The position numbers and the translations under genes are program-made. A stretch of DNA of 64,000 nt from Candidatus Marsarchaeota G2 archaeon ECH_B_1 (GTDB lineage Archaea; Thermoproteota; Thermoprotei_A; Marsarchaeales; Marsarchaeaceae). The stretch's first letter is position 1, and the number at the start of each line of letters is the position of its first letter. Location: NCBI GenBank assembly GCA_003019535.1, contig NEXG01000001.1, positions 168,153-232,152 of the forward strand, written 5' to 3'. This document shows, piece after piece, positions 1 through 64,000 of this stretch. The notes under the pieces are model-generated. The model had not been told where the DNA came from and made no database searches. It saw nothing but the letters and a program-made list of their open reading frames with translations.

Positions 1-585
1 CTTTCTTTTACCACTAATGGTTAAGTTCCTGATCAATCTTGGAGCACCGAATAATAATGCGTCATAATCTTGACTCGCACAAGCATAAGCTTGGCCATCA
101 ATCACTAGTTTGGCTGCCTGAGCCTCGCCCTCGTATGGAGCCTGCACAAAAGGTATGCCCATATATGTAAGTAGTTGTTTTGCCTGAGCCACCATTTCCT
201 TTGTAAGCGATGCAGCCTGCATTGATTTGCGGTAAGCCACATCATAGTGTCCCTCCTGCAGGGCTTGAGAAGCTTCGATTTTAGCCTTTTCCTTCCTCTG
301 AACCCTCTGCTCAATCTCTCTCTTCTTTAACGGAAGAACCTCCCCGTCGAAAACATAAATCGGTTTTAAACCGAGCTCTACCAAATTTATCGTCCTGTAA
401 AACAATCCCTGTAGATGGCTTGTTATACGACCGTGTGAATCGAGAAGTGGAGTACCATCAGGCTGCCTTATTATGGTTAAAAACTGGTAGAGCGCGTTGT
501 AGGCGTCCACTGCCACCTTAGATTTAGGCAACTGTGTTAGATCCACCACTTTGCGGGGTACTATCTCCCCTAAGTCAACCCCCAT
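1..585 (-). CDS. fen: Flap endonuclease FEN1, N-terminal part (cut by window edge)
   Basis: The reading frame runs from ATG at 585 to base 1 without a stop, giving the first 195 residues of a protein usually near 340. FEN1 removes 5' flaps in Okazaki-fragment maturation and base repair. Metal-binding acidic residues of the family are visible: the Asp in VAVDAYNALYQF, the Asp in YVFDGE, both Glu in YEGEAQAA and both Asp in ASQDYDALL. The start is supported by the usual MGVDL N-terminus, whose glycine threads the active site. The C-terminal half, with the helix-hairpin-helix and PCNA-binding tail, lies outside the window. Confidence 0.95.
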   Translation of the reverse strand, partial: MGVDLGEIVPRKVVDLTQLPKSKVAVDAYNALYQFLTIIRQPDGTPLLDSHGRITSHLQGLFYRTINLVELGLKPIYVFDGEVLPLKKREIEQRVQRKEKAKIEASQALQEGHYDVAYRKSMQAASLTKEMVAQAKQLLTYMGIPFVQAPYEGEAQAAKLVIDGQAYACASQDYDALLFGAPRLIRNLTISGKRK

Positions 586-595
586 AAGTCATCCT

Positions 596-826
596 TTACT
601 CCTTTGGTACAAGCACTAGCTCGCCTTCTTTCCGTTCATAAGTCGTAATTAACCCAAAAAGTTCAAGTCTCATAACGGCGTGCCTTAATCTCTGCTCAGT
701 CATCTTAGGGTCGTCACGCAGAATCTGATCGTAGAGCTCCGAAAAAGAAATAGGCTTCTTCTTCTCATACAAATAGTCACATATTAGCCTTTCAGGCTTA
801 TCTGTTTCAAGTATCTGTGGCGCCAT
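596..826 (-). CDS. Small winged-helix-like protein
   Basis: A 76-residue protein from ATG 826, packed 9 bases after the cdc48 stop and 10 bases before the fen start, so probably in the same transcript. The sequence is helix-rich with a short basic-acidic hairpin near the end (YERKEGELVLV). This layout resembles a winged helix-turn-helix fold, with ISFSELYDQIL and TEQRLRHAVMRL as likely helices. No cysteines or catalytic motif are seen. A DNA-binding role is inferred from the fold pattern only. Its conserved-looking position between cdc48 and fen supports it being a real gene. Confidence 0.7.
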   Translation of the reverse strand: MAPQILETDKPERLICDYLYEKKKPISFSELYDQILRDDPKMTEQRLRHAVMRLELFGLITTYERKEGELVLVPKE

Positions 827-835
827 CTGAACACC

Positions 836-3055
836 TTAAGCGTAGTTCATCAGAACCTGTTCCCTTGTCTTAAGCTGCCTAGCTTTTTCACCCCAGTTAA
901 CATAGTACTTCACCATATCTTCTGTTATAGAAGCCCTAACAAGTTTCAACGCTTCTTCGAAATGACGCCAACGCACAGTCACAGAGTTGATATCCTCCCT
1001 TAGCGCGCTCAGCGCGGCTTCTCTACAAAGCAGTTCGAGGTCTGCACCACTGTAGCCTTCAGTTATGCTCGCCAACCTGGACAAGTCTACATCATCTGCA
1101 AGTGGCATCTTCTTAGTGTATATCTTGAGTATTTCAAACCTAGCCTGAGCATTAGGGGGAGCAACATACACCAGTCGGTCAAACCTTCCGGGCCTTAACA
1201 GCGCTGGGTCGAGGATATCGGGCCTGTTTGTAGCGCCTATAACCACTACGTTCTCAAGCTTCTCTATACCATCGAGCTCTGTTAGAAGCTGTGTAACAAC
1301 CCTTTCGGATGCACCAGAATCTTCATAACCAGCACCCCTCATGGGGGCTATAGCATCCAACTCATCTAGGAAAACTATGCACGGCGCAGATTGCCTAGCC
1401 CTCCTAAACGCCTCCCTTATCGCTTTTTCAGACTCACCCAACCATTTACTGAATATCTCTGGTCCTTTAATGGTTATAAAATTCGCTTCGCTCTCCGTTG
1501 CTACAGCCTTCGCGAGAAGAGTCTTACCAGTACCCGGAGGACCATAAAGCAGGACTCCTTTAGTTGGTTTTATACCGAACTTTTCGAAGACGTCTGGATA
1601 TTTGAGAGGCCACTCAACTGTTTCTTTAAGTAGCTCTCGAACATCGGTTAGACCACCGATCTGGTCCCAATGGATCTCCGGTGTCTCAATATAGACTTCC
1701 CTGAGAGTAGTCGGTACAACCTCTTTATATGCGGACAGAAAGTCATTCATATTAACAGTCATTTTTTCTAGGATTTCCGGCGGTATACTTTCTTGTTCAA
1801 TGTTTATGTTAGGAAGATATCTTCTCAGAGCCTTCATAGCGGCCTCCCTAGCCAACGCAGCAAGATCAGCGCCAGTGTACCCGTGGGTCATGTCGGCGAG
1901 ACGCTTAAGGTCGACATCCTTCTCTAAAGGCATGTTTCTAGTATGTATCTGAAGAATTTCTAGCCTTCCCTGTTTATCTGGTAGCGTTATTTCTATCTCC
2001 CTGTCGAATCTACCAGGCCTTCTAAGAGCTGGGTCGAGCGCATTCGCCCTATTAGTGGCGCCTATAACTATCACATCGCCTCTGGCTTCAAGACCATCCA
2101 TGAGGGTCAGCAGCTGTGCGACCACCCTATGCTCAACTTCACCAGTAACTTCCTCCCTCTTTGGGGCTATGGCGTCCAACTCATCGATAAAGATTATGGC
2201 AGGAGCATGCTTCTTAGCGTCCTCAAAAACCTCCCTAAGTTTCTGCTCACTTTCACCGTAGAACTTGCTCATTATCTCTGGACCGTTTATCGCAACAAAG
2301 TATGCATCAGTTTCATTTGCCACAGCCTTCGCGAGAAGAGTCTTACCAGTACCCGGAGGACCATAAAGCAGGACTCCCTTAGGGGGTTCTATACCCAACC
2401 TCTTAAATAACTCTGGGTGACGAAGCGGCAACTCAATCATTTCTCTGACTTTAGGTATTATCTCTTTCATACCACCTATGTCCTCATATGTCACACGAGG
2501 TACACCTGAAGCCTCGGCAGGTTTATCTAGGATTGTCACCTGAGTATTCTCCGTAACTATGACCGCATCGCTTGGCCTTACAGTCACAACAGTGAAGGAA
2601 ATTGCCTGGCCCAAAACGGGGATAAGCACAGTGTCACCCTCAACAAGAGGATAATCGATGAGTTTCTTTTTTACATAGGAAATAAACGGTGGATCCACCG
2701 TTATGGAGTAAGAAGAAGGAGCCAGTTTTACGGACACAGCCGGCTTAGGTGTTATTTTACGCACGATGGCTTTGTCACCAATGCTCACCCCACAATTCTT
2801 CCTAATCAGGCCATCCATCCTAATAGTATCAGTTCCCTTATCTTCAACGTAGGCCGGCCACACTATGGCAACTGTACGCCTCTTCCCAATTATTTCCACA
2901 ACATCACCAATTCCGACATTAAGCTTAGCCATGATATCGGAGTCTATTCTAACTTTATTACGACCAACATCCCTCTGCTTGGCCTCAGCCACTCTGAGTA
3001 CGACTGCGCCATCACCAGGAGGCAGTTGGCTGGCACCTTTATCAGAAGCCGACAA
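836..3055 (-). CDS. cdc48: Cdc48/VAT-type double AAA+ ATPase
   Basis: A 739-residue archaeal p97 homologue that unfolds protein substrates with ATP energy, often feeding the proteasome. The N-terminal double-psi barrel plus four-stranded barrel covers about residues 15-190. D1 has Walker A GPPGTGKT near residue 230 and Walker [14 protein letters not shown]2 has Walker A near 505 and Walker [13 protein letters not shown]. Arginine fingers sit in the RRPGRFDR and LRPGRFDR motifs. TTG at 3055 follows a GGTG ribosome site and matches the normal N-terminal length. The protein ends in Asn-Tyr-Ala, a penultimate tyrosine reminiscent of the HbYX proteasome-docking tail but without the hydrophobic residue. 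Confidence 0.98.
1503..1558. repeat. 56-bp perfect direct repeat inside cdc48 (copy 2 at 2322-2377)
   Basis: The segment over the D2 Walker A region is identical base for base to 2322-2377 over the D1 Walker A region. The flanking bases differ at both ends (T versus C before, T versus C after). Identity includes every synonymous position of about 18 codons, which protein conservation alone does not explain. Recent gene conversion between the two AAA modules is the likely cause. Confidence 0.9.
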
Positions 3056-3121
3056 ATCTTACACCAGATTAGATGTTCTCAAAAGGTGGAAAAAAACCTT
3101 ACGTGACTAACAGCCGAGGAA

Positions 3122-3397
3122 TCATAACCTATAGACGTATTCTATTTCGATATTACTCACCGAGTCAAGCGATGACACTAAAGACTCTATAACTTCTGTT
3201 CCACCATCTAGGTTCTCTGGCACAATCATATGTAACCTTAAAGCCACCAAACCAAAAGCGATCGGTTCTTCATCAGCCTTCTTTATCTCCGCCACACCCT
3301 GCAGTTTCTGCTTTACTTCATCGAGCAGCTTAGCCCTGTCAGTATCCACCGATTTAGGATAAACCTTTCCAACCACAACAACCTTACCAGCAGCCAT
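3122..3397 (-). CDS. ef1b: Translation elongation factor 1-beta (aEF-1beta)
   Basis: A 91-residue protein that exchanges GDP for GTP on aEF-1alpha. Family features are the alpha-beta sandwich with GKVVVVGKVYPKS at the start, the PIAFGLVALRLHMIVPE core strand and the SIEIEYVYRL-like ending (here NIEIEYVYRL). An in-frame GTG lies three codons upstream at 3406, but ATG 3397 has a GGTGGTG ribosome site just before it and gives the normal N-terminus. The gene stands alone between cdc48 and tRNA-Met and points toward cdc48. Confidence 0.95.
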   Translation of the reverse strand: MAAGKVVVVGKVYPKSVDTDRAKLLDEVKQKLQGVAEIKKADEEPIAFGLVALRLHMIVPENLDGGTEVIESLVSSLDSVSNIEIEYVYRL

Positions 3398-3429
3398 ACA
3401 CACCACCGAATTAAGTGGGCCCGAAGGGA

Positions 3430-3445
3430 TTTTCAGACACCGTCA
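3430..3445 (-). other. 16-nt BHB intron in the T-loop of tRNA-Met
   Basis: The insert TGACGGTGTCTGAAAA falls between T-loop positions 59 and 60. The fold is a strict BHB: outer stem AAGGG/CCCTT, central 4-bp helix TTCA/TGAA, bulges AAT and AAT, inner stem GAC/GTC. Cutting after the second base of each bulge leaves the standard T-loop TTCAAAT. Confidence 0.92.
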
Positions 3446-3467
3446 TTTGAACCCTTGACCGTCAGGT

Positions 3468-3482
3468 CTCCCCCAGCTAGGC
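3468..3482 (-). other. 15-nt intron in the anticodon loop of tRNA-Met (37/38)
   Basis: The insert GCCTAGCTGGGGGAG lies between A37 and A38. Outer stem CAGG/CCTG is intact, but the central helix is relaxed (CTC against GGG with a wobble, then a mismatch). The boundary is set by restoring a seven-base loop, so it could move by a base or two. Confidence 0.75.
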
Positions 3483-3579
3483 TATGAGCCTGCCGCTCTA
3501 CCAAGCTGAGCTACGGGCCCACCTAAACCAACATTTTTTATACCGGTTCAAAATAAGAGTTTTGCGGTTAAAACAAAAA

Positions 3580-3654
3580 GGCCGCAGTGGCGTAGCTGGC
3601 TAACGCGCCGGCCTGTGGAGCCGGTGATCGCGGGTTCAAATCCCGCCTGCGGCC
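3580..3654 (+). tRNA. tRNA-His (GTG)
   Basis: Acceptor GCCGCAG/CTGCGGC, anticodon stem CCGGC/GCCGG with loop CTGTGGA, T stem CGGG-type with loop TTCAAAT. A genome-encoded G at -1 (3580) faces C73, the identity pair of tRNA-His. No intron and no CCA. Confidence 0.97.
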
Positions 3655-3825
3655 CTCCTCAGGCTTCAATTTATCGCTTAGAAAGCCTCTTACACTGTAT
3701 CACAAATTGGCCAACCAGGATAGCACCTCTATATATTATCCTTCACCAGGCATTGACATAAACATCCACAACTATACGTAAAACATTCTAGAGCCATCAC
3801 AGAACCTAAGCACCATATGCAAAGG

Positions 3826-3913
3826 CGCCGGCGCGAGGATTCGAACCTCGGACCGCTCGGTTTCTGCTATAGTTTAACAGCCGAGCGCTCTACCTAGACT
3901 GAGCTACGCCGGC
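3826..3913 (-). tRNA. tRNA-Asn (GTT) with one intron
   Basis: Acceptor GCCGGCG/CGCCGGC with discriminator G, D stem GCTC/GAGC, anticodon stem CTCGG/CCGAG, T stem CGAGG/CCTCG. The anticodon loop reads CTGTTA then A after the 13-nt insert is removed, giving anticodon GTT. Unspliced length is 88 nt, spliced 75. Confidence 0.95.
3862..3874 (-). other. 13-nt BHB intron at 37/38 of tRNA-Asn
   Basis: Insert AACTATAGCAGAA. The central helix is CTGT/GCAG (three Watson-Crick pairs and one wobble), bulges TAA and AAA, with a six-base loop and no inner stem. Cuts after the second base of each bulge give a normal seven-base loop. Confidence 0.9.
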
Positions 3914-4387
3914 GCAGAATAGTTGAAATTGTTACGTTTTATAAATCTTTTGAGCGCTTGCGTATTCATCGAATATTGGAGAAAACACTTAATTTCACTT
4001 CACATAAAAGGCATAAAGGCCATACAACAAAGCATGGAAACTAGGTATACAGGGAGGAGAAGGCTCTCGAACAGCTTGAGGCTTAAGCAACTCGGCTATT
4101 CTGCCAGCATACATCACAGAAACTCTGCACGTAACCCCGAATTGTCACCAACATCATGAGTAATATAGACGCTGGTTATCCTATATTCAGAGCTCAGCCT
4201 CAAAGGTAGGCGCAATGCCTTAGATTGCACAAGCACATCCCAATTGGTAGCTGACTCACCCTCAATCGAGGGCACGGGGTTAATAATTAGCCTAAGCAAC
4301 TATCAACCAATTCCCAGATAACGCTTTTTTACGTGAAAAGTCAAATTGACAAACACTTATCCAAACGGATTCAGTATCGTGTCTCAT
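3914..4387. other. Gap without a convincing gene
   Basis: About 470 bases between tRNA-Asn and the end of top6A. A 61-codon frame on the minus strand (4114-4299) begins MLRLIINPVPSIEGE and looks faintly protein-like, but I do not recognise it and it has no clear ribosome site; it may be a tiny gene or a decayed one. The plus-strand frame at 3923-4159 has no family features. No tRNA or hairpin of note was found. Confidence 0.5.
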
Positions 4388-5509
4388 TTAAGTTGCACCA
4401 AGCTCCCGCAGTTTCTCGGGTAAATAGGTGTTAGCTAAATAGGTTACTCCTATCGTAGTGTTTTTGCTTGAGAAGGCCTCTAATTCAGCCTTTTTACGTT
4501 TCCTCATGAACCATTCTATTTGGGCTCTGAAAAATTTATCATTGTATCTTGGGTCTTTTTTGAGCTCTTCCAGTCTCTTGTAGTCAACATCGTTAAGCAC
4601 TAAGCTGGGGACCTTGTACTTTTCGATGTCGGTCGCCCAAAATCCCAACCACTTGGCTGATGGTGTCGCAAGATCTTTTATATGGGCTGATTTCGCTGAG
4701 CCGCTTATTATTACGAGGGCTATATGCATCCCCCAAGGATCCGCATCGGTTAGTATATATACAGGTAATCCAAGCTCTTTATTGAGTCTTCTTATAAGTA
4801 TCCTTGCAGCCCTACTAGCTTGACCACCTGTCTCAATCAATAAAGCTCCAAACCGCTCATGCAGTTTTTCGCGTATCAGCTGGATAAACACTGCGTGTTT
4901 CTCAACAACCAAAACAAAATTAGAATCGCTTGAAACAAAGCGCGCCTGAGCGAGCGCCGGACCTATGCTTACTCCATCGGGATGGGACATTAGATCGACT
5001 CTGTTACCTTGGAACCCCTTAATGGTGTACTCTAATACTAATCTCCCAAAAGCCGTACCCCTATCATGGGGGATAATGTTGAATGTCTCCCTAGGAACGC
5101 TTAAAATTGCCTCTAAGTCCTCTACCTGCGAGTCTGTCTCGGCTTGCTCTTTAATCTCGAGCATCTTTTCGTTAAGAGATGTGTAGTATAGGTCACGGAG
5201 AGTGGTAACTTGGTCGCTTTTTATTAGCTCGTTAGCTACGTATGCCACCCATAACAACTGGGCCAAACCCTTCGCTCCCCTTACATTACTAAAACCTCTC
5301 CTAATGGACTTATGGCCCAACACATACTGCTGAAGTCTCTCATCGAAAACTATGTTGTCAATTGACCGGCTAGGAATGCTAACCGCTGGAGGTTCTAGGT
5401 TTGATAGCTGAGTGTATATTTTGTCGCCTAGCTCTACTATTAGTTTTCCAGCCTTCTGGGGAAGTGTCTCTCGCTCAGATCTCTTCTTTTGCGTCATCCC
5501 ATTTTGCAC
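4388..5509 (-). CDS. top6A: DNA topoisomerase VI subunit A (Spo11-like)
   Basis: A 373-residue cutting subunit of type IIB topoisomerase, which relaxes and decatenates DNA together with subunit B. The catalytic tyrosine lies in TLRDLYYTSL near residue 106. The Toprim domain follows, with its glutamate in LVVEKHAVF and the acidic pair in TDADPWGMHI near 253. ATG 5509 overlaps the end of top6B by 35 bases, so translation is probably coupled; an internal ATG four codons on is an alternative. Length is typical of archaeal subunit A. Confidence 0.97.
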   Translation of the reverse strand: MQNGMTQKKRSERETLPQKAGKLIVELGDKIYTQLSNLEPPAVSIPSRSIDNIVFDERLQQYVLGHKSIRRGFSNVRGAKGLAQLLWVAYVANELIKSDQVTTLRDLYYTSLNEKMLEIKEQAETDSQVEDLEAILSVPRETFNIIPHDRGTAFGRLVLEYTIKGFQGNRVDLMSHPDGVSIGPALAQARFVSSDSNFVLVVEKHAVFIQLIREKLHERFGALLIETGGQASRAARILIRRLNKELGLPVYILTDADPWGMHIALVIISGSAKSAHIKDLATPSAKWLGFWATDIEKYKVPSLVLNDVDYKRLEELKKDPRYNDKFFRAQIEWFMRKRKKAELEAFSSKNTTIGVTYLANTYLPEKLRELGAT

Positions 5510-7004
5510 CCTTAATTAACAAGCCGAGTTGTCTCCCTTCAAGTGGAGCCTTACCTGATAAGGCTGAAGAGTACTTGTTTATCAATGTAAGGTAACCCAA
5601 CAACTTTTCGTTACGCATATGGAAGTTTTGTTCACGCTTCTTTTTCGAAAGGTAAGTTTTTAAGTCGCGTGCACACTTTCTTAGGGCAAGTCTGATCTCT
5701 CTCCTTACTTCTTCACGATCTGCAACATACTCTTTGCCAGCAGTCTTGAATGGAACCTTTGAGGCAGCTATATGGATAAAGATTAGTAGAGGATCAACTT
5801 TTGGGTCTAAGCCATAGTTAGCCCAGTCTATGTCTTCTTCTATCACCTTCATAGCCACATCGTTGGAAGAATCATAGATTAATGGTATTTTATTCGCGAA
5901 CCTTAATAGTCTAACCTCATTTGAACCGTTTTCCGAATTTATACCCCCGCCATATGCTAATGCCGCTTCAACTATAAAGGAGAATCCCTCATAAGCTGAG
6001 GGGGGTCTCGTGGTAACTGAGATAAACTCAGGATTGTACTCCGAAGTCAAACCAGTCCTAATCGTCTGCTCTCCAAGCGGAGATAGCGAAGAGCCATCCG
6101 GAGGAAGAAAAGTAAAAGATTTAAAGCCTTCAACTATCTTCTTTATTTCATCATCGGAAAGCTTTTTAACTGGGCGGTTAGGGTCAAGACCAAGCCATGT
6201 GACGAATCTTGAAGCGGTTGTAACACCAATCCTTGAAAACTTCTGTAAAAACTTTAAAAGTGTAACCTCTCTTTTGGAGGAGTCTACCATCTCCTTCACC
6301 TTAATAATATCGACGCCATATGGATGGGGTTTGGATTCAACAGGCGGTTTAGGCATACTTTCCGTTAAAGCGGGAGCCAAAAAAACCTGGTTTTCTGGGT
6401 CGAAAAATATAATTGACGCGTAAGGCAAGGCAATGCGTGTCATCCTAAGATATCTGATAACACGGTTTCGCGCTGAAACATAATCTCCTTTAAATTTAAT
6501 CGAAACCGTGGTTCCGCGATATGAATTTGGATTATGGAGTATCTTTTTTTGATGAACAATCGGTTGGTTAAGCTTAATATCTATACTTAACTTTACTAAG
6601 TGAATATCGCTACCTATACTTGTTGCAACATTTACGGGCTCACCCGTCGTTAGCTGACCGTATAATATAGCCATTTTACCGCCAAGACCAAAGGTTCCCC
6701 TACTCTGCCTTATTGTATATTTTGAGCCAAAAAAGACCCTTCCGAATGCGTCTGCGATATACCGTGACGGAACCCCCACCCCATTATCAGCGATAAGAAC
6801 TTCGAGCTCATCTGCGGCAACACGTTTCAAAGAAACATAAATTAAAGGTTTTATACCGTGCGCATCACACGCGTCTAAGGAGTTCTCAATCAATTCACGC
6901 ATAACAGTATAAACTGCCCTTGTAGGGTTATCGAATCCAGCCATTGATCTGTTGTTGTAGAAAAACTCTGCTGGACTCAGCTGTTTAAATTTCGTTGAAG
7001 ACAA
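5475..7004 (-). CDS. top6B: DNA topoisomerase VI subunit B (GHKL ATPase)
   Basis: A 509-residue ATP-binding subunit that dimerises to clamp the second DNA duplex. The Bergerat fold is clear: N-box ELIENSLDACDAHG near residue 40, DNGVGVP near 75 and GTFGLGGKMA near 105. A helix-two-turn-helix region and transducer domain with the conserved switch lysine follow. TTG at 7004 starts the usual SSTKFKQLSPAEFF N-terminus, with GGGGGAAA upstream. The gene begins one base after the stop of the KH protein and overlaps top6A, so all three likely form one operon. Confidence 0.97.
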   Translation of the reverse strand: MSSTKFKQLSPAEFFYNNRSMAGFDNPTRAVYTVMRELIENSLDACDAHGIKPLIYVSLKRVAADELEVLIADNGVGVPSRYIADAFGRVFFGSKYTIRQSRGTFGLGGKMAILYGQLTTGEPVNVATSIGSDIHLVKLSIDIKLNQPIVHQKKILHNPNSYRGTTVSIKFKGDYVSARNRVIRYLRMTRIALPYASIIFFDPENQVFLAPALTESMPKPPVESKPHPYGVDIIKVKEMVDSSKREVTLLKFLQKFSRIGVTTASRFVTWLGLDPNRPVKKLSDDEIKKIVEGFKSFTFLPPDGSSLSPLGEQTIRTGLTSEYNPEFISVTTRPPSAYEGFSFIVEAALAYGGGINSENGSNEVRLLRFANKIPLIYDSSNDVAMKVIEEDIDWANYGLDPKVDPLLIFIHIAASKVPFKTAGKEYVADREEVRREIRLALRKCARDLKTYLSKKKREQNFHMRNEKLLGYLTLINKYSSALSGKAPLEGRQLGLLIKGAKWDDAKEEI

Positions 7005-7005
7005 A

Positions 7006-7524
7006 CTATTTCCCCCATATATCTTTTACAATCCTACGCTGTAGGTTTTTTATAACAATTGACTGAGGCTTACCAAGAATTACTTCCTCTATAGCAACCC
7101 TAGCCAGCTCAATCGAGGAATAGCTCCCCATAATAATAACACTGCCCTCATGGATAATTATGTCTGCCTCTGTCAATTCTTCTAACTTTCTTTTAAATGA
7201 GCCTTTGGACCCTATTATTCTGGCTACGGTGCGAGTGATATCCTTAGGTGCTAATGTATCGTTTAGGTCTATCTTTAAATAGTATTCATCTTTCAAAAAA
7301 TACTCCTGCGCTCTGTTAAGGCTTACACCGTGAGTAACTAGTTGAATTAAGTCAGAAACTTTAGCAATCCGGTCAGGTGGGCCTCTTGCTGTTACAACTC
7401 TGCTATCACTATCAATCTGGAGCTCAACGCCCTGGGATTGCAAAAAACTCCTTAATTCTTCATATAATAGTGGAAGATCAGATCTAGTTGCTAGTTCGGC
7501 TATAAATATTCTATGATACTCCAC
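7006..7524 (-). CDS. KH-domain ribosome-assembly protein (Dim2/Pno1 type)
   Basis: A 172-residue protein with two KH modules. The second is clearer: IARIIGSKGSFKRKLEELT carries the GxxG loop near residue 110, and VIIMGSYSSIELARVAIE follows. Archaeal homologues bind the 3' end of 16S rRNA precursors and help Nob1 cut. GTG 7524 has GAGGGG seven bases upstream. It is the first gene of a run with top6B and top6A. The family call is firm; the rRNA role comes from studied relatives. Confidence 0.9.
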   Translation of the reverse strand: MEYHRIFIAELATRSDLPLLYEELRSFLQSQGVELQIDSDSRVVTARGPPDRIAKVSDLIQLVTHGVSLNRAQEYFLKDEYYLKIDLNDTLAPKDITRTVARIIGSKGSFKRKLEELTEADIIIHEGSVIIMGSYSSIELARVAIEEVILGKPQSIVIKNLQRRIVKDIWGK

Positions 7525-7584
7525 CTGTTTCCCCTCATGCTACACAATAAAATTCCTATATAGCTTATCCTCGCTCAAACATAA

Positions 7585-8060
7585 GCTTTTAGAGGCTGCA
7601 ATGATGTGTTCAGATAAGCCTCCATCCGTGTGTGTCACCTCCACTCTGTTTACCAGCGCATTAATAGCTCTAGGAAGTCTACTAAGGATGGGTGTGAAGA
7701 GTGTTTTCTCCAGATTAATGTTGTTGAAACTGCTTGCCCTATCCTTGAGGTATCAAAAGGAGGTACCCGAAGAAGCGCTCAATGGAGCTTCGTAGCCCGA
7801 AGGTCTGGTGCACATGGTTCTGGAAGCCAGCCCTCGCGAGTCACAGAGTCACGATACCACAGACCCCCATCCATCCGTGAGGATCACGGGGTCACCCACG
7901 TAGACACCTCTCTCTGAGCCTGCGCAGAAAACTGAGCGCATTGGCAGCATCTGGATAACACATTATTAGATGCGTATGCTAATACACGGTGAGTCCCACT
8001 GGACAACATCTTGATTTTGATGGTTTCAGGACAACAAAGCCTAACGTTTGGATACAACGC
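7585..8060 (-). pseudogene. Decayed DDE transposase (IS remnant)
   Basis: No full frame survives, but three frames together give a transposase C-terminal half in the right order. About 7905-7950 encodes ALSFLRRLRERC, 7868-7892 DPVILTDG, 7833-7868 LWYRDSVTR, 7757-7828 a stretch with HQTFGLRSSIERFFGYL, then 7586-7755 LKDRASSFNNIN and onward. The Asp in LTDG and the Glu in IERFF correspond to two of the three DDE residues. Frame breaks occur near 7755, 7830 and 7895. The catalytic pattern resembles IS6/IS240-like elements, but the family assignment is tentative. No terminal inverted repeats were found. Confidence 0.8.
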
Positions 8061-8175
8061 TTCCCAAGGGCGTTATCGAGAAAGCTTGATTTCGATTGTG
8101 TCTGGGTTAGGGGTGGTGAGAGTACCTAGGCGCGGGAAACGGTTATTCGGACACCATCTCGATTCCATCAAAACA

Positions 8176-8183
8176 TTTATAAG
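8176..8183 (+). promoter_or_regulatory. TATA box of tfb
   Basis: TTTATAAG lies 91 bases before the tfb ATG. The usual spacing puts the RNA start near 8205, just before the inverted repeat at 8209-8246, so the leader would be about 65-70 nt, long for an archaeon. Confidence 0.6.
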
Positions 8184-8208
8184 TTAATAATGCTTAAATA
8201 TAGGTGCT

Positions 8209-8246
8209 GATGGCCGAAAAATTTAAAGTTGGGTTTCTCGGCCATC
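8209..8246 (+). promoter_or_regulatory. Hairpin in the tfb mRNA leader
   Basis: GATGGCCGA (8209-8217) and TCGGCCATC (8238-8246) are perfect 9-base inverted repeats around a 20-base A/T-rich loop. It sits between the predicted transcription start and the ribosome site GAGGTGG (8261-8267). A role in control of TFB amount or mRNA stability is inferred only. Confidence 0.6.
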
Positions 8247-8273
8247 CTCAAATATTGTATGAGGTGGCAGCGT

Positions 8274-9227
8274 ATGTCTGAAAAAATTAAAAACGGCGAA
8301 GTTAAGCCCGAGCAGCTTATCTGTCCGAATTGTGGGTCAGTCAATATTATCTATAGTTCACGAGGGGAATTGGTTTGCGATGATTGTGGGACTGTGATAA
8401 GTGAAAGAGAAATAGATTTCGGCCAAGAGTGGCGCGCTTTCACAGCCGAGGAGCGGGAGAAACGTAGCAGAGTTGGCGAGTCAATTAAGCCAGGAATGAC
8501 CACTGGAATGATGAGTACAATTATCGATAAAAGGGATATTAACAAATTAAAACTCGATGCGCAAAGAAGAGTTGACGCGCTTCAAATGAGAAAGTGGCAA
8601 ATGAGAAGCAGATTTCAGACTGCGCGTGACAGGAGTACCGCTCAAGCTTTGGCTGAAATAAGCCGTATTGCAACACCTCTCAAACTCCCAGAAAATGTTA
8701 AGGCTGAGGCCGCAACTATTTATCAGAGAGCAGTTGACGCAGGTCTCGTACGCGGTAGAAGCATAGAATCAATTGTTGCCGCAACACTCTATGTAGCATG
8801 TAGGAAACTCAACCTACCTATTTCACTAGATCAGATAACACAGTATACAAGAAATCAGAACAAAAAGGACGTTGCAAGGTGCTATCGCCTACTAGTAAAG
8901 GACTTAAACATAATTATGCCTGTACCTGACCCTGTTAGCTATATTCCAAGAATCGCCTACAAATTGGGTTTGGATGAAGGCGCCCAAGATAAGGCCCAGG
9001 AAATAATAAGACAGGCCCAAGAGGTGGGTATAACTGCCGGAAAAGACCCTGCTGGACTCGCTGCGGCAGCAATCTACGTCGTAAGCTTGCTTGAAAACAA
9101 GAAAAAGACTCAAAGAGAAATTGCAAGTGCCGCAGAAGTGACAGAGGTGACGGTCAGGAACAGATACAAAGAACTTGTAGACAAACTAAAACTAATGCCT
9201 CCAATTCAGGACAGCAAAGTTGTTTAA
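8274..9227 (+). CDS. tfb: Transcription initiation factor B (TFB)
   Basis: A 317-residue TFIIB homologue that binds the TBP-DNA complex and positions RNA polymerase. The N-terminal zinc ribbon (CPNCGS ... CDDCGT) is followed by the B-reader/linker with GQEWRAF, then two cyclin folds of about 90 residues each. The C-terminal helix-turn-helix (REIASAAEVTEVTVRNRYKE) contacts the BRE element. An upstream TTG at 8229 is in frame but lies inside the leader hairpin region; ATG 8274 has a strong GAGGTGG site seven bases before it. The stop codon overlaps that of aif1 on the other strand. Confidence 0.97.
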   Translation: MSEKIKNGEVKPEQLICPNCGSVNIIYSSRGELVCDDCGTVISEREIDFGQEWRAFTAEEREKRSRVGESIKPGMTTGMMSTIIDKRDINKLKLDAQRRVDALQMRKWQMRSRFQTARDRSTAQALAEISRIATPLKLPENVKAEAATIYQRAVDAGLVRGRSIESIVAATLYVACRKLNLPISLDQITQYTRNQNKKDVARCYRLLVKDLNIIMPVPDPVSYIPRIAYKLGLDEGAQDKAQEIIRQAQEVGITAGKDPAGLAAAAIYVVSLLENKKKTQREIASAAEVTEVTVRNRYKELVDKLKLMPPIQDSKVV

Positions 9228-9532
9228 TCCACGTATATTTGTTCCTTATTGAATCCTAACCCCACGAGTAACGGCACCACCTTATCTTTATGGTTACCCT
9301 GTAACTCAATATAGTTGTTTTTCGCGGTGCCACCACATGCTAAGGAAGCCTTAAGTTTACTCGCAATTGACTTGATGTCTATATCATCCGTAAATCCCTC
9401 GATTATTGTAACATCTTTCCCAAATCTTCGCCTTTCCGTTCTGACAGTGATGGTCTGCTGCTCCTTAACTATACTATCCCATACACCTAAGTCTTCTGTT
9501 CCAAACAGAACCTTTTCCTTCTTGTCTACCAT
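9224..9532 (-). CDS. Translation initiation factor aIF1 (SUI1)
   Basis: A 102-residue member of the eIF1/SUI1 family, which guards start-codon choice on the small subunit. The core motif RRFGKDVTIIEGF and the strand-loop LKASLACGGTAKNN (near residues 63-76) match the family, followed by the typical QGNHKDKVVPLL helix. ATG 9532 is clear. The gene converges on tfb with overlapping stop codons. An A/T-rich stretch at 9568-9582 may hold its promoter and one for the opposite strand. Confidence 0.95.
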   Translation of the reverse strand: MVDKKEKVLFGTEDLGVWDSIVKEQQTITVRTERRRFGKDVTIIEGFTDDIDIKSIASKLKASLACGGTAKNNYIELQGNHKDKVVPLLVGLGFNKEQIYVD

Positions 9533-9589
9533 TAAGCCTTTCTACACCGATTGTCTCAATAACTTCATATTATAATATAAAGTTTTCCC

Positions 9590-9769
9590 ATGCCTGCTTA
9601 CAATCTCATTGGAGATCATAAACGGCTCTATCGGAGAGGCGACATTGTTCAGGTAACAGACTCAAGAACATGGCCACCGAGTTTGGGAACCCCCTGCCCG
9701 GACGCAATAGATGAAAGTACATTAAACTTAAAACTTTGGAGGGTGGTGTATATTAGAATTGACTCTTAA
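9590..9769 (+). CDS. Possible 59-residue protein overlapping rpoP
   Basis: The frame runs from ATG 9590 (MPAYNLIGDHKRLYRRGD) to a stop at 9767. It fills the gap before rpoP and overlaps its start by 11 bases. The rpoP ribosome site lies inside it, an arrangement typical of coupled genes. No family is recognised. The TATA-like stretch at 9570-9582 is too close for the ATG to be the normal start of a transcript from it, which weakens the call. Confidence 0.4.
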   Translation: MPAYNLIGDHKRLYRRGDIVQVTDSRTWPPSLGTPCPDAIDESTLNLKLWRVVYIRIDS

Positions 9770-9899
9770 ATGCACTGAGTGTGGGTACGAACCAAGGCCT
9801 GATGAGGTAAGTATACGTTCTTTTCCAAAGTGTCCAAAATGTGGCTCAAGGGTTTTCATGAAGGTTTCACCAATCAACCCCCGTTTCAAGACTGATTAA
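9759..9899 (+). CDS. rpoP: RNA polymerase subunit P (Rpb12-like zinc ribbon)
   Basis: A 46-residue protein with CTECGY and CPKCGS, a four-cysteine zinc ribbon, followed by VFMKVSP, a pattern matching archaeal RpoP/Rpb12. This small subunit bridges the Rpb3 side of RNA polymerase. The start is uncertain: TTG 9759 gives MTLKCTECG, while an in-frame ATA at 9750 sits closer to the strong GGAGGGTGGTG site (9738-9748). It ends four bases before the convergent agmatinase stop. Another small zinc-ribbon protein is possible. Confidence 0.65.
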   Translation: MTLKCTECGYEPRPDEVSIRSFPKCPKCGSRVFMKVSPINPRFKTD

Positions 9900-9902
9900 A
9901 AA

Positions 9903-10796
9903 TTATTTTTGTTTAGCCACTGCATACTTAACAATACCCTCCAAAATTATTTTAGCTGCCGTTATGCTGGATATACCTGAGGGATCATAACTGGGATTTA
10001 GCTCCATCACATCAAACCCAACTAGATTCTTATCCACAGCCTTATCGAGTAGCTCGATTAGAGTGTGCGTGCTTATCCCTTCTGCTTCAGGGTTTCCCAC
10101 TCCAGGCATGCATGATGGGTCTAAAACGTCGAGGTCCACAGATACGTAAACCCTCTTAGAGCCCTTAACGAGCTCCGTGATTGTAGACTCAGCAAAACCT
10201 ATACCATTAGTGAGAATATCCATACTGCTTATTGTTTTAATTCCTTTGTCATGGATATACTTTATTTCATCATGACAAGATGCTCTGACACCAACTTGGA
10301 GAACACCTTCTGGCCCTATTGCTTCACTTACTCTTCTAGAAATAGTGGCGTGACTCAGTCTAAATCCCATGTATTCGTCACGCATATCTGTGTGAGCATC
10401 AAAAACAATGAAAAGATCTGGTTTAAGTGCTTTAACTGCCGCGAGCGTCATCGTGTGTTCTCCACCCATCATAAAAATAGGCACACCAAACGATGAGGTA
10501 TCCATAATAGTCCTTTCAAGGATCCCAAGTGTTGATTGTGTGTCCCCATGAATCACCGCTAAGTCGCCCAAATCGTCTATTCTAAGTTTTTCGGAGTCAA
10601 ACCTGTACCTGTAACTGTACGTTTCAATATTAAGTGAAGCATCCCTTATAGCTTGAGGCCCAAGTCTCGTACCAGGACGCCACGATACACCCGAATCAAA
10701 TGGGACACCTAACATGCATACATCAGGCGAAGGTTTATCGACTGCTACTCCTAGGAAACCAGGTCTACGCTCATTCAAATAGAATGTATGACTCAT
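9903..10796 (-). CDS. speB: Agmatinase (arginase/ureohydrolase family)
   Basis: A 297-residue binuclear-manganese hydrolase, most likely splitting agmatine into putrescine and urea for polyamine synthesis. The metal ligands are all visible: GGEHT near 114, DAHTD at 133-137 and SVDLDVLDP near 222. The N-terminal LGVPFDSG and the late GFDVMELNP are family hallmarks. Arginase or formiminoglutamase activity is less likely in archaea but not excluded by sequence. ATG 10796 overlaps the end of the upstream secreted-protein gene by 4 bases. Confidence 0.9.
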   Translation of the reverse strand: MSHTFYLNERRPGFLGVAVDKPSPDVCMLGVPFDSGVSWRPGTRLGPQAIRDASLNIETYSYRYRFDSEKLRIDDLGDLAVIHGDTQSTLGILERTIMDTSSFGVPIFMMGGEHTMTLAAVKALKPDLFIVFDAHTDMRDEYMGFRLSHATISRRVSEAIGPEGVLQVGVRASCHDEIKYIHDKGIKTISSMDILTNGIGFAESTITELVKGSKRVYVSVDLDVLDPSCMPGVGNPEAEGISTHTLIELLDKAVDKNLVGFDVMELNPSYDPSGISSITAAKIILEGIVKYAVAKQK

Positions 10797-11983
10797 TTGG
10801 ATTTTGTTTTGGTTGTTAGTAATATAAGCGCAGCTAAGATGATTAGAACAACGCCAAAAGTTAAGCGTACCAGAACATACGTACTAAGCGTGGAGCCATT
10901 AGCGGTTGCGCTAGATACAACCAGCTGCTGACTGCCGCTTGAATCAATATAGCTTGTTGTAGCAAATTCAAGTTGGTTATGGCTATAGACCTCGACTATA
11001 TATTCACCCTGAGGTAACCCGTTAAACGTGGCGACACCCTCTGAATCAGTTATATTAGAGTAGGATTTGGAGCCCACTAATGTAACGTTATATCCTACCA
11101 GAGGTGAGCCAAATTCATCACTAATCTTGAAGCTGACATAGTAGCCTGTCGGTAGCACAACTTCAACGGATACATTGGACCCCACAGCCACAGTTATAGA
11201 GTTGGTCAAACCATTACCGAAAGCAACCATTTGATAGTATCCAGGTAGCAATTCAGTAAAGCTACCAGATGAAGTGGAAGAAGAGTTTAAAATTGAACCA
11301 GCGTAGAGTAGGTCCACCGCCTGAGCCTGAGCGGGTTCATGATTCACGCCAACAACTACATATTTCAGTGTTAGAAGGGGAGCGGTTATATTCAAAGTTT
11401 TGTGGTTAAGGTTGATTGTTAAATTTGCATGGAAAAACAGTGGCCCTCTATACGCTGAGACAGTGTATATTCCTGTAGGCAAAAGCACTGAGCCCTTTGG
11501 GTTGTTTTCATTAACCAAGACGCTTGAAACATTGGTGCTTTGAACACCGTTAATCGATATTGTCGCCGATGACAACAAGCCACCTCTAGGATTCATAATT
11601 TCATAAGTCACGTTAACAACGTTTACTGTAAGGTTAAAACTCAGCGTTGTATTAGGTGTAAGTTGTATGTGATAGTTCTCTAAAACAATCGTGCTCATAA
11701 AGGTAACGTTTAGGTCTGCGTTTATACTTTGATTTAACGGGAAGGTTATATTTGCTTGTCCACGTGCATCAGTAGCTGGGAAGTTTATTGGTCCTATACT
11801 CTTGTTACCAATCATGTACTCTATATCCGCATAGGCTTTCGCGACTGGGTAGCCATCTAGGCTTGTCACTTTTAACTTAACAGTTGTCTGAGGCGTGGTA
11901 GCAGCTTTTACTTGAACAACACCAGCATACATCAAAACTACTATAGTAAGTAAAATAATTGAGATAACTATTGGTTTATTCGT
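10793..11983 (-). CDS. Secreted, membrane-anchored beta-sandwich protein (ACG start likely)
   Basis: The first ordinary start (TTG 11935) would begin in the middle of a signal peptide. In the same frame upstream the sequence reads NKPIVISIILLTIVV before LMYAGVVQVKA, a textbook signal. The only well-placed codon is ACG at 11983, five bases after GGGGTGAG. The mature protein has repeated carboxypeptidase-regulatory-like sandwiches (for example LVGYNVTLVGSKSYSN and EGVATFNGLPQGEYIVEVY), many N-glycosylation sites, and a C-terminal membrane helix (VLIILAALILLTT) with a lysine tail. It is probably an S-layer-associated surface protein. Specific function unknown. Confidence 0.75.
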   Translation of the reverse strand, partial: TNKPIVISIILLTIVVLMYAGVVQVKAATTPQTTVKLKVTSLDGYPVAKAYADIEYMIGNKSIGPINFPATDARGQANITFPLNQSINADLNVTFMSTIVLENYHIQLTPNTTLSFNLTVNVVNVTYEIMNPRGGLLSSATISINGVQSTNVSSVLVNENNPKGSVLLPTGIYTVSAYRGPLFFHANLTINLNHKTLNITAPLLTLKYVVVGVNHEPAQAQAVDLLYAGSILNSSSTSSGSFTELLPGYYQMVAFGNGLTNSITVAVGSNVSVEVVLPTGYYVSFKISDEFGSPLVGYNVTLVGSKSYSNITDSEGVATFNGLPQGEYIVEVYSHNQLEFATTSYIDSSGSQQLVVSSATANGSTLSTYVLVRLTFGVVLIILAALILLTTKTKSK

Positions 11984-12281
11984 CGGTACTCACCCCTTGG
12001 GAAGCCCTTATTGTTGCTATACTATTATCGGCTATACCACTACGGGCAAGTGTAGACTCGTTACAGTGAACCTCGTTAGGGGGCACATCATCCACTGGTA
12101 TCACGCTTAACTCGAGTTTTTTCTTTCCCGCAATAACGACGTCAATCTTATCTTTTATTTGTAGCTCTTGAACAACTTTAGAATTCATTCTGGCTGCGGT
12201 CGGCGCAACATCCGTTTTCCTTCTTAATCTGAGCCGTCTTTCTGGTAACCTTGAAGTCATCTCTTCATCCACCAGTTTCAC
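11976..12281 (-). CDS. Stand-alone double-psi barrel protein resembling the Cdc48 N-domain
   Basis: A 101-residue protein starting at GTG 12281, overlapping the glyS stop by 4 bases. The central part (ARMNSKVVQELQIKDKIDVV then KKKLELSVIP, NEVHCNE, RSGIADNSIATIR) follows the order and spacing of the first barrel in this window's Cdc48 ([19 protein letters not shown] ... KRRTVAIV ... [21 protein letters not shown]). This suggests a free-standing double-psi barrel, perhaps an adaptor. No enzyme motif is seen. The similarity is by eye and needs a profile search. Confidence 0.6.
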   Translation of the reverse strand: MKLVDEEMTSRLPERRLRLRRKTDVAPTAARMNSKVVQELQIKDKIDVVIAGKKKLELSVIPVDDVPPNEVHCNESTLARSGIADNSIATIRASQGVSTDE

Positions 12282-14023
12282 TCAGCTTTAATCCTTTCGT
12301 TCTGCCCAGCGGTAAAGGGTTCCCCGAGCGTGTATATTTCTGCGTTCTCAAAAATAAATTTCTTTAAACTCAAAACCAAATCATTCATTTTTATTCTAAC
12401 CTGCAACCAAGTGTCTCTATCTCTTAGTGTTACACTATTGTCTTCTAGCGTCTGGTGGTCAACAGTTATACTTGCTGGAACACCGATTTCATCTAGTCTA
12501 GAATAGCGTCTTCCGATGGAACCGTCGTCGTCGTACGTAACTTTTAATCCAGCTTTGGATAGCTGAACGAATATGTTTCTAGCGACCTTATCAAGACCAT
12601 CCTTCTTAATAAGCGGTAAAACCCCGACGTGGGGATATGCAATACTACGCGGTAGTCTGAGTACAATTCTTCCATCCTTCTCTGTGTAAGAGTTATCAAG
12701 CATTGCATAAAAAATCCTATCTACACCAAAACTTGGTTCGACAACGTTTGGGAAATACTTTATACCCTTTTCTTCTTCCGTAACCTCCTCAACCCCTAAG
12801 TCTGATACCGCAATCTTAATCCCGTCTACCTCTAAAAATCCACTTTCTAAAGCTACCCTAACTTCGTCGTCATCCAAGCTTTTTATCCTAGCAATTATGA
12901 GACCCGTTTTCTCAGCGTAAATCGACCTTAATTTGTTTACATCCCACTTAAACCTTAATCTTTTCTTTACTATGGGTTTTTCTAATGGTTTAAAGACGCG
13001 TAGATCCACACCGCTCAACTTAGAGTGTGCGCTAAGATCAAAATCCCCTCGAAACGAATAACCTGCGACTTCCACCCAACCCCATTTATCAACTTTCACC
13101 ATTAAATCCCACGTCTGCTTAGAATAGTGTGGCAACTTGAGTTTGGGAACCTCAAGGAAATGGTAGCTCTCAGGCGGGAAACCTAAGCTTTCAATAAACC
13201 TCTGTCCTAGAACCATGAAGTATGCTAACCACTGATTACAAACAATGTTTGTATGTATAGCATCTTGAACTTTCACTTCACTCACGGCTTGGTGGTTTTC
13301 ACAGAGCAATCTTAGAGTGCTGTTTTCAACATCAGCCAAAAGTTGATTCTGAGCATCGTCAGGGTCAAAGAAGAACTCTAACTCCATCTGCGTGAACTCT
13401 CTGAGCCTGAGCGGACCCTGTCTCGGGGAAATCTCGTTTCGACCCACTTTACCTATTTGGGCTAGCCCAAAAACCCTTTTCTCCCTCAAGTCTTCATAGG
13501 CTCGTTTAAACATAGTGAACATGCCCTGCGCGGTCTCGGCCCTTATATACCCAACAGAAGACGCGTATGGCCCTATAGTGGTCTTAAACAATAAATTGAA
13601 GCTGTAGGGTTGACCTAATGTTCCGCCGCAAAATGGGCACTTTACACCCCTCTTAAAATACTCAAATAAATCTTTATTATCCAGGTTTTCAATCTTAACA
13701 CCAAGCTCATCGAGTAAATGGTCAGCTCTATATATTCTCCCGCATTTAGAACACTCGACCACAGGATCCGTAAAATGGTCAACATGTCCACTCGCTTTGA
13801 ACACTTGCTCGGGTGTTATTATCGGTGTCTCAACCAGATAAACAAGGTCTGGGTGCGATTCAACAAATATTTTTTTCCACAAATCAACTATGTTGGATTT
13901 AATCTGAGCCCCGATTGGTCCATAGTCGATAAACCCGGCAACCCCTCCATATATCTCTGCTGACTGCATATATAACCCTCTTCTCTTCGCCAAATCAGTT
14001 ATTTTCTCATACTTAGATGACAA
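12278..14023 (-). CDS. glyS: Glycyl-tRNA synthetase
   Basis: A 581-residue class II synthetase of the archaeal/eukaryotic dimeric type that charges tRNA-Gly. Motif 2 region FGLAQIGKVGRNEISPRQGPLR and motif 3 region PSFGVDRIFYAML are visible, with the anticodon-binding domain at the end (PHVGVLPLIKKDGL). A zinc-binding set CSKCGR ... CPFCGG lies in the N-terminal insert near residues 95-140. TTG 14023 gives the usual SSKYEKITDLAKRRG start. It leads a three-gene run with the barrel and surface-protein genes, joined by 4- and 8-base overlaps. Confidence 0.97.
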   Translation of the reverse strand: MSSKYEKITDLAKRRGLYMQSAEIYGGVAGFIDYGPIGAQIKSNIVDLWKKIFVESHPDLVYLVETPIITPEQVFKASGHVDHFTDPVVECSKCGRIYRADHLLDELGVKIENLDNKDLFEYFKRGVKCPFCGGTLGQPYSFNLLFKTTIGPYASSVGYIRAETAQGMFTMFKRAYEDLREKRVFGLAQIGKVGRNEISPRQGPLRLREFTQMELEFFFDPDDAQNQLLADVENSTLRLLCENHQAVSEVKVQDAIHTNIVCNQWLAYFMVLGQRFIESLGFPPESYHFLEVPKLKLPHYSKQTWDLMVKVDKWGWVEVAGYSFRGDFDLSAHSKLSGVDLRVFKPLEKPIVKKRLRFKWDVNKLRSIYAEKTGLIIARIKSLDDDEVRVALESGFLEVDGIKIAVSDLGVEEVTEEEKGIKYFPNVVEPSFGVDRIFYAMLDNSYTEKDGRIVLRLPRSIAYPHVGVLPLIKKDGLDKVARNIFVQLSKAGLKVTYDDDGSIGRRYSRLDEIGVPASITVDHQTLEDNSVTLRDRDTWLQVRIKMNDLVLSLKKFIFENAEIYTLGEPFTAGQNERIKAE

Positions 14024-14591
14024 TTATTATTCACCGTAAACCATTAGACCCACGACAGATTTATTGTCCAGACTTGTAAGTGTTTAGACCATTCTTTAAA
14101 CTCAACCAAATTTTAAGGGCTACAAATACTCGGAACCGGCAATACAATACTATTCGCTGTTGAATGAGCACTGTTTGATTTCGGTACGCTTTTAGCCTAA
14201 AAATCATAATTTGAAGCTAGCATCAAGGCTCTACTACAATGCAAAGTGCATATGGCCATTGTTACTTATTTCAAGAAAAAAGACCTTACTTGCTTAACCA
14301 AGTGTAATGCCTAGATAACACCCCTTTGTGCTACTTCTCGAGAGTAGTTGATGCTTACGTAGACAGCGTCTAATCAAACGTAGGTCTCTAAGTCATTATA
14401 GGCTAACCTACACAGTGTTCTCTATAAGCGTGAGTATTCCATCGCGAATACCATATTTTCTTACGGACTCAGATTTTCAAGAGTTGATTCTAACCTTGAA
14501 TGCTCGCAACCTAGAATTGAACCGTTTACACGGATCCAAGAAAAATGTAAACATTTATATGGTCTCGAGACGAGATTTATAAGTACCATAC
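14024..14591. other. Gap with a promoter for the 14592 gene
   Basis: About 570 bases between divergent genes. No frame, tRNA or strong inverted repeat stands out. A TATA box TTTATAT at 14554-14560 lies 32-38 bases before ATG 14592, so that gene's mRNA is probably almost leaderless. The rest is A/T-rich and unexplained. Confidence 0.5.
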
Positions 14592-15254
14592 ATGGCTGAC
14601 GATCAATTATTAAATAGGAAAATAAACGCGGCCTTACAGAATTTTATGGAGGAAGCTCACACTGTATTTAGACATTTAGCTGAGGCCTGTGATCTATTTA
14701 TTAAGGGCGACAAAAACAGCATCAACATGTTGGCTTCAAAGAGCAATCAGACCATGTTTGAAAAGCTATCGGAACACAAGCGTAATATATCTATCGAGGT
14801 GGGAAAGTCTTATAACATCTTACCTCTAAGTACGGAGCACTTAAGAATTTGCTTACTCATCTGGGATGCAGGTTATGTTGCCGAACGTGTAATTCAAAGG
14901 CTAAGTTATATCACGGGTAGAAGTTGGGTTGAAAACTCATTCTTCTATGATAGTATTGGTCTAATCGCTTCATCTATACTACATGAATTCGAAGTAGCGC
15001 TTGAAAACTTGACAGTGCTGCTACGCAACAAAGAAAAGGCAATGAGGCACAGAAAGGAGATAGACGAGCAATTTCTACAAATAACGCGTTATATTGATGC
15101 ACTAAACAAACTCATCCTCGATGAAGTCGACAAGTCACCCGCCCTAATCTCGTTTTATGATGTTGCTAACGACTTAGAAGAAATCTCTAGAAAGATTTTG
15201 GAGGCATCAGAACTTGTTTTGGTCATAGCATACGCTGATTCGGCGCTGGATTGA
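14592..15254 (+). CDS. PhoU/DUF47-like helical protein
   Basis: A 220-residue all-helical protein with long amphipathic helices and no membrane segment. The pattern (repeated three-helix units with HKRNISIEVGKS and RHRKEIDEQFLQITRYIDAL) resembles PhoU-like or DUF47 proteins, which regulate phosphate uptake or bind metals. The acidic ExxxD metal motifs of true PhoU are not obvious. No transporter gene sits next to it. The family call is moderate and function is open. Confidence 0.5.
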   Translation: MADDQLLNRKINAALQNFMEEAHTVFRHLAEACDLFIKGDKNSINMLASKSNQTMFEKLSEHKRNISIEVGKSYNILPLSTEHLRICLLIWDAGYVAERVIQRLSYITGRSWVENSFFYDSIGLIASSILHEFEVALENLTVLLRNKEKAMRHRKEIDEQFLQITRYIDALNKLILDEVDKSPALISFYDVANDLEEISRKILEASELVLVIAYADSALD

Positions 15255-15267
15255 GCCAACAATATAA

Positions 15268-16302
15268 CTACGTGGCAGGGTTCTTAAGATCGCTGTTCTT
15301 AGTGTGGGTTTTACTTATATAAGTATAGAAAAGTGAGCCAGTTAGCGGTATGTTTACTAAGTATAGTACTAACCGCGTTAAGAGGTCAGCGGCTGTCGCC
15401 ACACCCAAAGGTACACCAAGAGCGACATAGGAGGCGATTATGACCGCATCCAAGACGCCCAGCATACCGGGGATGCCTATTGGTGTTGTGGACACTAGTT
15501 CGGCTATCATCATCACTATCATGATACCCCAAATCGACAGCCCATAGTAACCTAGTGAATACATCACTAAGAGAGCCACCACGGAAACCAGTATCCATCT
15601 TAAAGCTATAACAGCGTACGATGTAAGTAAGCGTACGGGTGAACGTTTAATTCTACGCATCGCAAGAGTGAAGCTGTCGAAAGCACGGTCAACCTCGGAA
15701 AGATCCACATCTCTTTTAGACAGCTTTTTTATGACGGGCGAAAGTTTTATTAGTACGCGCTTAACTAAGCCTTTTAGCCATTTGGCGTATATGCTTAATG
15801 CTAGAGCCACCGAGATAAGTATTAGGGTTGATACTATGGCGTAAAACGCGGTTTTAACAAATGGCGAAGTGGAAAAAGCACTGTAAACAACAAACGTCGC
15901 AAAGCTTGCGACGGACACAAACCCTAGCGCGTAAAGCACCCTATGGATTATAACGGAAGCGGTGGGTCCACCGTAGTCCACCGCATGTTTACGCGTCATG
16001 TTTATTCTGACCGCCTCAGCCGCGACACCGCTCGGCGTGGTATAGATAAGGAAAAGACTTCCCATGGTTATCAAATATGCGCGTCTAAAGGAAACGTTAA
16101 TCCCGCTTGGTTTCAGAATCAAATACCAGGCTAACGTATAGAGGACACCCCCTAATACCTCTGTCGCGGCCGCCAGAACTATAAGAAGGGGATTAAGGTG
16201 TTTCACCTTGCTTAGCACGACCACTGGATTAGTATAGAGAATGATTAATGATAACCCTAGGATACCTATCAGCGGTCCAGCTAAGCTTCTAGCCCTAACC
16301 AT
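15268..16302 (-). CDS. Lysylphosphatidylglycerol-synthase-like / flippase-type membrane protein (UPF0104)
   Basis: A 344-residue integral membrane protein with about eight helices. Family signs are the first two helices with LGGVLYTLAWYLIL, the TTPSGVAAEAVRINMTRK loop near residue 92, and the TTPIGIPGMLGVLDAVIIASYVAL segment near 270. Members of this family occur next to glycosyltransferases and may move lipid-linked sugars. The fused synthase domain of bacterial MprF is absent. ATG 16302 has GGAG just upstream. Divergent from endA. Confidence 0.8.
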   Translation of the reverse strand: MVRARSLAGPLIGILGLSLIILYTNPVVVLSKVKHLNPLLIVLAAATEVLGGVLYTLAWYLILKPSGINVSFRRAYLITMGSLFLIYTTPSGVAAEAVRINMTRKHAVDYGGPTASVIIHRVLYALGFVSVASFATFVVYSAFSTSPFVKTAFYAIVSTLILISVALALSIYAKWLKGLVKRVLIKLSPVIKKLSKRDVDLSEVDRAFDSFTLAMRRIKRSPVRLLTSYAVIALRWILVSVVALLVMYSLGYYGLSIWGIMIVMMIAELVSTTPIGIPGMLGVLDAVIIASYVALGVPLGVATAADLLTRLVLYLVNIPLTGSLFYTYISKTHTKNSDLKNPAT

Positions 16303-16347
16303 TTTCTCCTTAACGTATATAGCTACTCCGACACATAACTTTAGTGT

Positions 16348-16866
16348 ATGATTAGAGTCGAAAAGACCGGTGACGCATACCTTGTATTTGGCGAAGAAAA
16401 CGCTGAAACCCTGTATTGGGGTGAGTATTTCGGTCGACCCCTAAACAATTCGAAACCTAAAATAGGGGATAAGCTCTCACCCATGCGCCTATCAAAATAT
16501 GAAGTTCTTTATCTACTTGAGCAAGGAAGGGTTATCGTGGTAAAAGGAAACAGGAAACTGAACATAGCAAAACCTACTGGTAACAGTTTAACAGTTTATA
16601 TAATATACAAAGACCTCAGATCAAAAGGACTTATTGTCAGATCCGGGTTAAAATTCGGCGCAACATTCGCCGTGTATATTAAAGGCCCAGGAATCGACCA
16701 TGCCCCCTTCTTAGTCCAGGTCGTACCAGAAACCTATAGGCTAAGCGGCATAGAGGTGATACGCGCGGGCAGACTCTCCCATGGGACAAGAAAAAGATTC
16801 GTGTTTGCGACCGTGACGAAGCAAAGAAAACCAATATATATAACTCTAAGCTGGGTTAAAATTTAG
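16348..16866 (+). CDS. endA: tRNA-splicing endonuclease EndA
   Basis: A 172-residue enzyme that cuts bulge-helix-bulge structures in tRNA, rRNA and some mRNA precursors. The catalytic triad is present: Tyr110 (KFGATFAVY), His118 (GPGIDHAPFLV) and Lys149 (LSHGTRKRFVF). An N-terminal domain of about 75 residues precedes the catalytic domain. The size fits either a one-gene homotetramer or the catalytic subunit of an alpha2-beta2 enzyme whose partner is elsewhere. The odd intron positions in this window favour the broader-specificity alpha2-beta2 type (inference). Its substrates tRNA-Thr, tRNA-Asn, tRNA-Met, infB and cbf5 are all in this window. Confidence 0.97.
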   Translation: MIRVEKTGDAYLVFGEENAETLYWGEYFGRPLNNSKPKIGDKLSPMRLSKYEVLYLLEQGRVIVVKGNRKLNIAKPTGNSLTVYIIYKDLRSKGLIVRSGLKFGATFAVYIKGPGIDHAPFLVQVVPETYRLSGIEVIRAGRLSHGTRKRFVFATVTKQRKPIYITLSWVKI

Positions 16867-16935
16867 GTAGATGATGTGGCTCGAAAGTTCTGAGCACGCG
16901 GGTGCTGAACCCACGCAGAGCTGATACCAATTATA

Positions 16936-17028
16936 AGCCTCGGGCGGGATTTGAACCCGCGACCCACAGCTTACAAGGTTCAACCGGCTAAAGCCGACTG
17001 TTGCTCTACCAGGCTGAGCTACCGAGGC
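16936..17028 (-). tRNA. tRNA-Thr (TGT) with one non-standard intron
   Basis: Acceptor GCCTCGG/CCGAGGC with discriminator T, D stem GCTC/GAGC, T stem GCGGG/CCCGC. The anticodon arm is intact only after removing 19 nt after position 30, giving stem ACAGC/GCTGT and loop CTTGTAA, anticodon TGT. Unspliced 93 nt, spliced 74. It lies 70 bases beyond endA on the opposite strand. Confidence 0.95.
16979..16997 (-). other. 19-nt BHB intron at 30/31 of tRNA-Thr
   Basis: Insert TCGGCTTTAGCCGGTTGAA. The fold is outer stem GAG/CTT, central helix CAAC/GTTG, bulges AGT and AAC, inner stem CGGC/GCCG with loop TTTA. Standard cuts restore a fully paired five-base anticodon stem, which confirms the position. Confidence 0.93.
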
Positions 17029-17189
17029 TCACATGTTCTTATCTTCAACCTTTTTTAAAGGTTTACCCAATGCGTGATGCCCAAGTTCGAAGATTCAACA
17101 ACAAGTATACGAGACAAATGTTTGCCCTAAGCGTCATTATGATAGGTAACATATACCGGTACCTATTAGTTAGGTTATACCGTGATTAT

Positions 17190-18194
17190 ATGACGAAAAT
17201 TAGCCAGCTGGGTGAAACACTACTAATAGAGTGGTTGGTTGACAGGTTTAGTGCTAAGGACCCGAATGTGATTGTTGGTAACGGAAACGACGCATCCGTG
17301 ATAAGATTAGCTGGGAATATTAGCTTTAAAGTCGATACGTTCGTGCTACAGGAGCTACCACACCACTTTGATTATTACGATGCAGGTTGGAAGGCGGTTA
17401 TGGCCTGTGCAAGTGATCTTGCAGCTGTTGGGTCAAAACCAAAATACGCCTTGGTTTCCTTTTCATGCCCACGCAACTTAGAAGTGGAGAGTTTTAAAAG
17501 GATTTTCCACGGGATAGAAGATGCGCTTAGGACGCTTAACTCAGTGCTGCTAGGTGGAGACCTTAGCGAAACAAGTGAGGTGTGTTTAAGTGTCTGCATG
17601 TTGGGTGAAGTTAAGGGTAGACCGCTGTTACGCAATCATGCCAGCCCCGGGGACCTAATAGCGGTTTCAAGAGGCTTTGGACTTGAGGCACTCGGTCTAA
17701 AAATCCTGTTCAAAAAAGTCAAAGCGGAAGCTAGTCTGGCTAGAAAGGCTATTATTAGATTTAAACACCCATACGCAGAAGTTGAATACGGCGAAAAACT
17801 GTCATCTCTAGGCTTCATTAGTTCGTGTTCGGATTCAAGCGACGGCCTAATAATAGCCATCAAACAGTTGATTGATGACAAGGCTAACGCGATAATAGAC
17901 AAACTCCCAACCGAAAGAGCCTTAGACAAGTTAAATAGGGAGCTCAGTAAAGAGCTCACGATGTATGGAGGCGAAGAGTACGCCTTGGTGTATACTTATA
18001 GCCCACAAATGGATGCAGAGCTCGTTGAAGCCTTAAAAAGTATTAAAAGAAAAAGGATACTAATTGGCCGGGTTGTTGAGGGTAACGGTGACATATTCCT
18101 GCAAACAGGGCACACGCTTAGAAAACTCAAGATAGAAGGATGGAGACAATTTCAAAGTCGTCCACTGCGCCAACGTAAAGCGGGTGAAAAATAA
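17190..18194 (+). CDS. thiL: Thiamine-monophosphate kinase
   Basis: A 334-residue PurM/AIR-synthase-fold enzyme that makes thiamine diphosphate from thiamine phosphate. The N-terminal GNGNDASVI corresponds to the GDDAAV metal/ATP motif; LGGDLSET near residue 125 and SDSSDGL near 215 supply further acidic ligands, and MYGGEEYALVYT is a family hallmark. The open frame extends upstream to 17001 through tRNA-Thr, but ATG 17190 gives the normal MTKISQLGETLLIEWL start. A TATA-like sequence near 17150 fits a short leader. Confidence 0.92.
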   Translation: MTKISQLGETLLIEWLVDRFSAKDPNVIVGNGNDASVIRLAGNISFKVDTFVLQELPHHFDYYDAGWKAVMACASDLAAVGSKPKYALVSFSCPRNLEVESFKRIFHGIEDALRTLNSVLLGGDLSETSEVCLSVCMLGEVKGRPLLRNHASPGDLIAVSRGFGLEALGLKILFKKVKAEASLARKAIIRFKHPYAEVEYGEKLSSLGFISSCSDSSDGLIIAIKQLIDDKANAIIDKLPTERALDKLNRELSKELTMYGGEEYALVYTYSPQMDAELVEALKSIKRKRILIGRVVEGNGDIFLQTGHTLRKLKIEGWRQFQSRPLRQRKAGEK

Positions 18195-18249
18195 CTACAC
18201 AACTTTACGAATCATGGTTTGCTTTCTTTTGAAAAAGTGATGTGAGATG

Positions 18250-18324
18250 TGGGCTCGCCCGGATTCGAACCGGGGACCTCCACCGTGTGAGGGTGGCGTC
18301 CTAACCAGACTAGACGACGAGCCC
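18250..18324 (-). tRNA. tRNA-Val (CAC)
   Basis: Acceptor GGGCTCG/CGAGCCC with discriminator A, D arm GTCT/GGAC, anticodon stem CCACC/GGTGG with loop CTCACAC, T stem CCCGG/CCGGG. No intron, no encoded CCA. Confidence 0.97.
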
Positions 18325-18673
18325 CTATACAGTGAATATATTATAACTCTAATATTATTGTTTCGAGGCAACAAGCGAACATTATAGATAAAGAGCCGAG
18401 AAAATTAACAGTCAAGCGTGAAAACTCAATTATTCGTATAGTATCGCAGTAGCAGAGCATTACGAAATTACTCCATGATTAAGTATATACACAATAGCCA
18501 TACAAATCAGACAGGTATGTCATTGCGAGACCAACCAGTATGAAATCATAAAGAGAAGTGGCGGTCCCATGGAAACAAATGGCTGTACGTACAAGTACAT
18601 TATAGTCAAAACAATCCGAAGGGGTATGTGCGTTGAAAAACCTTTTATTTTACTGTAAAAAGCATATACCATA
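18325..18673. other. Gap between tRNA-Val and tRNA-Phe
   Basis: About 350 A/T-rich bases. No convincing frame on either strand. Sequence just before tRNA-Phe (TTTTATTTTAC near 18645) may act as its promoter. Nothing else is recognisable. Confidence 0.5.
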
Positions 18674-18745
18674 GCCCCTGTAGCTCAGCGGGAGAGCACC
18701 CGGCTGAAGACCGGGTTGTCGTGGGTTCGAACCCCACCGGGGGCA
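18674..18745 (+). tRNA. tRNA-Phe (GAA)
   Basis: Acceptor GCCCCTG/CGGGGGC (one wobble), D stem GCTC/GAGC with a short D-loop, anticodon stem CCCGG/CCGGG with loop CTGAAGA, T stem GTGGG/CCCAC, discriminator A. No intron. Confidence 0.97.
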
Positions 18746-19400
18746 CTGAGCTTGTGAATACATCCTCTTCAGACATCTCTACGTGAAAATCCCAAAGTAG
18801 CTCGGAAAAACCCGATATAATGCGATTCAGGACATTGACAAAGGATTTCCGGTGAACTCGGTGGGAAACAGATTTTAGGCTAAAATCGTTGTTAAAGAAC
18901 ACTAATACCTTGTAAAGATAAATGTGTTCTGCCTAACATCTCGTTATTTTACTTTGGGCGAGCCGACAGCGGATCGTAGATATATTCGTCGCCATTAGAT
19001 CTACGACTGCTACGACCATATAGCTGAAAAATATAACTACCAGTATTACCTCCTTCATTAATAAGAGACTCACCTGTTTTGCGCCATCAGAAACACAATC
19101 ATGTTTATGATGTCTAGAGGATCCTTCTGCAAAGCACACAACCATACCCTCTTCGCATGCATTATACTCACTGGTTCTTGGCTAGAGACTAGTTTTACGG
19201 CACCCAAATGCGGGTTTAAAGGGCTTATTATTATTTAATTATATTTACTTATCTAGTCTTTGAATGTAGAGAATATACAAAACTTTACATATATGGATTG
19301 AGTATTTAGCAAGCGCACCTTTTATCATAAATAGTGCTTATCCGAAAATAGTAAGGAGGCCATCAAAGAATTTTTATGCGTCATCGTCTAATATACAAAC
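18746..19400. other. 650-base gap without a gene
   Basis: The minus-strand frame at 18933-19145 has one hydrophobic stretch but no ribosome site or family similarity, and it is not accepted. No RNA gene was recognised. The A/T-rich run at 19235-19260 and the sequence near 19330 may hold the promoter for the next gene. Confidence 0.45.
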
Positions 19401-20228
19401 GTGGAAGAAGCAGAGGTCACAATTCTCTTTGAAAGTAAAGATAAGGTTGAGGTTGAAAGATTTAAAAGGAATTTGCTTGAACAGATTAGTCCCCACATGG
19501 GAATTAGATTCTTAGAACTATGTTTTGATAAAAGAGAAGACCTCTTAACCAAGGGGCGAGAACTTGCGGAGAAATTTTTTAATGCGGCAGTGGGTTTGGG
19601 CGCCATCATTGCGTCTGAAAGCCAAGAGCACCAAGAATCATCTGGACTCGCGTTTACACCTGAATGGTTCAGTTCGTCTTCTAAAACATCGGATGAAAGG
19701 ACGCTAGCAGAGTGCTACGTATATGCTAAGACGTTTGGATTGAACGATTTTCCCGCAGTGCTTACGAATAAGATAGTGGTAGCCGCAGGAAGATTGCCAA
19801 GTTTAGAAGAAGTTGCATCCCAACTCAAAATACCTGTACCATCACCCAAGGAGCCTTTAACTCAAAACATTAGACAAGAAAGGGAAAATATCCCTGTTGT
19901 CCCACAAGAGATGGGTACACAGAGCCTTACGCAGATTCAACCTGAACCACTGCATGTTCATTTGGCACAAGAGCAAACCGAAACAACAATACTCAACTCT
20001 GACATAAGTGGGGAGCGGCAAACAGCAGTAGCAAGCAGCACCCCAGATATCATGCTGGACGAGCAGACAAAAGCACGTATAGTGGAAGTGTTGAAGAGAA
20101 CTGGTTTTCGTGGACCAGAAGAGTGCACAGGCTGTCTATACTTTATAGAAAACGAAAACAGGTGTGCGTTACTCCATATCGCGATCTCTGATGTGAAGAA
20201 ACCTATCTGTAGGCTAAACTTGGGTTGA
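19401..20228 (+). CDS. Thioredoxin-fold-like protein with Cys-rich tail, function unknown
   Basis: A 275-residue protein from GTG 19401. The first 145 residues look like a thioredoxin or DsbA-type fold: a strand start AEVTILFES, then GLNDFPAVLTNKIVVAAGRL with a proline at the cis-Pro position, then a closing helix LEEVASQL. The CxxC redox motif is absent. A 65-residue Gln/Glu/Pro-rich linker follows. The tail holds four cysteines (CTGC, RC, IC) that could bind zinc or an Fe-S cluster. I do not recognise the family. It converges on the acyl-CoA-synthetase-like gene with a 2-base gap. Confidence 0.7.
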   Translation: MEEAEVTILFESKDKVEVERFKRNLLEQISPHMGIRFLELCFDKREDLLTKGRELAEKFFNAAVGLGAIIASESQEHQESSGLAFTPEWFSSSSKTSDERTLAECYVYAKTFGLNDFPAVLTNKIVVAAGRLPSLEEVASQLKIPVPSPKEPLTQNIRQERENIPVVPQEMGTQSLTQIQPEPLHVHLAQEQTETTILNSDISGERQTAVASSTPDIMLDEQTKARIVEVLKRTGFRGPEECTGCLYFIENENRCALLHIAISDVKKPICRLNLG

Positions 20229-20230
20229 CG

Positions 20231-21856
20231 CTATTGGTTTACGCCTGATAACTCTATTCTAATTGGAAGCTTATATAGCGCTAACTTTAACGCAATATAT
20301 TTAAGTAGCTCGTCCTGTGTGACCTCACCATTCTTAGCATCTACTTCAACGCTGACGATGGCTCTTTCCCCTGAGAAGGGGTCTTGGGCCACACTAATCA
20401 TGCACCTCTTAACGCCTGGATAGGTCAAAAGAATGTTCTCTAAATCGGGTTTCCAAACCCTGGAACCACTGGTCACAATAGTGTCCTGCGATGTTTTAAC
20501 AAAGATATAACCCTCTTCCGCATCTTGTTTGGCATATTCTCCGCTAATGATCCACCCAGTGGAGTTCAAAGGACTTTTTCTCCTTTCTAAGGGGGTTCTG
20601 GAGTATATCCCATCAAACTGTGGGCCACGAACACCCAACAGTCCTACTTGATTAATTTCAACCGGCAAATCTTTATCCTCAATATTAAAGATTGCTGCTT
20701 CGGTGTCTGGAAGCGTCTCGCCCATTGATCCGGGTTTTGACTCTAAACCAAGTTTCTCAAGATGGGTTATTAACCCTTCAGGTGTAGCGTAACCAGAAAC
20801 GATTTTTACCCCACTAATTCGCTGAAAAGCGCCTTTAACTACATCTGGTGGAGGTGTCGGCAAACAAATCGCGGCCCTAACAGTCTTAAACAGATCCCGA
20901 TGATCGGCCAGCGCAATAAAGGCTTGAAACAGGCTCGGCGAGCCTGGAATAACTGTTACCTTATGTTTCCTCAAAGCCTCTATAAAGTCAGGCAACCTCT
21001 CGCCTATCAGTTTAAGCGAGTAGGATGTAATCAGAGGAACAAGTACAGTCTTGGCTCCGCTGAAAAGAGTCGATGTAAAAGCGGAGACTAGCATATAGGG
21101 AAGCCAAAGTGGGGGCAAGCCGAGAACAACATCGTTCTCTTCTAACTCCAAGTGTGAGGAATACTGTAGGGAGTTGACCACTAGGTTTCTGTGCGATAAC
21201 TCTATTTGCCGAAGACTCCCTAATGCACCAATATAGTGTATAACCGCCACGTCGTCAGGATAACTCGAAACCTCAGAGGGTTTTCTACCAAGCTTTTTCC
21301 GTGTAGCGGTCAGCCAATCAATGGTGTTCTCCCTTTTTTTGGGTTTAATATCCTTTAAAACACCGAACATGTTAGTTAAACTAGACCACGCATCAGTCAT
21401 ACTGGTAGTGATAACATGCTCTATTCTTGTAGAATCACGTACAGCCTGTATTTTATAATAAGTATCGTAGCCAAACACGATGTCTCTGAGTGTAACAACG
21501 ATTCGAGCATCAGAAGTAACCAGTCTAGCTTGGAGTTCTTTTTCCCCGAGCCAAGGGTCGAGCAACAATACAGTACATCCCGCCTTCCACACACCGAAAA
21601 CCGTCATGATAAATTGTGGTATATTAGGTAGCAAAACAGCAATCCTTGAACCCCTGTTAGCCCCCATTTCTGTCAAAACATTAGCAAACCCATTAGAGAA
21701 AGCATCAATATACTGCCAACTATATTCACTGCCACCATAGTAAATCGCGTCTTTACGCTTGAACTTAGAAGCATTTTCGATCAGTAGTTCATGTAAAGTC
21801 GTATTTGGATAATTCAGAGCAGTATTCAACCCCAATTTTCTTTTTTCGATTCCCAT
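20231..21856 (-). CDS. Acyl-CoA-synthetase-like AMP-binding protein, active site degenerate
   Basis: A 541-residue ANL-superfamily protein. The N-terminal domain is typical (ENASKFKRKDAIYYGG, LPNIPQFIMTVFGVWKAGC). The phosphate-binding loop, normally TSGTTGxPKG, reads IGALGSLRQ near residue 210, losing the Ser/Thr residues and the lysine. The late motif before the hinge is partly kept (SQDTIVTSGSRVWKPDLENIL), but the C-terminal catalytic lysine motif is missing and the protein ends KLPIRIELSGVNQ. It probably lacks normal ligase activity; it may bind acyl groups or nucleotides. Several changes spread over motifs argue against a simple sequencing error. Confidence 0.85.
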   Translation of the reverse strand: MGIEKRKLGLNTALNYPNTTLHELLIENASKFKRKDAIYYGGSEYSWQYIDAFSNGFANVLTEMGANRGSRIAVLLPNIPQFIMTVFGVWKAGCTVLLLDPWLGEKELQARLVTSDARIVVTLRDIVFGYDTYYKIQAVRDSTRIEHVITTSMTDAWSSLTNMFGVLKDIKPKKRENTIDWLTATRKKLGRKPSEVSSYPDDVAVIHYIGALGSLRQIELSHRNLVVNSLQYSSHLELEENDVVLGLPPLWLPYMLVSAFTSTLFSGAKTVLVPLITSYSLKLIGERLPDFIEALRKHKVTVIPGSPSLFQAFIALADHRDLFKTVRAAICLPTPPPDVVKGAFQRISGVKIVSGYATPEGLITHLEKLGLESKPGSMGETLPDTEAAIFNIEDKDLPVEINQVGLLGVRGPQFDGIYSRTPLERRKSPLNSTGWIISGEYAKQDAEEGYIFVKTSQDTIVTSGSRVWKPDLENILLTYPGVKRCMISVAQDPFSGERAIVSVEVDAKNGEVTQDELLKYIALKLALYKLPIRIELSGVNQ

Positions 21857-22319
21857 ACCTAACCGGATTATACTACCCCAGACTTAAATTATTTCCTTGC
21901 AGAAACCATGTTAATGGCAAATTGAGGAAAAATGTTACTCGTGATAAAACTCTCTATTTAGGATACTATTGTTCGAAAATTTTGTACCCTAACAGCCAAA
22001 TATATGGGTAGACCCATAGACAACGATCGCGCTTAAACACCTCCACTTAAAGAGGCGTTATTCGGGCAGTATCCAATATTTTATCAACATTTTAAAAAAT
22101 AAGATATACTAGACCTGTTTGTATCCAACCGTGTTTTAAGATAGTAGGCTATGAAGTTAAGTACAGATCTTCTATAATAGTAACCTAAAGACAGCTTTTC
22201 TATTAACTTACACACTCCTTGAATCAAGGACATGGCGACAGGAAATACTGACAGCATAAAAAAGAAACGTCATAAACCCCCCATTAGGTTTATTAAACCT
22301 GTTTTATTGATGTATCTTA
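21857..22319. other. Gap before tRNA-Gly
   Basis: About 460 A/T-rich bases with no convincing frame. A short palindromic run TAGGTTTATTAAACCT near 22285-22300 lies 20-35 bases before the tRNA and overlaps a TATA-like TTTATTAA, a likely tRNA promoter. Confidence 0.45.
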
Positions 22320-22395
22320 GCGGTCGTCGTCTAGTCTGGTCTAGGACAGCAGCCCTCCAAGCTGCTGATCCCGGGTTCAAATCCCGGCGACCGCA
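22320..22395 (+). tRNA. tRNA-Gly (TCC)
   Basis: Acceptor GCGGTCG/CGACCGC with discriminator A, D arm GTCT/GGAC, anticodon stem GCAGC/GCTGC with loop CCTCCAA, T stem CCGGG-type with loop TTCAAAT. No intron. Frames drawn over this gene on both strands are artefacts. Confidence 0.97.
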
Positions 22396-23020
22396 ATTAT
22401 ATGTGGGAGCTGACGGGGGCCGCCGAGCCTTTTCGACTCTGCTGAGTATAGAACTTTTACCGCCACAGTTTCTAGCGAAGCTTAATGCAATTACACACCG
22501 CAATTATATTTGCTGCTTGCTGTAATAGTACTTAGATGAAATATTATAGTGTGTGTCTTGTGGCGACCTTAATCATTAAACCTATTACAAAACAGGTTTC
22601 TTAGATAATTTAGTACGTTCAGTAAATCGAGATTATTTTAGAAGTAGCTACTTTTGTTAGGGATTTTGTTTTAGCAGCTATCTTTAAGCCCCATGGTTTA
22701 GTCTTCATGTAGGAAGCTTTCTATAGAAATTAATATCTGAATTAGTCCCCTGTTTATGTATAGATCCCGCGTTCATTTCTGCAAGACTAACGAACCTAGT
22801 GAGCTAAGGTTTGTTTATGGAGCATATGCTCTAACTTAGGATTTATAAGCTAGGCTTTTCACGGGTTTTAGCTATATAATCATATTTGTTGATTTACAGA
22901 CTTTTTATGTAGGGAGATATAGTATTGGATTAATGGTGCGTATAGTTTAAATGTTTGTTACTGATATAATTAGTGACCAAAACGAGAAAAGTTATATGTT
23001 TTATTGGAAGGTGAAAAGTC
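22396..23020. other. 625-base gap without a gene
   Basis: Very A/T-rich, with stop codons frequent in all frames. No RNA gene or repeat was recognised. TATA-like TATATAAT near 22876 and TATAGTTTAAA near 22943 could drive the secretion ATPase gene. Confidence 0.45.
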
Positions 23021-24604
23021 ACGAGTAATAGCCTAAAAAATGAAAAATATATTGGAGATGAAATTAAAGGTCCTATAACGGCTCTTCCTCCTACTGGTTT
23101 AATTGAGGAACTTGACCGCTATCCTATACTCGAGCCATTCGTGTATACAGTGATTGGCCGCGACTTAGAGACAGGAAAATATTATTACTTAATAGATGAG
23201 CTCAAGCTGAATGAAGAAGAAATAGGCATTTACAATAGGCTTGTAAAAACACTGCAGCTAGAGCTTAAGGTCCCGCGTGGGAACGTGGACCCACGTATGT
23301 ATTTTGAAGAGGGCGCGAGAAGTATTGTAGAAAAATATAGAATAAGCATGGGTAGAATGGAAAACGTGGCTTGGTCGAAGATCCTTTATTATGTAGAACG
23401 TGATATCGTTGGCTTCGGACCTCTAGACCCCCTGATGCGTGACCCAGCAATTGAGGATATTAGCATAGACGGTGCTAAGAAGCCCGTTTACGTCTTTCAC
23501 TCAAAGTATGAAAGCATGCCAACCAACCTAGTATTTGAAAAAGAGGAAGACCTGGATGATTATGTTGTTCGTTTGGTTCACATTTCAGGAAAGCACATTA
23601 GCACAGCTTTTCCTGTAGTTGACGCGACGTTGCCGGGTAGACATAGGTTTATGGCAACATTCAGACAGGAAGTAACTCCTTTTGGTAGCACTGTCACCAT
23701 TAGGAAGTTTAGAACTGATCCTGTGACCATAATCGATATGTTGAACTATGGTACACTTAACGAAGCAATCGCGGCTTATCTTTGGCTTATGATGGAGAAT
23801 CGATTAAGCGCGATAGTCGTGGGAGCCACAGCAGCAGGAAAAACTACCCTCTTAAATGCTCTTGTAAGTATGGTTAGACCGGGATCGAAAGTAGTTACTA
23901 TCGAGGAAGTTCAAGAGATGAACTTAGCGATCGAAAACTGGGTGCCCATGGTTAGCAGACCAAGCTATGGTTTGAGCTCGGAGAAAGTTGGCGAGGTATC
24001 CCTTTTCGACTTAGTTAAAGCTTCGTTAAGAATGAGACCAGACGTGCTCGTGGTAGGCGAGGTAAGGGGAGAAGAGGCATATGTACTATTTCAAGCTATT
24101 TCAACAGGTCACGGAGGGCTATGCACGGTGCACGCTGAGGATGTTAGATCAGCAATAAAGAGGCTCACATCTAAGCCCATGGATGTTGCTCCTTCGTATA
24201 TACCATTCCTTGATCTTGCCGTGGTGTCACGCAGAGTCATACTCCCAGGCGGAGATAAACTTAGGAGTGGGAGGAGAATAATTGCGGTAGAAGAAATAAT
24301 CGACGTGGACAAACAGATCCCCATATTCGAGTGGGTGAGCAACCAAGATAAATTCACAGAACATCTACACGATAGCCTAAAGATTAGAAAACTCGCTGAA
24401 CTTAGAGGGGCGAGACCGGAGGACATAATATACGAGATAAGAAGACGGGAGCTGGTGTTGAATTGGCTTAAAAAATCCAACGTAAGACACTACACTGAGT
24501 TACAGAAAATATTCACTGATTATTATTATAACCCTGATGCAACAGTTAAGAGGGCATCTGAAGAACTGAGGCAGAGTCTACCTAACCCTGAAGCACAAAA
24601 CTGA
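23021..24604 (+). CDS. Secretion/pilus assembly ATPase, TadA/GspE type (ACG start likely)
   Basis: A VirB11/TadA-type hexameric ATPase that powers pili, archaella or secretion. Walker A is VVGATAAGKTTLLNAL, the Asp box TIEEVQEMNL, Walker B VLVVGEVRGEEAY and the His box GHGG. The only ordinary start, GTG 23141, would remove the conserved N-terminal segment ELDRYPILEPFVYTVI. The frame is open to 23015 and lacks ATG, GTG and TTG there. ACG 23021 lies six bases after GGAAGGTGA (23006-23014) and would give 527 residues. No membrane platform (TadC/FlaJ) or pilin gene sits next to it. Confidence 0.9.
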   Translation, partial: TSNSLKNEKYIGDEIKGPITALPPTGLIEELDRYPILEPFVYTVIGRDLETGKYYYLIDELKLNEEEIGIYNRLVKTLQLELKVPRGNVDPRMYFEEGARSIVEKYRISMGRMENVAWSKILYYVERDIVGFGPLDPLMRDPAIEDISIDGAKKPVYVFHSKYESMPTNLVFEKEEDLDDYVVRLVHISGKHISTAFPVVDATLPGRHRFMATFRQEVTPFGSTVTIRKFRTDPVTIIDMLNYGTLNEAIAAYLWLMMENRLSAIVVGATAAGKTTLLNALVSMVRPGSKVVTIEEVQEMNLAIENWVPMVSRPSYGLSSEKVGEVSLFDLVKASLRMRPDVLVVGEVRGEEAYVLFQAISTGHGGLCTVHAEDVRSAIKRLTSKPMDVAPSYIPFLDLAVVSRRVILPGGDKLRSGRRIIAVEEIIDVDKQIPIFEWVSNQDKFTEHLHDSLKIRKLAELRGARPEDIIYEIRRRELVLNWLKKSNVRHYTELQKIFTDYYYNPDATVKRASEELRQSLPNPEAQN

Positions 24605-24881
24605 TACTCGAACCGCTTAAGACTTAAAACAAAGCGACATTTACTTTCGCTTATTAGACTTTAAGTGCTGGGATTTAATAATACTACCGATGACTGGTAG
24701 TGCCCGAATAACAATTTTCTACACTTGGACCCCATTCTCACTCATTCACTGCCCAGATACTCGTGACACTTCAGTGTACTCTAGCTAAGACTCTATAAGT
24801 ACCACTGATACCAGCTATCCGGTTGTTACCTAATGGCACAGGTAAACTTAATACTCAGCGTGCTCACATCAAAGTTGAAAA

Positions 24882-25907
24882 ATGCTTCTTGGTTCTACGG
24901 TTGCATTCGTATTCAGCGTATTGGCCACAATCATTGTGTACACTCTACTTAACTTGCTAAGTAACTTTTTCCTAAGGCATGGGTATTACGGTATTGATAT
25001 ACACAAGCCAAATCAACCAAAAGTCCCTGAGATGGGTGGCATCGCATCATCCATAGTGGTGACATTGTTGTTAGTTGGTATTTACATTATTGTACCCATT
25101 TATGCAAAGTTTTATGTTTTCGATGTGCTCTTCCTTTTTATTTATTTCTCTTGCCTTGGTTTAGTTGATGACCTCAAAGGGTTGTCTGGTAAGTACAAGC
25201 TTTCGGGTACTATTCTAGGAGGAGGCTTAACACTTATCATTGCCAAGTTGACAAACACCAACTTTTATGTCCCAAGACCCTTCCTGCCATTCATTGGTCA
25301 GATACACGGAGTCAATTTCCTATACCCATTTCTTATTGTAGCCGCATTTGCAGTAACATCCAATGCGTTCAATATGTACGATGTCTACAACGGCACTTTA
25401 ACGTTTGCTTCAACGGTGGTCTTCGCCGAATTAGGTCTACTAATACTCTATGCAAATGTGGCTAATTATGCCGCTCTCACCTCTATAATTTCATTTATCT
25501 TTGCGGGAGCTTCACTCGGGCTATTCCTTGTAAACAGATATCCCTCGAAATTCTTCATCGGCGACACCGGTAGCCTGTCGCTTGGAGCCGCATACAGCAT
25601 GATAGCGATTATGGGGCGTGTAGAAGTGGTTGCTGCGGTAGCCATTATACCTATGCTGATAAATGGGTTTCTGTCGTTTAGCAGTGTCGGTAAAATCTTC
25701 GAAAGACATGAAGTAAATGCGAGACCAGTTTTGGTTGAAAACGGTAGGATACGTGCAAATCCCACGCCAGGAGCACCCATGAGTCTAGCTAATTTCTTAA
25801 CTTCGAGCTCCCCACTGACAGAGAAGCAAATCATATTGCGCTATCATGCCTTGACTTTAATAGGAGCAGTACTCGGCTTTATGACGTTTTTACTTATACA
25901 GTGGTGA
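24882..25907 (+). CDS. UDP-sugar:polyprenyl-phosphate sugar-phosphate transferase (Alg7/MraY family)
   Basis: A 341-residue membrane enzyme with about ten helices that loads the first sugar phosphate onto a lipid carrier, here probably dolichol phosphate for N-glycosylation. Catalytic motifs are present: GLVDDLKG near residue 103, NAFNMYDVYNG near 165 and KFFIGDTGSLSLG near 225, with a cytoplasmic histidine-containing loop ERHEVNARP. These pattern with eukaryotic GPT/Alg7 and archaeal AglH. ATG 24882 fits the first helix. The next small membrane gene overlaps its end by 7 bases. Confidence 0.9.
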   Translation: MLLGSTVAFVFSVLATIIVYTLLNLLSNFFLRHGYYGIDIHKPNQPKVPEMGGIASSIVVTLLLVGIYIIVPIYAKFYVFDVLFLFIYFSCLGLVDDLKGLSGKYKLSGTILGGGLTLIIAKLTNTNFYVPRPFLPFIGQIHGVNFLYPFLIVAAFAVTSNAFNMYDVYNGTLTFASTVVFAELGLLILYANVANYAALTSIISFIFAGASLGLFLVNRYPSKFFIGDTGSLSLGAAYSMIAIMGRVEVVAAVAIIPMLINGFLSFSSVGKIFERHEVNARPVLVENGRIRANPTPGAPMSLANFLTSSSPLTEKQIILRYHALTLIGAVLGFMTFLLIQW

Positions 25908-26167
25908 AAGCATTGAAGTTAAGCAAAGTCGATCCACTGGTTTCAATAGTATTTTTAATGCTTGCTTTCTGGGGTTCTTTAATGTTAATTTTCGCCTTCA
26001 CAAAAACAGTATTACTACCCTTAGGGTCCACGAAAAGCATGCTTGACCCATTTATTATACATTTTACAAAATCGTTAATATTCCTTGGCCTCATCGGAAT
26101 ATTATTTTATGCTTGGTTTAAAATCACTCGAACTTTAAGGGATATGTATCTAAGTAATTATGGATGA
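25901..26167 (+). CDS. Small two-helix membrane protein
   Basis: An 88-residue protein from GTG 25901 (or 25904), with hydrophobic segments at about residues 14-36 and 56-76 and a basic tail. It overlaps the upstream transferase and meets the glycosyltransferase-like gene tail to tail, so it may serve glycan assembly. No family recognised. Confidence 0.65.
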   Translation: MVKALKLSKVDPLVSIVFLMLAFWGSLMLIFAFTKTVLLPLGSTKSMLDPFIIHFTKSLIFLGLIGILFYAWFKITRTLRDMYLSNYG

Positions 26168-27184
26168 AATTAACTCCAAAGGGTCTTGAAAACTTTGTAG
26201 TGTTAATCTCGCCAACTCACTCTGTCTAGCAGAAATTTTTTCGAGGTTACCCAGGATATATCCCAATTTATTACCCAAATTAGATTTTGTTACATGGGAA
26301 AGTAGCCCTATTTTACTTAAGGCTTTCTCAATGTAGAGACTCTTCGGGAAGGCGGAAAGCGTTGGTTTTCCCAGTAATGCGGCCTCCCAAGTCATTGTTC
26401 CTCCAGCACCAATAAACACATCAGAAGAGGCTATTAGGGACAATCCTTCCTCTTGGCTATCTAAAACGACAGCATCTGGTAATTCGTCCTGCAAGGCTAC
26501 GCGTTGACTTCTGTAACGTGGTAGCACCAATAGTGAGAACCTCAGCGTCTTTTGAGCCGCCTTCAGAGCGGGAGTCAAATAAGAAGAGTTGGTAGAGGTT
26601 TTAACATATGATGCCTTAACTTCTTCTGGTCTAAACAGCACGATAGGTCGTCTTAGGCCAAAATCTTTTGGGAAAATCTTTTCACGCTTTAACCAAATAA
26701 CCGACTCTATTCCATGGTAGTTGATAAGCGCGGATCTGGCTAAACCTAGTTTGTACCATGCGTTCGCAGGTATGAAGTCTGAACTGATGAGCTTGGTTGT
26801 AAGGGGGACTGTTAAACGTGCCACCGCTTCTGCGTGGGGCGAATCGTTAATATTAATTGTTGGTAAACCCAAACCGAACCCTATCCTTGTTGCTTCTGGC
26901 GAGGCGTGACAGACCACATACTTTATATCAATATTCTCGATGATTTTATAGAGCTCTAGTAAACGTTTGACACTTGCTTCAAACTTTTTCCTGAGGTCGG
27001 AACCCCCATGTTCGCCTACATAAATGGGTCTGAGGGATAAGATCTTTGAGAGAGAAGGAAGTTCATCGTATTCGCGGCTCGTTAAAAGGAACCGATACCC
27101 TTTTCTCATAGCGACCTGCTCAACGTATTTTGCTATCCTAAGATGCTTTGGTGTCAGAGCATCAAACCATATAAAGGGCATCAT
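26150..27184 (-). CDS. DUF354-type glycosyltransferase-like protein
   Basis: A 345-residue GT-B-fold protein. The start FIWFDALTPKHLRIAKYV is the DUF354 signature, a family resembling UDP-GlcNAc 2-epimerase and GT-B transferases. The C-terminal half has IASSDVFIGAGGTMTWEAALLGKPTLSAFP, the nucleotide-sugar-binding GGTMxxEAALLG motif. The open frame extends to 27298, but ATG 27184 gives the family N-terminus. It likely acts on envelope glycans with the Alg7-like gene. Substrate unknown. Confidence 0.85.
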   Translation of the reverse strand: MMPFIWFDALTPKHLRIAKYVEQVAMRKGYRFLLTSREYDELPSLSKILSLRPIYVGEHGGSDLRKKFEASVKRLLELYKIIENIDIKYVVCHASPEATRIGFGLGLPTININDSPHAEAVARLTVPLTTKLISSDFIPANAWYKLGLARSALINYHGIESVIWLKREKIFPKDFGLRRPIVLFRPEEVKASYVKTSTNSSYLTPALKAAQKTLRFSLLVLPRYRSQRVALQDELPDAVVLDSQEEGLSLIASSDVFIGAGGTMTWEAALLGKPTLSAFPKSLYIEKALSKIGLLSHVTKSNLGNKLGYILGNLEKISARQSELARLTLQSFQDPLELISSIIT

Positions 27185-27270
27185 TTTTTTATAATGAGTC
27201 AAGCCTATAAGTCTTAAAGGTTCATCAAGATGTGTTGCAGCAGACAACATTAAAAAGACTTGAGGATAAC

Positions 27271-28083
27271 GTGCGATTTTTTTGTAGCATAGAACCAAGC
27301 GAGGAACTAGCAGAGCTCATTCAGCCTGCCTTAAGATCTGAAAGAGTAGTACTCACATACGATCCATACTCCGAAGCCTACGCTGAATTAGCTTCATGGC
27401 CTCTGATCACATTTGGAGTTAATGTTTCAATTATTAATTCGCATGATGCATTGTACTACTATGTACCATATACAACTGAAGGAACAAATTACATCTATTT
27501 TACCGATAACCCGGAAGGCCAGCTGGGTATTCAATTAGAATCAGCACTTAGAGTGATGGGCTATAATCGATACATTTTATCGTGGTATAAGACAAAAAAT
27601 GATGAAGTGTTTACTTTTTCAAGCGGTAGCGATGGAAAATCAGTCTTACAAGGTGCCAAGAATGTGGCTTATGCCTTTACTAAGGCACTCTATAAAGTGA
27701 ATTCAAACAATAGACTGACTCGGGTTTTAAACAACTTCCTAGTTGATCACTCAGAGCTACTCGATTATATTAATAAAGCAATAAGCTATACGGAGAGTTG
27801 TACTGCCGCCACGATAGCATCACAAGGACCACTCTTATCTATCGCAAAACTAGTCGAGTTACTTAACCCCCAAATAAACGCTATTCCAATAATTCAACTT
27901 CTCACTAATTCTAAAAATAAAGATGTTGAAGTTTGGGGACTCGATGTTGACTCCGAATTAATAGCGAGAGTAAGGTTTGAAAGAGGACCGCTTAGCCGTG
28001 TTATCCATTTCGGGTTGGACCCCCTATCATCTGTTTTAGTGAGCGCATATGCAGTTACCTATGCGGAGACTTTCAGCGCGTAA
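27271..28083 (+). CDS. Hypothetical protein, possibly SIS-like
   Basis: A 270-residue soluble protein. GTG 27271 has GAGG five bases upstream; TTG 27232 is an alternative. It begins RFFCSIEPSEELAELIQPAL and shows alternating strands and helices, with LNAIPIIQLL-type segments and a final VLVSAYAVTYAE helix. The layout vaguely recalls sugar-isomerase (SIS) proteins but no motif is convincing. It is divergent from the DUF354 gene with an 86-base gap. Confidence 0.6.
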   Translation: MRFFCSIEPSEELAELIQPALRSERVVLTYDPYSEAYAELASWPLITFGVNVSIINSHDALYYYVPYTTEGTNYIYFTDNPEGQLGIQLESALRVMGYNRYILSWYKTKNDEVFTFSSGSDGKSVLQGAKNVAYAFTKALYKVNSNNRLTRVLNNFLVDHSELLDYINKAISYTESCTAATIASQGPLLSIAKLVELLNPQINAIPIIQLLTNSKNKDVEVWGLDVDSELIARVRFERGPLSRVIHFGLDPLSSVLVSAYAVTYAETFSA

Positions 28084-28131
28084 TCACAAAGAAAAATTAA
28101 AGGTTAAGGTAGAAAGAATGGGTTGTTACCT

Positions 28132-28416
28132 ATGAAACAATGGTTGTTGGATATTTTACAATGCCCTATTTGTCGAAACGATAAATTATCGCTTAAAACC
28201 ATTGAAGTTAATGGGGATGAAATTGTTTGGGGAGTTATTCTTTGTGATGCCTGCAAAAGGTGGTTCCCAATAATTAACAGTATACCCCATATGTTACCCG
28301 ACGAGTTTAGAAAAAACGAAGATAAAGAGTTCGCAGAGCGCGTATCTAAGCTTTTGGAGGGGATAACACTTGAGCTTCGACCGCCTAGATATAAAATCAG
28401 CGACGATATTCGATAA
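28132..28416 (+). CDS. Trm112-like zinc-binding protein
   Basis: A 94-residue protein with LLDILQCPICRNDKLSL at the start and LCDACKRWFPIINSIPHMLPDE in the middle, the classic Trm112/UPF0434 pattern. CxxC pairs may bind zinc. Trm112 activates several methyltransferases acting on tRNA, rRNA and release factor; in archaea it has several partners. ATG 28132 lies three codons after an in-frame TTG. No methyltransferase gene is adjacent. Confidence 0.85.
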   Translation: MKQWLLDILQCPICRNDKLSLKTIEVNGDEIVWGVILCDACKRWFPIINSIPHMLPDEFRKNEDKEFAERVSKLLEGITLELRPPRYKISDDIR

Positions 28417-28465
28417 GTTAGCCCACTTCTTATAAGTGGGTGTATAATATGGAGGTTGTAAAACA

Positions 28466-30031
28466 ATGATGCGCTCAGTTATGGCGTTGATGCTTATCGC
28501 TATCTTGGGAATCTCGCTTTTTATGATACAAGATACACACGCTGCACAGTTGAGTTCTGTGACTATTTCCGTCGATAGAAAAACCACTATTTATCCGAAT
28601 TACGCAGTGAGCCTGGATACCATAAAAGTTTTGAACGGTTCTTTGACATCAATAATCGCAGAGTTTCCATCAAATACCACAATATTGAATGTCAGCGGAC
28701 CCGACATACTTTACGCTTATCAACTAAGCTCCTCCCCTGCACGTGAGGTTATAGTCTTTAAAAACCCTGTTACTAGCGGGGCCTCAACTAAAATAATATA
28801 TATTTATACTGGTTTCATAAATTCAGGCCAGCTAGAGGTGGCTTTTCAAGCAGGTTACTCGGTAGCCAGTGTTAACGACACGGCAACCTATTATTATGGC
28901 ATTGAGAACTGGGGTATAACACTCCAGATATTTTATAACGACCATTATCTAAATGTTACCCAAGGTGAATTATTCTCATTCAACGGTACAACAAGCCCGA
29001 ACTCATTTGTTGAGGCTACCAATCCCCCAACTACGAGTATGCCCACTCTTTATCAGAGTTATTTGGAAGCCCTTAATAGCCAAATAGTTTACAGCAATGG
29101 GGTCTTCCACATTAATGATCAGGCGATTTTTGTCTGGGCTTCTTCGAGCGAATCAAATCAACTATACCTTCTTATGCCTAATAGCGTAGTAAATAAATCT
29201 GTCTCTGTAAGTTATTTCTATGGTAACGTTTCATCAACAATAAAGCATGACGCATACCCAGGTTATGCGCTGCTTGTAATTAACTCTCCAGTTCAACTCT
29301 CACGCAACCAGATGGTGGGTTTACAGATAGATTACTCCATTAAAGCACAAGAACTTAACTTGTCGTCGATTGGATTATACGGGATGTTTTGTGAAACGTA
29401 CGACGTAGAAGTGGCCAACATCATACCCATCTCTGGTAGCTGGAGCAAAATAAATAAAGACTACTTCGCCGCGTTTAGAGAGGTAACTCCAGAGATTAGC
29501 GGGTATTCAGTAAAGGGTACAAGCGTGTTAGATCTAACAAGTGGTGCTAGTTTGGCAGTCTTGATTGTCGGCCTTTTCGCTGTTGCCTCATCATATACCT
29601 ACGCACAAACAAAATCCAAAAAGGCATCAAAACGAGGTGCGCCTCAAAAAGTTATCGCGACACTGAACTCAGCCTCCTCTTCAATTGATTTAGCTCATGA
29701 AACCATCAAAAAATTCCTTGAAGGTAGAATCCGAGCTTCTGCTGCAAATGCTGCTCTTGCTACATTCGATGACTTAGAGAGAAAAGTGTTGAGAGAAATA
29801 AACGAAAGCGTAGGTAACAATGAGATAGACACGGAAACTGCCAGAAGATTGACTGAAAGTCTAAAAGAGATAAGAACTTCATTTGCAGACCTGATTGACC
29901 TGCAGACCCAGTTTAACCAGAAGAAAATCCGACAAAACATCTACGGCGACTTAAGATCAAAGTACCAAAGAAACCTACAGCGAGCTATAAACAGCTTTAA
30001 AGAAACAACTAATGACTTGAGACAAAGCTAA
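28466..30031 (+). CDS. Membrane-anchored surface protein with cytoplasmic coiled coil
   Basis: A 521-residue protein with an N-terminal signal (SVMALMLIAILGISLFMI, then THAAQ), a beta-rich exterior domain of about 320 residues with many NxS/T sites, one membrane helix near 355-375 (SLAVLIVGLFAVASSYTY), then a lysine-rich stop and a 130-residue charged helical tail. The tail looks coiled-coil. The topology suggests a link between cell surface and cytoplasm. No family recognised. A good GGAGG ribosome site precedes the ATG. Confidence 0.75.
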   Translation: MMRSVMALMLIAILGISLFMIQDTHAAQLSSVTISVDRKTTIYPNYAVSLDTIKVLNGSLTSIIAEFPSNTTILNVSGPDILYAYQLSSSPAREVIVFKNPVTSGASTKIIYIYTGFINSGQLEVAFQAGYSVASVNDTATYYYGIENWGITLQIFYNDHYLNVTQGELFSFNGTTSPNSFVEATNPPTTSMPTLYQSYLEALNSQIVYSNGVFHINDQAIFVWASSSESNQLYLLMPNSVVNKSVSVSYFYGNVSSTIKHDAYPGYALLVINSPVQLSRNQMVGLQIDYSIKAQELNLSSIGLYGMFCETYDVEVANIIPISGSWSKINKDYFAAFREVTPEISGYSVKGTSVLDLTSGASLAVLIVGLFAVASSYTYAQTKSKKASKRGAPQKVIATLNSASSSIDLAHETIKKFLEGRIRASAANAALATFDDLERKVLREINESVGNNEIDTETARRLTESLKEIRTSFADLIDLQTQFNQKKIRQNIYGDLRSKYQRNLQRAINSFKETTNDLRQS

Positions 30032-30034
30032 GTG

Positions 30035-30406
30035 CTATTGGGTTTGAATGAACCTCCTTTTTTGCGCTCTATATACCTGCCTTAACTGCTCCACATAGAT
30101 TTTGCCTTCGCTTCTCGATTCTAGAGAACGAATTAACCCCCGTATGCTTCCAGAGACCACGAGGGTGTATAGGTCACCAGGCATACCATAAATTACAGTA
30201 GCAGACCTTACATGTGGCAGGCACATATGACTAACCCTTAACACAAACCAAGTTTTTTCTTCATATATAATCTTAAACAAACATTTAGACATCATAATCT
30301 CGCCGAAAGTTTGCTTAAAAAATAGAGCATAAGAACGAGCGTTAATTTTATTATTATACTTTACTATGAATACGTAACGCCTTTTATCATGTTTCATATA
30401 ATTCAC
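30035..30406 (-). CDS. rnp2: RNase P protein subunit Pop5 (Rnp2)
   Basis: A 123-residue RNA-binding protein. It starts with a basic KRRYVFIVKY strand, and late VVSGSIRGLIRSLE matches the Pop5 signature around VSGT. Pop5 pairs with Rpp30 to activate the catalytic RNA that trims tRNA 5' ends. Similarity is moderate, but the position directly after rnp3 in the L15e-exosome-Rpp30-Pop5 cluster supports it. It overlaps rnp3 by 20 bases. Confidence 0.8.
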   Translation of the reverse strand: MNYMKHDKRRYVFIVKYNNKINARSYALFFKQTFGEIMMSKCLFKIIYEEKTWFVLRVSHMCLPHVRSATVIYGMPGDLYTLVVSGSIRGLIRSLESRSEGKIYVEQLRQVYRAQKRRFIQTQ

Positions 30407-30920
30407 TAACCAGTTGACTTGAGTTGACTTTGATGAGTTTGTCGAATTCCATTGGTTTGTAATCCAAAATGAGCGCGGCAGCGGCTAACAGGTCGCGCAT
30501 AGACGGAGGCTTTTCTAACACGCTTGAAAAAACCACTTTGTCGATGCCGAAAGCCTGTACAAGATTTTTTAACCATAATAGGGTATTCTTAGACGAATAA
30601 GCTGACTTGATTATCTCTGGTGTGAGCTCAAGCCACCATTCCTTATTTACTATTAGAGGGGCATTAACCCTTGGTCGGATTATTTTCGTAAAGCCATGTT
30701 GAGCGAGTAGATAGTTTCGATGGAAATACTCTTTTAATGCTTTCCCTTCGTCTGTGTTAGGACCTCTAGGAATCCATTTTAAATCTCTAATAGAGTGTGC
30801 AATACTTGTGAAGTCTTTTCTTGAAACATTTAGTGCAAAGAATTTTAACTCTAAATAATGTGGATGGATAGATTCAAGTACTTTTATGTTCATACAGAAA
30901 TCAAAGTATGATCTACGCAT
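30387..30920 (-). CDS. rnp3: RNase P protein subunit Rpp30 (Rnp3)
   Basis: A 177-residue protein, shorter than the usual 200-230. The PHP-like barrel signs are weak at the N-terminus, but KVVFSSVLEKPPSMRDLLAAAALIL near residue 130 resembles the Rpp30 SSGAxxxxxxRxPxD segment. Its place between the COG1325 gene and pop5 is the standard archaeal order. The first strand-helix units of the barrel seem reduced. Overlaps both neighbours (8 and 20 bases). Confidence 0.8.
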   Translation of the reverse strand: MRRSYFDFCMNIKVLESIHPHYLELKFFALNVSRKDFTSIAHSIRDLKWIPRGPNTDEGKALKEYFHRNYLLAQHGFTKIIRPRVNAPLIVNKEWWLELTPEIIKSAYSSKNTLLWLKNLVQAFGIDKVVFSSVLEKPPSMRDLLAAAALILDYKPMEFDKLIKVNSSQLVSELYET

Positions 30921-31383
30921 ACTTTTCCCCTATAAGACCAGCTTCTTTAAGAATGTCGTCGTAGGTCTTTCCTTTAAGATAGCCACTAAATCCAACAACC
31001 ACCTTAATAGCGTCACCCCCACTTGCCAAAACAATTCTGCCAAAGTATGCATCAAATTTTGAAAAGCGGAGAAACAGTTTTGACCCATCAAACCTTAACT
31101 CGGCACTGTTCAATATTGTTCTAATCGCCTCTTGGTCAAGATGTGAAAATATCCTTTTAGCGCAAGCCTCCGCCTCCTGATTCTTAAGATTAATACTCAG
31201 AATACTTATCTCATCGCCATAATGGCCTTCTGCTTTAAGTGTAGTAAGCTTAGTACTATGGTGCAATATATCTAGAAATATACCAAGACCTTTGGCAACT
31301 TTAGTCAAGTCTTCTGTTGCATAACACATCACGCTTAGATTAACGCTTTTAACACGAACCACGCTATATAGAACACGTAGCAT
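30913..31383 (-). CDS. Exosome-associated RNA-binding protein (COG1325 type)
   Basis: A 156-residue protein. The family shows a ferredoxin-like beginning, here VKSVNLSVMCYATEDLTKVAKGL, then GHYGDEISILSINL, followed by a helix with HLDQEAIRTIL and a strand-rich end. It is thought to bind RNA and its gene is linked to exosome and RNase P genes across archaea. The order with rnp3 and rnp2 holds here. It is divergent from rpl15e. Confidence 0.8.
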   Translation of the reverse strand: MLRVLYSVVRVKSVNLSVMCYATEDLTKVAKGLGIFLDILHHSTKLTTLKAEGHYGDEISILSINLKNQEAEACAKRIFSHLDQEAIRTILNSAELRFDGSKLFLRFSKFDAYFGRIVLASGGDAIKVVVGFSGYLKGKTYDDILKEAGLIGEKYA

Positions 31384-31585
31384 AAAAATAAGTGTTGAAA
31401 ATAGTGGCGACCAGATTAGGGTTTCGAAAATCGGCTACACTAACACAGAAAATCATTATCTGGAAGCATTTCTTGACGCTGCTGGGTATAACGTTCTTGA
31501 GAGAGATAAAGTGCTAGCCGTTATCCGAAAACTGTCAAGTTCTTTGCGAAAGGAATATAGGTCTACGATTATTATCATTTACCAA

Positions 31586-32008
31586 ATGGTATCAATTAGC
31601 CGTCTAAAATCACATTCATGGAAAGCAATGGTGGGCATAAGGGGTAATACTGCCTATGTTGCAGCCTATCGGAATAGATTGGCTTCGTGGAGAAAGCAGA
31701 ATACTATAGTAAGGGTTGACAAACCAACGAGAATTGAGAGAGCCCGCAGCTTGGGGTTTAAAGAGAACAATAAGTCGATTGTTGTCCGTGTAAGGGTCAG
31801 AAAGGGTAATCCCTACAAACTTAGACCTAAGGCTGGTAGAAGACCCAAGAGGATGGGTGTCAAGCAATGGACATATAAACTCAGCGATAAGCGAATAGCT
31901 GAGGGAAGAGCCCGCGCAAAATACTCCAATATGCGCGTTAGCGGAAGCTACCTTGTGGGAGAAGATGGGCTATACAAATGGTACGAAGTAGTTCTTCTAA
32001 GGGACTGA
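31586..32008 (+). CDS. rpl15e: Ribosomal protein L15e, short form
   Basis: A 140-residue large-subunit protein. RLASWRKQNTIVRVDKPTRIERARSLGF and RVRKGN, KAGRRPKRMGVKQW and SYLVGEDGLYKWYEVVLL match L15e step by step. Most euryarchaeal L15e are about 190 residues; the C-terminal arm after YKWYEV is missing here. The frame is open upstream to beyond 31392 without ATG, so ATG 31586 is the simplest start. Bases 31392-31585 are protein-like in this frame (NTENHYLEAFLDAAGYNVLE) and may belong to an unrecognised 5' extension or gene. Confidence 0.9.
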   Translation: MVSISRLKSHSWKAMVGIRGNTAYVAAYRNRLASWRKQNTIVRVDKPTRIERARSLGFKENNKSIVVRVRVRKGNPYKLRPKAGRRPKRMGVKQWTYKLSDKRIAEGRARAKYSNMRVSGSYLVGEDGLYKWYEVVLLRD

Positions 32009-32103
32009 TAAGTGGACGTCAGGCTGGGACGGCGGCATCATCGGTGGCTACCTCATGTCGTCGCGAGAACATCATTCGTCCATCATAAGCTTATTCACAA
32101 TCG

Positions 32104-32111
32104 TATAAAAG
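32104..32111 (+). promoter_or_regulatory. TATA box for the GTPase gene
   Basis: TATAAAAG is centred about 25 bases before TTG 32133, the spacing expected for a leaderless mRNA. No ribosome site precedes that TTG, consistent with leaderless translation. Confidence 0.6.
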
Positions 32112-32132
32112 CCTAACCGACGGTTAGATAAA

Positions 32133-33311
32133 TTGTTAATTGGATTAGTAGGAAAAACAAACGTTGGGAAATCCACCTTTTTTGCCGCCGCTACCCTGCT
32201 CAACGTTGAAAGAGCTAACAGGCCGTTCACAACGATAAAGCCTAACAGAGGTATTGGATTTATTCGGGCAAAATGCGTACACGATATCTTCAACGTTAAC
32301 GATAAAATATGTATCGATGGCATCAGATTTATACCAATTGAGCTACTAGATGTAGCTGGACTTGTTCCGGGGGCGCACACTGGTAGAGGTTTGGGTAACA
32401 AATTCTTAGATGATTTACGGCAAGCCGATGTTTTTATTCATATCGTTGATGCCAGTGGTTCGACGGATAGTGAAGGTAGACCAACTGGACCGGGAACTAA
32501 CGACCCACTGGATGATATACGATTTCTAGAGAATGAGCTCGATGAATGGATGTATGGGATAATATACAAAGATTGGGATAAATTCAGTAGAACAATTGAC
32601 CAGCGTGCTATTGACATAGCTACTGCGCTTAGTGAAAGATTATCAGGATTAGGCTACACTAAAGGAATAATTGAGAAAACACTTATTGAACTGGGATTGG
32701 AAGGAAAGAAGGCAGTTAACTGGAAAGAAGAGGATATTAGAGAATTTACTAAGTTTGTTAGACGTAAGGGTAAGCCTGAAATTATTGCAGCAAACAAAGC
32801 CGACATATCAACTGCCCCAGATAACATAAAGCGAATAGCCGAAGAGGTTAAGGTACCAGTTATCCCAGTTATCGCCGAAGCTGAATTGGCTTTACGCAGG
32901 GCTGCCCAAAAGAATATAATTAAATACAGACCAGGGGACTCTGACTTCACCGTTCTCTCAACCAATCTACCAACTGCTCAGCTTGAGGCGTTAAAGAGGC
33001 TAAAAGATATATTATCGGAATTTGGGGCAACTGGTGTTCAACTATGTCTGGACAAAGCAGTCTACGAAGCGTATGGTGGTATCGTTGTTTACCCTGTGGA
33101 AGATATGGCAAGACTAAGTGATAAAAAAGGAAATGTGCTCCCAGATGCGATCATCCTGAAATCAGGTTCAACCCCAGTTGAGCTAGCTAGGAAAATTCAC
33201 TCAGAATTAGCCGAACGATTCCAGTATGCTATTGATGTACGTTCAAAGCAAAGACTAGGCTCCGATTATACACTTAAAAATTTGGATGTTATTAAAATAG
33301 TCTCATCATGA
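32133..33311 (+). CDS. Obg/YchF-family GTPase with TGS domain
   Basis: A 392-residue translation-linked GTPase of the archaeal YchF group. G1 is [12 protein letters not shown]3 [18 protein letters not shown]4 NKAD in [11 protein letters not shown] helical insert separates G3 from G4, and the C-terminal TGS-like domain contains [22 protein letters not shown] 32133 is the only plausible start. The 3' end overlaps the convergent nucleotidyltransferase by 6 bases. Confidence 0.93.
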
Positions 33312-34526
33312 ATTACACGTGTAAAATTCGTTCTCTAAAACATCCCGTGTGACAACACATCCAGGATAGATTCTTGCACCAGCTCCTATCTTAACACCGG
33401 GATTTATTGTCACATTTACACCGGTCTTTACGCCAGGCCCAATAAAGCATCCCAGTTTAACAAGTCCCGTATTAATGGGCTTATCTGCCACACGAACATT
33501 AATAGGCTTCTCATCAAATCTTAAATTTGCGGTTATAGTTCCCGCCCCAAGATTGGTGTTCTCAGCTATAACACTGTCCCCAACATAGGAAAGATGTGAT
33601 ATGTGTACACCCGCATATATAACTGAATTCTTAACCTCACAGGCATTACCAATTTTTGAGTTATCTGCAATGCTTGTAAATGGGCGAAGATATGCATTAG
33701 GGCCAATTGTTACGTCTCTTCCCACCCAAACAGGTCCCTCAATATAGCTTCCAGATTTAATCACAGAACCGGTGCCTAGGGAAACAACACCATTAATATG
33801 AACACTGCTCTGTATTTCCCCCTCTACCTTAGCTTGTAAATCCTGCATTAGTACATTATTAATTCTTAAAATATCCCAAGGATATGTAAGATCATACCAC
33901 TCATTATCATTTAGTATGACTACGTTTATATCGCTTTTCACAGCCGCGCTGTTTAGCGCATCCGTTAGCTCTAATTCGCGTCGCGGTGAAAGCGTCACAT
34001 TTTCTAAATACTGGTTGAAGTCGGGTTCAAAAATATACACTCCTGCCAAAACAAGGTTATGTATTGGATTATATGGTTTTTCGGTCACTTTAACTAAGTT
34101 TCCTTCTTTACTAATCTCAACTACCCCATACTTTGTGGGGTCTGCCACACGTAAAACCCCCACGGTGGCTACTTGACCCCTGTGGGCTTCCGATAATCTC
34201 CGGACAGCGCTGGATAACACGAGGTTATCACCATATTGAACAAGAAGAGGTTTTCCTGAGGCTTGAAGTGCTATTCTCGCAGCATCAGCCGTGCCTAGTG
34301 GCTTATCTTGGGTTAATAATTCAAAATTTAGGAAATAATTTTTAAAAAGATCTTTAAAGCTTGGGCTTATGACGATATATTTTGGATCGACTCCGGATTC
34401 TTGATGCTGTTCGATTAAATGTGTTAAAAATGGTTTACCTATAAATTGTAAAAAAGGTTTAGGAGTCCTGTGCGTTATGGGTTTTAACCGTGTGGATAGT
34501 CCTGCGGCAAGGAACGCTGAATTCAT
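33306..34526 (-). CDS. Bifunctional sugar-1-phosphate nucleotidylyltransferase / acyltransferase (GlmU-like)
   Basis: A 406-residue protein. The N-terminal Rossmann-like domain starts FLAAGLSTRLKPITHRTPKPFL, the nucleotidyltransferase signature with Ser in place of the second Gly, then VQYGDN and VTEKPYNP. From about residue 235 it is a left-handed beta helix of hexapeptide repeats (VSLGTGSVIKSG, GPNAYLRPF, GAGTITANLRF, GVNVTINPGVKIG). Archaeal relatives make UDP-GlcNAc or dTDP-glucose type donors. ATG 34526 overlaps the S1e stop by 4 bases. Confidence 0.92.
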   Translation of the reverse strand: MNSAFLAAGLSTRLKPITHRTPKPFLQFIGKPFLTHLIEQHQESGVDPKYIVISPSFKDLFKNYFLNFELLTQDKPLGTADAARIALQASGKPLLVQYGDNLVLSSAVRRLSEAHRGQVATVGVLRVADPTKYGVVEISKEGNLVKVTEKPYNPIHNLVLAGVYIFEPDFNQYLENVTLSPRRELELTDALNSAAVKSDINVVILNDNEWYDLTYPWDILRINNVLMQDLQAKVEGEIQSSVHINGVVSLGTGSVIKSGSYIEGPVWVGRDVTIGPNAYLRPFTSIADNSKIGNACEVKNSVIYAGVHISHLSYVGDSVIAENTNLGAGTITANLRFDEKPINVRVADKPINTGLVKLGCFIGPGVKTGVNVTINPGVKIGAGARIYPGCVVTRDVLENEFYTCNS

Positions 34527-35125
34527 TGGTTATTCTCTACCGTACCCTGGCTTATCTGCTCTGTATTAGGTGGTGAGAGAACCTTTACTTTTCTTATTTC
34601 TAGAGCGTTTACAGAAACGATTTTTCTAGCGGCTGAGAAAATCTCTGCCGATGCTTTACCCAAAACTATTTCTTGAACGAATTCATCAAAACTGCTGTTG
34701 GTAGCTTTTTCGATGAGAATTCGGCTACCAGCTTTTCTGACTGCGGTGCGCTTTGAGCGATGAACCTTACCCTTTGAGATAACGATTGTAAAGACCCGCA
34801 GCCTTGCGCCATCCCGTGTTTCAACGTCAGTTATCACCTCGGTTTTAGTGGTACCCCTCCTTACCATGCCTCTTACATACTCCCTAGCTAGTTCTAATTG
34901 GTCGAAGCGCGTTTTAGCTACTCCTCCTTCTACACCCACAATTCTAAACTTCAAGAATACTTGTATTTGACGAATGTCTCCAGTCAAATCCGATAGAGAG
35001 ACTGTTATTCTTCTGTTAAGTACTGCCTCATTAGATTGAGCAAGAATGCGCGGTAGGTCAACTTGATTAAAAGACATTGGCGCCTTTACTGATACCCAAG
35101 TTTTCTGTAATTTGGAAGCAGACAT
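34523..35125 (-). CDS. rps3ae: Ribosomal protein S1e (S3Ae)
   Basis: A 200-residue small-subunit protein near the platform. Recognised from KTWVSVKAPMSFNQVDLPRI-like opening, the LTGDIRQIQVFLKFRIVGVEG strand pair, the LELAREYVRGMVRRGTTK segment and the IRKVKVLSP ending. Part of the S15-RecJ-Pcc1-S1e cluster common in archaea. Confidence 0.95.
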   Translation of the reverse strand: MSASKLQKTWVSVKAPMSFNQVDLPRILAQSNEAVLNRRITVSLSDLTGDIRQIQVFLKFRIVGVEGGVAKTRFDQLELAREYVRGMVRRGTTKTEVITDVETRDGARLRVFTIVISKGKVHRSKRTAVRKAGSRILIEKATNSSFDEFVQEIVLGKASAEIFSAARKIVSVNALEIRKVKVLSPPNTEQISQGTVENNQ

Positions 35126-35165
35126 CTTATCTTAGAGTATTTGTGATGAGATAATTATAAGTGTT

Positions 35166-35420
35166 TTACTGAGTGGCGCGTTCAAGTCGAATTAGGAGGT
35201 CGCAGTGTGCTAATACTTCGTCAATTGTTGACCTAAGCCTTCTGTAATTCACGTCGCACACAGTTACCTCTAGCGTGTTCAACTCAACACGTTGGCTGAA
35301 TACCAAGTCCCGTGGTGTCTCAACTAAGTCAGGGAGAAGCACTTTGTGCAGGTAACCTGCCTCGGAAATACTTGAAACACGCAGGGATACCCTCAGGGTC
35401 CACTTAACCATGTTAACCAC
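35166..35420 (-). CDS. pcc1: KEOPS complex subunit Pcc1
   Basis: An 84-residue protein with the Pcc1 fold of strands and two helices (LRVSLRVSSISEAGYLHKVLLPDL ... LEVTVCDVNYRRLRSTIDEVLAHCDLL). Pcc1 dimerises and binds Kae1 in the complex that makes t6A37 on ANN-decoding tRNAs. Kae1 and Bud32 are encoded 2.4-4 kb away in this window. ATG 35420 overlaps the upstream gene by 8 bases; ATG 35411 is equally possible. The call rests on size, fold pattern and neighbours. Confidence 0.75.
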   Translation of the reverse strand: MVNMVKWTLRVSLRVSSISEAGYLHKVLLPDLVETPRDLVFSQRVELNTLEVTVCDVNYRRLRSTIDEVLAHCDLLIRLERATQ

Positions 35421-36777
35421 TTAGTCTTACGTCTACGTCATCGAAAAATGATTCAACGTATGGTGTAGGGACATAAGCTATTGCTTGAAGTGAAGAGCCA
35501 TACCCTACACCCTTAGAGCGCTCGGCTGCAACTTTAAAAGTATTTCCTAAGTCAATCGTGGAACTATTTTGCGGATTTACCACCCCTACTATCTGTGACC
35601 ACTGATTTATAGGAGAAACCATTATCACTGGTTTAAAGTAAAACGCCCTATTCTGCGAGATAACTTTAACAGTTCTTAAAGCTAAGCCCCTTTGCGTTTT
35701 AGGGGGAGCAAATATATATAGCGCATTCTGCGTTTCCCTAAAGTACTCCTGTGTCTGAGTTATTTGCTTGGTTAACGACGCAATCATGGTGGAATAGTTC
35801 TGCATCATCTCAAGTACTTGTCTGTATTCCTCCTTTTTACCATGCAAAAATACCTTATATATAGATGTGTAAGACTGCAAACTTATGCAAGCCTCGAGAG
35901 CTAATGCGGCACCAATAATATTCCTTAGAGGAGAATCAGCGGGGTGCCTTCGATCCATATATATAGAGCCTAAAAGCTTTTTTTCATCAAGCTCTTTAAA
36001 TCCACTTTGTGACCTAATTTTAGATAATTCATCAAATAGAACCCTTGCATCCGTACCAGTCACCAAACCGATTTGTTTGCTCAACTGCTTCTTTTTAATC
36101 AATTCTTGAACTACAAGCGTACTACCTTTTTGGTCACCGCTAACTCCTAAAACAAAGGGGTCTAGCATTAGCGATAACGCGAGAGATAAATCTAGCCCTT
36201 CCGTCATTGGTATCTTTAGACCGTTAGATGATTCGAGCAAGCTATTTCGCTCTAAATCGGAGAGAACCACTCTATTAAGGCCATCGAGCCTTTCGGGATC
36301 CAGCTCTGACTGTGAAGCTAGTATGCCGCCCATTACAATCGAGGCCAAGTCAGTCGTAGTATACCCCAGCTCTTTTAGCAAAAGATAAGTTAGTGTCGTT
36401 GTCGAGCTAATAAGTATGCCATTTAATCCAAACAAGTGCGGATTTAAGACCTCTTCACCTGAAGGTGGGTCAGAGTAGTATGAGATCTCAAACGATGGGT
36501 ATGATTTCTGATGCTGCAGACCGGTATAGCCTAGAAAAAACGTTATTCCCCGTGGAGGTCTCACTAGCTTGTTTACAGATAAAAAAGGGTCAACGAATCT
36601 TACTGTAAAAGGTTTATTACGAGATATTAAGTATGTGGAGAGTAAAAGTGAAGCTGCGATAGGATCGGGTGATGTCTCTACCACCAAGTTGATATATCCG
36701 CCTAAATTCTCCACTGCTTTGAATTTCGATGATTCTTCTAATATTGCCTTTTTCAAGTTTTCGATTTGACTGGACAT
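35413..36777 (-). CDS. RecJ/Cdc45-like DHH-family protein, catalytic motifs lost
   Basis: A 454-residue protein in the slot held by archaeal RecJ-like (GAN) genes between S15 and S1e. The opening GYINLVVETSPDPIAASLLLSTYL aligns with the motif normally holding HxDxDG; here the acids are reduced to one Asp. The DHH triplet is not seen; YTGLQHQKSYP and DRRHPADSPLRN are faint echoes. The C-terminal DHHA1-like part ends GVGYGSSLQAIAYVP. Inactive RecJ/Cdc45 homologues bind MCM and GINS in archaeal replisomes, a plausible role here. Confidence 0.75.
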   Translation of the reverse strand: MSSQIENLKKAILEESSKFKAVENLGGYINLVVETSPDPIAASLLLSTYLISRNKPFTVRFVDPFLSVNKLVRPPRGITFFLGYTGLQHQKSYPSFEISYYSDPPSGEEVLNPHLFGLNGILISSTTTLTYLLLKELGYTTTDLASIVMGGILASQSELDPERLDGLNRVVLSDLERNSLLESSNGLKIPMTEGLDLSLALSLMLDPFVLGVSGDQKGSTLVVQELIKKKQLSKQIGLVTGTDARVLFDELSKIRSQSGFKELDEKKLLGSIYMDRRHPADSPLRNIIGAALALEACISLQSYTSIYKVFLHGKKEEYRQVLEMMQNYSTMIASLTKQITQTQEYFRETQNALYIFAPPKTQRGLALRTVKVISQNRAFYFKPVIMVSPINQWSQIVGVVNPQNSSTIDLGNTFKVAAERSKGVGYGSSLQAIAYVPTPYVESFFDDVDVRLSG

Positions 36778-36823
36778 ACTTGGATTAGCATATTATTCAT
36801 ACGTGGGTTAAAAAATTCTTTTA

Positions 36824-37267
36824 TTATGTAAATGAGGCTGCTCGTGGCTTATACTTCCAATCCTGTGGTAGAACTCCCTGCCGTCGATAGTATTTTGACA
36901 ACCTAAGGATTTTCGACTCAGTTATCTCAAGTCCTCTAAGCGAAAACATGTCTTTTGGATGTTGCTCTAAGTGAGCTATAGTTCTTGACGCATGCTGTAG
37001 TAATGCCTGGAGATCATCGGGTATTTGTGGCTGAACATTATTACCAACCAAAATCTTCGTAAGCTTCTTACCCAAGAAGCCTTTTACAAGTGGGATACCA
37101 TATTGGTCTCTTAGTATTTGACCTATCATGGGCTTTGTGTACCCTTTTTTTGCTAGGTTTACAATAATCTTTTCAACTTCTTCAGGGGTCATCTTAACCC
37201 ATTCTGGTACTTCTAAAGTCACCGGTCTTTTCGAGTGAGATTTGCCTCTGGGGGTTCCCTTACGCAT
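36824..37267 (-). CDS. rps15: Ribosomal protein S15 (uS15)
   Basis: A 147-residue archaeal-type S15 with an N-terminal extension (RKGTPRGKSHSKRP) before the bundle: KKGYTKPMIGQILRDQYGIP, then HLEQHPKDMFSLRGLEITESKILRLSKYYRR, which holds the rRNA three-way-junction contacts. An in-frame TTG one codon upstream is the alternative start. Confidence 0.95.
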   Translation of the reverse strand: MRKGTPRGKSHSKRPVTLEVPEWVKMTPEEVEKIIVNLAKKGYTKPMIGQILRDQYGIPLVKGFLGKKLTKILVGNNVQPQIPDDLQALLQHASRTIAHLEQHPKDMFSLRGLEITESKILRLSKYYRRQGVLPQDWKYKPRAASFT

Positions 37268-37292
37268 CAATAAGTGAGCCTTTTACCTCTAT

Positions 37293-37877
37293 TTAAGTGT
37301 AATTTACAGTGTTTGTATACCACTTCGAGAATGCGATGAATGCCCGTGCTCTATGGGACAATTTGTTCTTTTGACGTGTTGACATTTGAGCGAAACTCTT
37401 CGGAAATGATTCTTTCGGCGAAAAAATCGGATCAAAACCAAACCCATTTTTACCCACGGGCTTATTCAAAATAAATCCATCTACTCGTCCACTGAATATT
37501 TTAAGCTCCACACCGTCAAAATACGCAACAATAGCTTCGAAAAAGGCAGACCTGTCTTTTTTTCCCTTTACTAGGGCAATTAACCCATTAATCCCAATCG
37601 TTGTAAAGGCATATGAGGAGTAGACGCCAGGAAAGCCGTTTAGAGCTTTCACGAATAAACCAGCATCTTCAACTATTAGAGGCTTGTGCAGGTGTTCATA
37701 GGCTTCTAGTGCAGCGTAAGTGGCCACCTCTTGGATTGTTGAGGCCTGTATCTCCATTTTATTTAGAGGCGCCATTATGAGATTAATGCCTAGCCTATCA
37801 AGTAAACCAGAGGCTTCTATAAATTTGTGTTTGTTTTGTGTTATAAACGCGACCTCAGTTTTTTTCACGTCTTTCAT
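37293..37877 (-). CDS. rdgB: Non-canonical purine NTP pyrophosphatase (HAM1/RdgB)
   Basis: A 194-residue house-cleaning enzyme that hydrolyses ITP/XTP to prevent their use in nucleic acids. The N-terminal FITQNKHKFIEA, the central IVEDAGLFVKALNGFPGVYSSY and the late GFGFDPIFSP and KNKLSHRARAF motifs are all present. ATG 37877 follows GAGGTAGG with good spacing and overlaps the end of bud32. Confidence 0.95.
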   Translation of the reverse strand: MKDVKKTEVAFITQNKHKFIEASGLLDRLGINLIMAPLNKMEIQASTIQEVATYAALEAYEHLHKPLIVEDAGLFVKALNGFPGVYSSYAFTTIGINGLIALVKGKKDRSAFFEAIVAYFDGVELKIFSGRVDGFILNKPVGKNGFGFDPIFSPKESFPKSFAQMSTRQKNKLSHRARAFIAFSKWYTNTVNYT

Positions 37878-38541
37878 CAACGTACCTACCTCTCATTCTA
37901 ATCTGCTTAACTCGGTCAAGAACCTGTTCACCCTGCTTTGGACCCAAGATTTTAAAGTAGTTCTCTTTAAACATAGCCAAAATATCGCCGTATATATTTG
38001 GTTTAAGTGCTTGACAGACCTTAAGAAAAAGATTAACATCAACCGCTCTGTGTTCTGTATCATAGCTGAACTCACCTAAACCGAAGTCTATAAAAAATAT
38101 GTCATCGTTTGAGATGATGATGTTTGCCAAAGTTGGATCACCGTGCACTATCCCGTTTTTGTGTAAGACACCGATATCAGATGCGATAGTAGGCACATAA
38201 GTAAGTAGATTATTCTCGTCGACCTTAAGGAGGTTAACTCCCTCAATATACTCCATTAATATGCTTGCGTGAACCTTACTCACAGCTAACACGGTCGGCG
38301 CGTTAATCCCAGCTAGGCAAGCCCTTGTGATTAGTCTAGCTTCTAGAATAGTCCTCTCTGATCTTATTTTCGTGTCCAGTACTGTATTCCTATATTGCTT
38401 TGGTTTCCTATACTTCAAGATGGCCTTTTGACCGAAGAAATTCACTAGATAAATGTAGGCTTCAGCGCCCTTTACCAAAGTCGAAATTACCTCTAGTCCA
38501 AACGTTTCCTCCATGGTATTTCCACATCTTCTATTCTCCAA
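37855..38541 (-). CDS. bud32: KEOPS kinase/ATPase Bud32
   Basis: A 228-residue small RIO-like kinase. It shows the lysine strand AILKYRKPKQYR, the catalytic loop IVHGDPTLANIII and the metal motif FIDFGLGEFS. Bud32 drives KEOPS by ATP hydrolysis. The frame from ATG 38541 overlaps kae1 by 49 bases; ATG 38514 would give a start closer to the family ([18 protein letters not shown]). The ending KNIRMRGRYVDERREKN-like basic tail is typical for tRNA contact. Confidence 0.95.
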   Translation of the reverse strand: MENRRCGNTMEETFGLEVISTLVKGAEAYIYLVNFFGQKAILKYRKPKQYRNTVLDTKIRSERTILEARLITRACLAGINAPTVLAVSKVHASILMEYIEGVNLLKVDENNLLTYVPTIASDIGVLHKNGIVHGDPTLANIIISNDDIFFIDFGLGEFSYDTEHRAVDVNLFLKVCQALKPNIYGDILAMFKENYFKILGPKQGEQVLDRVKQIRMRGRYVDERREKN

Positions 38542-39491
38542 CGGGGAAAAACCGCACTTTCTTCTATTCGAAGATACCTTTCTGAACGGTAAAGCATCGA
38601 ACCTACGTACGCAATCATCGCGCCATTATCCCCAGCCAAATTAGATGGTACAACAGTAAAATGACTTTCATGTTCCTTACAAACAGCTTCGAGCATTTGG
38701 GCTAGACGCCTAGCTCTTGCGACCCCTCCAGTTAACGTCACTTCTTGTTTACCCGTCAACACCAGCACTCGTTCTGTTGCTTCTGCAAGCATGGAAAAAG
38801 CGGTTTCTACCACACTATATGATAAATCGGCTGGATCCACTCCAACCTTTAATAGGCGACGTGCGGCTGTAAGTAAGCCTGAAAAACTCATGTCTTGACC
38901 CTTAACGGAATAAGGAACATTTAGATATCTTGAGGCTGTATCGGCCAACTCCAAAACTTTCGGTGTTCCAGGAAATCCGAAGCCTAAGTCTCTGGCTAAT
39001 ACATCTAAAAGATTTCCAACGGAAATGTCAAGTGTTTCCCCAAGTACCACGTATCTCTTTGATGCATAGTCAACAATTGCTGTGTTACCACCCGAAACAA
39101 AGAGTGTTATGGGGTCTTTTGTAATGGAAAATTTCCTTGCGATCTCTATGTGTGCTACTGAGTGGTTAACTCCAATTATAGGAACGCCAAATTTGAGCGA
39201 GATGGCTCGAGCGGCCACCCCCCCTATACGTAGACATGGACCTAGACCTGGACCTTGCGAAAAGGCCACGGCTACAAGTTTATGCCTGTTCTCCTCAATA
39301 TACTTAAAGGCATCGTGAATAAGTGAAGGTGCGTATTCTTCGTGATGTTGAGCAGCCTCACGGGGGTGGATACCGCCCTCTCTTGTTGTGTATGTGTGTG
39401 ATAAATTAAATAAGATGTCGCCGTCGAGAGAACACACGCCAACCCCGAAAGTATGGGCCGTGCTCTCCAGACCTAACACAATACTACTCAT
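38493..39491 (-). CDS. kae1: tRNA threonylcarbamoyladenosine synthase Kae1
   Basis: A 332-residue ASKHA-fold enzyme that transfers the threonylcarbamoyl group to A37 of tRNA. The metal motif HPREAAQHH lies near residues 42-50; [23 protein letters not shown] and [11 protein letters not shown] complete the ATP site. ATG 39491 overlaps the S27ae stop by 8 bases; S27ae-Kae1-Bud32 is the classic order. Confidence 0.97.
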
Positions 39492-39660
39492 TTGACTTCT
39501 GCTTTACAAACTCCGTATAGCCGCATTTACCACAGCTCCAACGCGCCCCGCCAACCGTGTGATAAGCCATGTTAGAACCACATCTGGGGCATTTTTTCCT
39601 GAGGCTTTTGATCGACATATTCTTATAGTCGTATTCATACAGTTTACTTATATCCGACAT
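39484..39660 (-). CDS. rps27ae: Ribosomal protein S27ae (eS31)
   Basis: A 58-residue zinc-ribbon protein of the small subunit head. [10 protein letters not shown] and [11 protein letters not shown] supply the four zinc cysteines, and the ending matches the family. Start ATG 39660; the stop lies within the kae1 start region (overlap of 8 bases). Confidence 0.93.
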
Positions 39661-39684
39661 AGGTTTTAAACCTCGAGTTACTAT

Positions 39685-40029
39685 TTACGCTTTTTGCTCT
39701 TGTTGCACTGTCTGAGAATTAGACTCGTTCTTCTGCTTTTTAATACCTTGATCTCTGTTTAGTAAGTAATCTCTTTCAAACGCTAAGATTTTATCAGAAG
39801 AATCATATATATTTGCATCAGCAGTTATAATGTTTGTACCATAATCTGGTTTAACTTTAATGATCACTATTAATTCTGGGTTGATTCCTAAAACTGCGCC
39901 TATCTGCTGTTTTAATTGTTTTCTCGAAGGAGTGGGTTGCCCAGAAGGATTACTAATTCGGATTCTTACCTCTCTCCGCCTCGCAAGCAGATTCCTCTTA
40001 TCGTGGAGTACTACACTTGATTCAGCCAT
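39685..40029 (-). CDS. rps24e: Ribosomal protein S24e
   Basis: A 114-residue small-subunit protein with NLLARREVRIRISNPSGQPTPS at the start and the KPDYGTNIITADANIYDS strand region. The tail is lysine/glutamine-rich. ATG 40029 overlaps the dephospho-CoA kinase gene by 8 bases. Confidence 0.95.
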   Translation of the reverse strand: MAESSVVLHDKRNLLARRREVRIRISNPSGQPTPSRKQLKQQIGAVLGINPELIVIIKVKPDYGTNIITADANIYDSSDKILAFERDYLLNRDQGIKKQKNESNSQTVQQEQKA

Positions 40030-40546
40030 AACTTTTAACCACCATCTCGTTAAATATGTTTAACGCTTCTAATCTTTTAACTTTATTGACATTCACACAA
40101 ACCACACCCATTTCCGGTTGGCCATAGAATACTGAGTAGCCACTGGGGGATAATATAATTGCCACCAAGGTTAGCAGATCTTCCTCACCGTCAACAAGTA
40201 TTAACGAGGAATCTTTTTTATTCAGCGCGGTCGAGAAAACAATAAACGAATCAAGGCTAATCATCCCTGCAGGGTTCCACACGTTTATAGGGTTAAGACT
40301 CTTCCAATCATAAGCAAATTCTTTCCGTTTAGTTTTTTGGTCAACAATCATTATTCTTGGTCTATATCCACTAGAAAAAGCAGTACTACTAACCACGTCG
40401 CCTACAGTGATAACCTTAGATAGGTCTCTTTTTGAGAGAAGAGAGAGGTATTCCTTATCGTTATAAACCCTACCCATAGGCTTTGAAAGGAGAGTTCTAA
40501 GCCTAGACGAGATAACCCACGCAATTTTAGTATAATTCGAGGGCAT
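40022..40546 (-). CDS. GTP-dependent dephospho-CoA kinase
   Basis: A 174-residue protein of the COG1909/DUF359 family, shown in archaea to phosphorylate dephospho-CoA with GTP, the last step of CoA synthesis. Family features are VITVGDVVSS near residue 48, RIMIVDQKTKR near 64 and LILVDGEEDLLTLVA near 115. Its place between spt4 and rps24e is conserved. It overlaps both neighbours (20 and 8 bases). Confidence 0.9.
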   Translation of the reverse strand: MPSNYTKIAWVISSRLRTLLSKPMGRVYNDKEYLSLLSKRDLSKVITVGDVVSSTAFSSGYRPRIMIVDQKTKRKEFAYDWKSLNPINVWNPAGMISLDSFIVFSTALNKKDSSLILVDGEEDLLTLVAIILSPSGYSVFYGQPEMGVVCVNVNKVKRLEALNIFNEMVVKSYG

Positions 40547-40733
40547 ATTTCCCGCGCTTTGTTATGCTAAGTGTCCTTGCTATTTGAGAATTATTGGGAT
40601 CATATATTATTATTAGCCCACTCCAGGCCTCAGAAAACTTTTGAGCGCCACAATTCTCACATACCACAGCCTTTATAGGATTCAGGAACTTACAAACCTT
40701 GCACGCCTTGAGGGTAGATGATTTTGCGGGCAA
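40527..40733 (-). CDS. spt4: Transcription elongation factor Spt4 (RpoE'')
   Basis: A 68-residue zinc-binding partner of Spt5. CKVCKF and CENCGA give the zinc site, and WSGLIIIYDPNNSQIARTL is the Spt4 signature. TTG 40733 follows GGGGAT. Nine bases separate it from rpoE. Confidence 0.93.
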   Translation of the reverse strand: MPAKSSTLKACKVCKFLNPIKAVVCENCGAQKFSEAWSGLIIIYDPNNSQIARTLSITKRGKYALELY

Positions 40734-40742
40734 TGTTATCCC

Positions 40743-41303
40743 CTATTGAGATGGCTTTAATTCTTGATGCCTGATCCACTCGATTTTTCCGAGGCCTGGT
40801 TGTCTGCAGGTCAGCATGAGCCTACTCTCTCTTGCCTCATTTCGTGTGCTTATGCTCGTTATCCTGACCCGAACCATATCATTTATCTGCAAGACTTTCT
40901 GAGTGTTTTTTCCAATTAGTGCTCCTCGTTTAGAATCATAAACAGCATAATCACCGTCGAAGACTTGGGAAATATGAAGCACACCTGTCATCGGACCTAC
41001 CCTTATTTTTGCCCCAGCCTCAGTTATCTCTTCCACCAGACCATCACTAATATCCCCTGGATAAGGGATGTATGATATTAAGTCAGCAACTACTCGAACC
41101 CGCACACCCCCATCGCCAGGTATTAAGAAACCCTCATCATCTATCTCTGGAGCATCTAAAACAGTCACTATATACCCGAGTTCTTTATCATAAACTCCCA
41201 CATATTTCTCTCTTAGCGTCTCTAGAATCGCTTGTTTAAGCGGGATGTTAAATTTAAATGGATCGACCCTGACATACTCTTCGAGCTTTACAAGGTAAAA
41301 CAT
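40743..41303 (-). CDS. rpoE1: RNA polymerase subunit E' (Rpo7)
   Basis: A 186-residue stalk subunit. The N-terminal tip domain is FYLVKLEEYVRVDPFKF to the LREKYVGVYDKELGYIVTV strand. The C-terminal S1 RNA-binding domain has GDISDGLVEEITEAGAKIRVGPMTGVLH. ATG 41303 has GAGG upstream; TTG 41318 is less likely. Confidence 0.96.
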   Translation of the reverse strand: MFYLVKLEEYVRVDPFKFNIPLKQAILETLREKYVGVYDKELGYIVTVLDAPEIDDEGFLIPGDGGVRVRVVADLISYIPYPGDISDGLVEEITEAGAKIRVGPMTGVLHISQVFDGDYAVYDSKRGALIGKNTQKVLQINDMVRVRITSISTRNEARESRLMLTCRQPGLGKIEWIRHQELKPSQ

Positions 41304-41401
41304 AAAGTTATTCCTCAATAACCATATTTAAGAGTTCCTCTACTATAACTATTAACGACGTACATAAAGGGTAAATCAAGGATCATATTCTATTAATATA
41401 C

Positions 41402-41812
41402 TTAAGGACTGAAGATTAGTCTATTATCATTTGTTATAATAATCGCAGGAACACCCTGTTCTGAAAGACGGCGTCTTAATCCAGAATCACATGTGAAAAC
41501 TATCCCATCATGCTTTAAAGAAGCTTCAAGAAGTGAATCATCTGCAATCAAGGTTTGTGTATCTATAATCGTACACTTTTCACAAAGCTTTAGTGAAAGA
41601 GCTGCAAGTAACCTAGTTTTTCCGGTACCTGTTGCAGATAATTTTTTAAGCTCCTCTAAAACTGCTTTTGTTATGCCGATCTTATACGGGGAAGCAAACA
41701 GTATGTCAAACCATGAAATAATGTCTATCCTTCTTGAAAGAGCGTGGATCAACCCGCTTGAATCAAGGAGTATCAAAGGGACTTTATCGTGCCGTAACCT
41801 GTAAGTCTCCAT
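41402..41812 (-). CDS. PIN-domain RNase-like protein (Fcf1/VapC9 type)
   Basis: A 136-residue PIN domain. The acidic site uses Asp in LILLDSSGLIHAL, Glu in AVLEELKKL, Asp in DDSLLEA and Asp in FTCDSGLRRRL. This COG1412-type gene commonly follows eIF2-gamma in archaea and may act in rRNA processing. It overlaps the eIF2-gamma end by 40 bases. No antitoxin gene is nearby, which argues against a toxin role. Confidence 0.88.
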   Translation of the reverse strand: METYRLRHDKVPLILLDSSGLIHALSRRIDIISWFDILFASPYKIGITKAVLEELKKLSATGTGKTRLLAALSLKLCEKCTIIDTQTLIADDSLLEASLKHDGIVFTCDSGLRRRLSEQGVPAIIITNDNRLIFSP

Positions 41813-42987
41813 TTATCTTGAACCCTCCTAGCTAAAGCTATACGGGCCCCAATCTCTGCTACAACTGGCCTTGAAAACCTTATTTCAGCGCGATCCTTCT
41901 TAATTTGCTTTACGACGGCAGTGACGATAGCAGGACCAACCGCGACCACCACTTGCTCGCCTGGCTTTATTGGTTCCAGCACCCTCATTTCCTTAGTCCC
42001 TATAACTCTTTGGAACACGTGAATTTCGGCATCTATCTCATAGGTTGGATTAGGAACCATGCCAACCTTGCCAACAACATTACCGACCAGATTATCCGCT
42101 TTTGTTAAACTTGGATCTAGATCCGTTTGAACACCTATCAGGCCACCTGGGTCAGCTGAACTTAACTCTATATCTCCGCTCTTTAAGCCCGTAACTTGCG
42201 CTATGAGTGGCTCAATAGAACTGTCAAGTTTAGCCCCAGGTAATATCTGTATTTCATCTCCCACTTTTATCAAACCGCTCACAACAGATCCGCCAATAAC
42301 GCCGCCTCTAAACTCCTGTGGTAGCGTTCCAGGCCTATTGGTATCAAACGACCTGATAACATACATCTTTAAAGGCGCCGAGGGGTCTCTTGCAGGCACG
42401 GGAATATACTCTATTAATGCCCTTATGAGCTCCGATAGATTAGCACCTCTTAATGCGGAGACAGGTATGATTGGTGCTCTCTCCGCCCAAGTCCCTGACA
42501 CCATTTGCTTAATTTCCTTGTAATTTTGTTTGGCAGCCTCGGGGTCAACCACATCAACCTTGTTTTGCACGATGACGAGATTACGAACACCAATTATTTC
42601 CAACGCTGCAAAGTGTTCTCTTGTCTGAGGCTGGGGGCATGGTTCGTTTGCCGCAATCACCAAAATGGCCCCATCCATTATTGCTGCACCGCTGAGCATC
42701 CTAGCCATAAGTACCTCATGACCAGGCGAATCCACAAATGACACAGCGCGAACGAATTGTGTGACATTACCACAATATGGGCATCTGTCTGAAGAACTAT
42801 ATTTTCCACAGACGGGGCATTTATAAAAAGCAGCGTTAGCGAATCCTAACTTTATAGTCATACCACGCTTAATCTCTTCGCTATGTTTAGCCGTCCATAC
42901 ACCTGTAAGCGCCTTAACAAGAGTTGATTTACCATGGTCTACGTGTCCTACGACACCTATATTTAATACAGGCTTAAGATTCTGCAT
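41773..42987 (-). CDS. eif2g: Translation initiation factor 2 subunit gamma
   Basis: A 404-residue GTPase core of the factor that brings initiator tRNA to the ribosome. G1 GHVDHGKS, G3 DSPGHE and G4 NKVD are present. Archaeal zinc knuckle CPVCGKYSSSDRCPYCG lies between G2 and G3. Two beta barrels follow. ATG 42987 starts the standard NLKPVLNIGVVGHVDHG. Confidence 0.97.
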   Translation of the reverse strand: MQNLKPVLNIGVVGHVDHGKSTLVKALTGVWTAKHSEEIKRGMTIKLGFANAAFYKCPVCGKYSSSDRCPYCGNVTQFVRAVSFVDSPGHEVLMARMLSGAAIMDGAILVIAANEPCPQPQTREHFAALEIIGVRNLVIVQNKVDVVDPEAAKQNYKEIKQMVSGTWAERAPIIPVSALRGANLSELIRALIEYIPVPARDPSAPLKMYVIRSFDTNRPGTLPQEFRGGVIGGSVVSGLIKVGDEIQILPGAKLDSSIEPLIAQVTGLKSGDIELSSADPGGLIGVQTDLDPSLTKADNLVGNVVGKVGMVPNPTYEIDAEIHVFQRVIGTKEMRVLEPIKPGEQVVVAVGPAIVTAVVKQIKKDRAEIRFSRPVVAEIGARIALARRVQDKWRLTGYGTIKSL

Positions 42988-42995
42988 TCAATAAC

Positions 42996-43322
42996 TCAGC
43001 CCTTTTTAACTGCAGCTGTGTTTATCTGAACAACGGATTCAGTTATCATCGAACCTCTCCTCAGGACTCTTTTACGAATACCTTTTTTGTCCTTCAATAA
43101 AACTCGTACAAGCCCACCACCCTGAATATTCTTCAACATCGGAAACCCAGCAGAATCGCTTCCACCAGTTATAACTAACTCGTACTCAGGTTTACCCACT
43201 AGCGAACCATCAACCTTATCCCCTATCCTCAAGCCGATGAAATTAGAAGCATTCTGGCCGCTAACACTCACAGTCTCTGTCTTCCCATCTTTATATGAGA
43301 CCACAACCTTGAATTCGACCAT
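42996..43322 (-). CDS. rps6e: Ribosomal protein S6e
   Basis: A 108-residue small-subunit protein. VEFKVVVSYKDGKTETVSVSG at the start and LVGKPEYELVITGGSDSAGFPMLKN in the middle are diagnostic, followed by RKRVLRRG. The frame is open to 43385, but ATG 43322 gives the family start. It lies nine bases before eif2g. Confidence 0.95.
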   Translation of the reverse strand: MVEFKVVVSYKDGKTETVSVSGQNASNFIGLRIGDKVDGSLVGKPEYELVITGGSDSAGFPMLKNIQGGGLVRVLLKDKKGIRKRVLRRGSMITESVVQINTAAVKKG

Positions 43323-43629
43323 ATAGTAGACTTCAACATCACCCCCTTTAAATTTTACTAATAGGCCCCCATCTAACCTACACATATTAACGTTTCTTAG
43401 TTTGAGGCAAACTACCTGTGACGCGTTAGATGAGCCGAAGTAGCAAGAAGCATGACAAGCAAACTTTGAACGCGAGACTAACTGAGACTATGTGCATGCT
43501 TAGAGAGCGAAACTGATGAACCAACAACGAAAATCTATTGCATACATGAGAGTTCTCCGAGCGAGCGCTTATTATACTTGGTACCCGCGCCTCGGGTAAT
43601 GTTGCCCAAATACTATCCAGAACTAAGAA
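43323..43629. other. Gap between infB and rps6e
   Basis: About 300 bases. On the minus strand, TATA-like AAGTATAATAAG near 43570 and GTTAATATG near 43385 could drive the S6e-eIF2-gamma cluster. Weak C-box-like (TGATGA) and D-box-like (CTGA) sequences occur near 43465-43520, but spacing is poor and no snoRNA-like RNA is claimed. Confidence 0.45.
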
Positions 43630-45408
43630 TTACTTGCCCAAAATGATTCCTGCATACTCGTCAAGTATGTTTCTTTCATCATCTGATAGAAACTCATGAT
43701 ACTTTGTTTTGAGCAGTGCGAAATGTTCGAAAGGAACCGCCACATACAATATCTCACCCTCTTTCAATTGTCTTCCAAACGTAATGTCTCCCTTTATAGA
43801 CACAGCAACGCTCTGCCCTTTTACAGCTTGGTTAACTGGTTGACTATTGTATTGGATTTGCATTATTTCACCCAGTTTAACCCCCCTTTCTGACACAAGA
43901 GAGTAACCCGATTTTATTGAACCACCCAACACTTCTACGCCAATTATTACAGGGTTACTCCTCCTGAACACATAACCGGGGATAACCTTTATTTTACCAG
44001 GTTTTACAATGGTGTCCAACTCTAATTTAAGGAGGCGGTTCTTTTCCTCCTCCAACCACTTAAGATATCCATCTATTAGCTCATATATTATTTGGCTTTT
44101 GAATACTGGTATATTAAGAGCCTTTGCCTCTTCCTCTATTCCTTGGAGGAACTTCACGTTAAACGCTAGAATGACGCCATAGAGCGGGTTCTCCCTCCTG
44201 CTAATTGAGGCCTCTAATAGATCTCGCTTCGAAACACTTCCAATATCAGCTATACGTATCGGAATACCATTTTTCTTAAGTGAATCAACAAGCGCTTCAA
44301 GTGTTCCCAACGTGTCTGCCTTAACCACAACACCTTCGCTATCAGTCTTTATCTTTATCGATTCGATTTCTTGCATCACTTTCAATTTCGCTTCATTAAT
44401 TTGGGTGGGGTTGTTGACAACATAAATGGGTGATCCAGCTATTACTCCTTCTAAGTCTGCCGCGACAATTTTAACACCAATGGCGGCAGGGGCCTCCATG
44501 ATCTCAGTGAACTTTTCGGTGGCACCCCCGGGAATTGGTTGGCGCGGTAGTAAGAGGGCTTTGACTTTTGTGATAATCGGTTCATTTATCCCCATGACGA
44601 TAATATTGTCATTCTTTCGTAAAATGCCGTCATATATTATAGCGTCAAGTGTATATCCCAATCCTTGCTCTTCTTTTACTTCTAATACAACACCCTTTGT
44701 GTCATCAGGGTTCACTTGGAGGCGTTTTCTTAGAAATACTTGGCATAAGCCTGCAGTAACAAGTAGTAATTCAGGAATACCTTCGCCAGTGACTGCACTC
44801 ACGGGTACAATAGTTAAAACGCTACGGAAATCCTTGACCCTATCAAACCTCTCAGCAGTGAAACCGAGTTGATTTAAATCATTCACCAATCTATAAAACA
44901 ATGTATCAAACATTGTTTTGACCTTAGCAGTTTGTCTGTCAATACTACTCACCACATCCAGTTCGGGATGTGAGACCCATCCCGGGATTCTATCAATTTT
45001 ATTCATAGCGACCAAGAAAGGAGTCTTCCTTTCTTTTAATATTTTAATACTTTCTACTGTTTGGCTTTCTATCCCTTTTTCAGCATCTACAACGACTATG
45101 GCTATGTCAGCTATACTTCCGCCTCTTTTTCGAAGATTAACAAATGCTTCATGCCCAGGTGTATCAATAAAGAGCAAACCCGGTACTTCTAGCCTAACAC
45201 CATATTTGGCCATTAACCGCCCAGAGATGTTTTGAATTGCTTCCGCATGAATGAAACTCGCTCCGATATGTTGCGTTTGGCATCAGGGGATCATGCCCGC
45301 AACTTCTCGGAGCTGGACCGTTGTACCTCTAATCTTATCAAGAAGAGAAGTTTTACCTGCATCAACATGACCTAACATGGTAATTATCGGTTGTCGAAGG
45401 CTAATCAC
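43630..45408 (-). CDS. infB: Translation initiation factor IF2 (aIF5B), gene split by a 15-nt BHB intron
   Basis: Exon 1 (45408-45292) encodes 39 residues with G1 GHVDAGKT; exon 2 (45276-43630) encodes the rest. Joined, they give 587 residues, the normal archaeal length. IF2/aIF5B is the GTPase that joins the ribosomal subunits. The spliced switch-I reads REVAGM-TQHIGAS, where Thr40 is the essential G2 residue; G3 is DTPGHE and G4 MNKID. Without splicing translation stops at TGA three codons after the exon. GTG 45408 has GGAGG five bases before it. The L7Ae-S28e-L24e-NDK-IF2 order is standard. Confidence 0.95.
45277..45291 (-). other. 15-nt BHB intron in infB mRNA
   Basis: Intron ATCCCCTGATGCCAA. 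Outer helix GTTGCG/CGCAAC, central 4-bp helix GGCA/TGCC, bulges TGA and AAA, inner pair TC/GA closing loop CCCT. Cutting after the second base of each bulge removes exactly these 15 bases and joins GGCATG to ACGCAAC, restoring the IF2 motif. The in-frame TGA is inside the intron. Confidence 0.92.
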
Positions 45409-45471
45409 ACTCACCTCCGATTGTAATGATAATAAGGAGATTTAGGTGTTTCCGGGTGGGAACTACTTACC

Positions 45472-45873
45472 TTAAAAAAGGAGACCTATCTCATATTCGG
45501 CGGACGAAAGAGAGTCGGATGCATGAACAACATTTTCTTGGACAGAGTTCGCAAAGTCCCCACGGATAGTACCTGGTGGTGCTTCACTAGCATTTGTTGG
45601 ACCTATAAGTCTTCTTACAACACTAACAGCCGCCTCCCCCTCCACTACTAATGCCACAACTTCACCCGATGTTATAAAATTAACAAGGTCTTCGAAGAAA
45701 GGTTTTGATTTATGCACAGCATAGAATTTCTCAGCTAGGTGCCTATCGAACTTAAATTTCTTTATAGCCGATATGTGAAGACCCTTCATCTCGACTCTCC
45801 TTATTACTTCCCCCGTAAGACGCGCCTTGACGCCATCGGGTTTAACCATTAAAAGTGTCTTCTCATGCGCCAT
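45472..45873 (-). CDS. ndk: Nucleoside diphosphate kinase
   Basis: A 133-residue enzyme that balances NTP pools. The start TLLMVKPDGVKARLTGEVIRR and the active-site segment RGDFA with DSLSSAEYEIGLLF are intact; the phosphorylated histidine is in ENVVHASDS. Twelve bases separate it from rpl24e. Confidence 0.97.
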   Translation of the reverse strand: MAHEKTLLMVKPDGVKARLTGEVIRRVEMKGLHISAIKKFKFDRHLAEKFYAVHKSKPFFEDLVNFITSGEVVALVVEGEAAVSVVRRLIGPTNASEAPPGTIRGDFANSVQENVVHASDSLSSAEYEIGLLF

Positions 45874-45884
45874 ATTCCAACTAC

Positions 45885-46073
45885 TTACCCCTTAATTTTA
45901 ATGTATTTATTTGTCCATTTGAGTTTTTGTGGCCTCCTTTTCAGATACAGCATGTTGTGCTTACATTTTCTACTGCAAAATCTAAGTATCGTGCCATCCG
46001 TCCTCACATATAGCAATAATGAACCAGGATTTATTTTTTTACCACAAAAACTGCATTCCACTATTCTAACCAT
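45885..46073 (-). CDS. rpl24e: Ribosomal protein L24e
   Basis: A 62-residue zinc-finger protein: CSFCGKKINPG and RFCSRKCKHNML give the zinc site, followed by RRPQKLKWTNKYIK. Located two bases after rps28e, in the standard L7Ae-S28e-L24e order. Confidence 0.96.
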   Translation of the reverse strand: MVRIVECSFCGKKINPGSLLLYVRTDGTILRFCSRKCKHNMLYLKRRPQKLKWTNKYIKIKG

Positions 46074-46075
46074 GC

Positions 46076-46300
46076 TTATCGCCTTGTTGATATCTTTCTT
46101 GCCTCTCTCTCCGTTTCTCTAAGCATGAGAATATCGCCCAAGCGTACCGGTCCCAGCACGTTCCTAGTTATTGTCCTACCCTTCATAGTACCTGAAAGAA
46201 CCCTGACCCTGACTTGTGTAACCTCGCCTGCCACACCCGTTCTCCCTACAATGGAGACAACTTCCGCGGGGAAGGCATCTTCGGTAGATTGGCTACTCAT
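46076..46300 (-). CDS. rps28e: Ribosomal protein S28e
   Basis: A 74-residue OB-fold protein recognised from [21 protein letters not shown] and the strictly conserved [13 protein letters not shown] tail. ATG 46300 gives a short extra N-terminus before AEVVS. Confidence 0.96.
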
Positions 46301-46317
46301 GCAAACTTACGCCTCAA

Positions 46318-46692
46318 CTACTTCTTTTGTTTTAGCGATAAAATGGTGTTTGTGATTTCTGCTAGTAAATCTTTTTCTTGGGTTTCCACAACGCAGGCGG
46401 CTGCTGCACTCACCTCGAGTCCAGCCGCTTCACCGATCTTCTGCTTAGACGTCACGAACACATATGGCACTTTTCTCTCTTCACATAGCAGTGGTAAATG
46501 GGCTACAACTTCAGGCGGTTGAACATCGGTTGCCAAAACCACAAGCTTGGCTAACCCTCTTTCCACAGCTTTTGTTGTCTCATTTGTACCCTTTCTTACT
46601 TTTCCGTTCTCATGAGCCTTCTTCAATAGCTGTAACGCCTTCTCCTCAAGCTCAGGTGTTGTTTGATAAGTCACATAGAATGGGGTCGACAT
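46318..46692 (-). CDS. rpl7ae: Ribosomal protein L7Ae
   Basis: A 124-residue k-turn binder that serves the ribosome, RNase P and box C/D and H/ACA RNPs. [20 protein letters not shown] is the RNA-binding segment, then [22 protein letters not shown]. First gene of the minus-strand cluster ending in infB; the 185-base gap upstream should hold its promoter. Confidence 0.97.
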
Positions 46693-46878
46693 GTTTATTC
46701 ACGAGCCATCATTGGCAGATAATGGGATAGCCAAAGCGGTTTTAAAGCTTTATGGATATAACCCACAAATCAACTAACTAGCTAAGCCATGAGCGTTAGA
46801 ATAACCACCACACCACGGGCCACACAACAGACTTAGTAGTTATGCTCACGTGCACATTATCCAAGTAGAAACACTAAA

Positions 46879-48663
46879 TTAATCATGCGTGAATACAACC
46901 CTTATGCTACCATTATTGGATTCGCGACTCGCGTCTATTCTAGCATACCCTATCCTCACCATTTGAACCACGCTTCCAACTGGCTCATGGGTTATCGATG
47001 GCTCTATTATTCCTGTGTGTTTCTCTAGATTTAGGCCAACAGCTTTATACATCACCATACTAACAGAGTCAGTTGCGGGGACCCATTGAATAATCGGGTA
47101 CCTGTTTCTTTTTGCTTCCTCCACTTCTTTAGATTTATAATATCCAACCGCGCCGCTCTCAGAAAGTCGTTGAATCTCAATATTGAAGAGGTCCATCAAC
47201 CTTACGGTTTTTGGTAATCCTTCTAGGTCCGATTTTGCAACCATGATAGATGCACAACCATCTTGAATCGGTAGTTCTATCCTTCTCTCACCCAATTCTG
47301 GGCGGCTGGGGTGAACCTTTATCTTAGCGCTTATAAACGGATTCTCAGTTGGTACACCTTTAACAATTAGGTTTTGAGGGTTGAGAACAGCGAAAAATCT
47401 TTTGGCTATGGGCTCTATTATACGTCGATTAATTGCGGCTAGATTATCCCAGCTTATAGAGGCATCGATAGGCTTTGGTCCTACTTCTAGCATTAACTCA
47501 ACGAGAGCTTGGGGCTGAATGCCTCGCCTCCGCAAACTCATTATAGTTGCCAACCTTGGATCGTCCCACCCATCACTCGTAGTAGGCCAATCCGACAGAA
47601 ATTCATGAGAACGAAGTGAATTTTTGATCTTAGATTTACTAAGAATGTAGCCTTCAAGATTAAGCCTGCCAAACTCCACTGACATCGGTTTTGTTAAGCC
47701 GAGTTTTTCCTGAATTTTACCTTGAATGATGCTATTTGTCAAATGCTCTTTTCCACGCAGGATAAGCGTTATACCCATTAGGGAGTCATCGATTGCCGCA
47801 GAAAAATTGTATAGCGGAAAGACCCTATACTTAGCGCCAACACGTGGGTGGGGGGTTATATTGGTGTTAACTATACGTAATAACGGAGGGTCCCGCAGGG
47901 CTGGATTTGGATCCTCCATCGAGGTCTTTAATCTTAAGACCGCCCTACCTTCTTCTACGAGGCCTGAAATCATCTTCTGTAAGAGGGAAACGGAGTCTGT
48001 CCGCGTCCGGTGTGGACAGCTCTTACCTAACAGCTTGTATGATTTGAACTCTTCGGGAGAACACTCACACACATACGCATCACCTTTGTCAGTTAACTTT
48101 AAGGCATAATCATAGTACAATTCGATCCTATCAGACTGAATATAGAATTCGTCCCAATCTAAACCGAGCCATATTAAATCTTGTTTTATCCACTCATATG
48201 CACTTAGCATAGGTGGTTTCACTTTCGGGTCAGTGTCTTCTAGTCTAAGAATAAATTTTCCTTTATACATTCTAGCATAACTGTAGCTAAGAACTGCTGC
48301 CCTAAGGTTCCCAATGTGGATGGGCCCGTCTGGATTGGGTGCAAACCTTGTGACAATAACGGGGGGGCGGTTAGGTAGTTCGGGAAGAACATTGCTCTTT
48401 TCGCCTACGTTTGGTTTAAAATCAAGGATATAATCAGAGTATTTTTCATATTCTCTTTGCTGCTGCTCCACAGATAGAGTTAGAACGTATTTGACAGTGT
48501 CATCGATTAACATTTTAATTGCCGATATATTGGCTTTTAACTGCGGATGATTAGCTATTATTTTACCAAGTATCGCTTGTGATGATGGTTTTCCTTCGTG
48601 TTCTAATGCATTTTTAAGAGTATACGCAAGAATCTCCGATTTAACATCTTCAGTTAAGCTCAT
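46879..48663 (-). CDS. gltX: Glutamyl-tRNA synthetase, archaeal type
   Basis: A 594-residue class I synthetase of the GlnRS-like subgroup that charges tRNA-Glu. The HIGH motif is PDGPIHIGNLRAAV near residue 113 and the KMSKS-equivalent is ILSKSKIKNSL near 342. A zinc-like CECSPEEFKSYKLLGKSCPHR segment lies in the insert. The C-terminal barrel follows. Twelve bases separate it from the prenyl synthase gene. Confidence 0.97.
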   Translation of the reverse strand: MSLTEDVKSEILAYTLKNALEHEGKPSSQAILGKIIANHPQLKANISAIKMLIDDTVKYVLTLSVEQQQREYEKYSDYILDFKPNVGEKSNVLPELPNRPPVIVTRFAPNPDGPIHIGNLRAAVLSYSYARMYKGKFILRLEDTDPKVKPPMLSAYEWIKQDLIWLGLDWDEFYIQSDRIELYYDYALKLTDKGDAYVCECSPEEFKSYKLLGKSCPHRTRTDSVSLLQKMISGLVEEGRAVLRLKTSMEDPNPALRDPPLLRIVNTNITPHPRVGAKYRVFPLYNFSAAIDDSLMGITLILRGKEHLTNSIIQGKIQEKLGLTKPMSVEFGRLNLEGYILSKSKIKNSLRSHEFLSDWPTTSDGWDDPRLATIMSLRRRGIQPQALVELMLEVGPKPIDASISWDNLAAINRRIIEPIAKRFFAVLNPQNLIVKGVPTENPFISAKIKVHPSRPELGERRIELPIQDGCASIMVAKSDLEGLPKTVRLMDLFNIEIQRLSESGAVGYYKSKEVEEAKRNRYPIIQWVPATDSVSMVMYKAVGLNLEKHTGIIEPSITHEPVGSVVQMVRIGYARIDASRESNNGSIRVVFTHD

Positions 48664-48675
48664 TAAGTATCTACC

Positions 48676-49689
48676 TTAATGATCTCTCTTCCACGCATAG
48701 TTTACCAAATCAACGAGGAGTCTTCTTTGCTCATTATCAGGGAAGACGGAAAGTGCGTCGAGAGCTTTCAACCCAAAACTACTAGCCAAATCCATGCATT
48801 TGGAATCTATCCCTTTTCTTTTTAAGCCTTCAACCACCTCAATTAAGACTGAATCATCAACTTTATCCTGATTTGATATTGTACTCATTAGATGAAGTGT
48901 TTTATTATCGGCAAACTTTGAAGCCAGTATTGTGACCGCTGTTCTTTTACCACGCCTAATATCGTTCCCAACGGCTTTACCTGTTTTTTTAGGGTCTCCA
49001 AAGATGCCCAGATAGTCATCCCGTATTTGGAAGCACAATCCTAAGTTTTTTCCATATTCAGCCAGAGCGGTAAGTTCTTCATCTTCCTTCATCGTTGCGT
49101 GATTGAGAAGCCCACCAATAACAGCTGCGGCCTCATATAGAACCCCAGTTTTTAAAGTGACCATTTCAAGATATTGCTCCATTCCTACGTTTTCTTTATT
49201 TTCAAAGCTTACGTCTAAGAATTGTCCTTCGTCAAGTTTTATAGCTGCATTAACCAGTTGCTGCGCAACACCCTTACTACCACTCAGTTTTTCGGCCAAG
49301 ATAACGGCTTCAAAGGCTTTTGCAAACAGTAAGTCGCCTGTGAGAATTGCGATTGGCTCACCATAAACTTTATGCACAGTTGGGTGTCCTCGTCTATAAT
49401 CATCGCGATCGATTATGTCGTCATGAACAAGCGTAAAGTTATGGAGCAACTCAACGCCTAAAGCGGAAAGATAAAGAGGCTCTTCCGTTGCTCCCAACAT
49501 TCTGCCGCAGGTAATAGTCACGAAAGGCCTTAGCCTTTTACCACCCAAACTAGGAAGATATTTAGCCGAATTATAGAGCTCCTCTGGACTTCCGTCTAAG
49601 TATTTGGTGAGTAAGTGATTAATCTTGTCAGCTTCTATTTTTATAGCTTCAGATAACTGAGCGCTGATACCACTTTCATTCACAGACAT
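48676..49689 (-). CDS. idsA: Polyprenyl (geranylgeranyl) diphosphate synthase
   Basis: A 337-residue all-helical prenyltransferase that makes C20 (and possibly C15/C25) chains for archaeal lipids. The first aspartate motif is VHDDIIDRDDYRRG near residue 92, the second RDDYLGIFGDPKKTGK near 222. Residues before the first motif (ALGVELLHNFTL) set product length. It sits upstream of gltX in one run. Confidence 0.95.
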   Translation of the reverse strand: MSVNESGISAQLSEAIKIEADKINHLLTKYLDGSPEELYNSAKYLPSLGGKRLRPFVTITCGRMLGATEEPLYLSALGVELLHNFTLVHDDIIDRDDYRRGHPTVHKVYGEPIAILTGDLLFAKAFEAVILAEKLSGSKGVAQQLVNAAIKLDEGQFLDVSFENKENVGMEQYLEMVTLKTGVLYEAAAVIGGLLNHATMKEDEELTALAEYGKNLGLCFQIRDDYLGIFGDPKKTGKAVGNDIRRGKRTAVTILASKFADNKTLHLMSTISNQDKVDDSVLIEVVEGLKRKGIDSKCMDLASSFGLKALDALSVFPDNEQRRLLVDLVNYAWKRDH

Positions 49690-49979
49690 TTAACCCCTCT
49701 AAAAAAAGCCCCACAAATATTTTAGTTTGTCCAAAATACAGACAAAGTACTTACTTCTAGGAAGCCGAGCCAAGATGCCCCCTGATGCATGCATCCAACT
49801 GGGTCGGTACATCTACACTTGAATAAAGTAGCTGTTTAGTTTAAAAATAATTAACGAACATCGCCTCCCAACTCAATGTTAATAATAACCTTCTAATATA
49901 TATTAGTTAACTAAAAAGACAATTTAAGTGCAGCATTTTGTTAGTTATTGAAAGCTTGTATTTCAAGTTCCTACTCATT

Positions 49980-50735
49980 CTATTCCCATACGATTTTGGT
50001 GCACAGGATCTTTTGACCAGAAATTGCAGCTTTCATGTTACCAGGCTTGGATGCATTAATAATTAAAGTTTCTATGCCCGCCCTAGCCGCTCTTAGCCCT
50101 TGTTTTACTTTATATTGTATACCACCTGTAACATCAGTCGTCACAGAGAAGAATTTTGTGGAGCGATTGACCTCGCGGAGAATCCGATTATCATCTAAAT
50201 TTGGAAACACGCCGTCGACGTTTGTACCAAAAACTAGCCTCTTTGCTTGTAAGATAATAGCCAACTCGGCCGCAAGAAAATCACCAGAGAGTATTTTAAA
50301 CCCTGTTTTCTGATCTAAAATCACATCACCAAATGTCACAGGAATGAATCCCTGGTTCAAAGCAAGATTTAATAATTTCTTTTGATAAGCTCTGAATCTC
50401 CCTTGATCACTTAATATTGCGTGTGGGGGTAAGCTTAAAGGGGATAAACCTTTTTCAACCATAGTGTCCATAATTATACTGTTTAAATGCATCATACTGA
50501 CCATAACCTTAGAAGCAGCGTGTGTGGATGAATATTGCTTTCCTTTGTGAACTAAGTATTTTTTTGCTAATGTATGGCCAAAGGAGCCACCACCATGGAC
50601 AAGTACCAAGTTTAATTCGGTTGAAGATAGCTCATCTATTATGCGTCTTAGTTCACTTGTGTTTACCTTTAGAGACCCAGTGTTCTTATCGGTGATAACG
50701 CTACCGCCGATTTTTACTATAACGGTTGGCTTCAT
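49980..50735 (-). CDS. ipk: Isopentenyl phosphate kinase
   Basis: A 251-residue amino-acid-kinase-fold enzyme that phosphorylates isopentenyl phosphate to IPP in the archaeal mevalonate pathway. It has VIVKIGGSVITDK at the start, LVHGGGSFGHTLAKKY with the catalytic His, and KRLVFGTNVDGVF, then DVTGGIQYKVKQGL. ATG 50735 overlaps the next gene upstream by 4 bases. Confidence 0.95.
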   Translation of the reverse strand: MKPTVIVKIGGSVITDKNTGSLKVNTSELRRIIDELSSTELNLVLVHGGGSFGHTLAKKYLVHKGKQYSSTHAASKVMVSMMHLNSIIMDTMVEKGLSPLSLPPHAILSDQGRFRAYQKKLLNLALNQGFIPVTFGDVILDQKTGFKILSGDFLAAELAIILQAKRLVFGTNVDGVFPNLDDNRILREVNRSTKFFSVTTDVTGGIQYKVKQGLRAARAGIETLIINASKPGNMKAAISGQKILCTKIVWE

Positions 50736-51433
50736 AGCTTAACAAGAATTTTCCAAGATGGGATATAAGCACATCCTTTATAGCCCTTTTTATGGGTAGA
50801 GGTTATGTATTGGTTCAGTTCCAAAAGGTTTTCGCCCCATTCGAATAAAGCTAAAAGTAGCCCTGAGAAGCAATTTAAGACAGCCGCCAAAGCGCTGGTG
50901 TTCCTTTTCCTTAAGGCCTCAGCAGCCTCAACTGATAATCTACCCACAGCATGACTCACGACATCTGTAACATAGCTAGATAAACGCGTTTTTTTGAGGC
51001 CGTCTAGCTCTATGTATTCATAGTGCACTTTAAGCAATCTCCTTTTAAACACTATTACAGGGTCTTCGGATTTTTTTGCTGCAATACAATAACCAGTATA
51101 GCTCGCATAAACCAAGGGCAGTGAGAGCTGCCACATGCGGCCAAATATAGGTTTCAATTCTTTTGATACAAGTGCGCTTGAGACGCCATCGCCGTGCTTA
51201 ATCTTTAGCGCCGCTGCCAAATATAGACACTCTTTTTGGTCTTGGGAGAGATTGGGCAGGCGTAGTTTATTGGTTTCTATTATTCTATTGTACAAATCTT
51301 GAATTGACTGTAAACCTTCTTCGTCACATACAACAGTCAATTCTTTTCCAGCCGCTATAATAAATGGTTCTGACGGAAATATAGTTGGATCGCCAAGTAA
51401 GGGCACAGGAACGCTGACGCCTACACGTTTCAT
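50732..51433 (-). CDS. Degenerate mevalonate-kinase-like GHMP protein
   Basis: A 233-residue protein in the slot that holds mevalonate kinase (between MEMO and IPK) in many archaea. The start VGVSVPVPLLGDPTIF and IIAAGKELTV recall VSAPGKVILFGEH-type openings, and VSHAVGRLSVEAAEALRK recalls the C-terminal helix of the family. But the ATP loop (PxGxGLGSSA) is absent, the GxGGG motif near the end is only KGYKGCAYIPSWK, and it is about 80 residues short. It may be a decayed or repurposed homologue. A real mevalonate kinase must be sought elsewhere. Confidence 0.6.
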   Translation of the reverse strand: MKRVGVSVPVPLLGDPTIFPSEPFIIAAGKELTVVCDEEGLQSIQDLYNRIIETNKLRLPNLSQDQKECLYLAAALKIKHGDGVSSALVSKELKPIFGRMWQLSLPLVYASYTGYCIAAKKSEDPVIVFKRRLLKVHYEYIELDGLKKTRLSSYVTDVVSHAVGRLSVEAAEALRKRNTSALAAVLNCFSGLLLALFEWGENLLELNQYITSTHKKGYKGCAYIPSWKILVKL

Positions 51434-51434
51434 T

Positions 51435-52277
51435 TTAATAAAACACTACCGAGGCATATCCGACTACGCTTTCATAGTTGCCAGTAACATCCCCGCTAGT
51501 CGCATATTTGAGTAACTGAGCTTTTCCAACGCCCAAAATCTTTAACGCATGTATAACTGTAACTATAGGTCCTAAACCACATGCGTTAACGTCTAAGTTA
51601 TCAGCTACACTTAAAACCTTTTCCTCATCCATATCAAGGATTGCTTGAATAAGTGCGCGGTCATTCTGTTCTGCGATGGTTTGAGAAACATAATGTGAGA
51701 AATCCGAGCTAGCTAATAGGACAATAGGACGGTCACTTACTGCTTTAGCTATGGCGTCACCAAGTACAATGGAAGTTTGCAGTGATTGATCTAAAACACA
51801 TATCGGAACAATCTTTACATCCAACCCATATATAAACTGAATAAAAGGTAATTGAACTTCGATAGAATGCTCAAATAGGTGGGACGATTGGTCAAAATCT
51901 GGAAATATCTCCAGTAACTTTTCTGAAATTTTTTCATCTACCTGTAAGGCTCCTAATGGGGTCTCCCATACACCTTTAGGCCAGACGCTCACCGGTGTAC
52001 CATACCCCGTATGATTCGGGCCAACTATTATAACGCTACGCGGTTTTATCCTTGATTTAAGGAAACCATATGAATATGATGCAACGCTTCCAGAATATGT
52101 GTACCCAGCATGGGGCACGATCGCGCCTACAACTGGCAGCTGCTCACTTGAATCTGTGTGTTCGCCGTATCCCAAACTAAATGATCTCTCTAATTCTTTT
52201 TGCAACAAACCGGGGTCTCGGGGGTAAAACCCGCCGGCAACCGCGAACTTCCTAATATAGCTTTTTGACGAACTCAT
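51435..52277 (-). CDS. MEMO1-family protein (AmmeMemoRadiSam system B)
   Basis: A 280-residue protein of the dioxygenase-like MEMO family. KFAVAGGFYPRDPGLL at the start, VVGAIVPHAGYTYSGSVASYSY, IIVGPNHTGYGTPVSVWP and LLASSDFSHYV carry the putative metal His/Asp residues. Role in archaea uncertain. Linked to rps2 and mevalonate-pathway genes as in many archaea. ATG 52277 overlaps the rps2 stop by 4 bases. Confidence 0.92.
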   Translation of the reverse strand: MSSSKSYIRKFAVAGGFYPRDPGLLQKELERSFSLGYGEHTDSSEQLPVVGAIVPHAGYTYSGSVASYSYGFLKSRIKPRSVIIVGPNHTGYGTPVSVWPKGVWETPLGALQVDEKISEKLLEIFPDFDQSSHLFEHSIEVQLPFIQFIYGLDVKIVPICVLDQSLQTSIVLGDAIAKAVSDRPIVLLASSDFSHYVSQTIAEQNDRALIQAILDMDEEKVLSVADNLDVNACGLGPIVTVIHALKILGVGKAQLLKYATSGDVTGNYESVVGYASVVFY

Positions 52278-52888
52278 AGAACTTTCTCAAAATCTTCTGG
52301 TTTTACACTCCACTCATCTACATTGAGGAGTTCACCACGTATTCTAAGTATTTCCCTCGCTAGCAACCAATAGACCAGTGCAAGAGACTTTCTCCCTCTA
52401 TTGTTCGCAGGTATAACATAGTCAACATACTCTACCGGAGAATCGGTATCACATACAGCGATGATCGGAATACCCATTTCAGCCGCTTCCATTACTGGTT
52501 GGTTTTCATTTAGTGGGTCGGAAATGAGGACGGCGTCTGGTTCAATATAGGATGGAAGGAGTGGGTTTGTAAATGTGCCAGCAACGAAGCTTTCTACAAG
52601 TGGGGTTGACTTTGTATTAGCGGCGAATTTGAGAACTGGTGCATAGGCATTTCTTCTTAAGCCTACAGCGACGACTTTTTCAGGCTGAAACTGCGCCAAA
52701 AAAGCACTCGCGTATCTTATTCTTTCATTTATTTGATAAACATTAAAAAGGTATATACCATCAGACTGAATTCCTTGAATAAACCTCGACATTAATTTGG
52801 CTTTGCGGTTAGTGCCTATATTAACGTTGTTAGTCTTATAGAGATCTTCAGGCACGAGTAATTCAGCTTTCTCCGCCAATCTTCTCAC
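52274..52888 (-). CDS. rps2: Ribosomal protein S2 (uS2)
   Basis: A 204-residue small-subunit protein. Motifs include [50 protein letters not shown] and [23 protein letters not shown] 52888 overlaps rpoN by 26 bases. Confidence 0.97.
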
Positions 52889-53099
52889 CTATATTTTCAG
52901 CCTTATAAACAGTGAATTTAAGGACTTCGTCCATGATCTCGACGTACGATATAAACATTCTTCTACAACAGTAGCGTTTAACCCCAAGATCATCCAATAT
53001 TTTTGAGGGGGCTTCACCAGCATCCACTCTTTTTTTATATTCATCCCATTTGTCTCCCAATACCTTACCACACGTAAAGCATCTGATTGGAAAAAGCAA
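52863..53099 (-). CDS. rpoN: RNA polymerase subunit N (Rpb10)
   Basis: A 78-residue zinc-binding subunit: [16 protein letters not shown] at the start and [18 protein letters not shown] with the CC pair. It anchors the Rpb3/Rpb11 platform. TTG 53099 with AGGTGATATGGG upstream. The standard S9-RpoN-S2 order holds. Confidence 0.97.
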
Positions 53100-53105
53100 C
53101 CCATA

Positions 53106-53513
53106 TCACCTATAAGATTTCTGGAATCTCCTTCTCGCTCCAGGTCCACCAAATTTTTTGGGTTCCTTTCTGCGTGGGTCGCCACTCAGAATAGTCCTAT
53201 CATATTCTGTTAGAATCCTTTTTATCTCGTCTGACCCAGTGTATTTAACTAGACCCAGACCAATAGCCATTCTAGCCGCATCAGCTTGACCCATAAAACC
53301 ACCACCGTGGGCATTAATGAATATGTCAACCTGGTTTCTAAGCTTTTCAGGGATTATGTTGAGGGGCTCCATTATCCTTTGTTTTGCTTGCTCATTGGGG
53401 TACGCTTCTATAGGATAACCGTTATAGACAACCCGGCCGACACCCTCCCTTATTATTGCCCGAGCCACTGCGGTCTTTCTCTTACCCGAAACTATCACAT
53501 CAACCATTTGCAT
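53106..53513 (-). CDS. rps9: Ribosomal protein S9 (uS9)
   Basis: A 135-residue protein with VIVSGKRKTAVARAIIREG at the start and the ending KKFGGPGARRRFQKSYR that reaches the P-site tRNA. ATG 53513 overlaps rpl13 by 14 bases; a second ATG two codons later is possible. Confidence 0.97.
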   Translation of the reverse strand: MQMVDVIVSGKRKTAVARAIIREGVGRVVYNGYPIEAYPNEQAKQRIMEPLNIIPEKLRNQVDIFINAHGGGFMGQADAARMAIGLGLVKYTGSDEIKRILTEYDRTILSGDPRRKEPKKFGGPGARRRFQKSYR

Positions 53514-53973
53514 TTTCGACCTCTTTCCACCCGAATCTTACAGCGACCTTGGACAGAGTAACATAATGCCTACCCGAACCACCATAAGTATCTTTGTAAT
53601 TTATGAATTCGACGTTTTCGAGGTGTTTTGGAACTCCTATATAGATACGCAACCCACGCAACGCCTGTTTACCCTTAGGTTTTCTCCAAGGTAGCATACC
53701 CCTGACAACTCTTCTAAAATACATGTCTGGTCTAACATATCGCTTGGGTGAATATCTAAATGGATTTATTGCGGATTTAAGCTCAAATCTAGACTGCCAT
53801 TCCTTCTCCACGGATGACCAACTACCCTTTAGCACAATCTTTTCCGCGTTAACAACCACCACTTGGTTACCTCTAAGTAAGTTTTTAGCCACTATTGAGG
53901 CGAGCCTTCCCAAAACTTGGCCCTCACCATTCAAATAAATGGGCATCTCCCTGCTTTTAGAGGTTGAACTCAT
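53500..53973 (-). CDS. rpl13: Ribosomal protein L13 (uL13)
   Basis: A 157-residue large-subunit protein: VLGRLASIVAKNLLRGNQVVV, KRYVRPDMYFRRVVRGMLPW and ALRGLRIYIGVP are diagnostic. ATG 53973 overlaps rpl18e by 4 bases. Confidence 0.97.
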   Translation of the reverse strand: MSSTSKSREMPIYLNGEGQVLGRLASIVAKNLLRGNQVVVVNAEKIVLKGSWSSVEKEWQSRFELKSAINPFRYSPKRYVRPDMYFRRVVRGMLPWRKPKGKQALRGLRIYIGVPKHLENVEFINYKDTYGGSGRHYVTLSKVAVRFGWKEVENANG

Positions 53974-54332
53974 CTTAGAATAATCACTCCTTTACCTTTA
54001 GGGTTCTGCTCCAATAACTCATCGAGCGTAAGCGCCTGACCACCTGCCTCAATGATCTTTCTTTTAGCAGTAGCGCTAAATCTATACGCTGCGATTTTAA
54101 CTGGCTTACTAAGCTGGCCAGAGCCCAATACGCTACCAGGAACAATAACTGTTAATCCTCCAGCAGTACTCCTTTCTATAAGAGATAGATTGACCGCTAC
54201 TCTTTGCCTTGATGGTTTTAGAAGATCTGTCGCAATGCGTCTCCAGACCTTACATTTATAAATATTTGAATATTTTATTAGCCTTGATGCTAAAAGCCTC
54301 AACCAAATATTTGTTGGACCAGTTCTACGCAT
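53970..54332 (-). CDS. rpl18e: Ribosomal protein L18e
   Basis: A 120-residue L15-fold protein: RRTGPTNIWLRLLASRLIKYS at the start and VIVPGSVLGSGQLSKPVKIAAYRFS in the middle, ending NPKGKGVIILR. Standard RpoD-L18e-L13 order. Confidence 0.97.
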   Translation of the reverse strand: MRRTGPTNIWLRLLASRLIKYSNIYKCKVWRRIATDLLKPSRQRVAVNLSLIERSTAGGLTVIVPGSVLGSGQLSKPVKIAAYRFSATAKRKIIEAGGQALTLDELLEQNPKGKGVIILR

Positions 54333-54345
54333 TATTATCTACCTC

Positions 54346-55173
54346 TTAAGCTCCAACTTTCTCGGAAACCAGCTTAAACTTCTTGAGTAAAATAAGGATC
54401 GCAGTTTTAAGTATTACCTTTGGAGGTAAACTACCTGTTGCTTCTATGGTTAGACGAGCAACACTCTCATCCCACATAATCTTTGTCGCACCACTTTTAC
54501 ACGCTTTTTCGCATGCACGGCATAATATACAGTCCCAAGGATTTGTAAACACGAGCTCACCATGCTTGTACTCTAAACAGTTAGTCGGGCATACGCTTAC
54601 ATGCTGATCGCATGGCTCATCTTTGGTTTTATCGAAAATCAAAACAGGTTTGTAAATATACACTACTGGGCTCACAGGACTGAATTTCGCGTGCTGCTTA
54701 CCCAAACCATACCTAGCGGTAGCCTGAAGTTCGACAACTTGATTCTGGCCGAGCTTAAACAACTGAATATTGTCATACACTGGTCTAGCCTCTTCAACAC
54801 CAAGAGGTTTCAACATATCCGAGGATACAGTGAGCGGTTGGCCTAACTGTGGTGGGCATTCAGCACGTAACTGATATTCAACTCTCATGTTAGGAGGATT
54901 ACCTCCTTGAATGTCGATGGAAATCTGAGAAAGGATTTCAGGGTCATCTGGTGTCTTAATCGGCACCATCCCTAGCCTATGTGCGATATACTCTCCATAA
55001 ATAGGCGATGAATTTTCTGTAAAAAGGACTTCATCGATTGCAAGTGTAGGTACCTCAGCAAGTATTGTTCTCCGAATACCATTTAAGACCTCGCGTCTTA
55101 AATTCGAAAACTCAACAGTTAATAAGCCTGGCTTATCTTCTATGACCTTTACTGATAACTCGGTTTGTGACAA
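54346..55173 (-). CDS. rpoD: RNA polymerase subunit D (Rpb3) with ferredoxin-like domain
   Basis: A 275-residue assembly platform subunit. The dimerisation domain has REVLNGIRRTILAEVPTLAID. An inserted ferredoxin-like domain near residues 195-245 keeps cysteines for two clusters: CDQHVSVCPTNC and CILCRACEKACKSG, so at least one [4Fe-4S] is likely bound. TTG 55173 gives the family start. Confidence 0.97.
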   Translation of the reverse strand: MSQTELSVKVIEDKPGLLTVEFSNLRREVLNGIRRTILAEVPTLAIDEVLFTENSSPIYGEYIAHRLGMVPIKTPDDPEILSQISIDIQGGNPPNMRVEYQLRAECPPQLGQPLTVSSDMLKPLGVEEARPVYDNIQLFKLGQNQVVELQATARYGLGKQHAKFSPVSPVVYIYKPVLIFDKTKDEPCDQHVSVCPTNCLEYKHGELVFTNPWDCILCRACEKACKSGATKIMWDESVARLTIEATGSLPPKVILKTAILILLKKFKLVSEKVGA

Positions 55174-55176
55174 AAC

Positions 55177-55572
55177 CTACACCCTTCTACCCCGCCTGCC
55201 TCCAGGGCGACGTGTTGAGTCTGTTGGAAGAGGCGTGACATCTGTAATCTTACCGATCATGAATCCAGCACGAGACAACGCTCTTATAGCGGATTGTGCA
55301 CCCGGTCCAGGTGTTTTCGGTCCATGACCCCCTGGAGCCCTAACATAGACCACTAGCGCGTTTATCCCCTTCGCTGATGCCTGCTGCGCGGCCTGCGAAG
55401 CTGAAAGCATAGCTGCGTATGGAGAAGCTTTTTCTCTATCAGCTTTTACTACCCTACCACCAGAGCTAACACCAACGGTTTCAGCGCCTGACAGGTCAGT
55501 GATATGAACTATGGTGTTGTTATAGGAACTAAAAATATGAGCCAACCCCCATCGTAAATCTAGTTGCGACAT
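55177..55572 (-). CDS. rps11: Ribosomal protein S11 (uS11)
   Basis: A 131-residue platform protein: [21 protein letters not shown] at the start, [19 protein letters not shown] in the middle and [21 protein letters not shown] at the end. Confidence 0.98.
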
Positions 55573-55578
55573 TATGCT

Positions 55579-56118
55579 TCATCCCTCCACTTTCTGTGTA
55601 ACGCTTTCGTTAATCTTCTGCTGGTAGCGTGAATAGAATACACTCTTGGGAGATATGCTTACCTTTTCCTCCTCGGCTAAATTAACAAGATAACCAGGAA
55701 TATCAACTATACGACCATTAACGGTTATGTGCCTGTGAACAACCATTTGTCTCGCAGCGTGTATAGTTGGAGCTAACCCCTTCCTAAAAACTATTGTCTG
55801 CAACCTTCTCTCTAAGACCTCTTTTGCCGTTAAGGAAAGCACAGCATCAGCAGTGGCGTCCTGATATTTTATAAGACCCTTCCTATACAACCTTAGAATA
55901 AGAGGCCGTTCCTGAATTAACCGCTCATTTTCGGGTAAAGCCAAGACCTCTCGTGCCATCTTTCTGTAACGCCTCGCAATAGTTTGCGCTTTAAAGAGCT
56001 CTTTCTTATTTCTTAAACCGTATTCGCCTATTAAACTAAGACCCTCGTATAGGTCCTCTCGTCTCCAAGGATGCCGTGGGCCTTCCCAAACACGTTTAAT
56101 ACGCCGAGGATCACCCAT
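55579..56118 (-). CDS. rps4: Ribosomal protein S4 (uS4)
   Basis: A 179-residue assembly protein with the S4 RNA-binding motif [23 protein letters not shown] near residues 120-145. The start [22 protein letters not shown] is archaeal-type. Directly follows rps13. Confidence 0.98.
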
Positions 56119-56610
56119 CTACTTACTCGCCTCAGTTTTTTGCTGTTGAGCCTGAGCAATTTCCTTCTTTCTTTTCACTCCCACTGTTTGCCCAAGTCTA
56201 CCAGTTGTCTTCGTCTTCTGCCCACGCACCTTTAAACCTAAGGAATGACGAACACCCTTCCAACTCCTAGTCTTTATCATTGTCTCAACATCTTTTCTAA
56301 GAGCCATAAGCAAATCTGGACCTATAACGTGGAGGTTCTGACCACTAATAGGATCTCTCTGTCTATTGAATAACCATGACGGGATCCCATACTGTGCGGG
56401 ATTCCGCAAAACGCTTTCAAGGTCAGATATATGCTTATCAGTCAAGACACCAATTGGCGAGTTAGGATCTATTCCCAACACGCGCAGAGCAGCGCTTGCA
56501 AACGACATGCCAACCCCTCGTATCCTAGGTAAGGCGTACCCCACCTTCAAATTACCAGGAAGGTCAACCCCCATCAACCTTACAATCGCCCTATACGACG
56601 TAGCCGACAA
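56119..56610 (-). CDS. rps13: Ribosomal protein S13 (uS13)
   Basis: A 163-residue head protein: VRLMGVDLPGNLKVGYALPRIRG-type start, then DVETMIKTRSWKGVRHSLGLKVRGQKTKTTGRLG. TTG 56610 is the likely start. tRNA-Ser lies 81 bases upstream. Confidence 0.97.
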   Translation of the reverse strand: MSATSYRAIVRLMGVDLPGNLKVGYALPRIRGVGMSFASAALRVLGIDPNSPIGVLTDKHISDLESVLRNPAQYGIPSWLFNRQRDPISGQNLHVIGPDLLMALRKDVETMIKTRSWKGVRHSLGLKVRGQKTKTTGRLGQTVGVKRKKEIAQAQQQKTEASK

Positions 56611-56691
56611 TCAATACTCCACCTAGACTATATTCAAAGAAAATAGAAGTTATTTAAGTTTCTCTTATTAACCCAAGCGTAGAACATTCGA

Positions 56692-56776
56692 CGCCGGGGG
56701 CGGGATTTGAACCCGCGCGGCCACATGGACCACGGGCTCTCCAGGCCCGCTCCCTGCCAGGCTAGGAGACCCCGGC
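56692..56776 (-). tRNA. tRNA-Ser (GGA), overlapping the cbf5 stop
   Basis: Acceptor GCCGGGG/CCCCGGC, discriminator G, long variable arm (TGGTCCATGTGGCC region), anticodon stem GCGGG-type with loop CTGGAGA, T stem GCGGG/CCCGC. No intron. The first 15 bases are also the last 15 coding bases of cbf5, whose TAG stop is in the D arm. Confidence 0.96.
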
Positions 56777-57765
56777 ATCAACATTTATTGGTTCGAGCAC
56801 CCTTATTGGTGTTGCTACTATGCCACTTTCTATACCACGCAAGTCTTCAGCGTTCCTCAAACAGCGCACCACTTCTATAAGCTCTCCGTTTTCGGAGCAG
56901 ACAAAGGCTTCGCCTCCACTTTTTATGTCGTTCGATATACAAATCACGCCACGAACGCTGAGGGAAGCTCCCGTATAGAGGTTTTTCTTGGCCGATTCCC
57001 TTACGATGATTAAGGGCTTATCTACCAGTATTTCTTCTATTGGGTTAAGTACCTTAGTTAGCTCTGATGATTCTCCCGTCTCTTTGTAAACCAAGGTATA
57101 GTATGCTAGCTGATTGAGTGTCACAGTACTTGACTCATCAAATACGCCGCTCCTTATCCGTCTGAGTTCAATCATATTTATTCCCACACCGATGGCTTCA
57201 CCCACATCGAAGCATAGTTTTCGGATGTATGTTCCGGATTCAACATGAGCCTTAAACAAGACATAGTTACTATCTGATTCAAGTGGAATAAATGAGTATA
57301 TACGACGCTTTCTTATGCTACGCTTAACCGCTGATTTCATTGGTGGCGTCTGATAAATTACCGTTTCAAACTCCTTCATTATATTATAGACTTCTTTAAT
57401 ATCGATAGCCTCATGCAACTTCATTATCCCAACATAAACCTTATCCGTGTTCATAAGCCATTTAAGTAAACGATTGGCGGAATTCAAAGTAACAGTTAAA
57501 ACGCCACTAACAGGGGGATTTCCCCGTATTCCACTAGGGTCCCCCCGTGGCCAATCTTTTTCACGTTCAATAGGCGACCAACCCACGCCGTTACCTCATG
57601 GCTACTGGGTCCACGCGGCTTATCAATATTAATAAAACTCCTCATTAGCAGAGAGTTGACGTCAGAATATAATTCGCGGGGATTCCTATAATCCCAGCCA
57701 ACATCCTCCCTTAGCATCAAAAAATTATCCCTATCCCTTTGAACGGGAAGAAACACTTCTATCAT
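56762..57765 (-). CDS. cbf5: tRNA/rRNA pseudouridine synthase Cbf5, gene split by a 14-nt BHB intron
   Basis: Exon 1 (57765-57534) and exon 2 (57519-56762) join to 329 residues, normal for archaeal Cbf5, the catalytic protein of H/ACA RNPs. The catalytic motif reads IGHGGTL-D-PPVSGVL; Asp78 is encoded by G from exon 1 and AT from exon 2. The C-terminal PUA domain follows (about 235-320). Unspliced, translation shifts frame and stops 12 codons later without the catalytic Asp context. ATG 57765 overlaps the cmk stop by 4 bases. Crenarchaeal cbf5 genes are known to carry such introns. Confidence 0.95.
57520..57533 (-). other. 14-nt BHB intron in cbf5 mRNA
   Basis: Intron TGGAATACGGGGAA. Outer helix GGGGGA/TCCCCC, central helix CCCT/GGGG (one wobble), bulges AGT and AAA, seven-base loop GGAATAC. 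Standard cuts leave CTAG joined to ATCCCC, creating codon GAT. Length is not a multiple of three, so retention also shifts the frame. Confidence 0.93.
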
Positions 57766-58310
57766 TGTACAACCACACCCTTAATAGGCTTGGATTTTAA
57801 GATCGCACTAATGACCACATCTAGTAGATCTTGGAGGTCATAAAGTGACGTGTTGATAACCAAGTCAAAATTGCTTAGCAAATCCAAGTTAAACCCATAA
57901 ATCTTTTTGAACCGTTCCTTCTCGCTAGTCTCCCTCTGCACGGTTTCTTTTATTGCCTTATCTATATTTATAGACTCCCTCTCTGCGATACGTTTGGCCC
58001 TCACGTCTAAAGGGGCATTAAGGTATACCTTAAGCTCAGCATCTCTTACGACCCATCCAGTTAAATGACCCTCTATCACAACGTTGCCCTTCTCTGCCTC
58101 AAGTATAGACCTAGCATCCACTTCTCTATCAATAGAGAAGTCCTGCTCTGCCTGCTTGTTTAGACCAACTACATCAATGCCTTTCGACTGAGCCATCTCT
58201 CTAAACAACTGACCTGCCGATACAAAACGCAACCCAAGTAAATCGGCTATTCTCTTTGCGACGGTAGATTTACCGCTGCCTGGTGGCCCACTGACAGTGA
58301 TTACAACCAT
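57762..58310 (-). CDS. cmk: Cytidylate kinase
   Basis: A 182-residue P-loop kinase that makes CDP/dCDP. Walker A is VSGPPGSGKSTVAKRIAD; VIEGHLTGWVVRDAELKVYLNAP and RAKRIAERESIN belong to the CMP-kinase fold. The usual archaeal neighbours L14e and L34e are not present between it and cbf5. Confidence 0.95.
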   Translation of the reverse strand: MVVITVSGPPGSGKSTVAKRIADLLGLRFVSAGQLFREMAQSKGIDVVGLNKQAEQDFSIDREVDARSILEAEKGNVVIEGHLTGWVVRDAELKVYLNAPLDVRAKRIAERESINIDKAIKETVQRETSEKERFKKIYGFNLDLLSNFDLVINTSLYDLQDLLDVVISAILKSKPIKGVVVQ

Positions 58311-58316
58311 GTTAAA

Positions 58317-58934
58317 CTATGCATTATCAGGTGTGAAAAGTTTAACGATCTTTGATGCCGCTTGCGTAGCATCACCCTCGACATTTCTAACTATGAGAAC
58401 ACTTGCACCCACAAAGACTGCCGAAGAAATAGCAGCACTTCTGTTTAATTCCAGAAAGAGTTTTATTTCTTCTACAGTTGACTGATCATCCCGTACCCTC
58501 ATGGTGTCGTTTAGCCTACGTTTAAGTATTTCCTCTGGCAAAGCTTCAACCAAAACAATAACATCTGGTTGCAGTGTTTCTATAACCCACTTGGGGAGCC
58601 CCGGTAGAAAACCGTTCTTAGTAGTTATCAGGGCATGCGTATCCACAACCACGTTCCCTTGTCGCGCTTGGTCAAATAACTTTTCAGCCGCCTCCTCTTG
58701 CAAAAGAAGTTGCTTACTAAGGGGCAATCTTCTTAAATCATCACGACCTCCTACCCACCCATTCCTTTTGGCAATCTCAAGCATAACATCGCCGTAATTA
58801 AATACGTTAACTTTCAAATCTGGAGGCAATAGTTTGAGCATCGTGCTAAGAACAGTTGTTTTGCCGACGCCATTTATCCCTGCCACTATCACCAGCTTAC
58901 CACTTCTAACTAGACGTGTATTGCCAGAATGCAT
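58317..58934 (-). CDS. adkA: Adenylate kinase, archaeal type
   Basis: A 205-residue AMP kinase. Walker A is VAGINGVGKTTVLSTML; NYGDVMLEIAKRNG and VVVDTHALITTKNGFLPGLP are typical of the archaeal trimeric enzyme. Placed between secY and cmk as usual. Confidence 0.95.
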   Translation of the reverse strand: MHSGNTRLVRSGKLVIVAGINGVGKTTVLSTMLKLLPPDLKVNVFNYGDVMLEIAKRNGWVGGRDDLRRLPLSKQLLLQEEAAEKLFDQARQGNVVVDTHALITTKNGFLPGLPKWVIETLQPDVIVLVEALPEEILKRRLNDTMRVRDDQSTVEEIKLFLELNRSAAISSAVFVGASVLIVRNVEGDATQAASKIVKLFTPDNA

Positions 58935-58940
58935 TTGCCC

Positions 58941-60380
58941 TCACTCTAGCAGACGAGCTATCCCCGGATATAGTTCTTCTATTTGTTCCTGAACCAATAT
59001 CTGGTATATCTGATAGGTTATAGATACGGCAAGAAGCAAACCAATACCTGTACCATATGCACCCAAGAGGTCGGCTACACCAGCTATCAGGCCAGCAGCA
59101 AGTGCACTTAGAAACGTTAACGCGTAAATCGGTTTACGCAGAACCGCTTCAATTATACCAACGGAGCTACGGAATCCTGCTATTTGAAGGCCGCTAGCAG
59201 ATAATTGCTCTGCTTGATCCCTTGGTCCTAAACCTGCTATCTCAACCCACATATATGAGAACATAACCGAGAGAACTATGAGTAATGCTACAAACACTAA
59301 GCTTCTAATAGGTTGTTCGATTGTTGCTCCGAGTCCTCCAGGATTCTGTAAATACCAAGCTATACCACCAGATGGCTGGATGCCGCTCGCGGTTCGTGTG
59401 TAGGTGCCTAAGAAGTTAAGGTACCAGACATTGTTATTTGGGTCAAATCTTGACCATATAATCTGCGTAAAGAAAATATAATCGGAGAATAGTATTCCAG
59501 CCAACAGAACAGGAACGTTTGATACATAAAGAAATTGGAGCGGGATTTTGCTTTTGTAGCCCTGTGCTTTCTGATAAACCACAGGTATTTCAACCTTCAT
59601 CCCCTGCATGTACGCTAAGATCAATACGAAAGCGATAGTTGCAACCAATCCAACAAGGTCAGGGGGAGGAATAGACCCGGCTACTGCGGGGTAACGAATA
59701 ATACTAGATAGAAAATGTCCATTGAGCGCAGCTTGTATAGCTGCAATGATAGCACCATAGGCGTAAACTGGTTTTACACCTGTATTATACGGCTGGAACG
59801 AAAAAGCTGCATTCACAACTTGGAATGCTACACCAGCAAGTATAAAGAGGCTTATGCCACTTCCAATACCCCACCCCTTCTGTAGCATCTCATCTAGAAG
59901 TATAACGAGAAGTGTAGCGAAAACCAGTTGTAAGAAGACCAGTACTTCTTGCGGTAGAGTTAGGCTACCAAATATGCCAGCCCCCACATAGGCGGCGGCC
60001 TCTATAAACGTAAATATAACAGCAAAGCTCTTCTGGGCCTCAGTGAAATCTATTCTTCCCTGAGTGTCTGAAAGATCAACATCAAGAATTTTTGAGCCAA
60101 CCAATATCTGCATAATCATTCCAGCTGTGACGATAGGACCTATACCTAGCTGCATAAGTGTTCCCTGTCTTGATGCGAATATCAGGTTTTGAATGTTAAA
60201 CTGATTGCTTATTTGTGAAGGTATCCCGTAGAGTGGCGTGCTCGCCATAACCAGAAAAGCCAGTAGCGCCAAGCCAGTCCACGCAAACTTCTCCCTTAAT
60301 GAGGGCTTCTGTGAGGGCTTAGAAGCCGCAGGGAGAAACTTGGCAAACCCAGCTAAAGCGGATATAAATCTACTGGCCAT
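58941..60380 (-). CDS. secY: Protein translocase subunit SecY
   Basis: A 479-residue channel protein with ten membrane helices. STPLYGIPSQ forms the plug-side region, GPIVTAGMIMQILVGSKI is helix 2, and the C-terminal half has the long cytoplasmic loops with MKVEIPVVYQKAQGYKSKIPLQFLY. Normal archaeal length. Confidence 0.97.
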   Translation of the reverse strand: MASRFISALAGFAKFLPAASKPSQKPSLREKFAWTGLALLAFLVMASTPLYGIPSQISNQFNIQNLIFASRQGTLMQLGIGPIVTAGMIMQILVGSKILDVDLSDTQGRIDFTEAQKSFAVIFTFIEAAAYVGAGIFGSLTLPQEVLVFLQLVFATLLVILLDEMLQKGWGIGSGISLFILAGVAFQVVNAAFSFQPYNTGVKPVYAYGAIIAAIQAALNGHFLSSIIRYPAVAGSIPPPDLVGLVATIAFVLILAYMQGMKVEIPVVYQKAQGYKSKIPLQFLYVSNVPVLLAGILFSDYIFFTQIIWSRFDPNNNVWYLNFLGTYTRTASGIQPSGGIAWYLQNPGGLGATIEQPIRSLVFVALLIVLSVMFSYMWVEIAGLGPRDQAEQLSASGLQIAGFRSSVGIIEAVLRKPIYALTFLSALAAGLIAGVADLLGAYGTGIGLLLAVSITYQIYQILVQEQIEELYPGIARLLE

Positions 60381-60385
60381 AGCAT

Positions 60386-60802
60386 TTAACCCATATCCGA
60401 GATTATCACTTCGCCGCCGGCATTCTTAATCTTTTCTATTGCAGACTTAGAGGCTGCTGGCACAATTACCTTTATTTCGGCATTGATAACACCCTTCCCA
60501 AGTAGTTTTGTGTAACCCAACTCTGCTAGGTCGATTTCATCCCTCTTCAGTGTCGCAGCCAACTCGACTAGACGCTCAATATTAATTTCTCTTTCCTTGC
60601 GCTTGATCCAAGCACGCTTGAATCCGTGTTTCCCGAATGCATCCTTTCCATACTTAACAGTCCAACTCCATTTGTGTTTATGCAAACCAGCCTTGCCGAC
60701 GCCACCCTTCGATCCAGCTTTTCGGTGCTGGCCGATTCTTCCCCAACCCACGGATCTAGTGCCTCTGTACTTCCTAGACCTTTTTTCTCTACGTACTGAC
60801 AA
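60386..60802 (-). CDS. rpl15: Ribosomal protein L15 (uL15)
   Basis: A 138-residue protein: REKRSRKYRGTRSVGWGRIGQHRKAGSKGG-type glycine/basic start and IVPAASKSAIEKIKNAGGEV end. TTG 60802. Confidence 0.97.
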   Translation of the reverse strand: MSVRREKRSRKYRGTRSVGWGRIGQHRKAGSKGGVGKAGLHKHKWSWTVKYGKDAFGKHGFKRAWIKRKEREINIERLVELAATLKRDEIDLAELGYTKLLGKGVINAEIKVIVPAASKSAIEKIKNAGGEVIISDMG

Positions 60803-60805
60803 TTC

Positions 60806-61285
60806 CTACACCATCCTCATTATTAGCTTTGAAATGCTCTTCCCATGATACCCAAATACACCACCACTTGAAAAAGGCTTTCTGAGTTCCCCGTCAAAGC
60901 CTTTGCTTGGAGGGGTCATGTTAAAGCTTCGTACCAACCCCCTTCTTATATATTCATTTAACCTCCCCTGCATTATTGCTTCAGCTAATTCTATATGCGA
61001 TTGGCAGTCAAGTTTTCGTAGTGATTCAACATTTAACTTTACCCCACCCTTCATCTTCCCCCTCTTCTCAAGCAACATGGCAAGAGTGGCGCTATCAACC
61101 TCCCCCCAAGCTATGTATTTCTCCACCTTCTTTAACATTCCCCGTATGTCGGGCGTATCATAGAATAAGGCTAGGTTATTTCGTTTATTTAGACAAAGCC
61201 GTGAAAGGGTCTCTTCATCCTCTTTTGCAACATTCACCTTCCCTCTGATCCGGATTATTCCTAGAAGCGTAGCCATAAATCCCAC
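60806..61285 (-). CDS. rpl30: Ribosomal protein L30 (uL30)
   Basis: A 159-residue archaeal-type L30. LLGIIRIRGKVNVAKEDEETLSRLCL and the tail FNMTPPSKGFDGELRKPF are diagnostic. GTG 61285 directly follows the S5 stop; ATG 61276, three codons later, is equally good. Confidence 0.96.
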   Translation of the reverse strand: MGFMATLLGIIRIRGKVNVAKEDEETLSRLCLNKRNNLALFYDTPDIRGMLKKVEKYIAWGEVDSATLAMLLEKRGKMKGGVKLNVESLRKLDCQSHIELAEAIMQGRLNEYIRRGLVRSFNMTPPSKGFDGELRKPFSSGGVFGYHGKSISKLIMRMV

Positions 61286-61906
61286 TTATCGTGACCAATC
61301 CACTGGTTTTTTAAATCTAAGGCCGCGTCTAAGCGCATTAAGTGTAGCGTAAGCTGTATTAACATGGTTTCGAGTTTCCCCAAAACTTTGAACCCATACA
61401 TCAAGAACACCCGCTAAGGCCAGGACTTGTTGAGCGATTTCTGATGCCACTATACCTGTACCCTTTGGAGCCGGCATAAGAAGCACGCCCACGCTACCCG
61501 CCTTCCCATATACTTTATAGGGTACACTGTGTTGTGTGCCGCATCTGCACTCCCATGCACCACAGCCACGCTCAACGTACGTTATATTGAGTTTGGCATC
61601 GATCAAAGCTTTTTCCTGAGCCTCATTCAACTGGCGGGATTTGCCTGATCCAATACCTACAAACCCGTCTTTGTTCCCAATGACAGTCACAATCTTAAAA
61701 CTATTCACCTCGCCCGCGTCAGTTTGCCGTTGAACAACACCACTATAGATGATTTTCGATTCTAAACTAGGTAATAACACATCAACTATTTGATGCTCTC
61801 TAATCGGCATGTTGTATTCTATTACATCCTTTATAGAACTCACTTTACCCTCTTTAACCAGCTTACCCAACTTTGTTTTTGGGACCCATTCATTTTGAAC
61901 GGACAT
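61286..61906 (-). CDS. rps5: Ribosomal protein S5 (uS5)
   Basis: A 206-residue fidelity protein: NSFKIVTVIGNKDGFVGIGSGKSRQ, an ERGCGAWECRCGTQHSVPY segment with cysteines that could bind zinc, and VLLMPAPKGTGIVAS. Directly follows rpl18. Confidence 0.97.
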   Translation of the reverse strand: MSVQNEWVPKTKLGKLVKEGKVSSIKDVIEYNMPIREHQIVDVLLPSLESKIIYSGVVQRQTDAGEVNSFKIVTVIGNKDGFVGIGSGKSRQLNEAQEKALIDAKLNITYVERGCGAWECRCGTQHSVPYKVYGKAGSVGVLLMPAPKGTGIVASEIAQQVLALAGVLDVWVQSFGETRNHVNTAYATLNALRRGLRFKKPVDWSR

Positions 61907-62500
61907 CTATTTCTCACCCTCAGTCATTATTTTCCGTTTAACTTCATTAAAAACGTCTACTAGATTCTCTGGCTGAACGTTTGCGGATATAAAATGAGAG
62001 AATTGCTTAGTGTATTTTTCTTGATTATTAGCCTTAAGGAGCTTTGCGTATTCAGCTATATGCCCGCCGCTAATCCTAAACTCTTCAGGTAAAACCTCTT
62101 CTGAGCATGGTATTTCCAAACCTCCATCCCTACATCCCTTAACGAAGGCATAGAGATTGCTTTTGGCAACATGGTGTATTAATCCCATATCAAGTATCGC
62201 TTCTTTGAAGCCTAATTTTAAGACGCGCTTAGCCATAAGCAAACCGGTTAAATAACACGCGGGTGCAGATGTCAAACCCGCTGGATAGCCAAATCTAATA
62301 AGCTCTTTACTCGATGCCGATGTAAACGTCTTATCACTCCCTGTCTGCGATAAAACCAACTGTGCGTAAATATAGCGATTAGATCTCCGTAGCACTAGGC
62401 GCGGCTTACCCGAAAGTAGCAATTTCAGCCTTAATCTGTAATCTGTGAGCCCTAACCTTCTCCTCTTAAAGTTTAACCTGTACCTTGGACCATACGACAT
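61907..62500 (-). CDS. rpl18: Ribosomal protein L18 (uL18)
   Basis: A 197-residue 5S-rRNA-binding protein: YRLNFKRRRLGLTDYRLRLKLLLSGKPRLVLR-type start, FGYPAGLTSAPACYLTGLLMA and CRDGGLEIPCSEEVLP. Confidence 0.97.
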   Translation of the reverse strand: MSYGPRYRLNFKRRRLGLTDYRLRLKLLLSGKPRLVLRRSNRYIYAQLVLSQTGSDKTFTSASSKELIRFGYPAGLTSAPACYLTGLLMAKRVLKLGFKEAILDMGLIHHVAKSNLYAFVKGCRDGGLEIPCSEEVLPEEFRISGGHIAEYAKLLKANNQEKYTKQFSHFISANVQPENLVDVFNEVKRKIMTEGEK

Positions 62501-62514
62501 TTACCACACTCACC

Positions 62515-62949
62515 CTACTTCCCAATATAGTTCTTCAAGGAGGCCAGAGAAGTAAAAACTCCTCCCTTTATTTTGAGGTAGAGAGCCCTGTAGGTCTTAG
62601 CATCGATCACACCGTCCGCGCGGAGTTTCCTTAAATACTGCCTTTGCTTTCTAACGCGGAGTACCCACTCCCTCTCCGGCTGCCTTCTAACACCCATTCC
62701 TCCCTTCCTAGATCCAGCGGCCTTCCTTTTACCTTTCGCCTTCTGTGTCCTAACAAGTCTTTTCCTCCCCCTCGTTGGAGTTGATGGAGAACGAATATCG
62801 ATTAAACCTGTTTTTATAAGGGAGCGTACATCATCCTTAGTTATAGCTTGCGAAACGTCTTCCAAATGCTCTGGCGCCACGTAGATTCTTGATACACCAA
62901 CTCCAAGTATCTTAGCAGCCAACTTTTTCTGGATACGCACATTGGACAT
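62515..62949 (-). CDS. rpl19e: Ribosomal protein L19e
   Basis: A 144-residue protein: NVRIQKKLAAKILGVGVSRIYV start, the basic RTQKAKGKRKAAGSRKGGMG stretch and KQRQYLRKLRADGVIDAKTYR. Confidence 0.97.
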   Translation of the reverse strand: MSNVRIQKKLAAKILGVGVSRIYVAPEHLEDVSQAITKDDVRSLIKTGLIDIRSPSTPTRGRKRLVRTQKAKGKRKAAGSRKGGMGVRRQPEREWVLRVRKQRQYLRKLRADGVIDAKTYRALYLKIKGGVFTSLASLKNYIGK

Positions 62950-63354
62950 TTATTCCCCCTCCTTATTCACGTTGTCTAGGTCTTGCTTTTTCTGTTTTCC
63001 GTTGACAACGTATACCCCCCTTTGACTTGCGGCTGCTTCTATTCGGGCGAATTTCTGCGCACCTATATTTGAAGCTATAATAACACACTGCTTTGAGGGG
63101 TCCACTAGTTCAAGTTCCGCCATACTATTAACACGTGTGGGTATCAGCCCACGTGGATGCAAACCACGCACTTGTCGAGGTGTCCTATACCCAATGTTAA
63201 CGGTGGGGGGGTATCCTTTAAATGCATGTCTAAGTTTATTGTCTATGCCCCGCGGCTTTCGCCAAGAGTCACCAAGTCTCACCCTAACCCAATGGTAAGG
63301 TCTAGGAAAACTGGGTATATCTGTTTTAAGTTTTCTAACTTTATTAGCTGCCAC
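62950..63354 (-). CDS. rpl32e: Ribosomal protein L32e
   Basis: A 134-residue protein: SWRKPRGIDNKLRHAFKGYPPTVNIGYRTPRQVRG-type core and CVIIASNIGAQKFARIEAAASQRGV. GTG 63354. Confidence 0.97.
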   Translation of the reverse strand: MAANKVRKLKTDIPSFPRPYHWVRVRLGDSWRKPRGIDNKLRHAFKGYPPTVNIGYRTPRQVRGLHPRGLIPTRVNSMAELELVDPSKQCVIIASNIGAQKFARIEAAASQRGVYVVNGKQKKQDLDNVNKEGE

Positions 63355-63360
63355 TCCTAA

Positions 63361-63894
63361 TCACTCCCTCGCATACACATAAATACCGTCAGAGAAAACA
63401 CGAGGATCATAGTCTCTGATCTTAGTAGCCCTCTGAATATTTGCAGCACTTTGAGAAACCTTTTCCTTATCAAGCCCGGAAACGACTATATCTTTATCTT
63501 CGACGCTTATGCTCACCCCATCAAATATTTTAGCTACTCTAGGGGCTCTTTCACCAATGAAGTTTTCAATTTTCACAATATTGCCTTCCACCTTTATATT
63601 AACCGGGAAGTGAGCATAAATCATCTTTAATCTATATTTATAACCCTTCGTAACACCCACTATCATGTTTCTCACATGGGCCTCGGCTGTGCCAAGAAGG
63701 CTTACTTCCTTCTTCTTTATGTTGCTTAATGCGATGACCAATTTTTTACCTTCTAGTGAAAAGCTAAGAGGCGTGGTCTCGAAACTGTGTGAAACCTGAC
63801 CTAACGGGCCTTTTACAACAAGTGTTTGACCTTTAATTTCAATCTGAACGTTGTCGGGTATCTCTAAACTCCTAGAAATATATGGGATATTCAT
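63361..63894 (-). CDS. rpl6: Ribosomal protein L6 (uL6)
   Basis: A 177-residue protein with two repeated L6 domains: VQIEIKGQTLVVKGPLGQVSH and the second ending KVSQSAANIQRATKIRDYDPRVFSDGIYVY. Confidence 0.97.
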   Translation of the reverse strand: MNIPYISRSLEIPDNVQIEIKGQTLVVKGPLGQVSHSFETTPLSFSLEGKKLVIALSNIKKKEVSLLGTAEAHVRNMIVGVTKGYKYRLKMIYAHFPVNIKVEGNIVKIENFIGERAPRVAKIFDGVSISVEDKDIVVSGLDKEKVSQSAANIQRATKIRDYDPRVFSDGIYVYARE

Positions 63895-63906
63895 ACCCTT
63901 TCACCC

Positions 63907-64000
63907 TTAATAAACATAAGCGACAGCCACGCCTCCTGCTTTCTTTTCTCTTGCTTCAAGGTGGGACATAACACCTTTGGACGAGGAGATTACCAGTACG
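63907..64000 (-). CDS. rps8: Ribosomal protein S8 (uS8), C-terminal end (cut by window edge)
   Basis: The last 30 codons are visible: [18 protein letters not shown], the family's SSKGVMTHxEAR motif, ending GGVAVAYVY. It precedes rpl6 as in the spc operon. Confidence 0.93.

Follow-up and report, generated by a model that had tools for sequence, protein, structure and literature searches.

A predicted tRNA-type (BHB) intron in the gene for archaeal initiation factor IF2/aIF5B lies at one site in four classes

Introduction

The pre-mRNA of cbf5 contains a BHB intron of 16-44 nt in Desulfurococcales and Sulfolobales (Watanabe 2002; Yokobori 2009, PMC2738675). The cut rule given for this intron places EndA cleavage behind the second base of each bulge (PMC2738675). 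In Haloferax, HVO_1309 has a BHB intron in the 5'-UTR of its mRNA, and this intron is cut by EndA (PMC7714728). Within the open-licence papers searched, cbf5 is the only gene with described BHB introns in coding sequence, and the Haloferax 5'-UTR case stands beside it (PMC2738675, PMC7714728); archaeal pre-mRNA splicing has so far rested on this single coding gene. A BHB intron in infB, the gene for IF2/aIF5B, is not mentioned in these papers, in agreement with an earlier reading of the present DNA from its sequence alone (hereafter the sequence-only reading), which knew of none in IF2; an earlier report elsewhere is possible.

Here, we analyze a stretch of 64,000 nucleotides (the window) from the genome of Candidatus Marsarchaeota G2 archaeon ECH_B_1, together with infB genes from related archaea. 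Based on these comparisons, infB very probably carries a BHB intron at residues 39/40 that would be cut out by EndA, with RtcB joining the exons.

Results

A 15-nt insert breaks infB directly before the switch-I Thr

The archaeal IF2/aIF5B gene lies on the minus strand of the window, with a GTG start at 45408 (Table 1). In the letters of the window, its frame runs from the P-loop GHVDAGKT through VAGM to I-P-TGA and then continues, in the same frame, with TQHIGA; the unspliced gene reads V A G M I P stop. At the junction, the minus strand reads ...GTT GCG GGC ATG / ATCCCCTGATGCCAA / ACG CAA CAT ATC..., which places the insert at the boundary of residues 39/40 of aIF5B, directly before the switch-I Thr and 117 nt downstream of the coding start. 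Without the insert, the gene encodes 587 aa; this product scores 724 bits against NCBIfam aIF-2 (TIGR00491) and aligns without gaps to structures 5fg3 and 1g7r across the junction and through switch I.

These results bear out the sequence-only reading, which had placed a 15-nt BHB intron at 45277-45291; its coordinates and cut sites are exact. The TGA that it had reported as breaking the frame after G1 sits inside the 15-nt insert, and the standard cuts, as it had claimed, excise exactly the insert and rebuild switch I, with VAGM/TQHIGA aligning gapless to the solved aIF5B structures.

Table 1. Positions of the predicted introns, exons, BHB elements and splicing endonuclease gene in the window
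Feature	Position	Strand	Remarks
BHB intron of infB	45277..45291	-	ATCCCCTGATGCCAA, 15 nt, in-frame TGA
infB exon 1	45292..45408	-	39 codons from GTG 45408-45406; P-loop GHVDAGKT; residues 1-39, the last ones VAGM
infB exon 2	43630..45276	-	residues 40-587, from TQHIGA... to the stop codon
Outer helix, 5' strand GTTGCG (exon 1)	45298..45303	-	pairs with 45270-45275; two-sided changes at 2 of its pairs in relatives
Central 4-bp helix, 5' strand GGCA (exon 1)	45294..45297	-	pair counting in relatives
5' bulge TGA	45291..45293	-	predicted cut after second base (45292/45291)
Central helix, 3' strand TGCC (intron)	45279..45282	-	pair counting in relatives
3' bulge AAA	45276..45278	-	predicted cut after second base (45277/45276)
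Outer helix, 3' strand CGCAAC (exon 2)	45270..45275	-	pair counting in relatives
cbf5 intron	57520..57533	-	TGGAATACGGGGAA, 14 nt; splits catalytic Asp codon G/AT; known kind
cbf5 exon 1	57534..57765	-	
cbf5 exon 2	56762..57519	-	
endA, tRNA-intron lyase (catalytic and N-terminal domains)	16348..16866	+	TIGR00324 over cut-off; predicted cutting enzyme

A broken frame of this kind, seen in one metagenome-assembled genome, could be an artefact of sequencing or assembly or the mark of a decayed pseudogene, and the source genome is indeed a draft of 66 contigs with an estimated contamination of 4.39%. However, this copy is the only full-length infB in the 2.55-Mb draft (two further matches are weak GTPase-domain paralogues), and the remainder of its frame is intact. 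Different sequences interrupt the same site in relatives, 43 species in all, and the covariation described below is strong; we regard error or decay as extremely improbable. An Rfam search found no group I/II intron match in the window, and the inserts at the infB site, at 15-33 nt with stops or frameshifts, contain neither a group I/II ribozyme core nor an in-frame intein ORF.

The junction folds into a relaxed BHB

Based on comparison with shuffled sequences, the infB junction region has a folding z of -4.9, and 0/200 shuffles folded as well. We recovered the helices GTTGCG/CGCAAC and GGCA/TGCC and the bulges TGA and AAA that the sequence-only reading had drawn, with the window copy classed as a relaxed BHB because its inner helix comprises only 2 bp and its lowest-energy fold contains an extra U-A pair. 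In that fold, which lies ~3 kcal/mol lower than the strict BHB, one bulge base is paired and the central helix is extended. Of the BHBs seen, that of the window is the weakest, whereas the canonical helix-bulge-4bp-bulge-helix is predicted for four relatives from the same family (G002-G005). A 4-bp helix with a 3-nt bulge at either end, one on each strand, is found in the relatives in canonical form and in the window copy in relaxed form.

We also scanned both strands of the window, without bias, for BHB motifs whose excision joins two broken frames. The scan returned 6 candidates, and the convincing two are the infB intron and the known cbf5 intron. Three further candidates, located between ordinary neighbouring genes, were rejected as mRNA introns; one at 44156-44192 on the plus strand, which is antisense inside infB and fits marginally, was likewise rejected.

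In cbf5, the BHB cuts take out TGGAATACGGGGAA and restore the catalytic Asp codon, and the known position of the cbf5 intron, between the first and second base of this codon, matches that in the window (PMC2738675). The cbf5 intron of the window is an internal positive control. The cbf5 gene was found in 8 genomes of the order and is interrupted at that position in every one, and the range of the predicted cbf5 intron now extends beyond Desulfurococcales and Sulfolobales. The infB intron lies in another gene and is not of the cbf5 type; in the window, cbf5 has a separate intron at the site typical of that gene.

Different inserts occupy the same site throughout the order

Our sample of the source order comprised 10 genomes from two families and five genera, including a same-genus relative (archaeon isolate B26, CADDZQ010000002.1). 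In all 10, infB is broken at the same codon boundary, and each genome has a different insert there, with variation in both sequence and length; examples from relatives are ATCCTGTAAAAGGATGCTAG, ATCTCATAGCGAGATGCCAA, ATCCGAAACCATTCGTCGGATGCCAG and TTCCGCGCGCCTTTTGCGGATGCCAA, and with the standard cuts every one of these genes regains its frame. Of 50 genomes sampled from the remaining families of the class, 49 read through the site; the exception (G018) is broken elsewhere. Using a MAFFT alignment of the order, which is independent of the structure, we found 99.2% of cells paired and 13 compensatory cells, with five pairs changed on both sides; covariation as high was seen in 0/500 shuffles.

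IF2 of one genome of the same class (G030) is identical to chain 5fg3 over 617 residues; we take this chain to be Aeropyrum pernix aIF5B. The source order, which is uncultured, belongs to the class that includes Aeropyrum pernix, and we infer that this class is Thermoproteia of GTDB.

The insert recurs in three other classes

We searched 398 genomes of the phylum with a covariance model (R1) built from the ten order genomes. The matches had an insert at the same site in many other families and an intronless site, spanning 49 nt, in others, and a base-by-base reading of the DNA bore this out. With a second covariance model (R2) and searches through whole classes, we found the intron in 27/40 species in the class of G254, 2/7 in the class of G242 and 4/12 in the class of G269. 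Within the class of G254, the site is unbroken in families f36, f55, f59 and f60 and in species G240, G247 and G372 of family f19. Including the order, the intron is present in at least 43 species from 11 families and four classes. In distant Aenigmatarchaeota genes, a related-locus search yielded no infB intron readable with the motif search. The sequence-only reading had proposed an alignment of infB from related genomes as a check, and this comparison upholds it: the insert, with a conserved and covarying BHB, is present in 10/10 genomes of the order and in at least 33 species of three other classes.

We examined a set of 36 infB sequences base by base. Their introns are 15-33 nt long and include all three remainders modulo 3; in every gene (36/36), the unspliced frame stops within 21 codons and the BHB cuts excise the insert cleanly and in frame. 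Across this set, 98.3% of cells are paired, with compensatory changes in 105. Covariation scored 0.587 here, compared with 0.186 for shuffled sequences and ≤0.10 in slid controls, with 0/500 shuffles as high; the alignment was fitted to the structure, which makes the score lean upward, and the independent MAFFT alignment of the order agrees with the result.

The size and phase of these inserts also bear on recoding, in which TGA would be read as an amino acid and switch I would gain a 5-residue insertion. The insert in the window would allow this, as its 15 nt are in frame but for one TGA. However, the relatives' inserts range over 17-33 nt in all three phases, with TAA, TAG or TGA as the stop, and frameshifting inserts of 20 and 26 nt occur in close relatives. 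Recoding would disrupt the nearly invariant switch I and leave the covarying helices unexplained, and we give it almost no credence.

Codon choice in the exon half of the BHB

The outer helix of the BHB is formed by coding bases, with Ala/Val and Gly codons upstream of the site (A/V-G-G) pairing with Thr-Gln-His codons downstream of it (T-Q-H). All six outer pairs are complete in 33 of the 36 intron-bearing genes (five pairs in the other 3) and in 1 of 25 intronless genes, a contrast that stems partly from amino-acid differences, as many intronless genes have Pro in place of Ala. The wobble base of the Gly codon does not have this limitation: it is G, as needed for pairing, in 36/36 intron-bearing genes and 3/25 intronless genes. 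As read from these gene sequences, codon choice is what maintains the exon half of the putative BHB.

Alternatively, infB could be a split gene, in which a 41-residue N-terminal piece and a downstream protein reinitiated at ATG 45213 either assemble or act separately. A downstream ORF of 527 aa with this ATG is present, and Nanoarchaeota are known to have split protein genes (PMC3655853). Yet the downstream product would lack the P-loop and switch I, and a split gene leaves unexplained the exact closure of the frame at the BHB cuts in 36 genes, the codon choice and the covariation. We consider it very improbable and favor the BHB intron.

Splicing machinery and tRNA introns

The window itself contains endA (Table 1), and rtcB is encoded elsewhere in the genome (G000:C19, 578 bits). 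A broad-specificity EndA is expected to have a structural partner subunit. A PF01974 search did not find this partner in the genome of the window (G000), a result that counts against the proposed splicing; in G004-G006 and in G008, the search gave an additional match to a second EndA-like subunit.

ARAGORN identified introns of 19 and 13 nt in tRNA-Thr(TGT) and tRNA-Asn(GTT) of the window. The tRNA-Thr(TGT) gene (16935-17029, minus strand) is downstream of endA and faces it, and its 19-nt intron lies on the 5' side of the anticodon arm. The tRNA-Asn(GTT) gene with the 13-nt intron (3826-3913, minus strand) escaped the default tRNA scan; Rfam detected it, as did ARAGORN when introns were permitted.

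Gain and loss of the intron

In a protein tree of 70 aIF5B sequences, seven changes of intron state are needed, at least four of which are forced by well-supported branches. Either a single old gain with many subsequent losses or several separate gains, at a site predisposed to them, may lie behind this pattern. Losses within f19 look recent because G240 retains most of the exon helix. Parallel gain is plausible, as the codons for A-G-G-x-T-Q-H easily form the outer helix and the codons of one intronless infB (L090, in G400) already form all six outer pairs; the L090 site is possibly a proto-splice site or the trace of a lost intron.

In family f30, two infB genes (L096 in G269 and L101 in G248) have a second BHB-like insert of 17-18 nt in the P-loop, at GH/VDHGKT. 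With two inserts, such an mRNA would need two splicing events, and the second insert suggests that gains do occur in infB.

Discussion

We propose that the infB pre-mRNA would fold by pairing GTTGCG of exon 1 with CGCAAC of exon 2 and GGCA of exon 1 with TGCC of the intron, with one 3-nt bulge left on each strand. EndA would be expected to cut behind the second base of each bulge and RtcB to ligate the exons, and the spliced mRNA alone would encode a working aIF5B GTPase. Splicing would then come before the first productive ribosome; because the intron lies 117 nt into the coding region and ribosomes would stop there, it must precede or compete with the first ribosomes. Production of aIF5B thus apparently requires prior splicing of the infB message.

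A real intron could also be regulatory. Its retention would make the mRNA untranslatable, so that EndA/RtcB capacity would set the level of aIF5B and couple tRNA maturation to initiation. Consistent with this, translation of the unspliced mRNA would end within 21 codons in each of the species examined, the intron is retained in many lineages, and the Haloferax 5'-UTR BHB intron influences the expression of its gene (PMC7714728). However, the intron is absent without obvious replacement in the same-class species and families noted above (G240, G247, G372; f36, f55, f59, f60), and a neutral, hard-to-lose intron accounts for the data equally well; we consider a regulatory role unlikely. It is slightly less likely still that the intron is ancient in Thermoproteota and was kept as a checkpoint, with aIF5B and initiation depending, via one endonuclease, on working tRNA-splicing machinery.

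The infB case indicates that tRNA-type introns would be able to persist for a very long time inside essential mRNAs. It also has a practical side, in that standard gene callers split this core marker in whole lineages. The intron offers a natural model for studying why introns of this type are retained and how splicing outruns the ribosome, and its deep conservation over many species makes existing RNA data usable as a test.

The infB intron can be compared with several known systems. It shares with archaeal tRNA introns, whether canonical or relaxed BHB, the same fold and the same expected enzymes, EndA and RtcB; unlike them, it lies in an mRNA, and its outer helix must be written in conserved codons. 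The HVO_1309 intron is likewise an mRNA BHB intron, but it lies in an untranslated leader and breaks no frame. IF2 inteins near the P-loop also interrupt infB by the GTPase core, but they are long in-frame inserts removed by protein splicing, whereas the insert in the window has 15 nt and a stop. Five genomes among those searched (G012, G014, G016, G049 and G052; loci including L012 and L024) have open infB frames of ~770-1180 aa in which the IF2 match starts from residue 14-18, which suggests P-loop inteins.

The closest system is the cbf5 intron. Like it, the infB intron is a short BHB intron in a coding region, with the same cuts expected at the bulges and a patchy pattern of gain and loss, and it too interrupts a core motif in an essential protein of RNA or translation. 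Unlike it, the intron described here interrupts infB/aIF5B, falls between codons instead of inside an Asp codon, occurs in four or more classes rather than in a small number of related orders, and at its shortest has 15 nt. As predicted from the genes compared here, the infB intron is the second case of a BHB intron in a coding gene after cbf5, new and widespread, in an essential translation GTPase.

Follow-up and report, generated by a model that had tools for sequence, protein, structure and literature searches.

An intron of the crenarchaeal cbf5 gene has been known since 2002, and Yokobori et al. surveyed it in 2009 (PMC2738675). It separates the first letter of the catalytic Asp codon from the second, its published lengths are 16–44 nt, and its gain has been traced to the shared ancestor of Desulfurococcales and Sulfolobales (PMC2738675). 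Relaxed motifs are frequent among cbf5 introns and serve as substrates of hetero-oligomeric EndA (PMC2738675). In 2020, a paper still described the intron as crenarchaeal. Here we analyzed a 64,000-nucleotide stretch of archaeal DNA (the window), for which an earlier note had proposed a 14-nt bulge-helix-bulge (BHB) intron that splits the codon of the catalytic aspartate in cbf5. The same base of the same codon is interrupted, and we hold with very high confidence that this is a canonical archaeal cbf5 pre-mRNA intron whose excision by EndA and joining by RtcB would restore catalytic Asp78.

The cbf5 gene and its split Asp78 codon

On the minus strand, the ATG at 57765 is the start of cbf5 and opens a frame with the N-terminal Cbf5 motifs through KKIGHGGTL. 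Without splicing, this frame then enters VEYGEIPLLVAF and runs into a stop, for a total of 89 aa, and PPVSGVLTVTL with the remainder of Cbf5 is found in a second frame. When 57520–57533 was excised (TGGAATACGGGGAA on the minus strand), we obtained a complete Cbf5 of 329 aa reading ...KKIGHGGTLDPPVSGVL..., in which the Asp78 codon is assembled across the exon junction as G|AU (Table 1). By direct reading, moving the 14-nt excision by one base replaces Asp78 with Asn or Val. The spliced protein passed the NCBI Cbf5 equivalogs TIGR00425 and NF003280 with 294–324 bits, compared with about 55 and 220–248 bits for the separate pieces. It contains the DKCLD, TruB_N, TruB_C_2, and PUA domains, with the catalytic Asp present, and its alignment with solved Cbf5 structures runs through the splice site with GGTLDP. 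A plain ORF caller would report two broken ORFs where one essential intact gene stands.

The intron proposed in the earlier note was exact to the base, and its claim that retention would abolish the catalytic site follows from the sequence. The note had also named a second intact cbf5 elsewhere in the genome as a reason to doubt the intron. We looked for one and found none in this genome (a draft assembly of 66 contigs, 93% complete), where the single TruB_N match, and the sole match to the TruB family, is the gene described here; cbf5 is hence single copy.

Upstream, a cmk-like gene (57762–58310) overlaps cbf5 by 4 bases (ATGA, 57762–57765), which suggests cotranscription and coupled translation. 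At the other end, cbf5 finishes within the 5′ end of a tRNA-Ser(GGA) gene (56690–56777): its final codons and stop (GCC GGG GTC TCC TAG; 56762–56777, minus strand) fall there, and roughly 15 nt serve both as tRNA gene and as cbf5 coding sequence. RNase P cleavage of a joint cbf5/tRNA-Ser transcript would take away the cbf5 stop codon. The overlap is also found in the same-genus genome; in other members of the family, the tRNA gene lies 36–109 nt downstream.

Table 1. Features of the cbf5 intron locus and the EndA gene of the window
Feature	Position in window	Strand	Details and basis
cbf5 exon 1	57534..57765	−	232 nt; residues 1–77 and first base of Asp78 codon; NCBIfam Cbf5 TIGR00425/NF003280 over spliced protein
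cbf5 intron UGGAAUACGGGGAA	57520..57533	−	14 nt; same-site introns in relatives
cbf5 exon 2	56762..57519	−	758 nt; from second base of Asp78 codon through stop
Outer (exonic) helix, 5′ arm ACGGGGGGA	57540..57548	−	Folding
Outer (exonic) helix, 3′ arm UCCCCCUGU	57510..57518	−	Folding
Central helix, 5′ arm CCCU, exon 1	57536..57539	−	Folding and covariation
Central helix, 3′ arm GGGG, intron	57522..57525	−	Folding and covariation
5′ bulge AG^U	57533..57535	−	Predicted cleavage between 57534 and 57533; cleavage rule from PMC2738675
3′ bulge AA^A	57519..57521	−	Predicted cleavage between 57520 and 57519; cleavage rule from PMC2738675
EndA alpha (catalytic) subunit gene	16348..16866	+	172 aa; PF01974; Aeropyrum EndA 3p1z_B, E 2.8e-37

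RNA fold, conserved pairing, and splicing genes

In the canonical fold, two 3-nt bulges lie around a 4-bp central helix, the outer helix formed by ACGGGGGGA and UCCCCCUGU has 9 bp (one G-U among them), and the predicted cuts between bulge nucleotides 2 and 3 fall on the exon borders. The elements and borders given in the earlier note (CCCT/GGGG, with bulges AGT and AAA) are the ones recovered here, its GGGGGA/TCCCCC pairing being the inner 6 of the 9 outer base pairs. The minimum free energy (MFE) was −21.3 kcal/mol (z = −1.79), and 9 of 200 shuffles folded as well; as proof of an intron, a fold energy with this z score is insufficient. The MFE fold itself has a 1-nt 5′ bulge and a GUG/UAC stem, and the canonical two-bulge form, at −20.2 kcal/mol, lies about 1 kcal/mol above it. 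Because only 7 nt separate the 5′ bulge from GGGG, with space for at most 1–2 intron-internal pairs, the motif is relaxed and is best called bulge-helix-loop. The intron-internal helix is essentially absent, and an EndA of relaxed specificity would therefore be required.

The evidence that goes beyond chance is conservation as read from the genomes: an identical intron within the genus, introns at the same site in the order, and mutually compensating changes in the central helix. With all sequences treated as independent and relatedness ignored, 177 intron-bearing genes from the own class and other classes give 708 cells for the four central pairs, and 699 of these are paired, whereas 2,000 partner shuffles gave a mean of 681 and a maximum of 686. 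Examples of changes on both sides of the helix are the exon arm CTCT opposite GGAG or AGAG in the intron, CACT opposite GGTG, and CCTT opposite GAGG or AAGG; within the own family, CTCT/GGAG occurs in L005–L007 and CACT/GGTG in L004. Counted in the same way, without regard to relatedness, the flanking Thr codon is ACC or ACT in 176 of 177 intron-bearing genes but in 21 of 36 intronless ones, and the flanking Leu codon is CTA in 155 of 177 compared with 12 of 36. Beyond shuffles, covariation in the outer exonic helix was slight, as expected because of the amino-acid constraint on the exons; a clear signal comes from the central helix alone.

At the gene level, the genome is predicted to encode a heterotetrameric (alpha/beta) EndA. 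The alpha gene, whose nearest counterpart is the catalytic subunit of Aeropyrum pernix, lies in the same window as cbf5. A beta homologue of 191 aa (L206) is found elsewhere in the genome and has the same two neighboring ORFs on its sides in G000 and G002. Its assignment rests on a profile built from three proteins, which matches solved EndA chains, among them 2zyz_A (E 2.5e-11) and 3p1z_A (E 7.1e-8). The ORF that follows the beta homologue, likewise in G006, appears prenyltransferase-like from a reading of its sequence alone. The RtcB gene is on contig 19. Two tRNA genes of the window, both on the minus strand, have predicted introns: tRNA-Asn(GTT) at 3824–3913 (13 nt) and tRNA-Thr(TGT) at 16935–17029 (19 nt), the latter in opposite orientation to the EndA alpha gene and immediately downstream of it. 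With these two genes present, the splicing pathway is therefore expected to be in use.

The proposed course of splicing begins with a cbf5 transcript from the gene that overlaps cmk upstream by 4 bases. In vivo, exon 1 GGGGGA CCCU AG, intron GGGG, and exon 2 UCCCCC would fold into a BHB that is functionally a bulge-helix-loop, α2β2 EndA would cut each bulge after its second base, and RtcB would ligate the exons to form the GAU codon of Asp78. Translation of the spliced mRNA would then yield active Cbf5. The proposal that a BHB intron splits the catalytic codon (G + AT) is supported by protein continuity, conserved pairing, and single copy number, together with the genes for EndA alpha, the beta homologue, and RtcB.

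Relatives and rival readings

We compared the locus with its relatives. The same-genus genome G001 has an identical 14-nt intron, and its exon 2 is 96% identical. Every own-order genome read carries a cbf5 intron at the same base, 14, 16, 19, and 28 nt long in family f1 and 17 nt long in f2; within the order, the intron is inherited vertically. In the own class, we found 126 distinct intron-bearing cbf5 sequences, with introns of 13–67 nt, and 26 intronless ones. Outside this count of 126, an insertion at the same site was seen by eye in L144, L145, and L146 (family f13, genus g70), which have the downstream motif P-K-T-S/T-G instead of P-K-V-T-G and were missed by the motif search. Introns of 13 nt occur in L086 and L087 of the own class and in L274 and L276 of other classes. 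These rule out 14 nt as the shortest on record, and the present intron has a size close to the lower end of the range. Family f14 has 13-nt introns in one genus (L086, L087) and an intronless cbf5 in another (L063, L065), a contrast that could reflect recent loss from a minimal intron.

The assembly is a draft of 66 contigs and the cbf5 frame is truly broken, as would be the case if the 14 nt were a sequencing or assembly frameshift or a recent insertion in a degenerating pseudogene. However, the identical 14 nt stand in a second genome of the genus, in every own-order genome read the same base bears an insertion, of differing sequence and length, the two exons are intact in a single-copy gene, and the central helix covaries. 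We rejected this reading on conservation and give it next to no credence. Programmed frameshifting, or an excision slightly different from 57520–57533, might instead restore the frame. Frameshifting would leave a 4–5-residue insert in the GTLDP active-site loop, with Asp absent there, and the inserts of relatives (13–67 nt) have all remainders modulo 3, including in-frame lengths with internal stops, a pattern for which frameshifting gives no explanation. A one-base shift of the excision brings in Asn or Val, and the borders match bulge positions 2/3; we consider both variants very improbable.

The intron might also act as a regulated switch, with EndA availability or RNA structure setting the amount of Cbf5. 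It is kept at one site widely across the phylum, and its retention would give an inactive 89-aa product. Nevertheless, the intron is absent from several lineages, the sequence and length of its loop are free, and any function of the intron is called not known in PMC7714728. Its persistence is also explained by the need for exact deletion: the intron is probably locked in, with only an exact deletion leaving the GTLDP loop and an active essential enzyme. A regulatory role is possible but unsupported, and we judge the switch unlikely. The reading that we retain is an intron predicted to be removed by EndA and RtcB and probably kept at its site by this lock-in.

Wider distribution and comparison with known introns

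The earlier note correctly took cbf5 introns to be known in Crenarchaeota, and the position compared is the published site (PMC2738675). Its further claim that this locus extends the pattern held in part. The own class, represented by 229 genomes, fits the clade for which the intron has already been inferred as ancestral, and its intronless families fit Pyrodictiaceae and Ignicoccus, a match by pattern rather than by name; moreover, 14 nt is short without being the shortest. The extension is real only in other classes, beyond the window.

Among 299 genomes sampled across the phylum, many from other classes are also split in cbf5 at the same place. Base-by-base reading, which for most of these loci covered only about 110 residues of cbf5, gave 51 other-class loci with an intron at exactly the same position (13–38 nt), and inspection of L243 in family f34 brought the number to 52. 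By count of family labels, the same-site introns outside the own class span 28 families (within L219–L276, e.g., L272, L274, and L276). G241 is one of the genomes with this intron, and in its class split cbf5 matches were found in 20 of 29 good genomes. We found no report of this wider distribution in the open-access literature, subscription journals being outside the search.

Because the same-site intron occurs in 52 loci and 28 families of other classes, the published origin, in the forebear of Desulfurococcales plus Sulfolobales, looks too late. We lean slightly toward a single intron, at one base, that the ancestor of most or even all of the Thermoproteota already had, that dozens of families inherited (in some at only 13 nt), and that was lost on many occasions. 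Either one old gain with many losses or several gains at the one site could account for the distribution; because the exon sequence already fixes much of the paired portion of the intron, likeness among the introns says little about shared ancestry. With this comparison, the best-known mRNA intron of archaea has its apparent origin shifted from a single crenarchaeal clade to a much larger portion of the phylum. Its age, its repeated loss, and its lower size limit can be put to the test with genomes already available and a simple cleavage assay.

Compared with the crenarchaeal cbf5 intron (Aeropyrum, Sulfolobus, Desulfurococcus, and others; PMC2738675), the intron described here is alike in gene, base position, and BHB-type motif, in the predicted cut between bulge positions 2 and 3, and in belonging to a lineage with heterotetrameric EndA. 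It differs in its length (14 nt, compared with 16–44 nt in the published table) and in having almost no intron-internal helix, and its order is represented here by draft genomes only. With archaeal tRNA BHB introns, it shares the EndA/RtcB pathway and a similar size (11–175 nt for tRNA introns; PMC2738675); in contrast to them, it interrupts a protein-coding gene, and its removal would restore a codon. Gene, site, motif, and enzyme lineage are all already known, and the length is unusually short.
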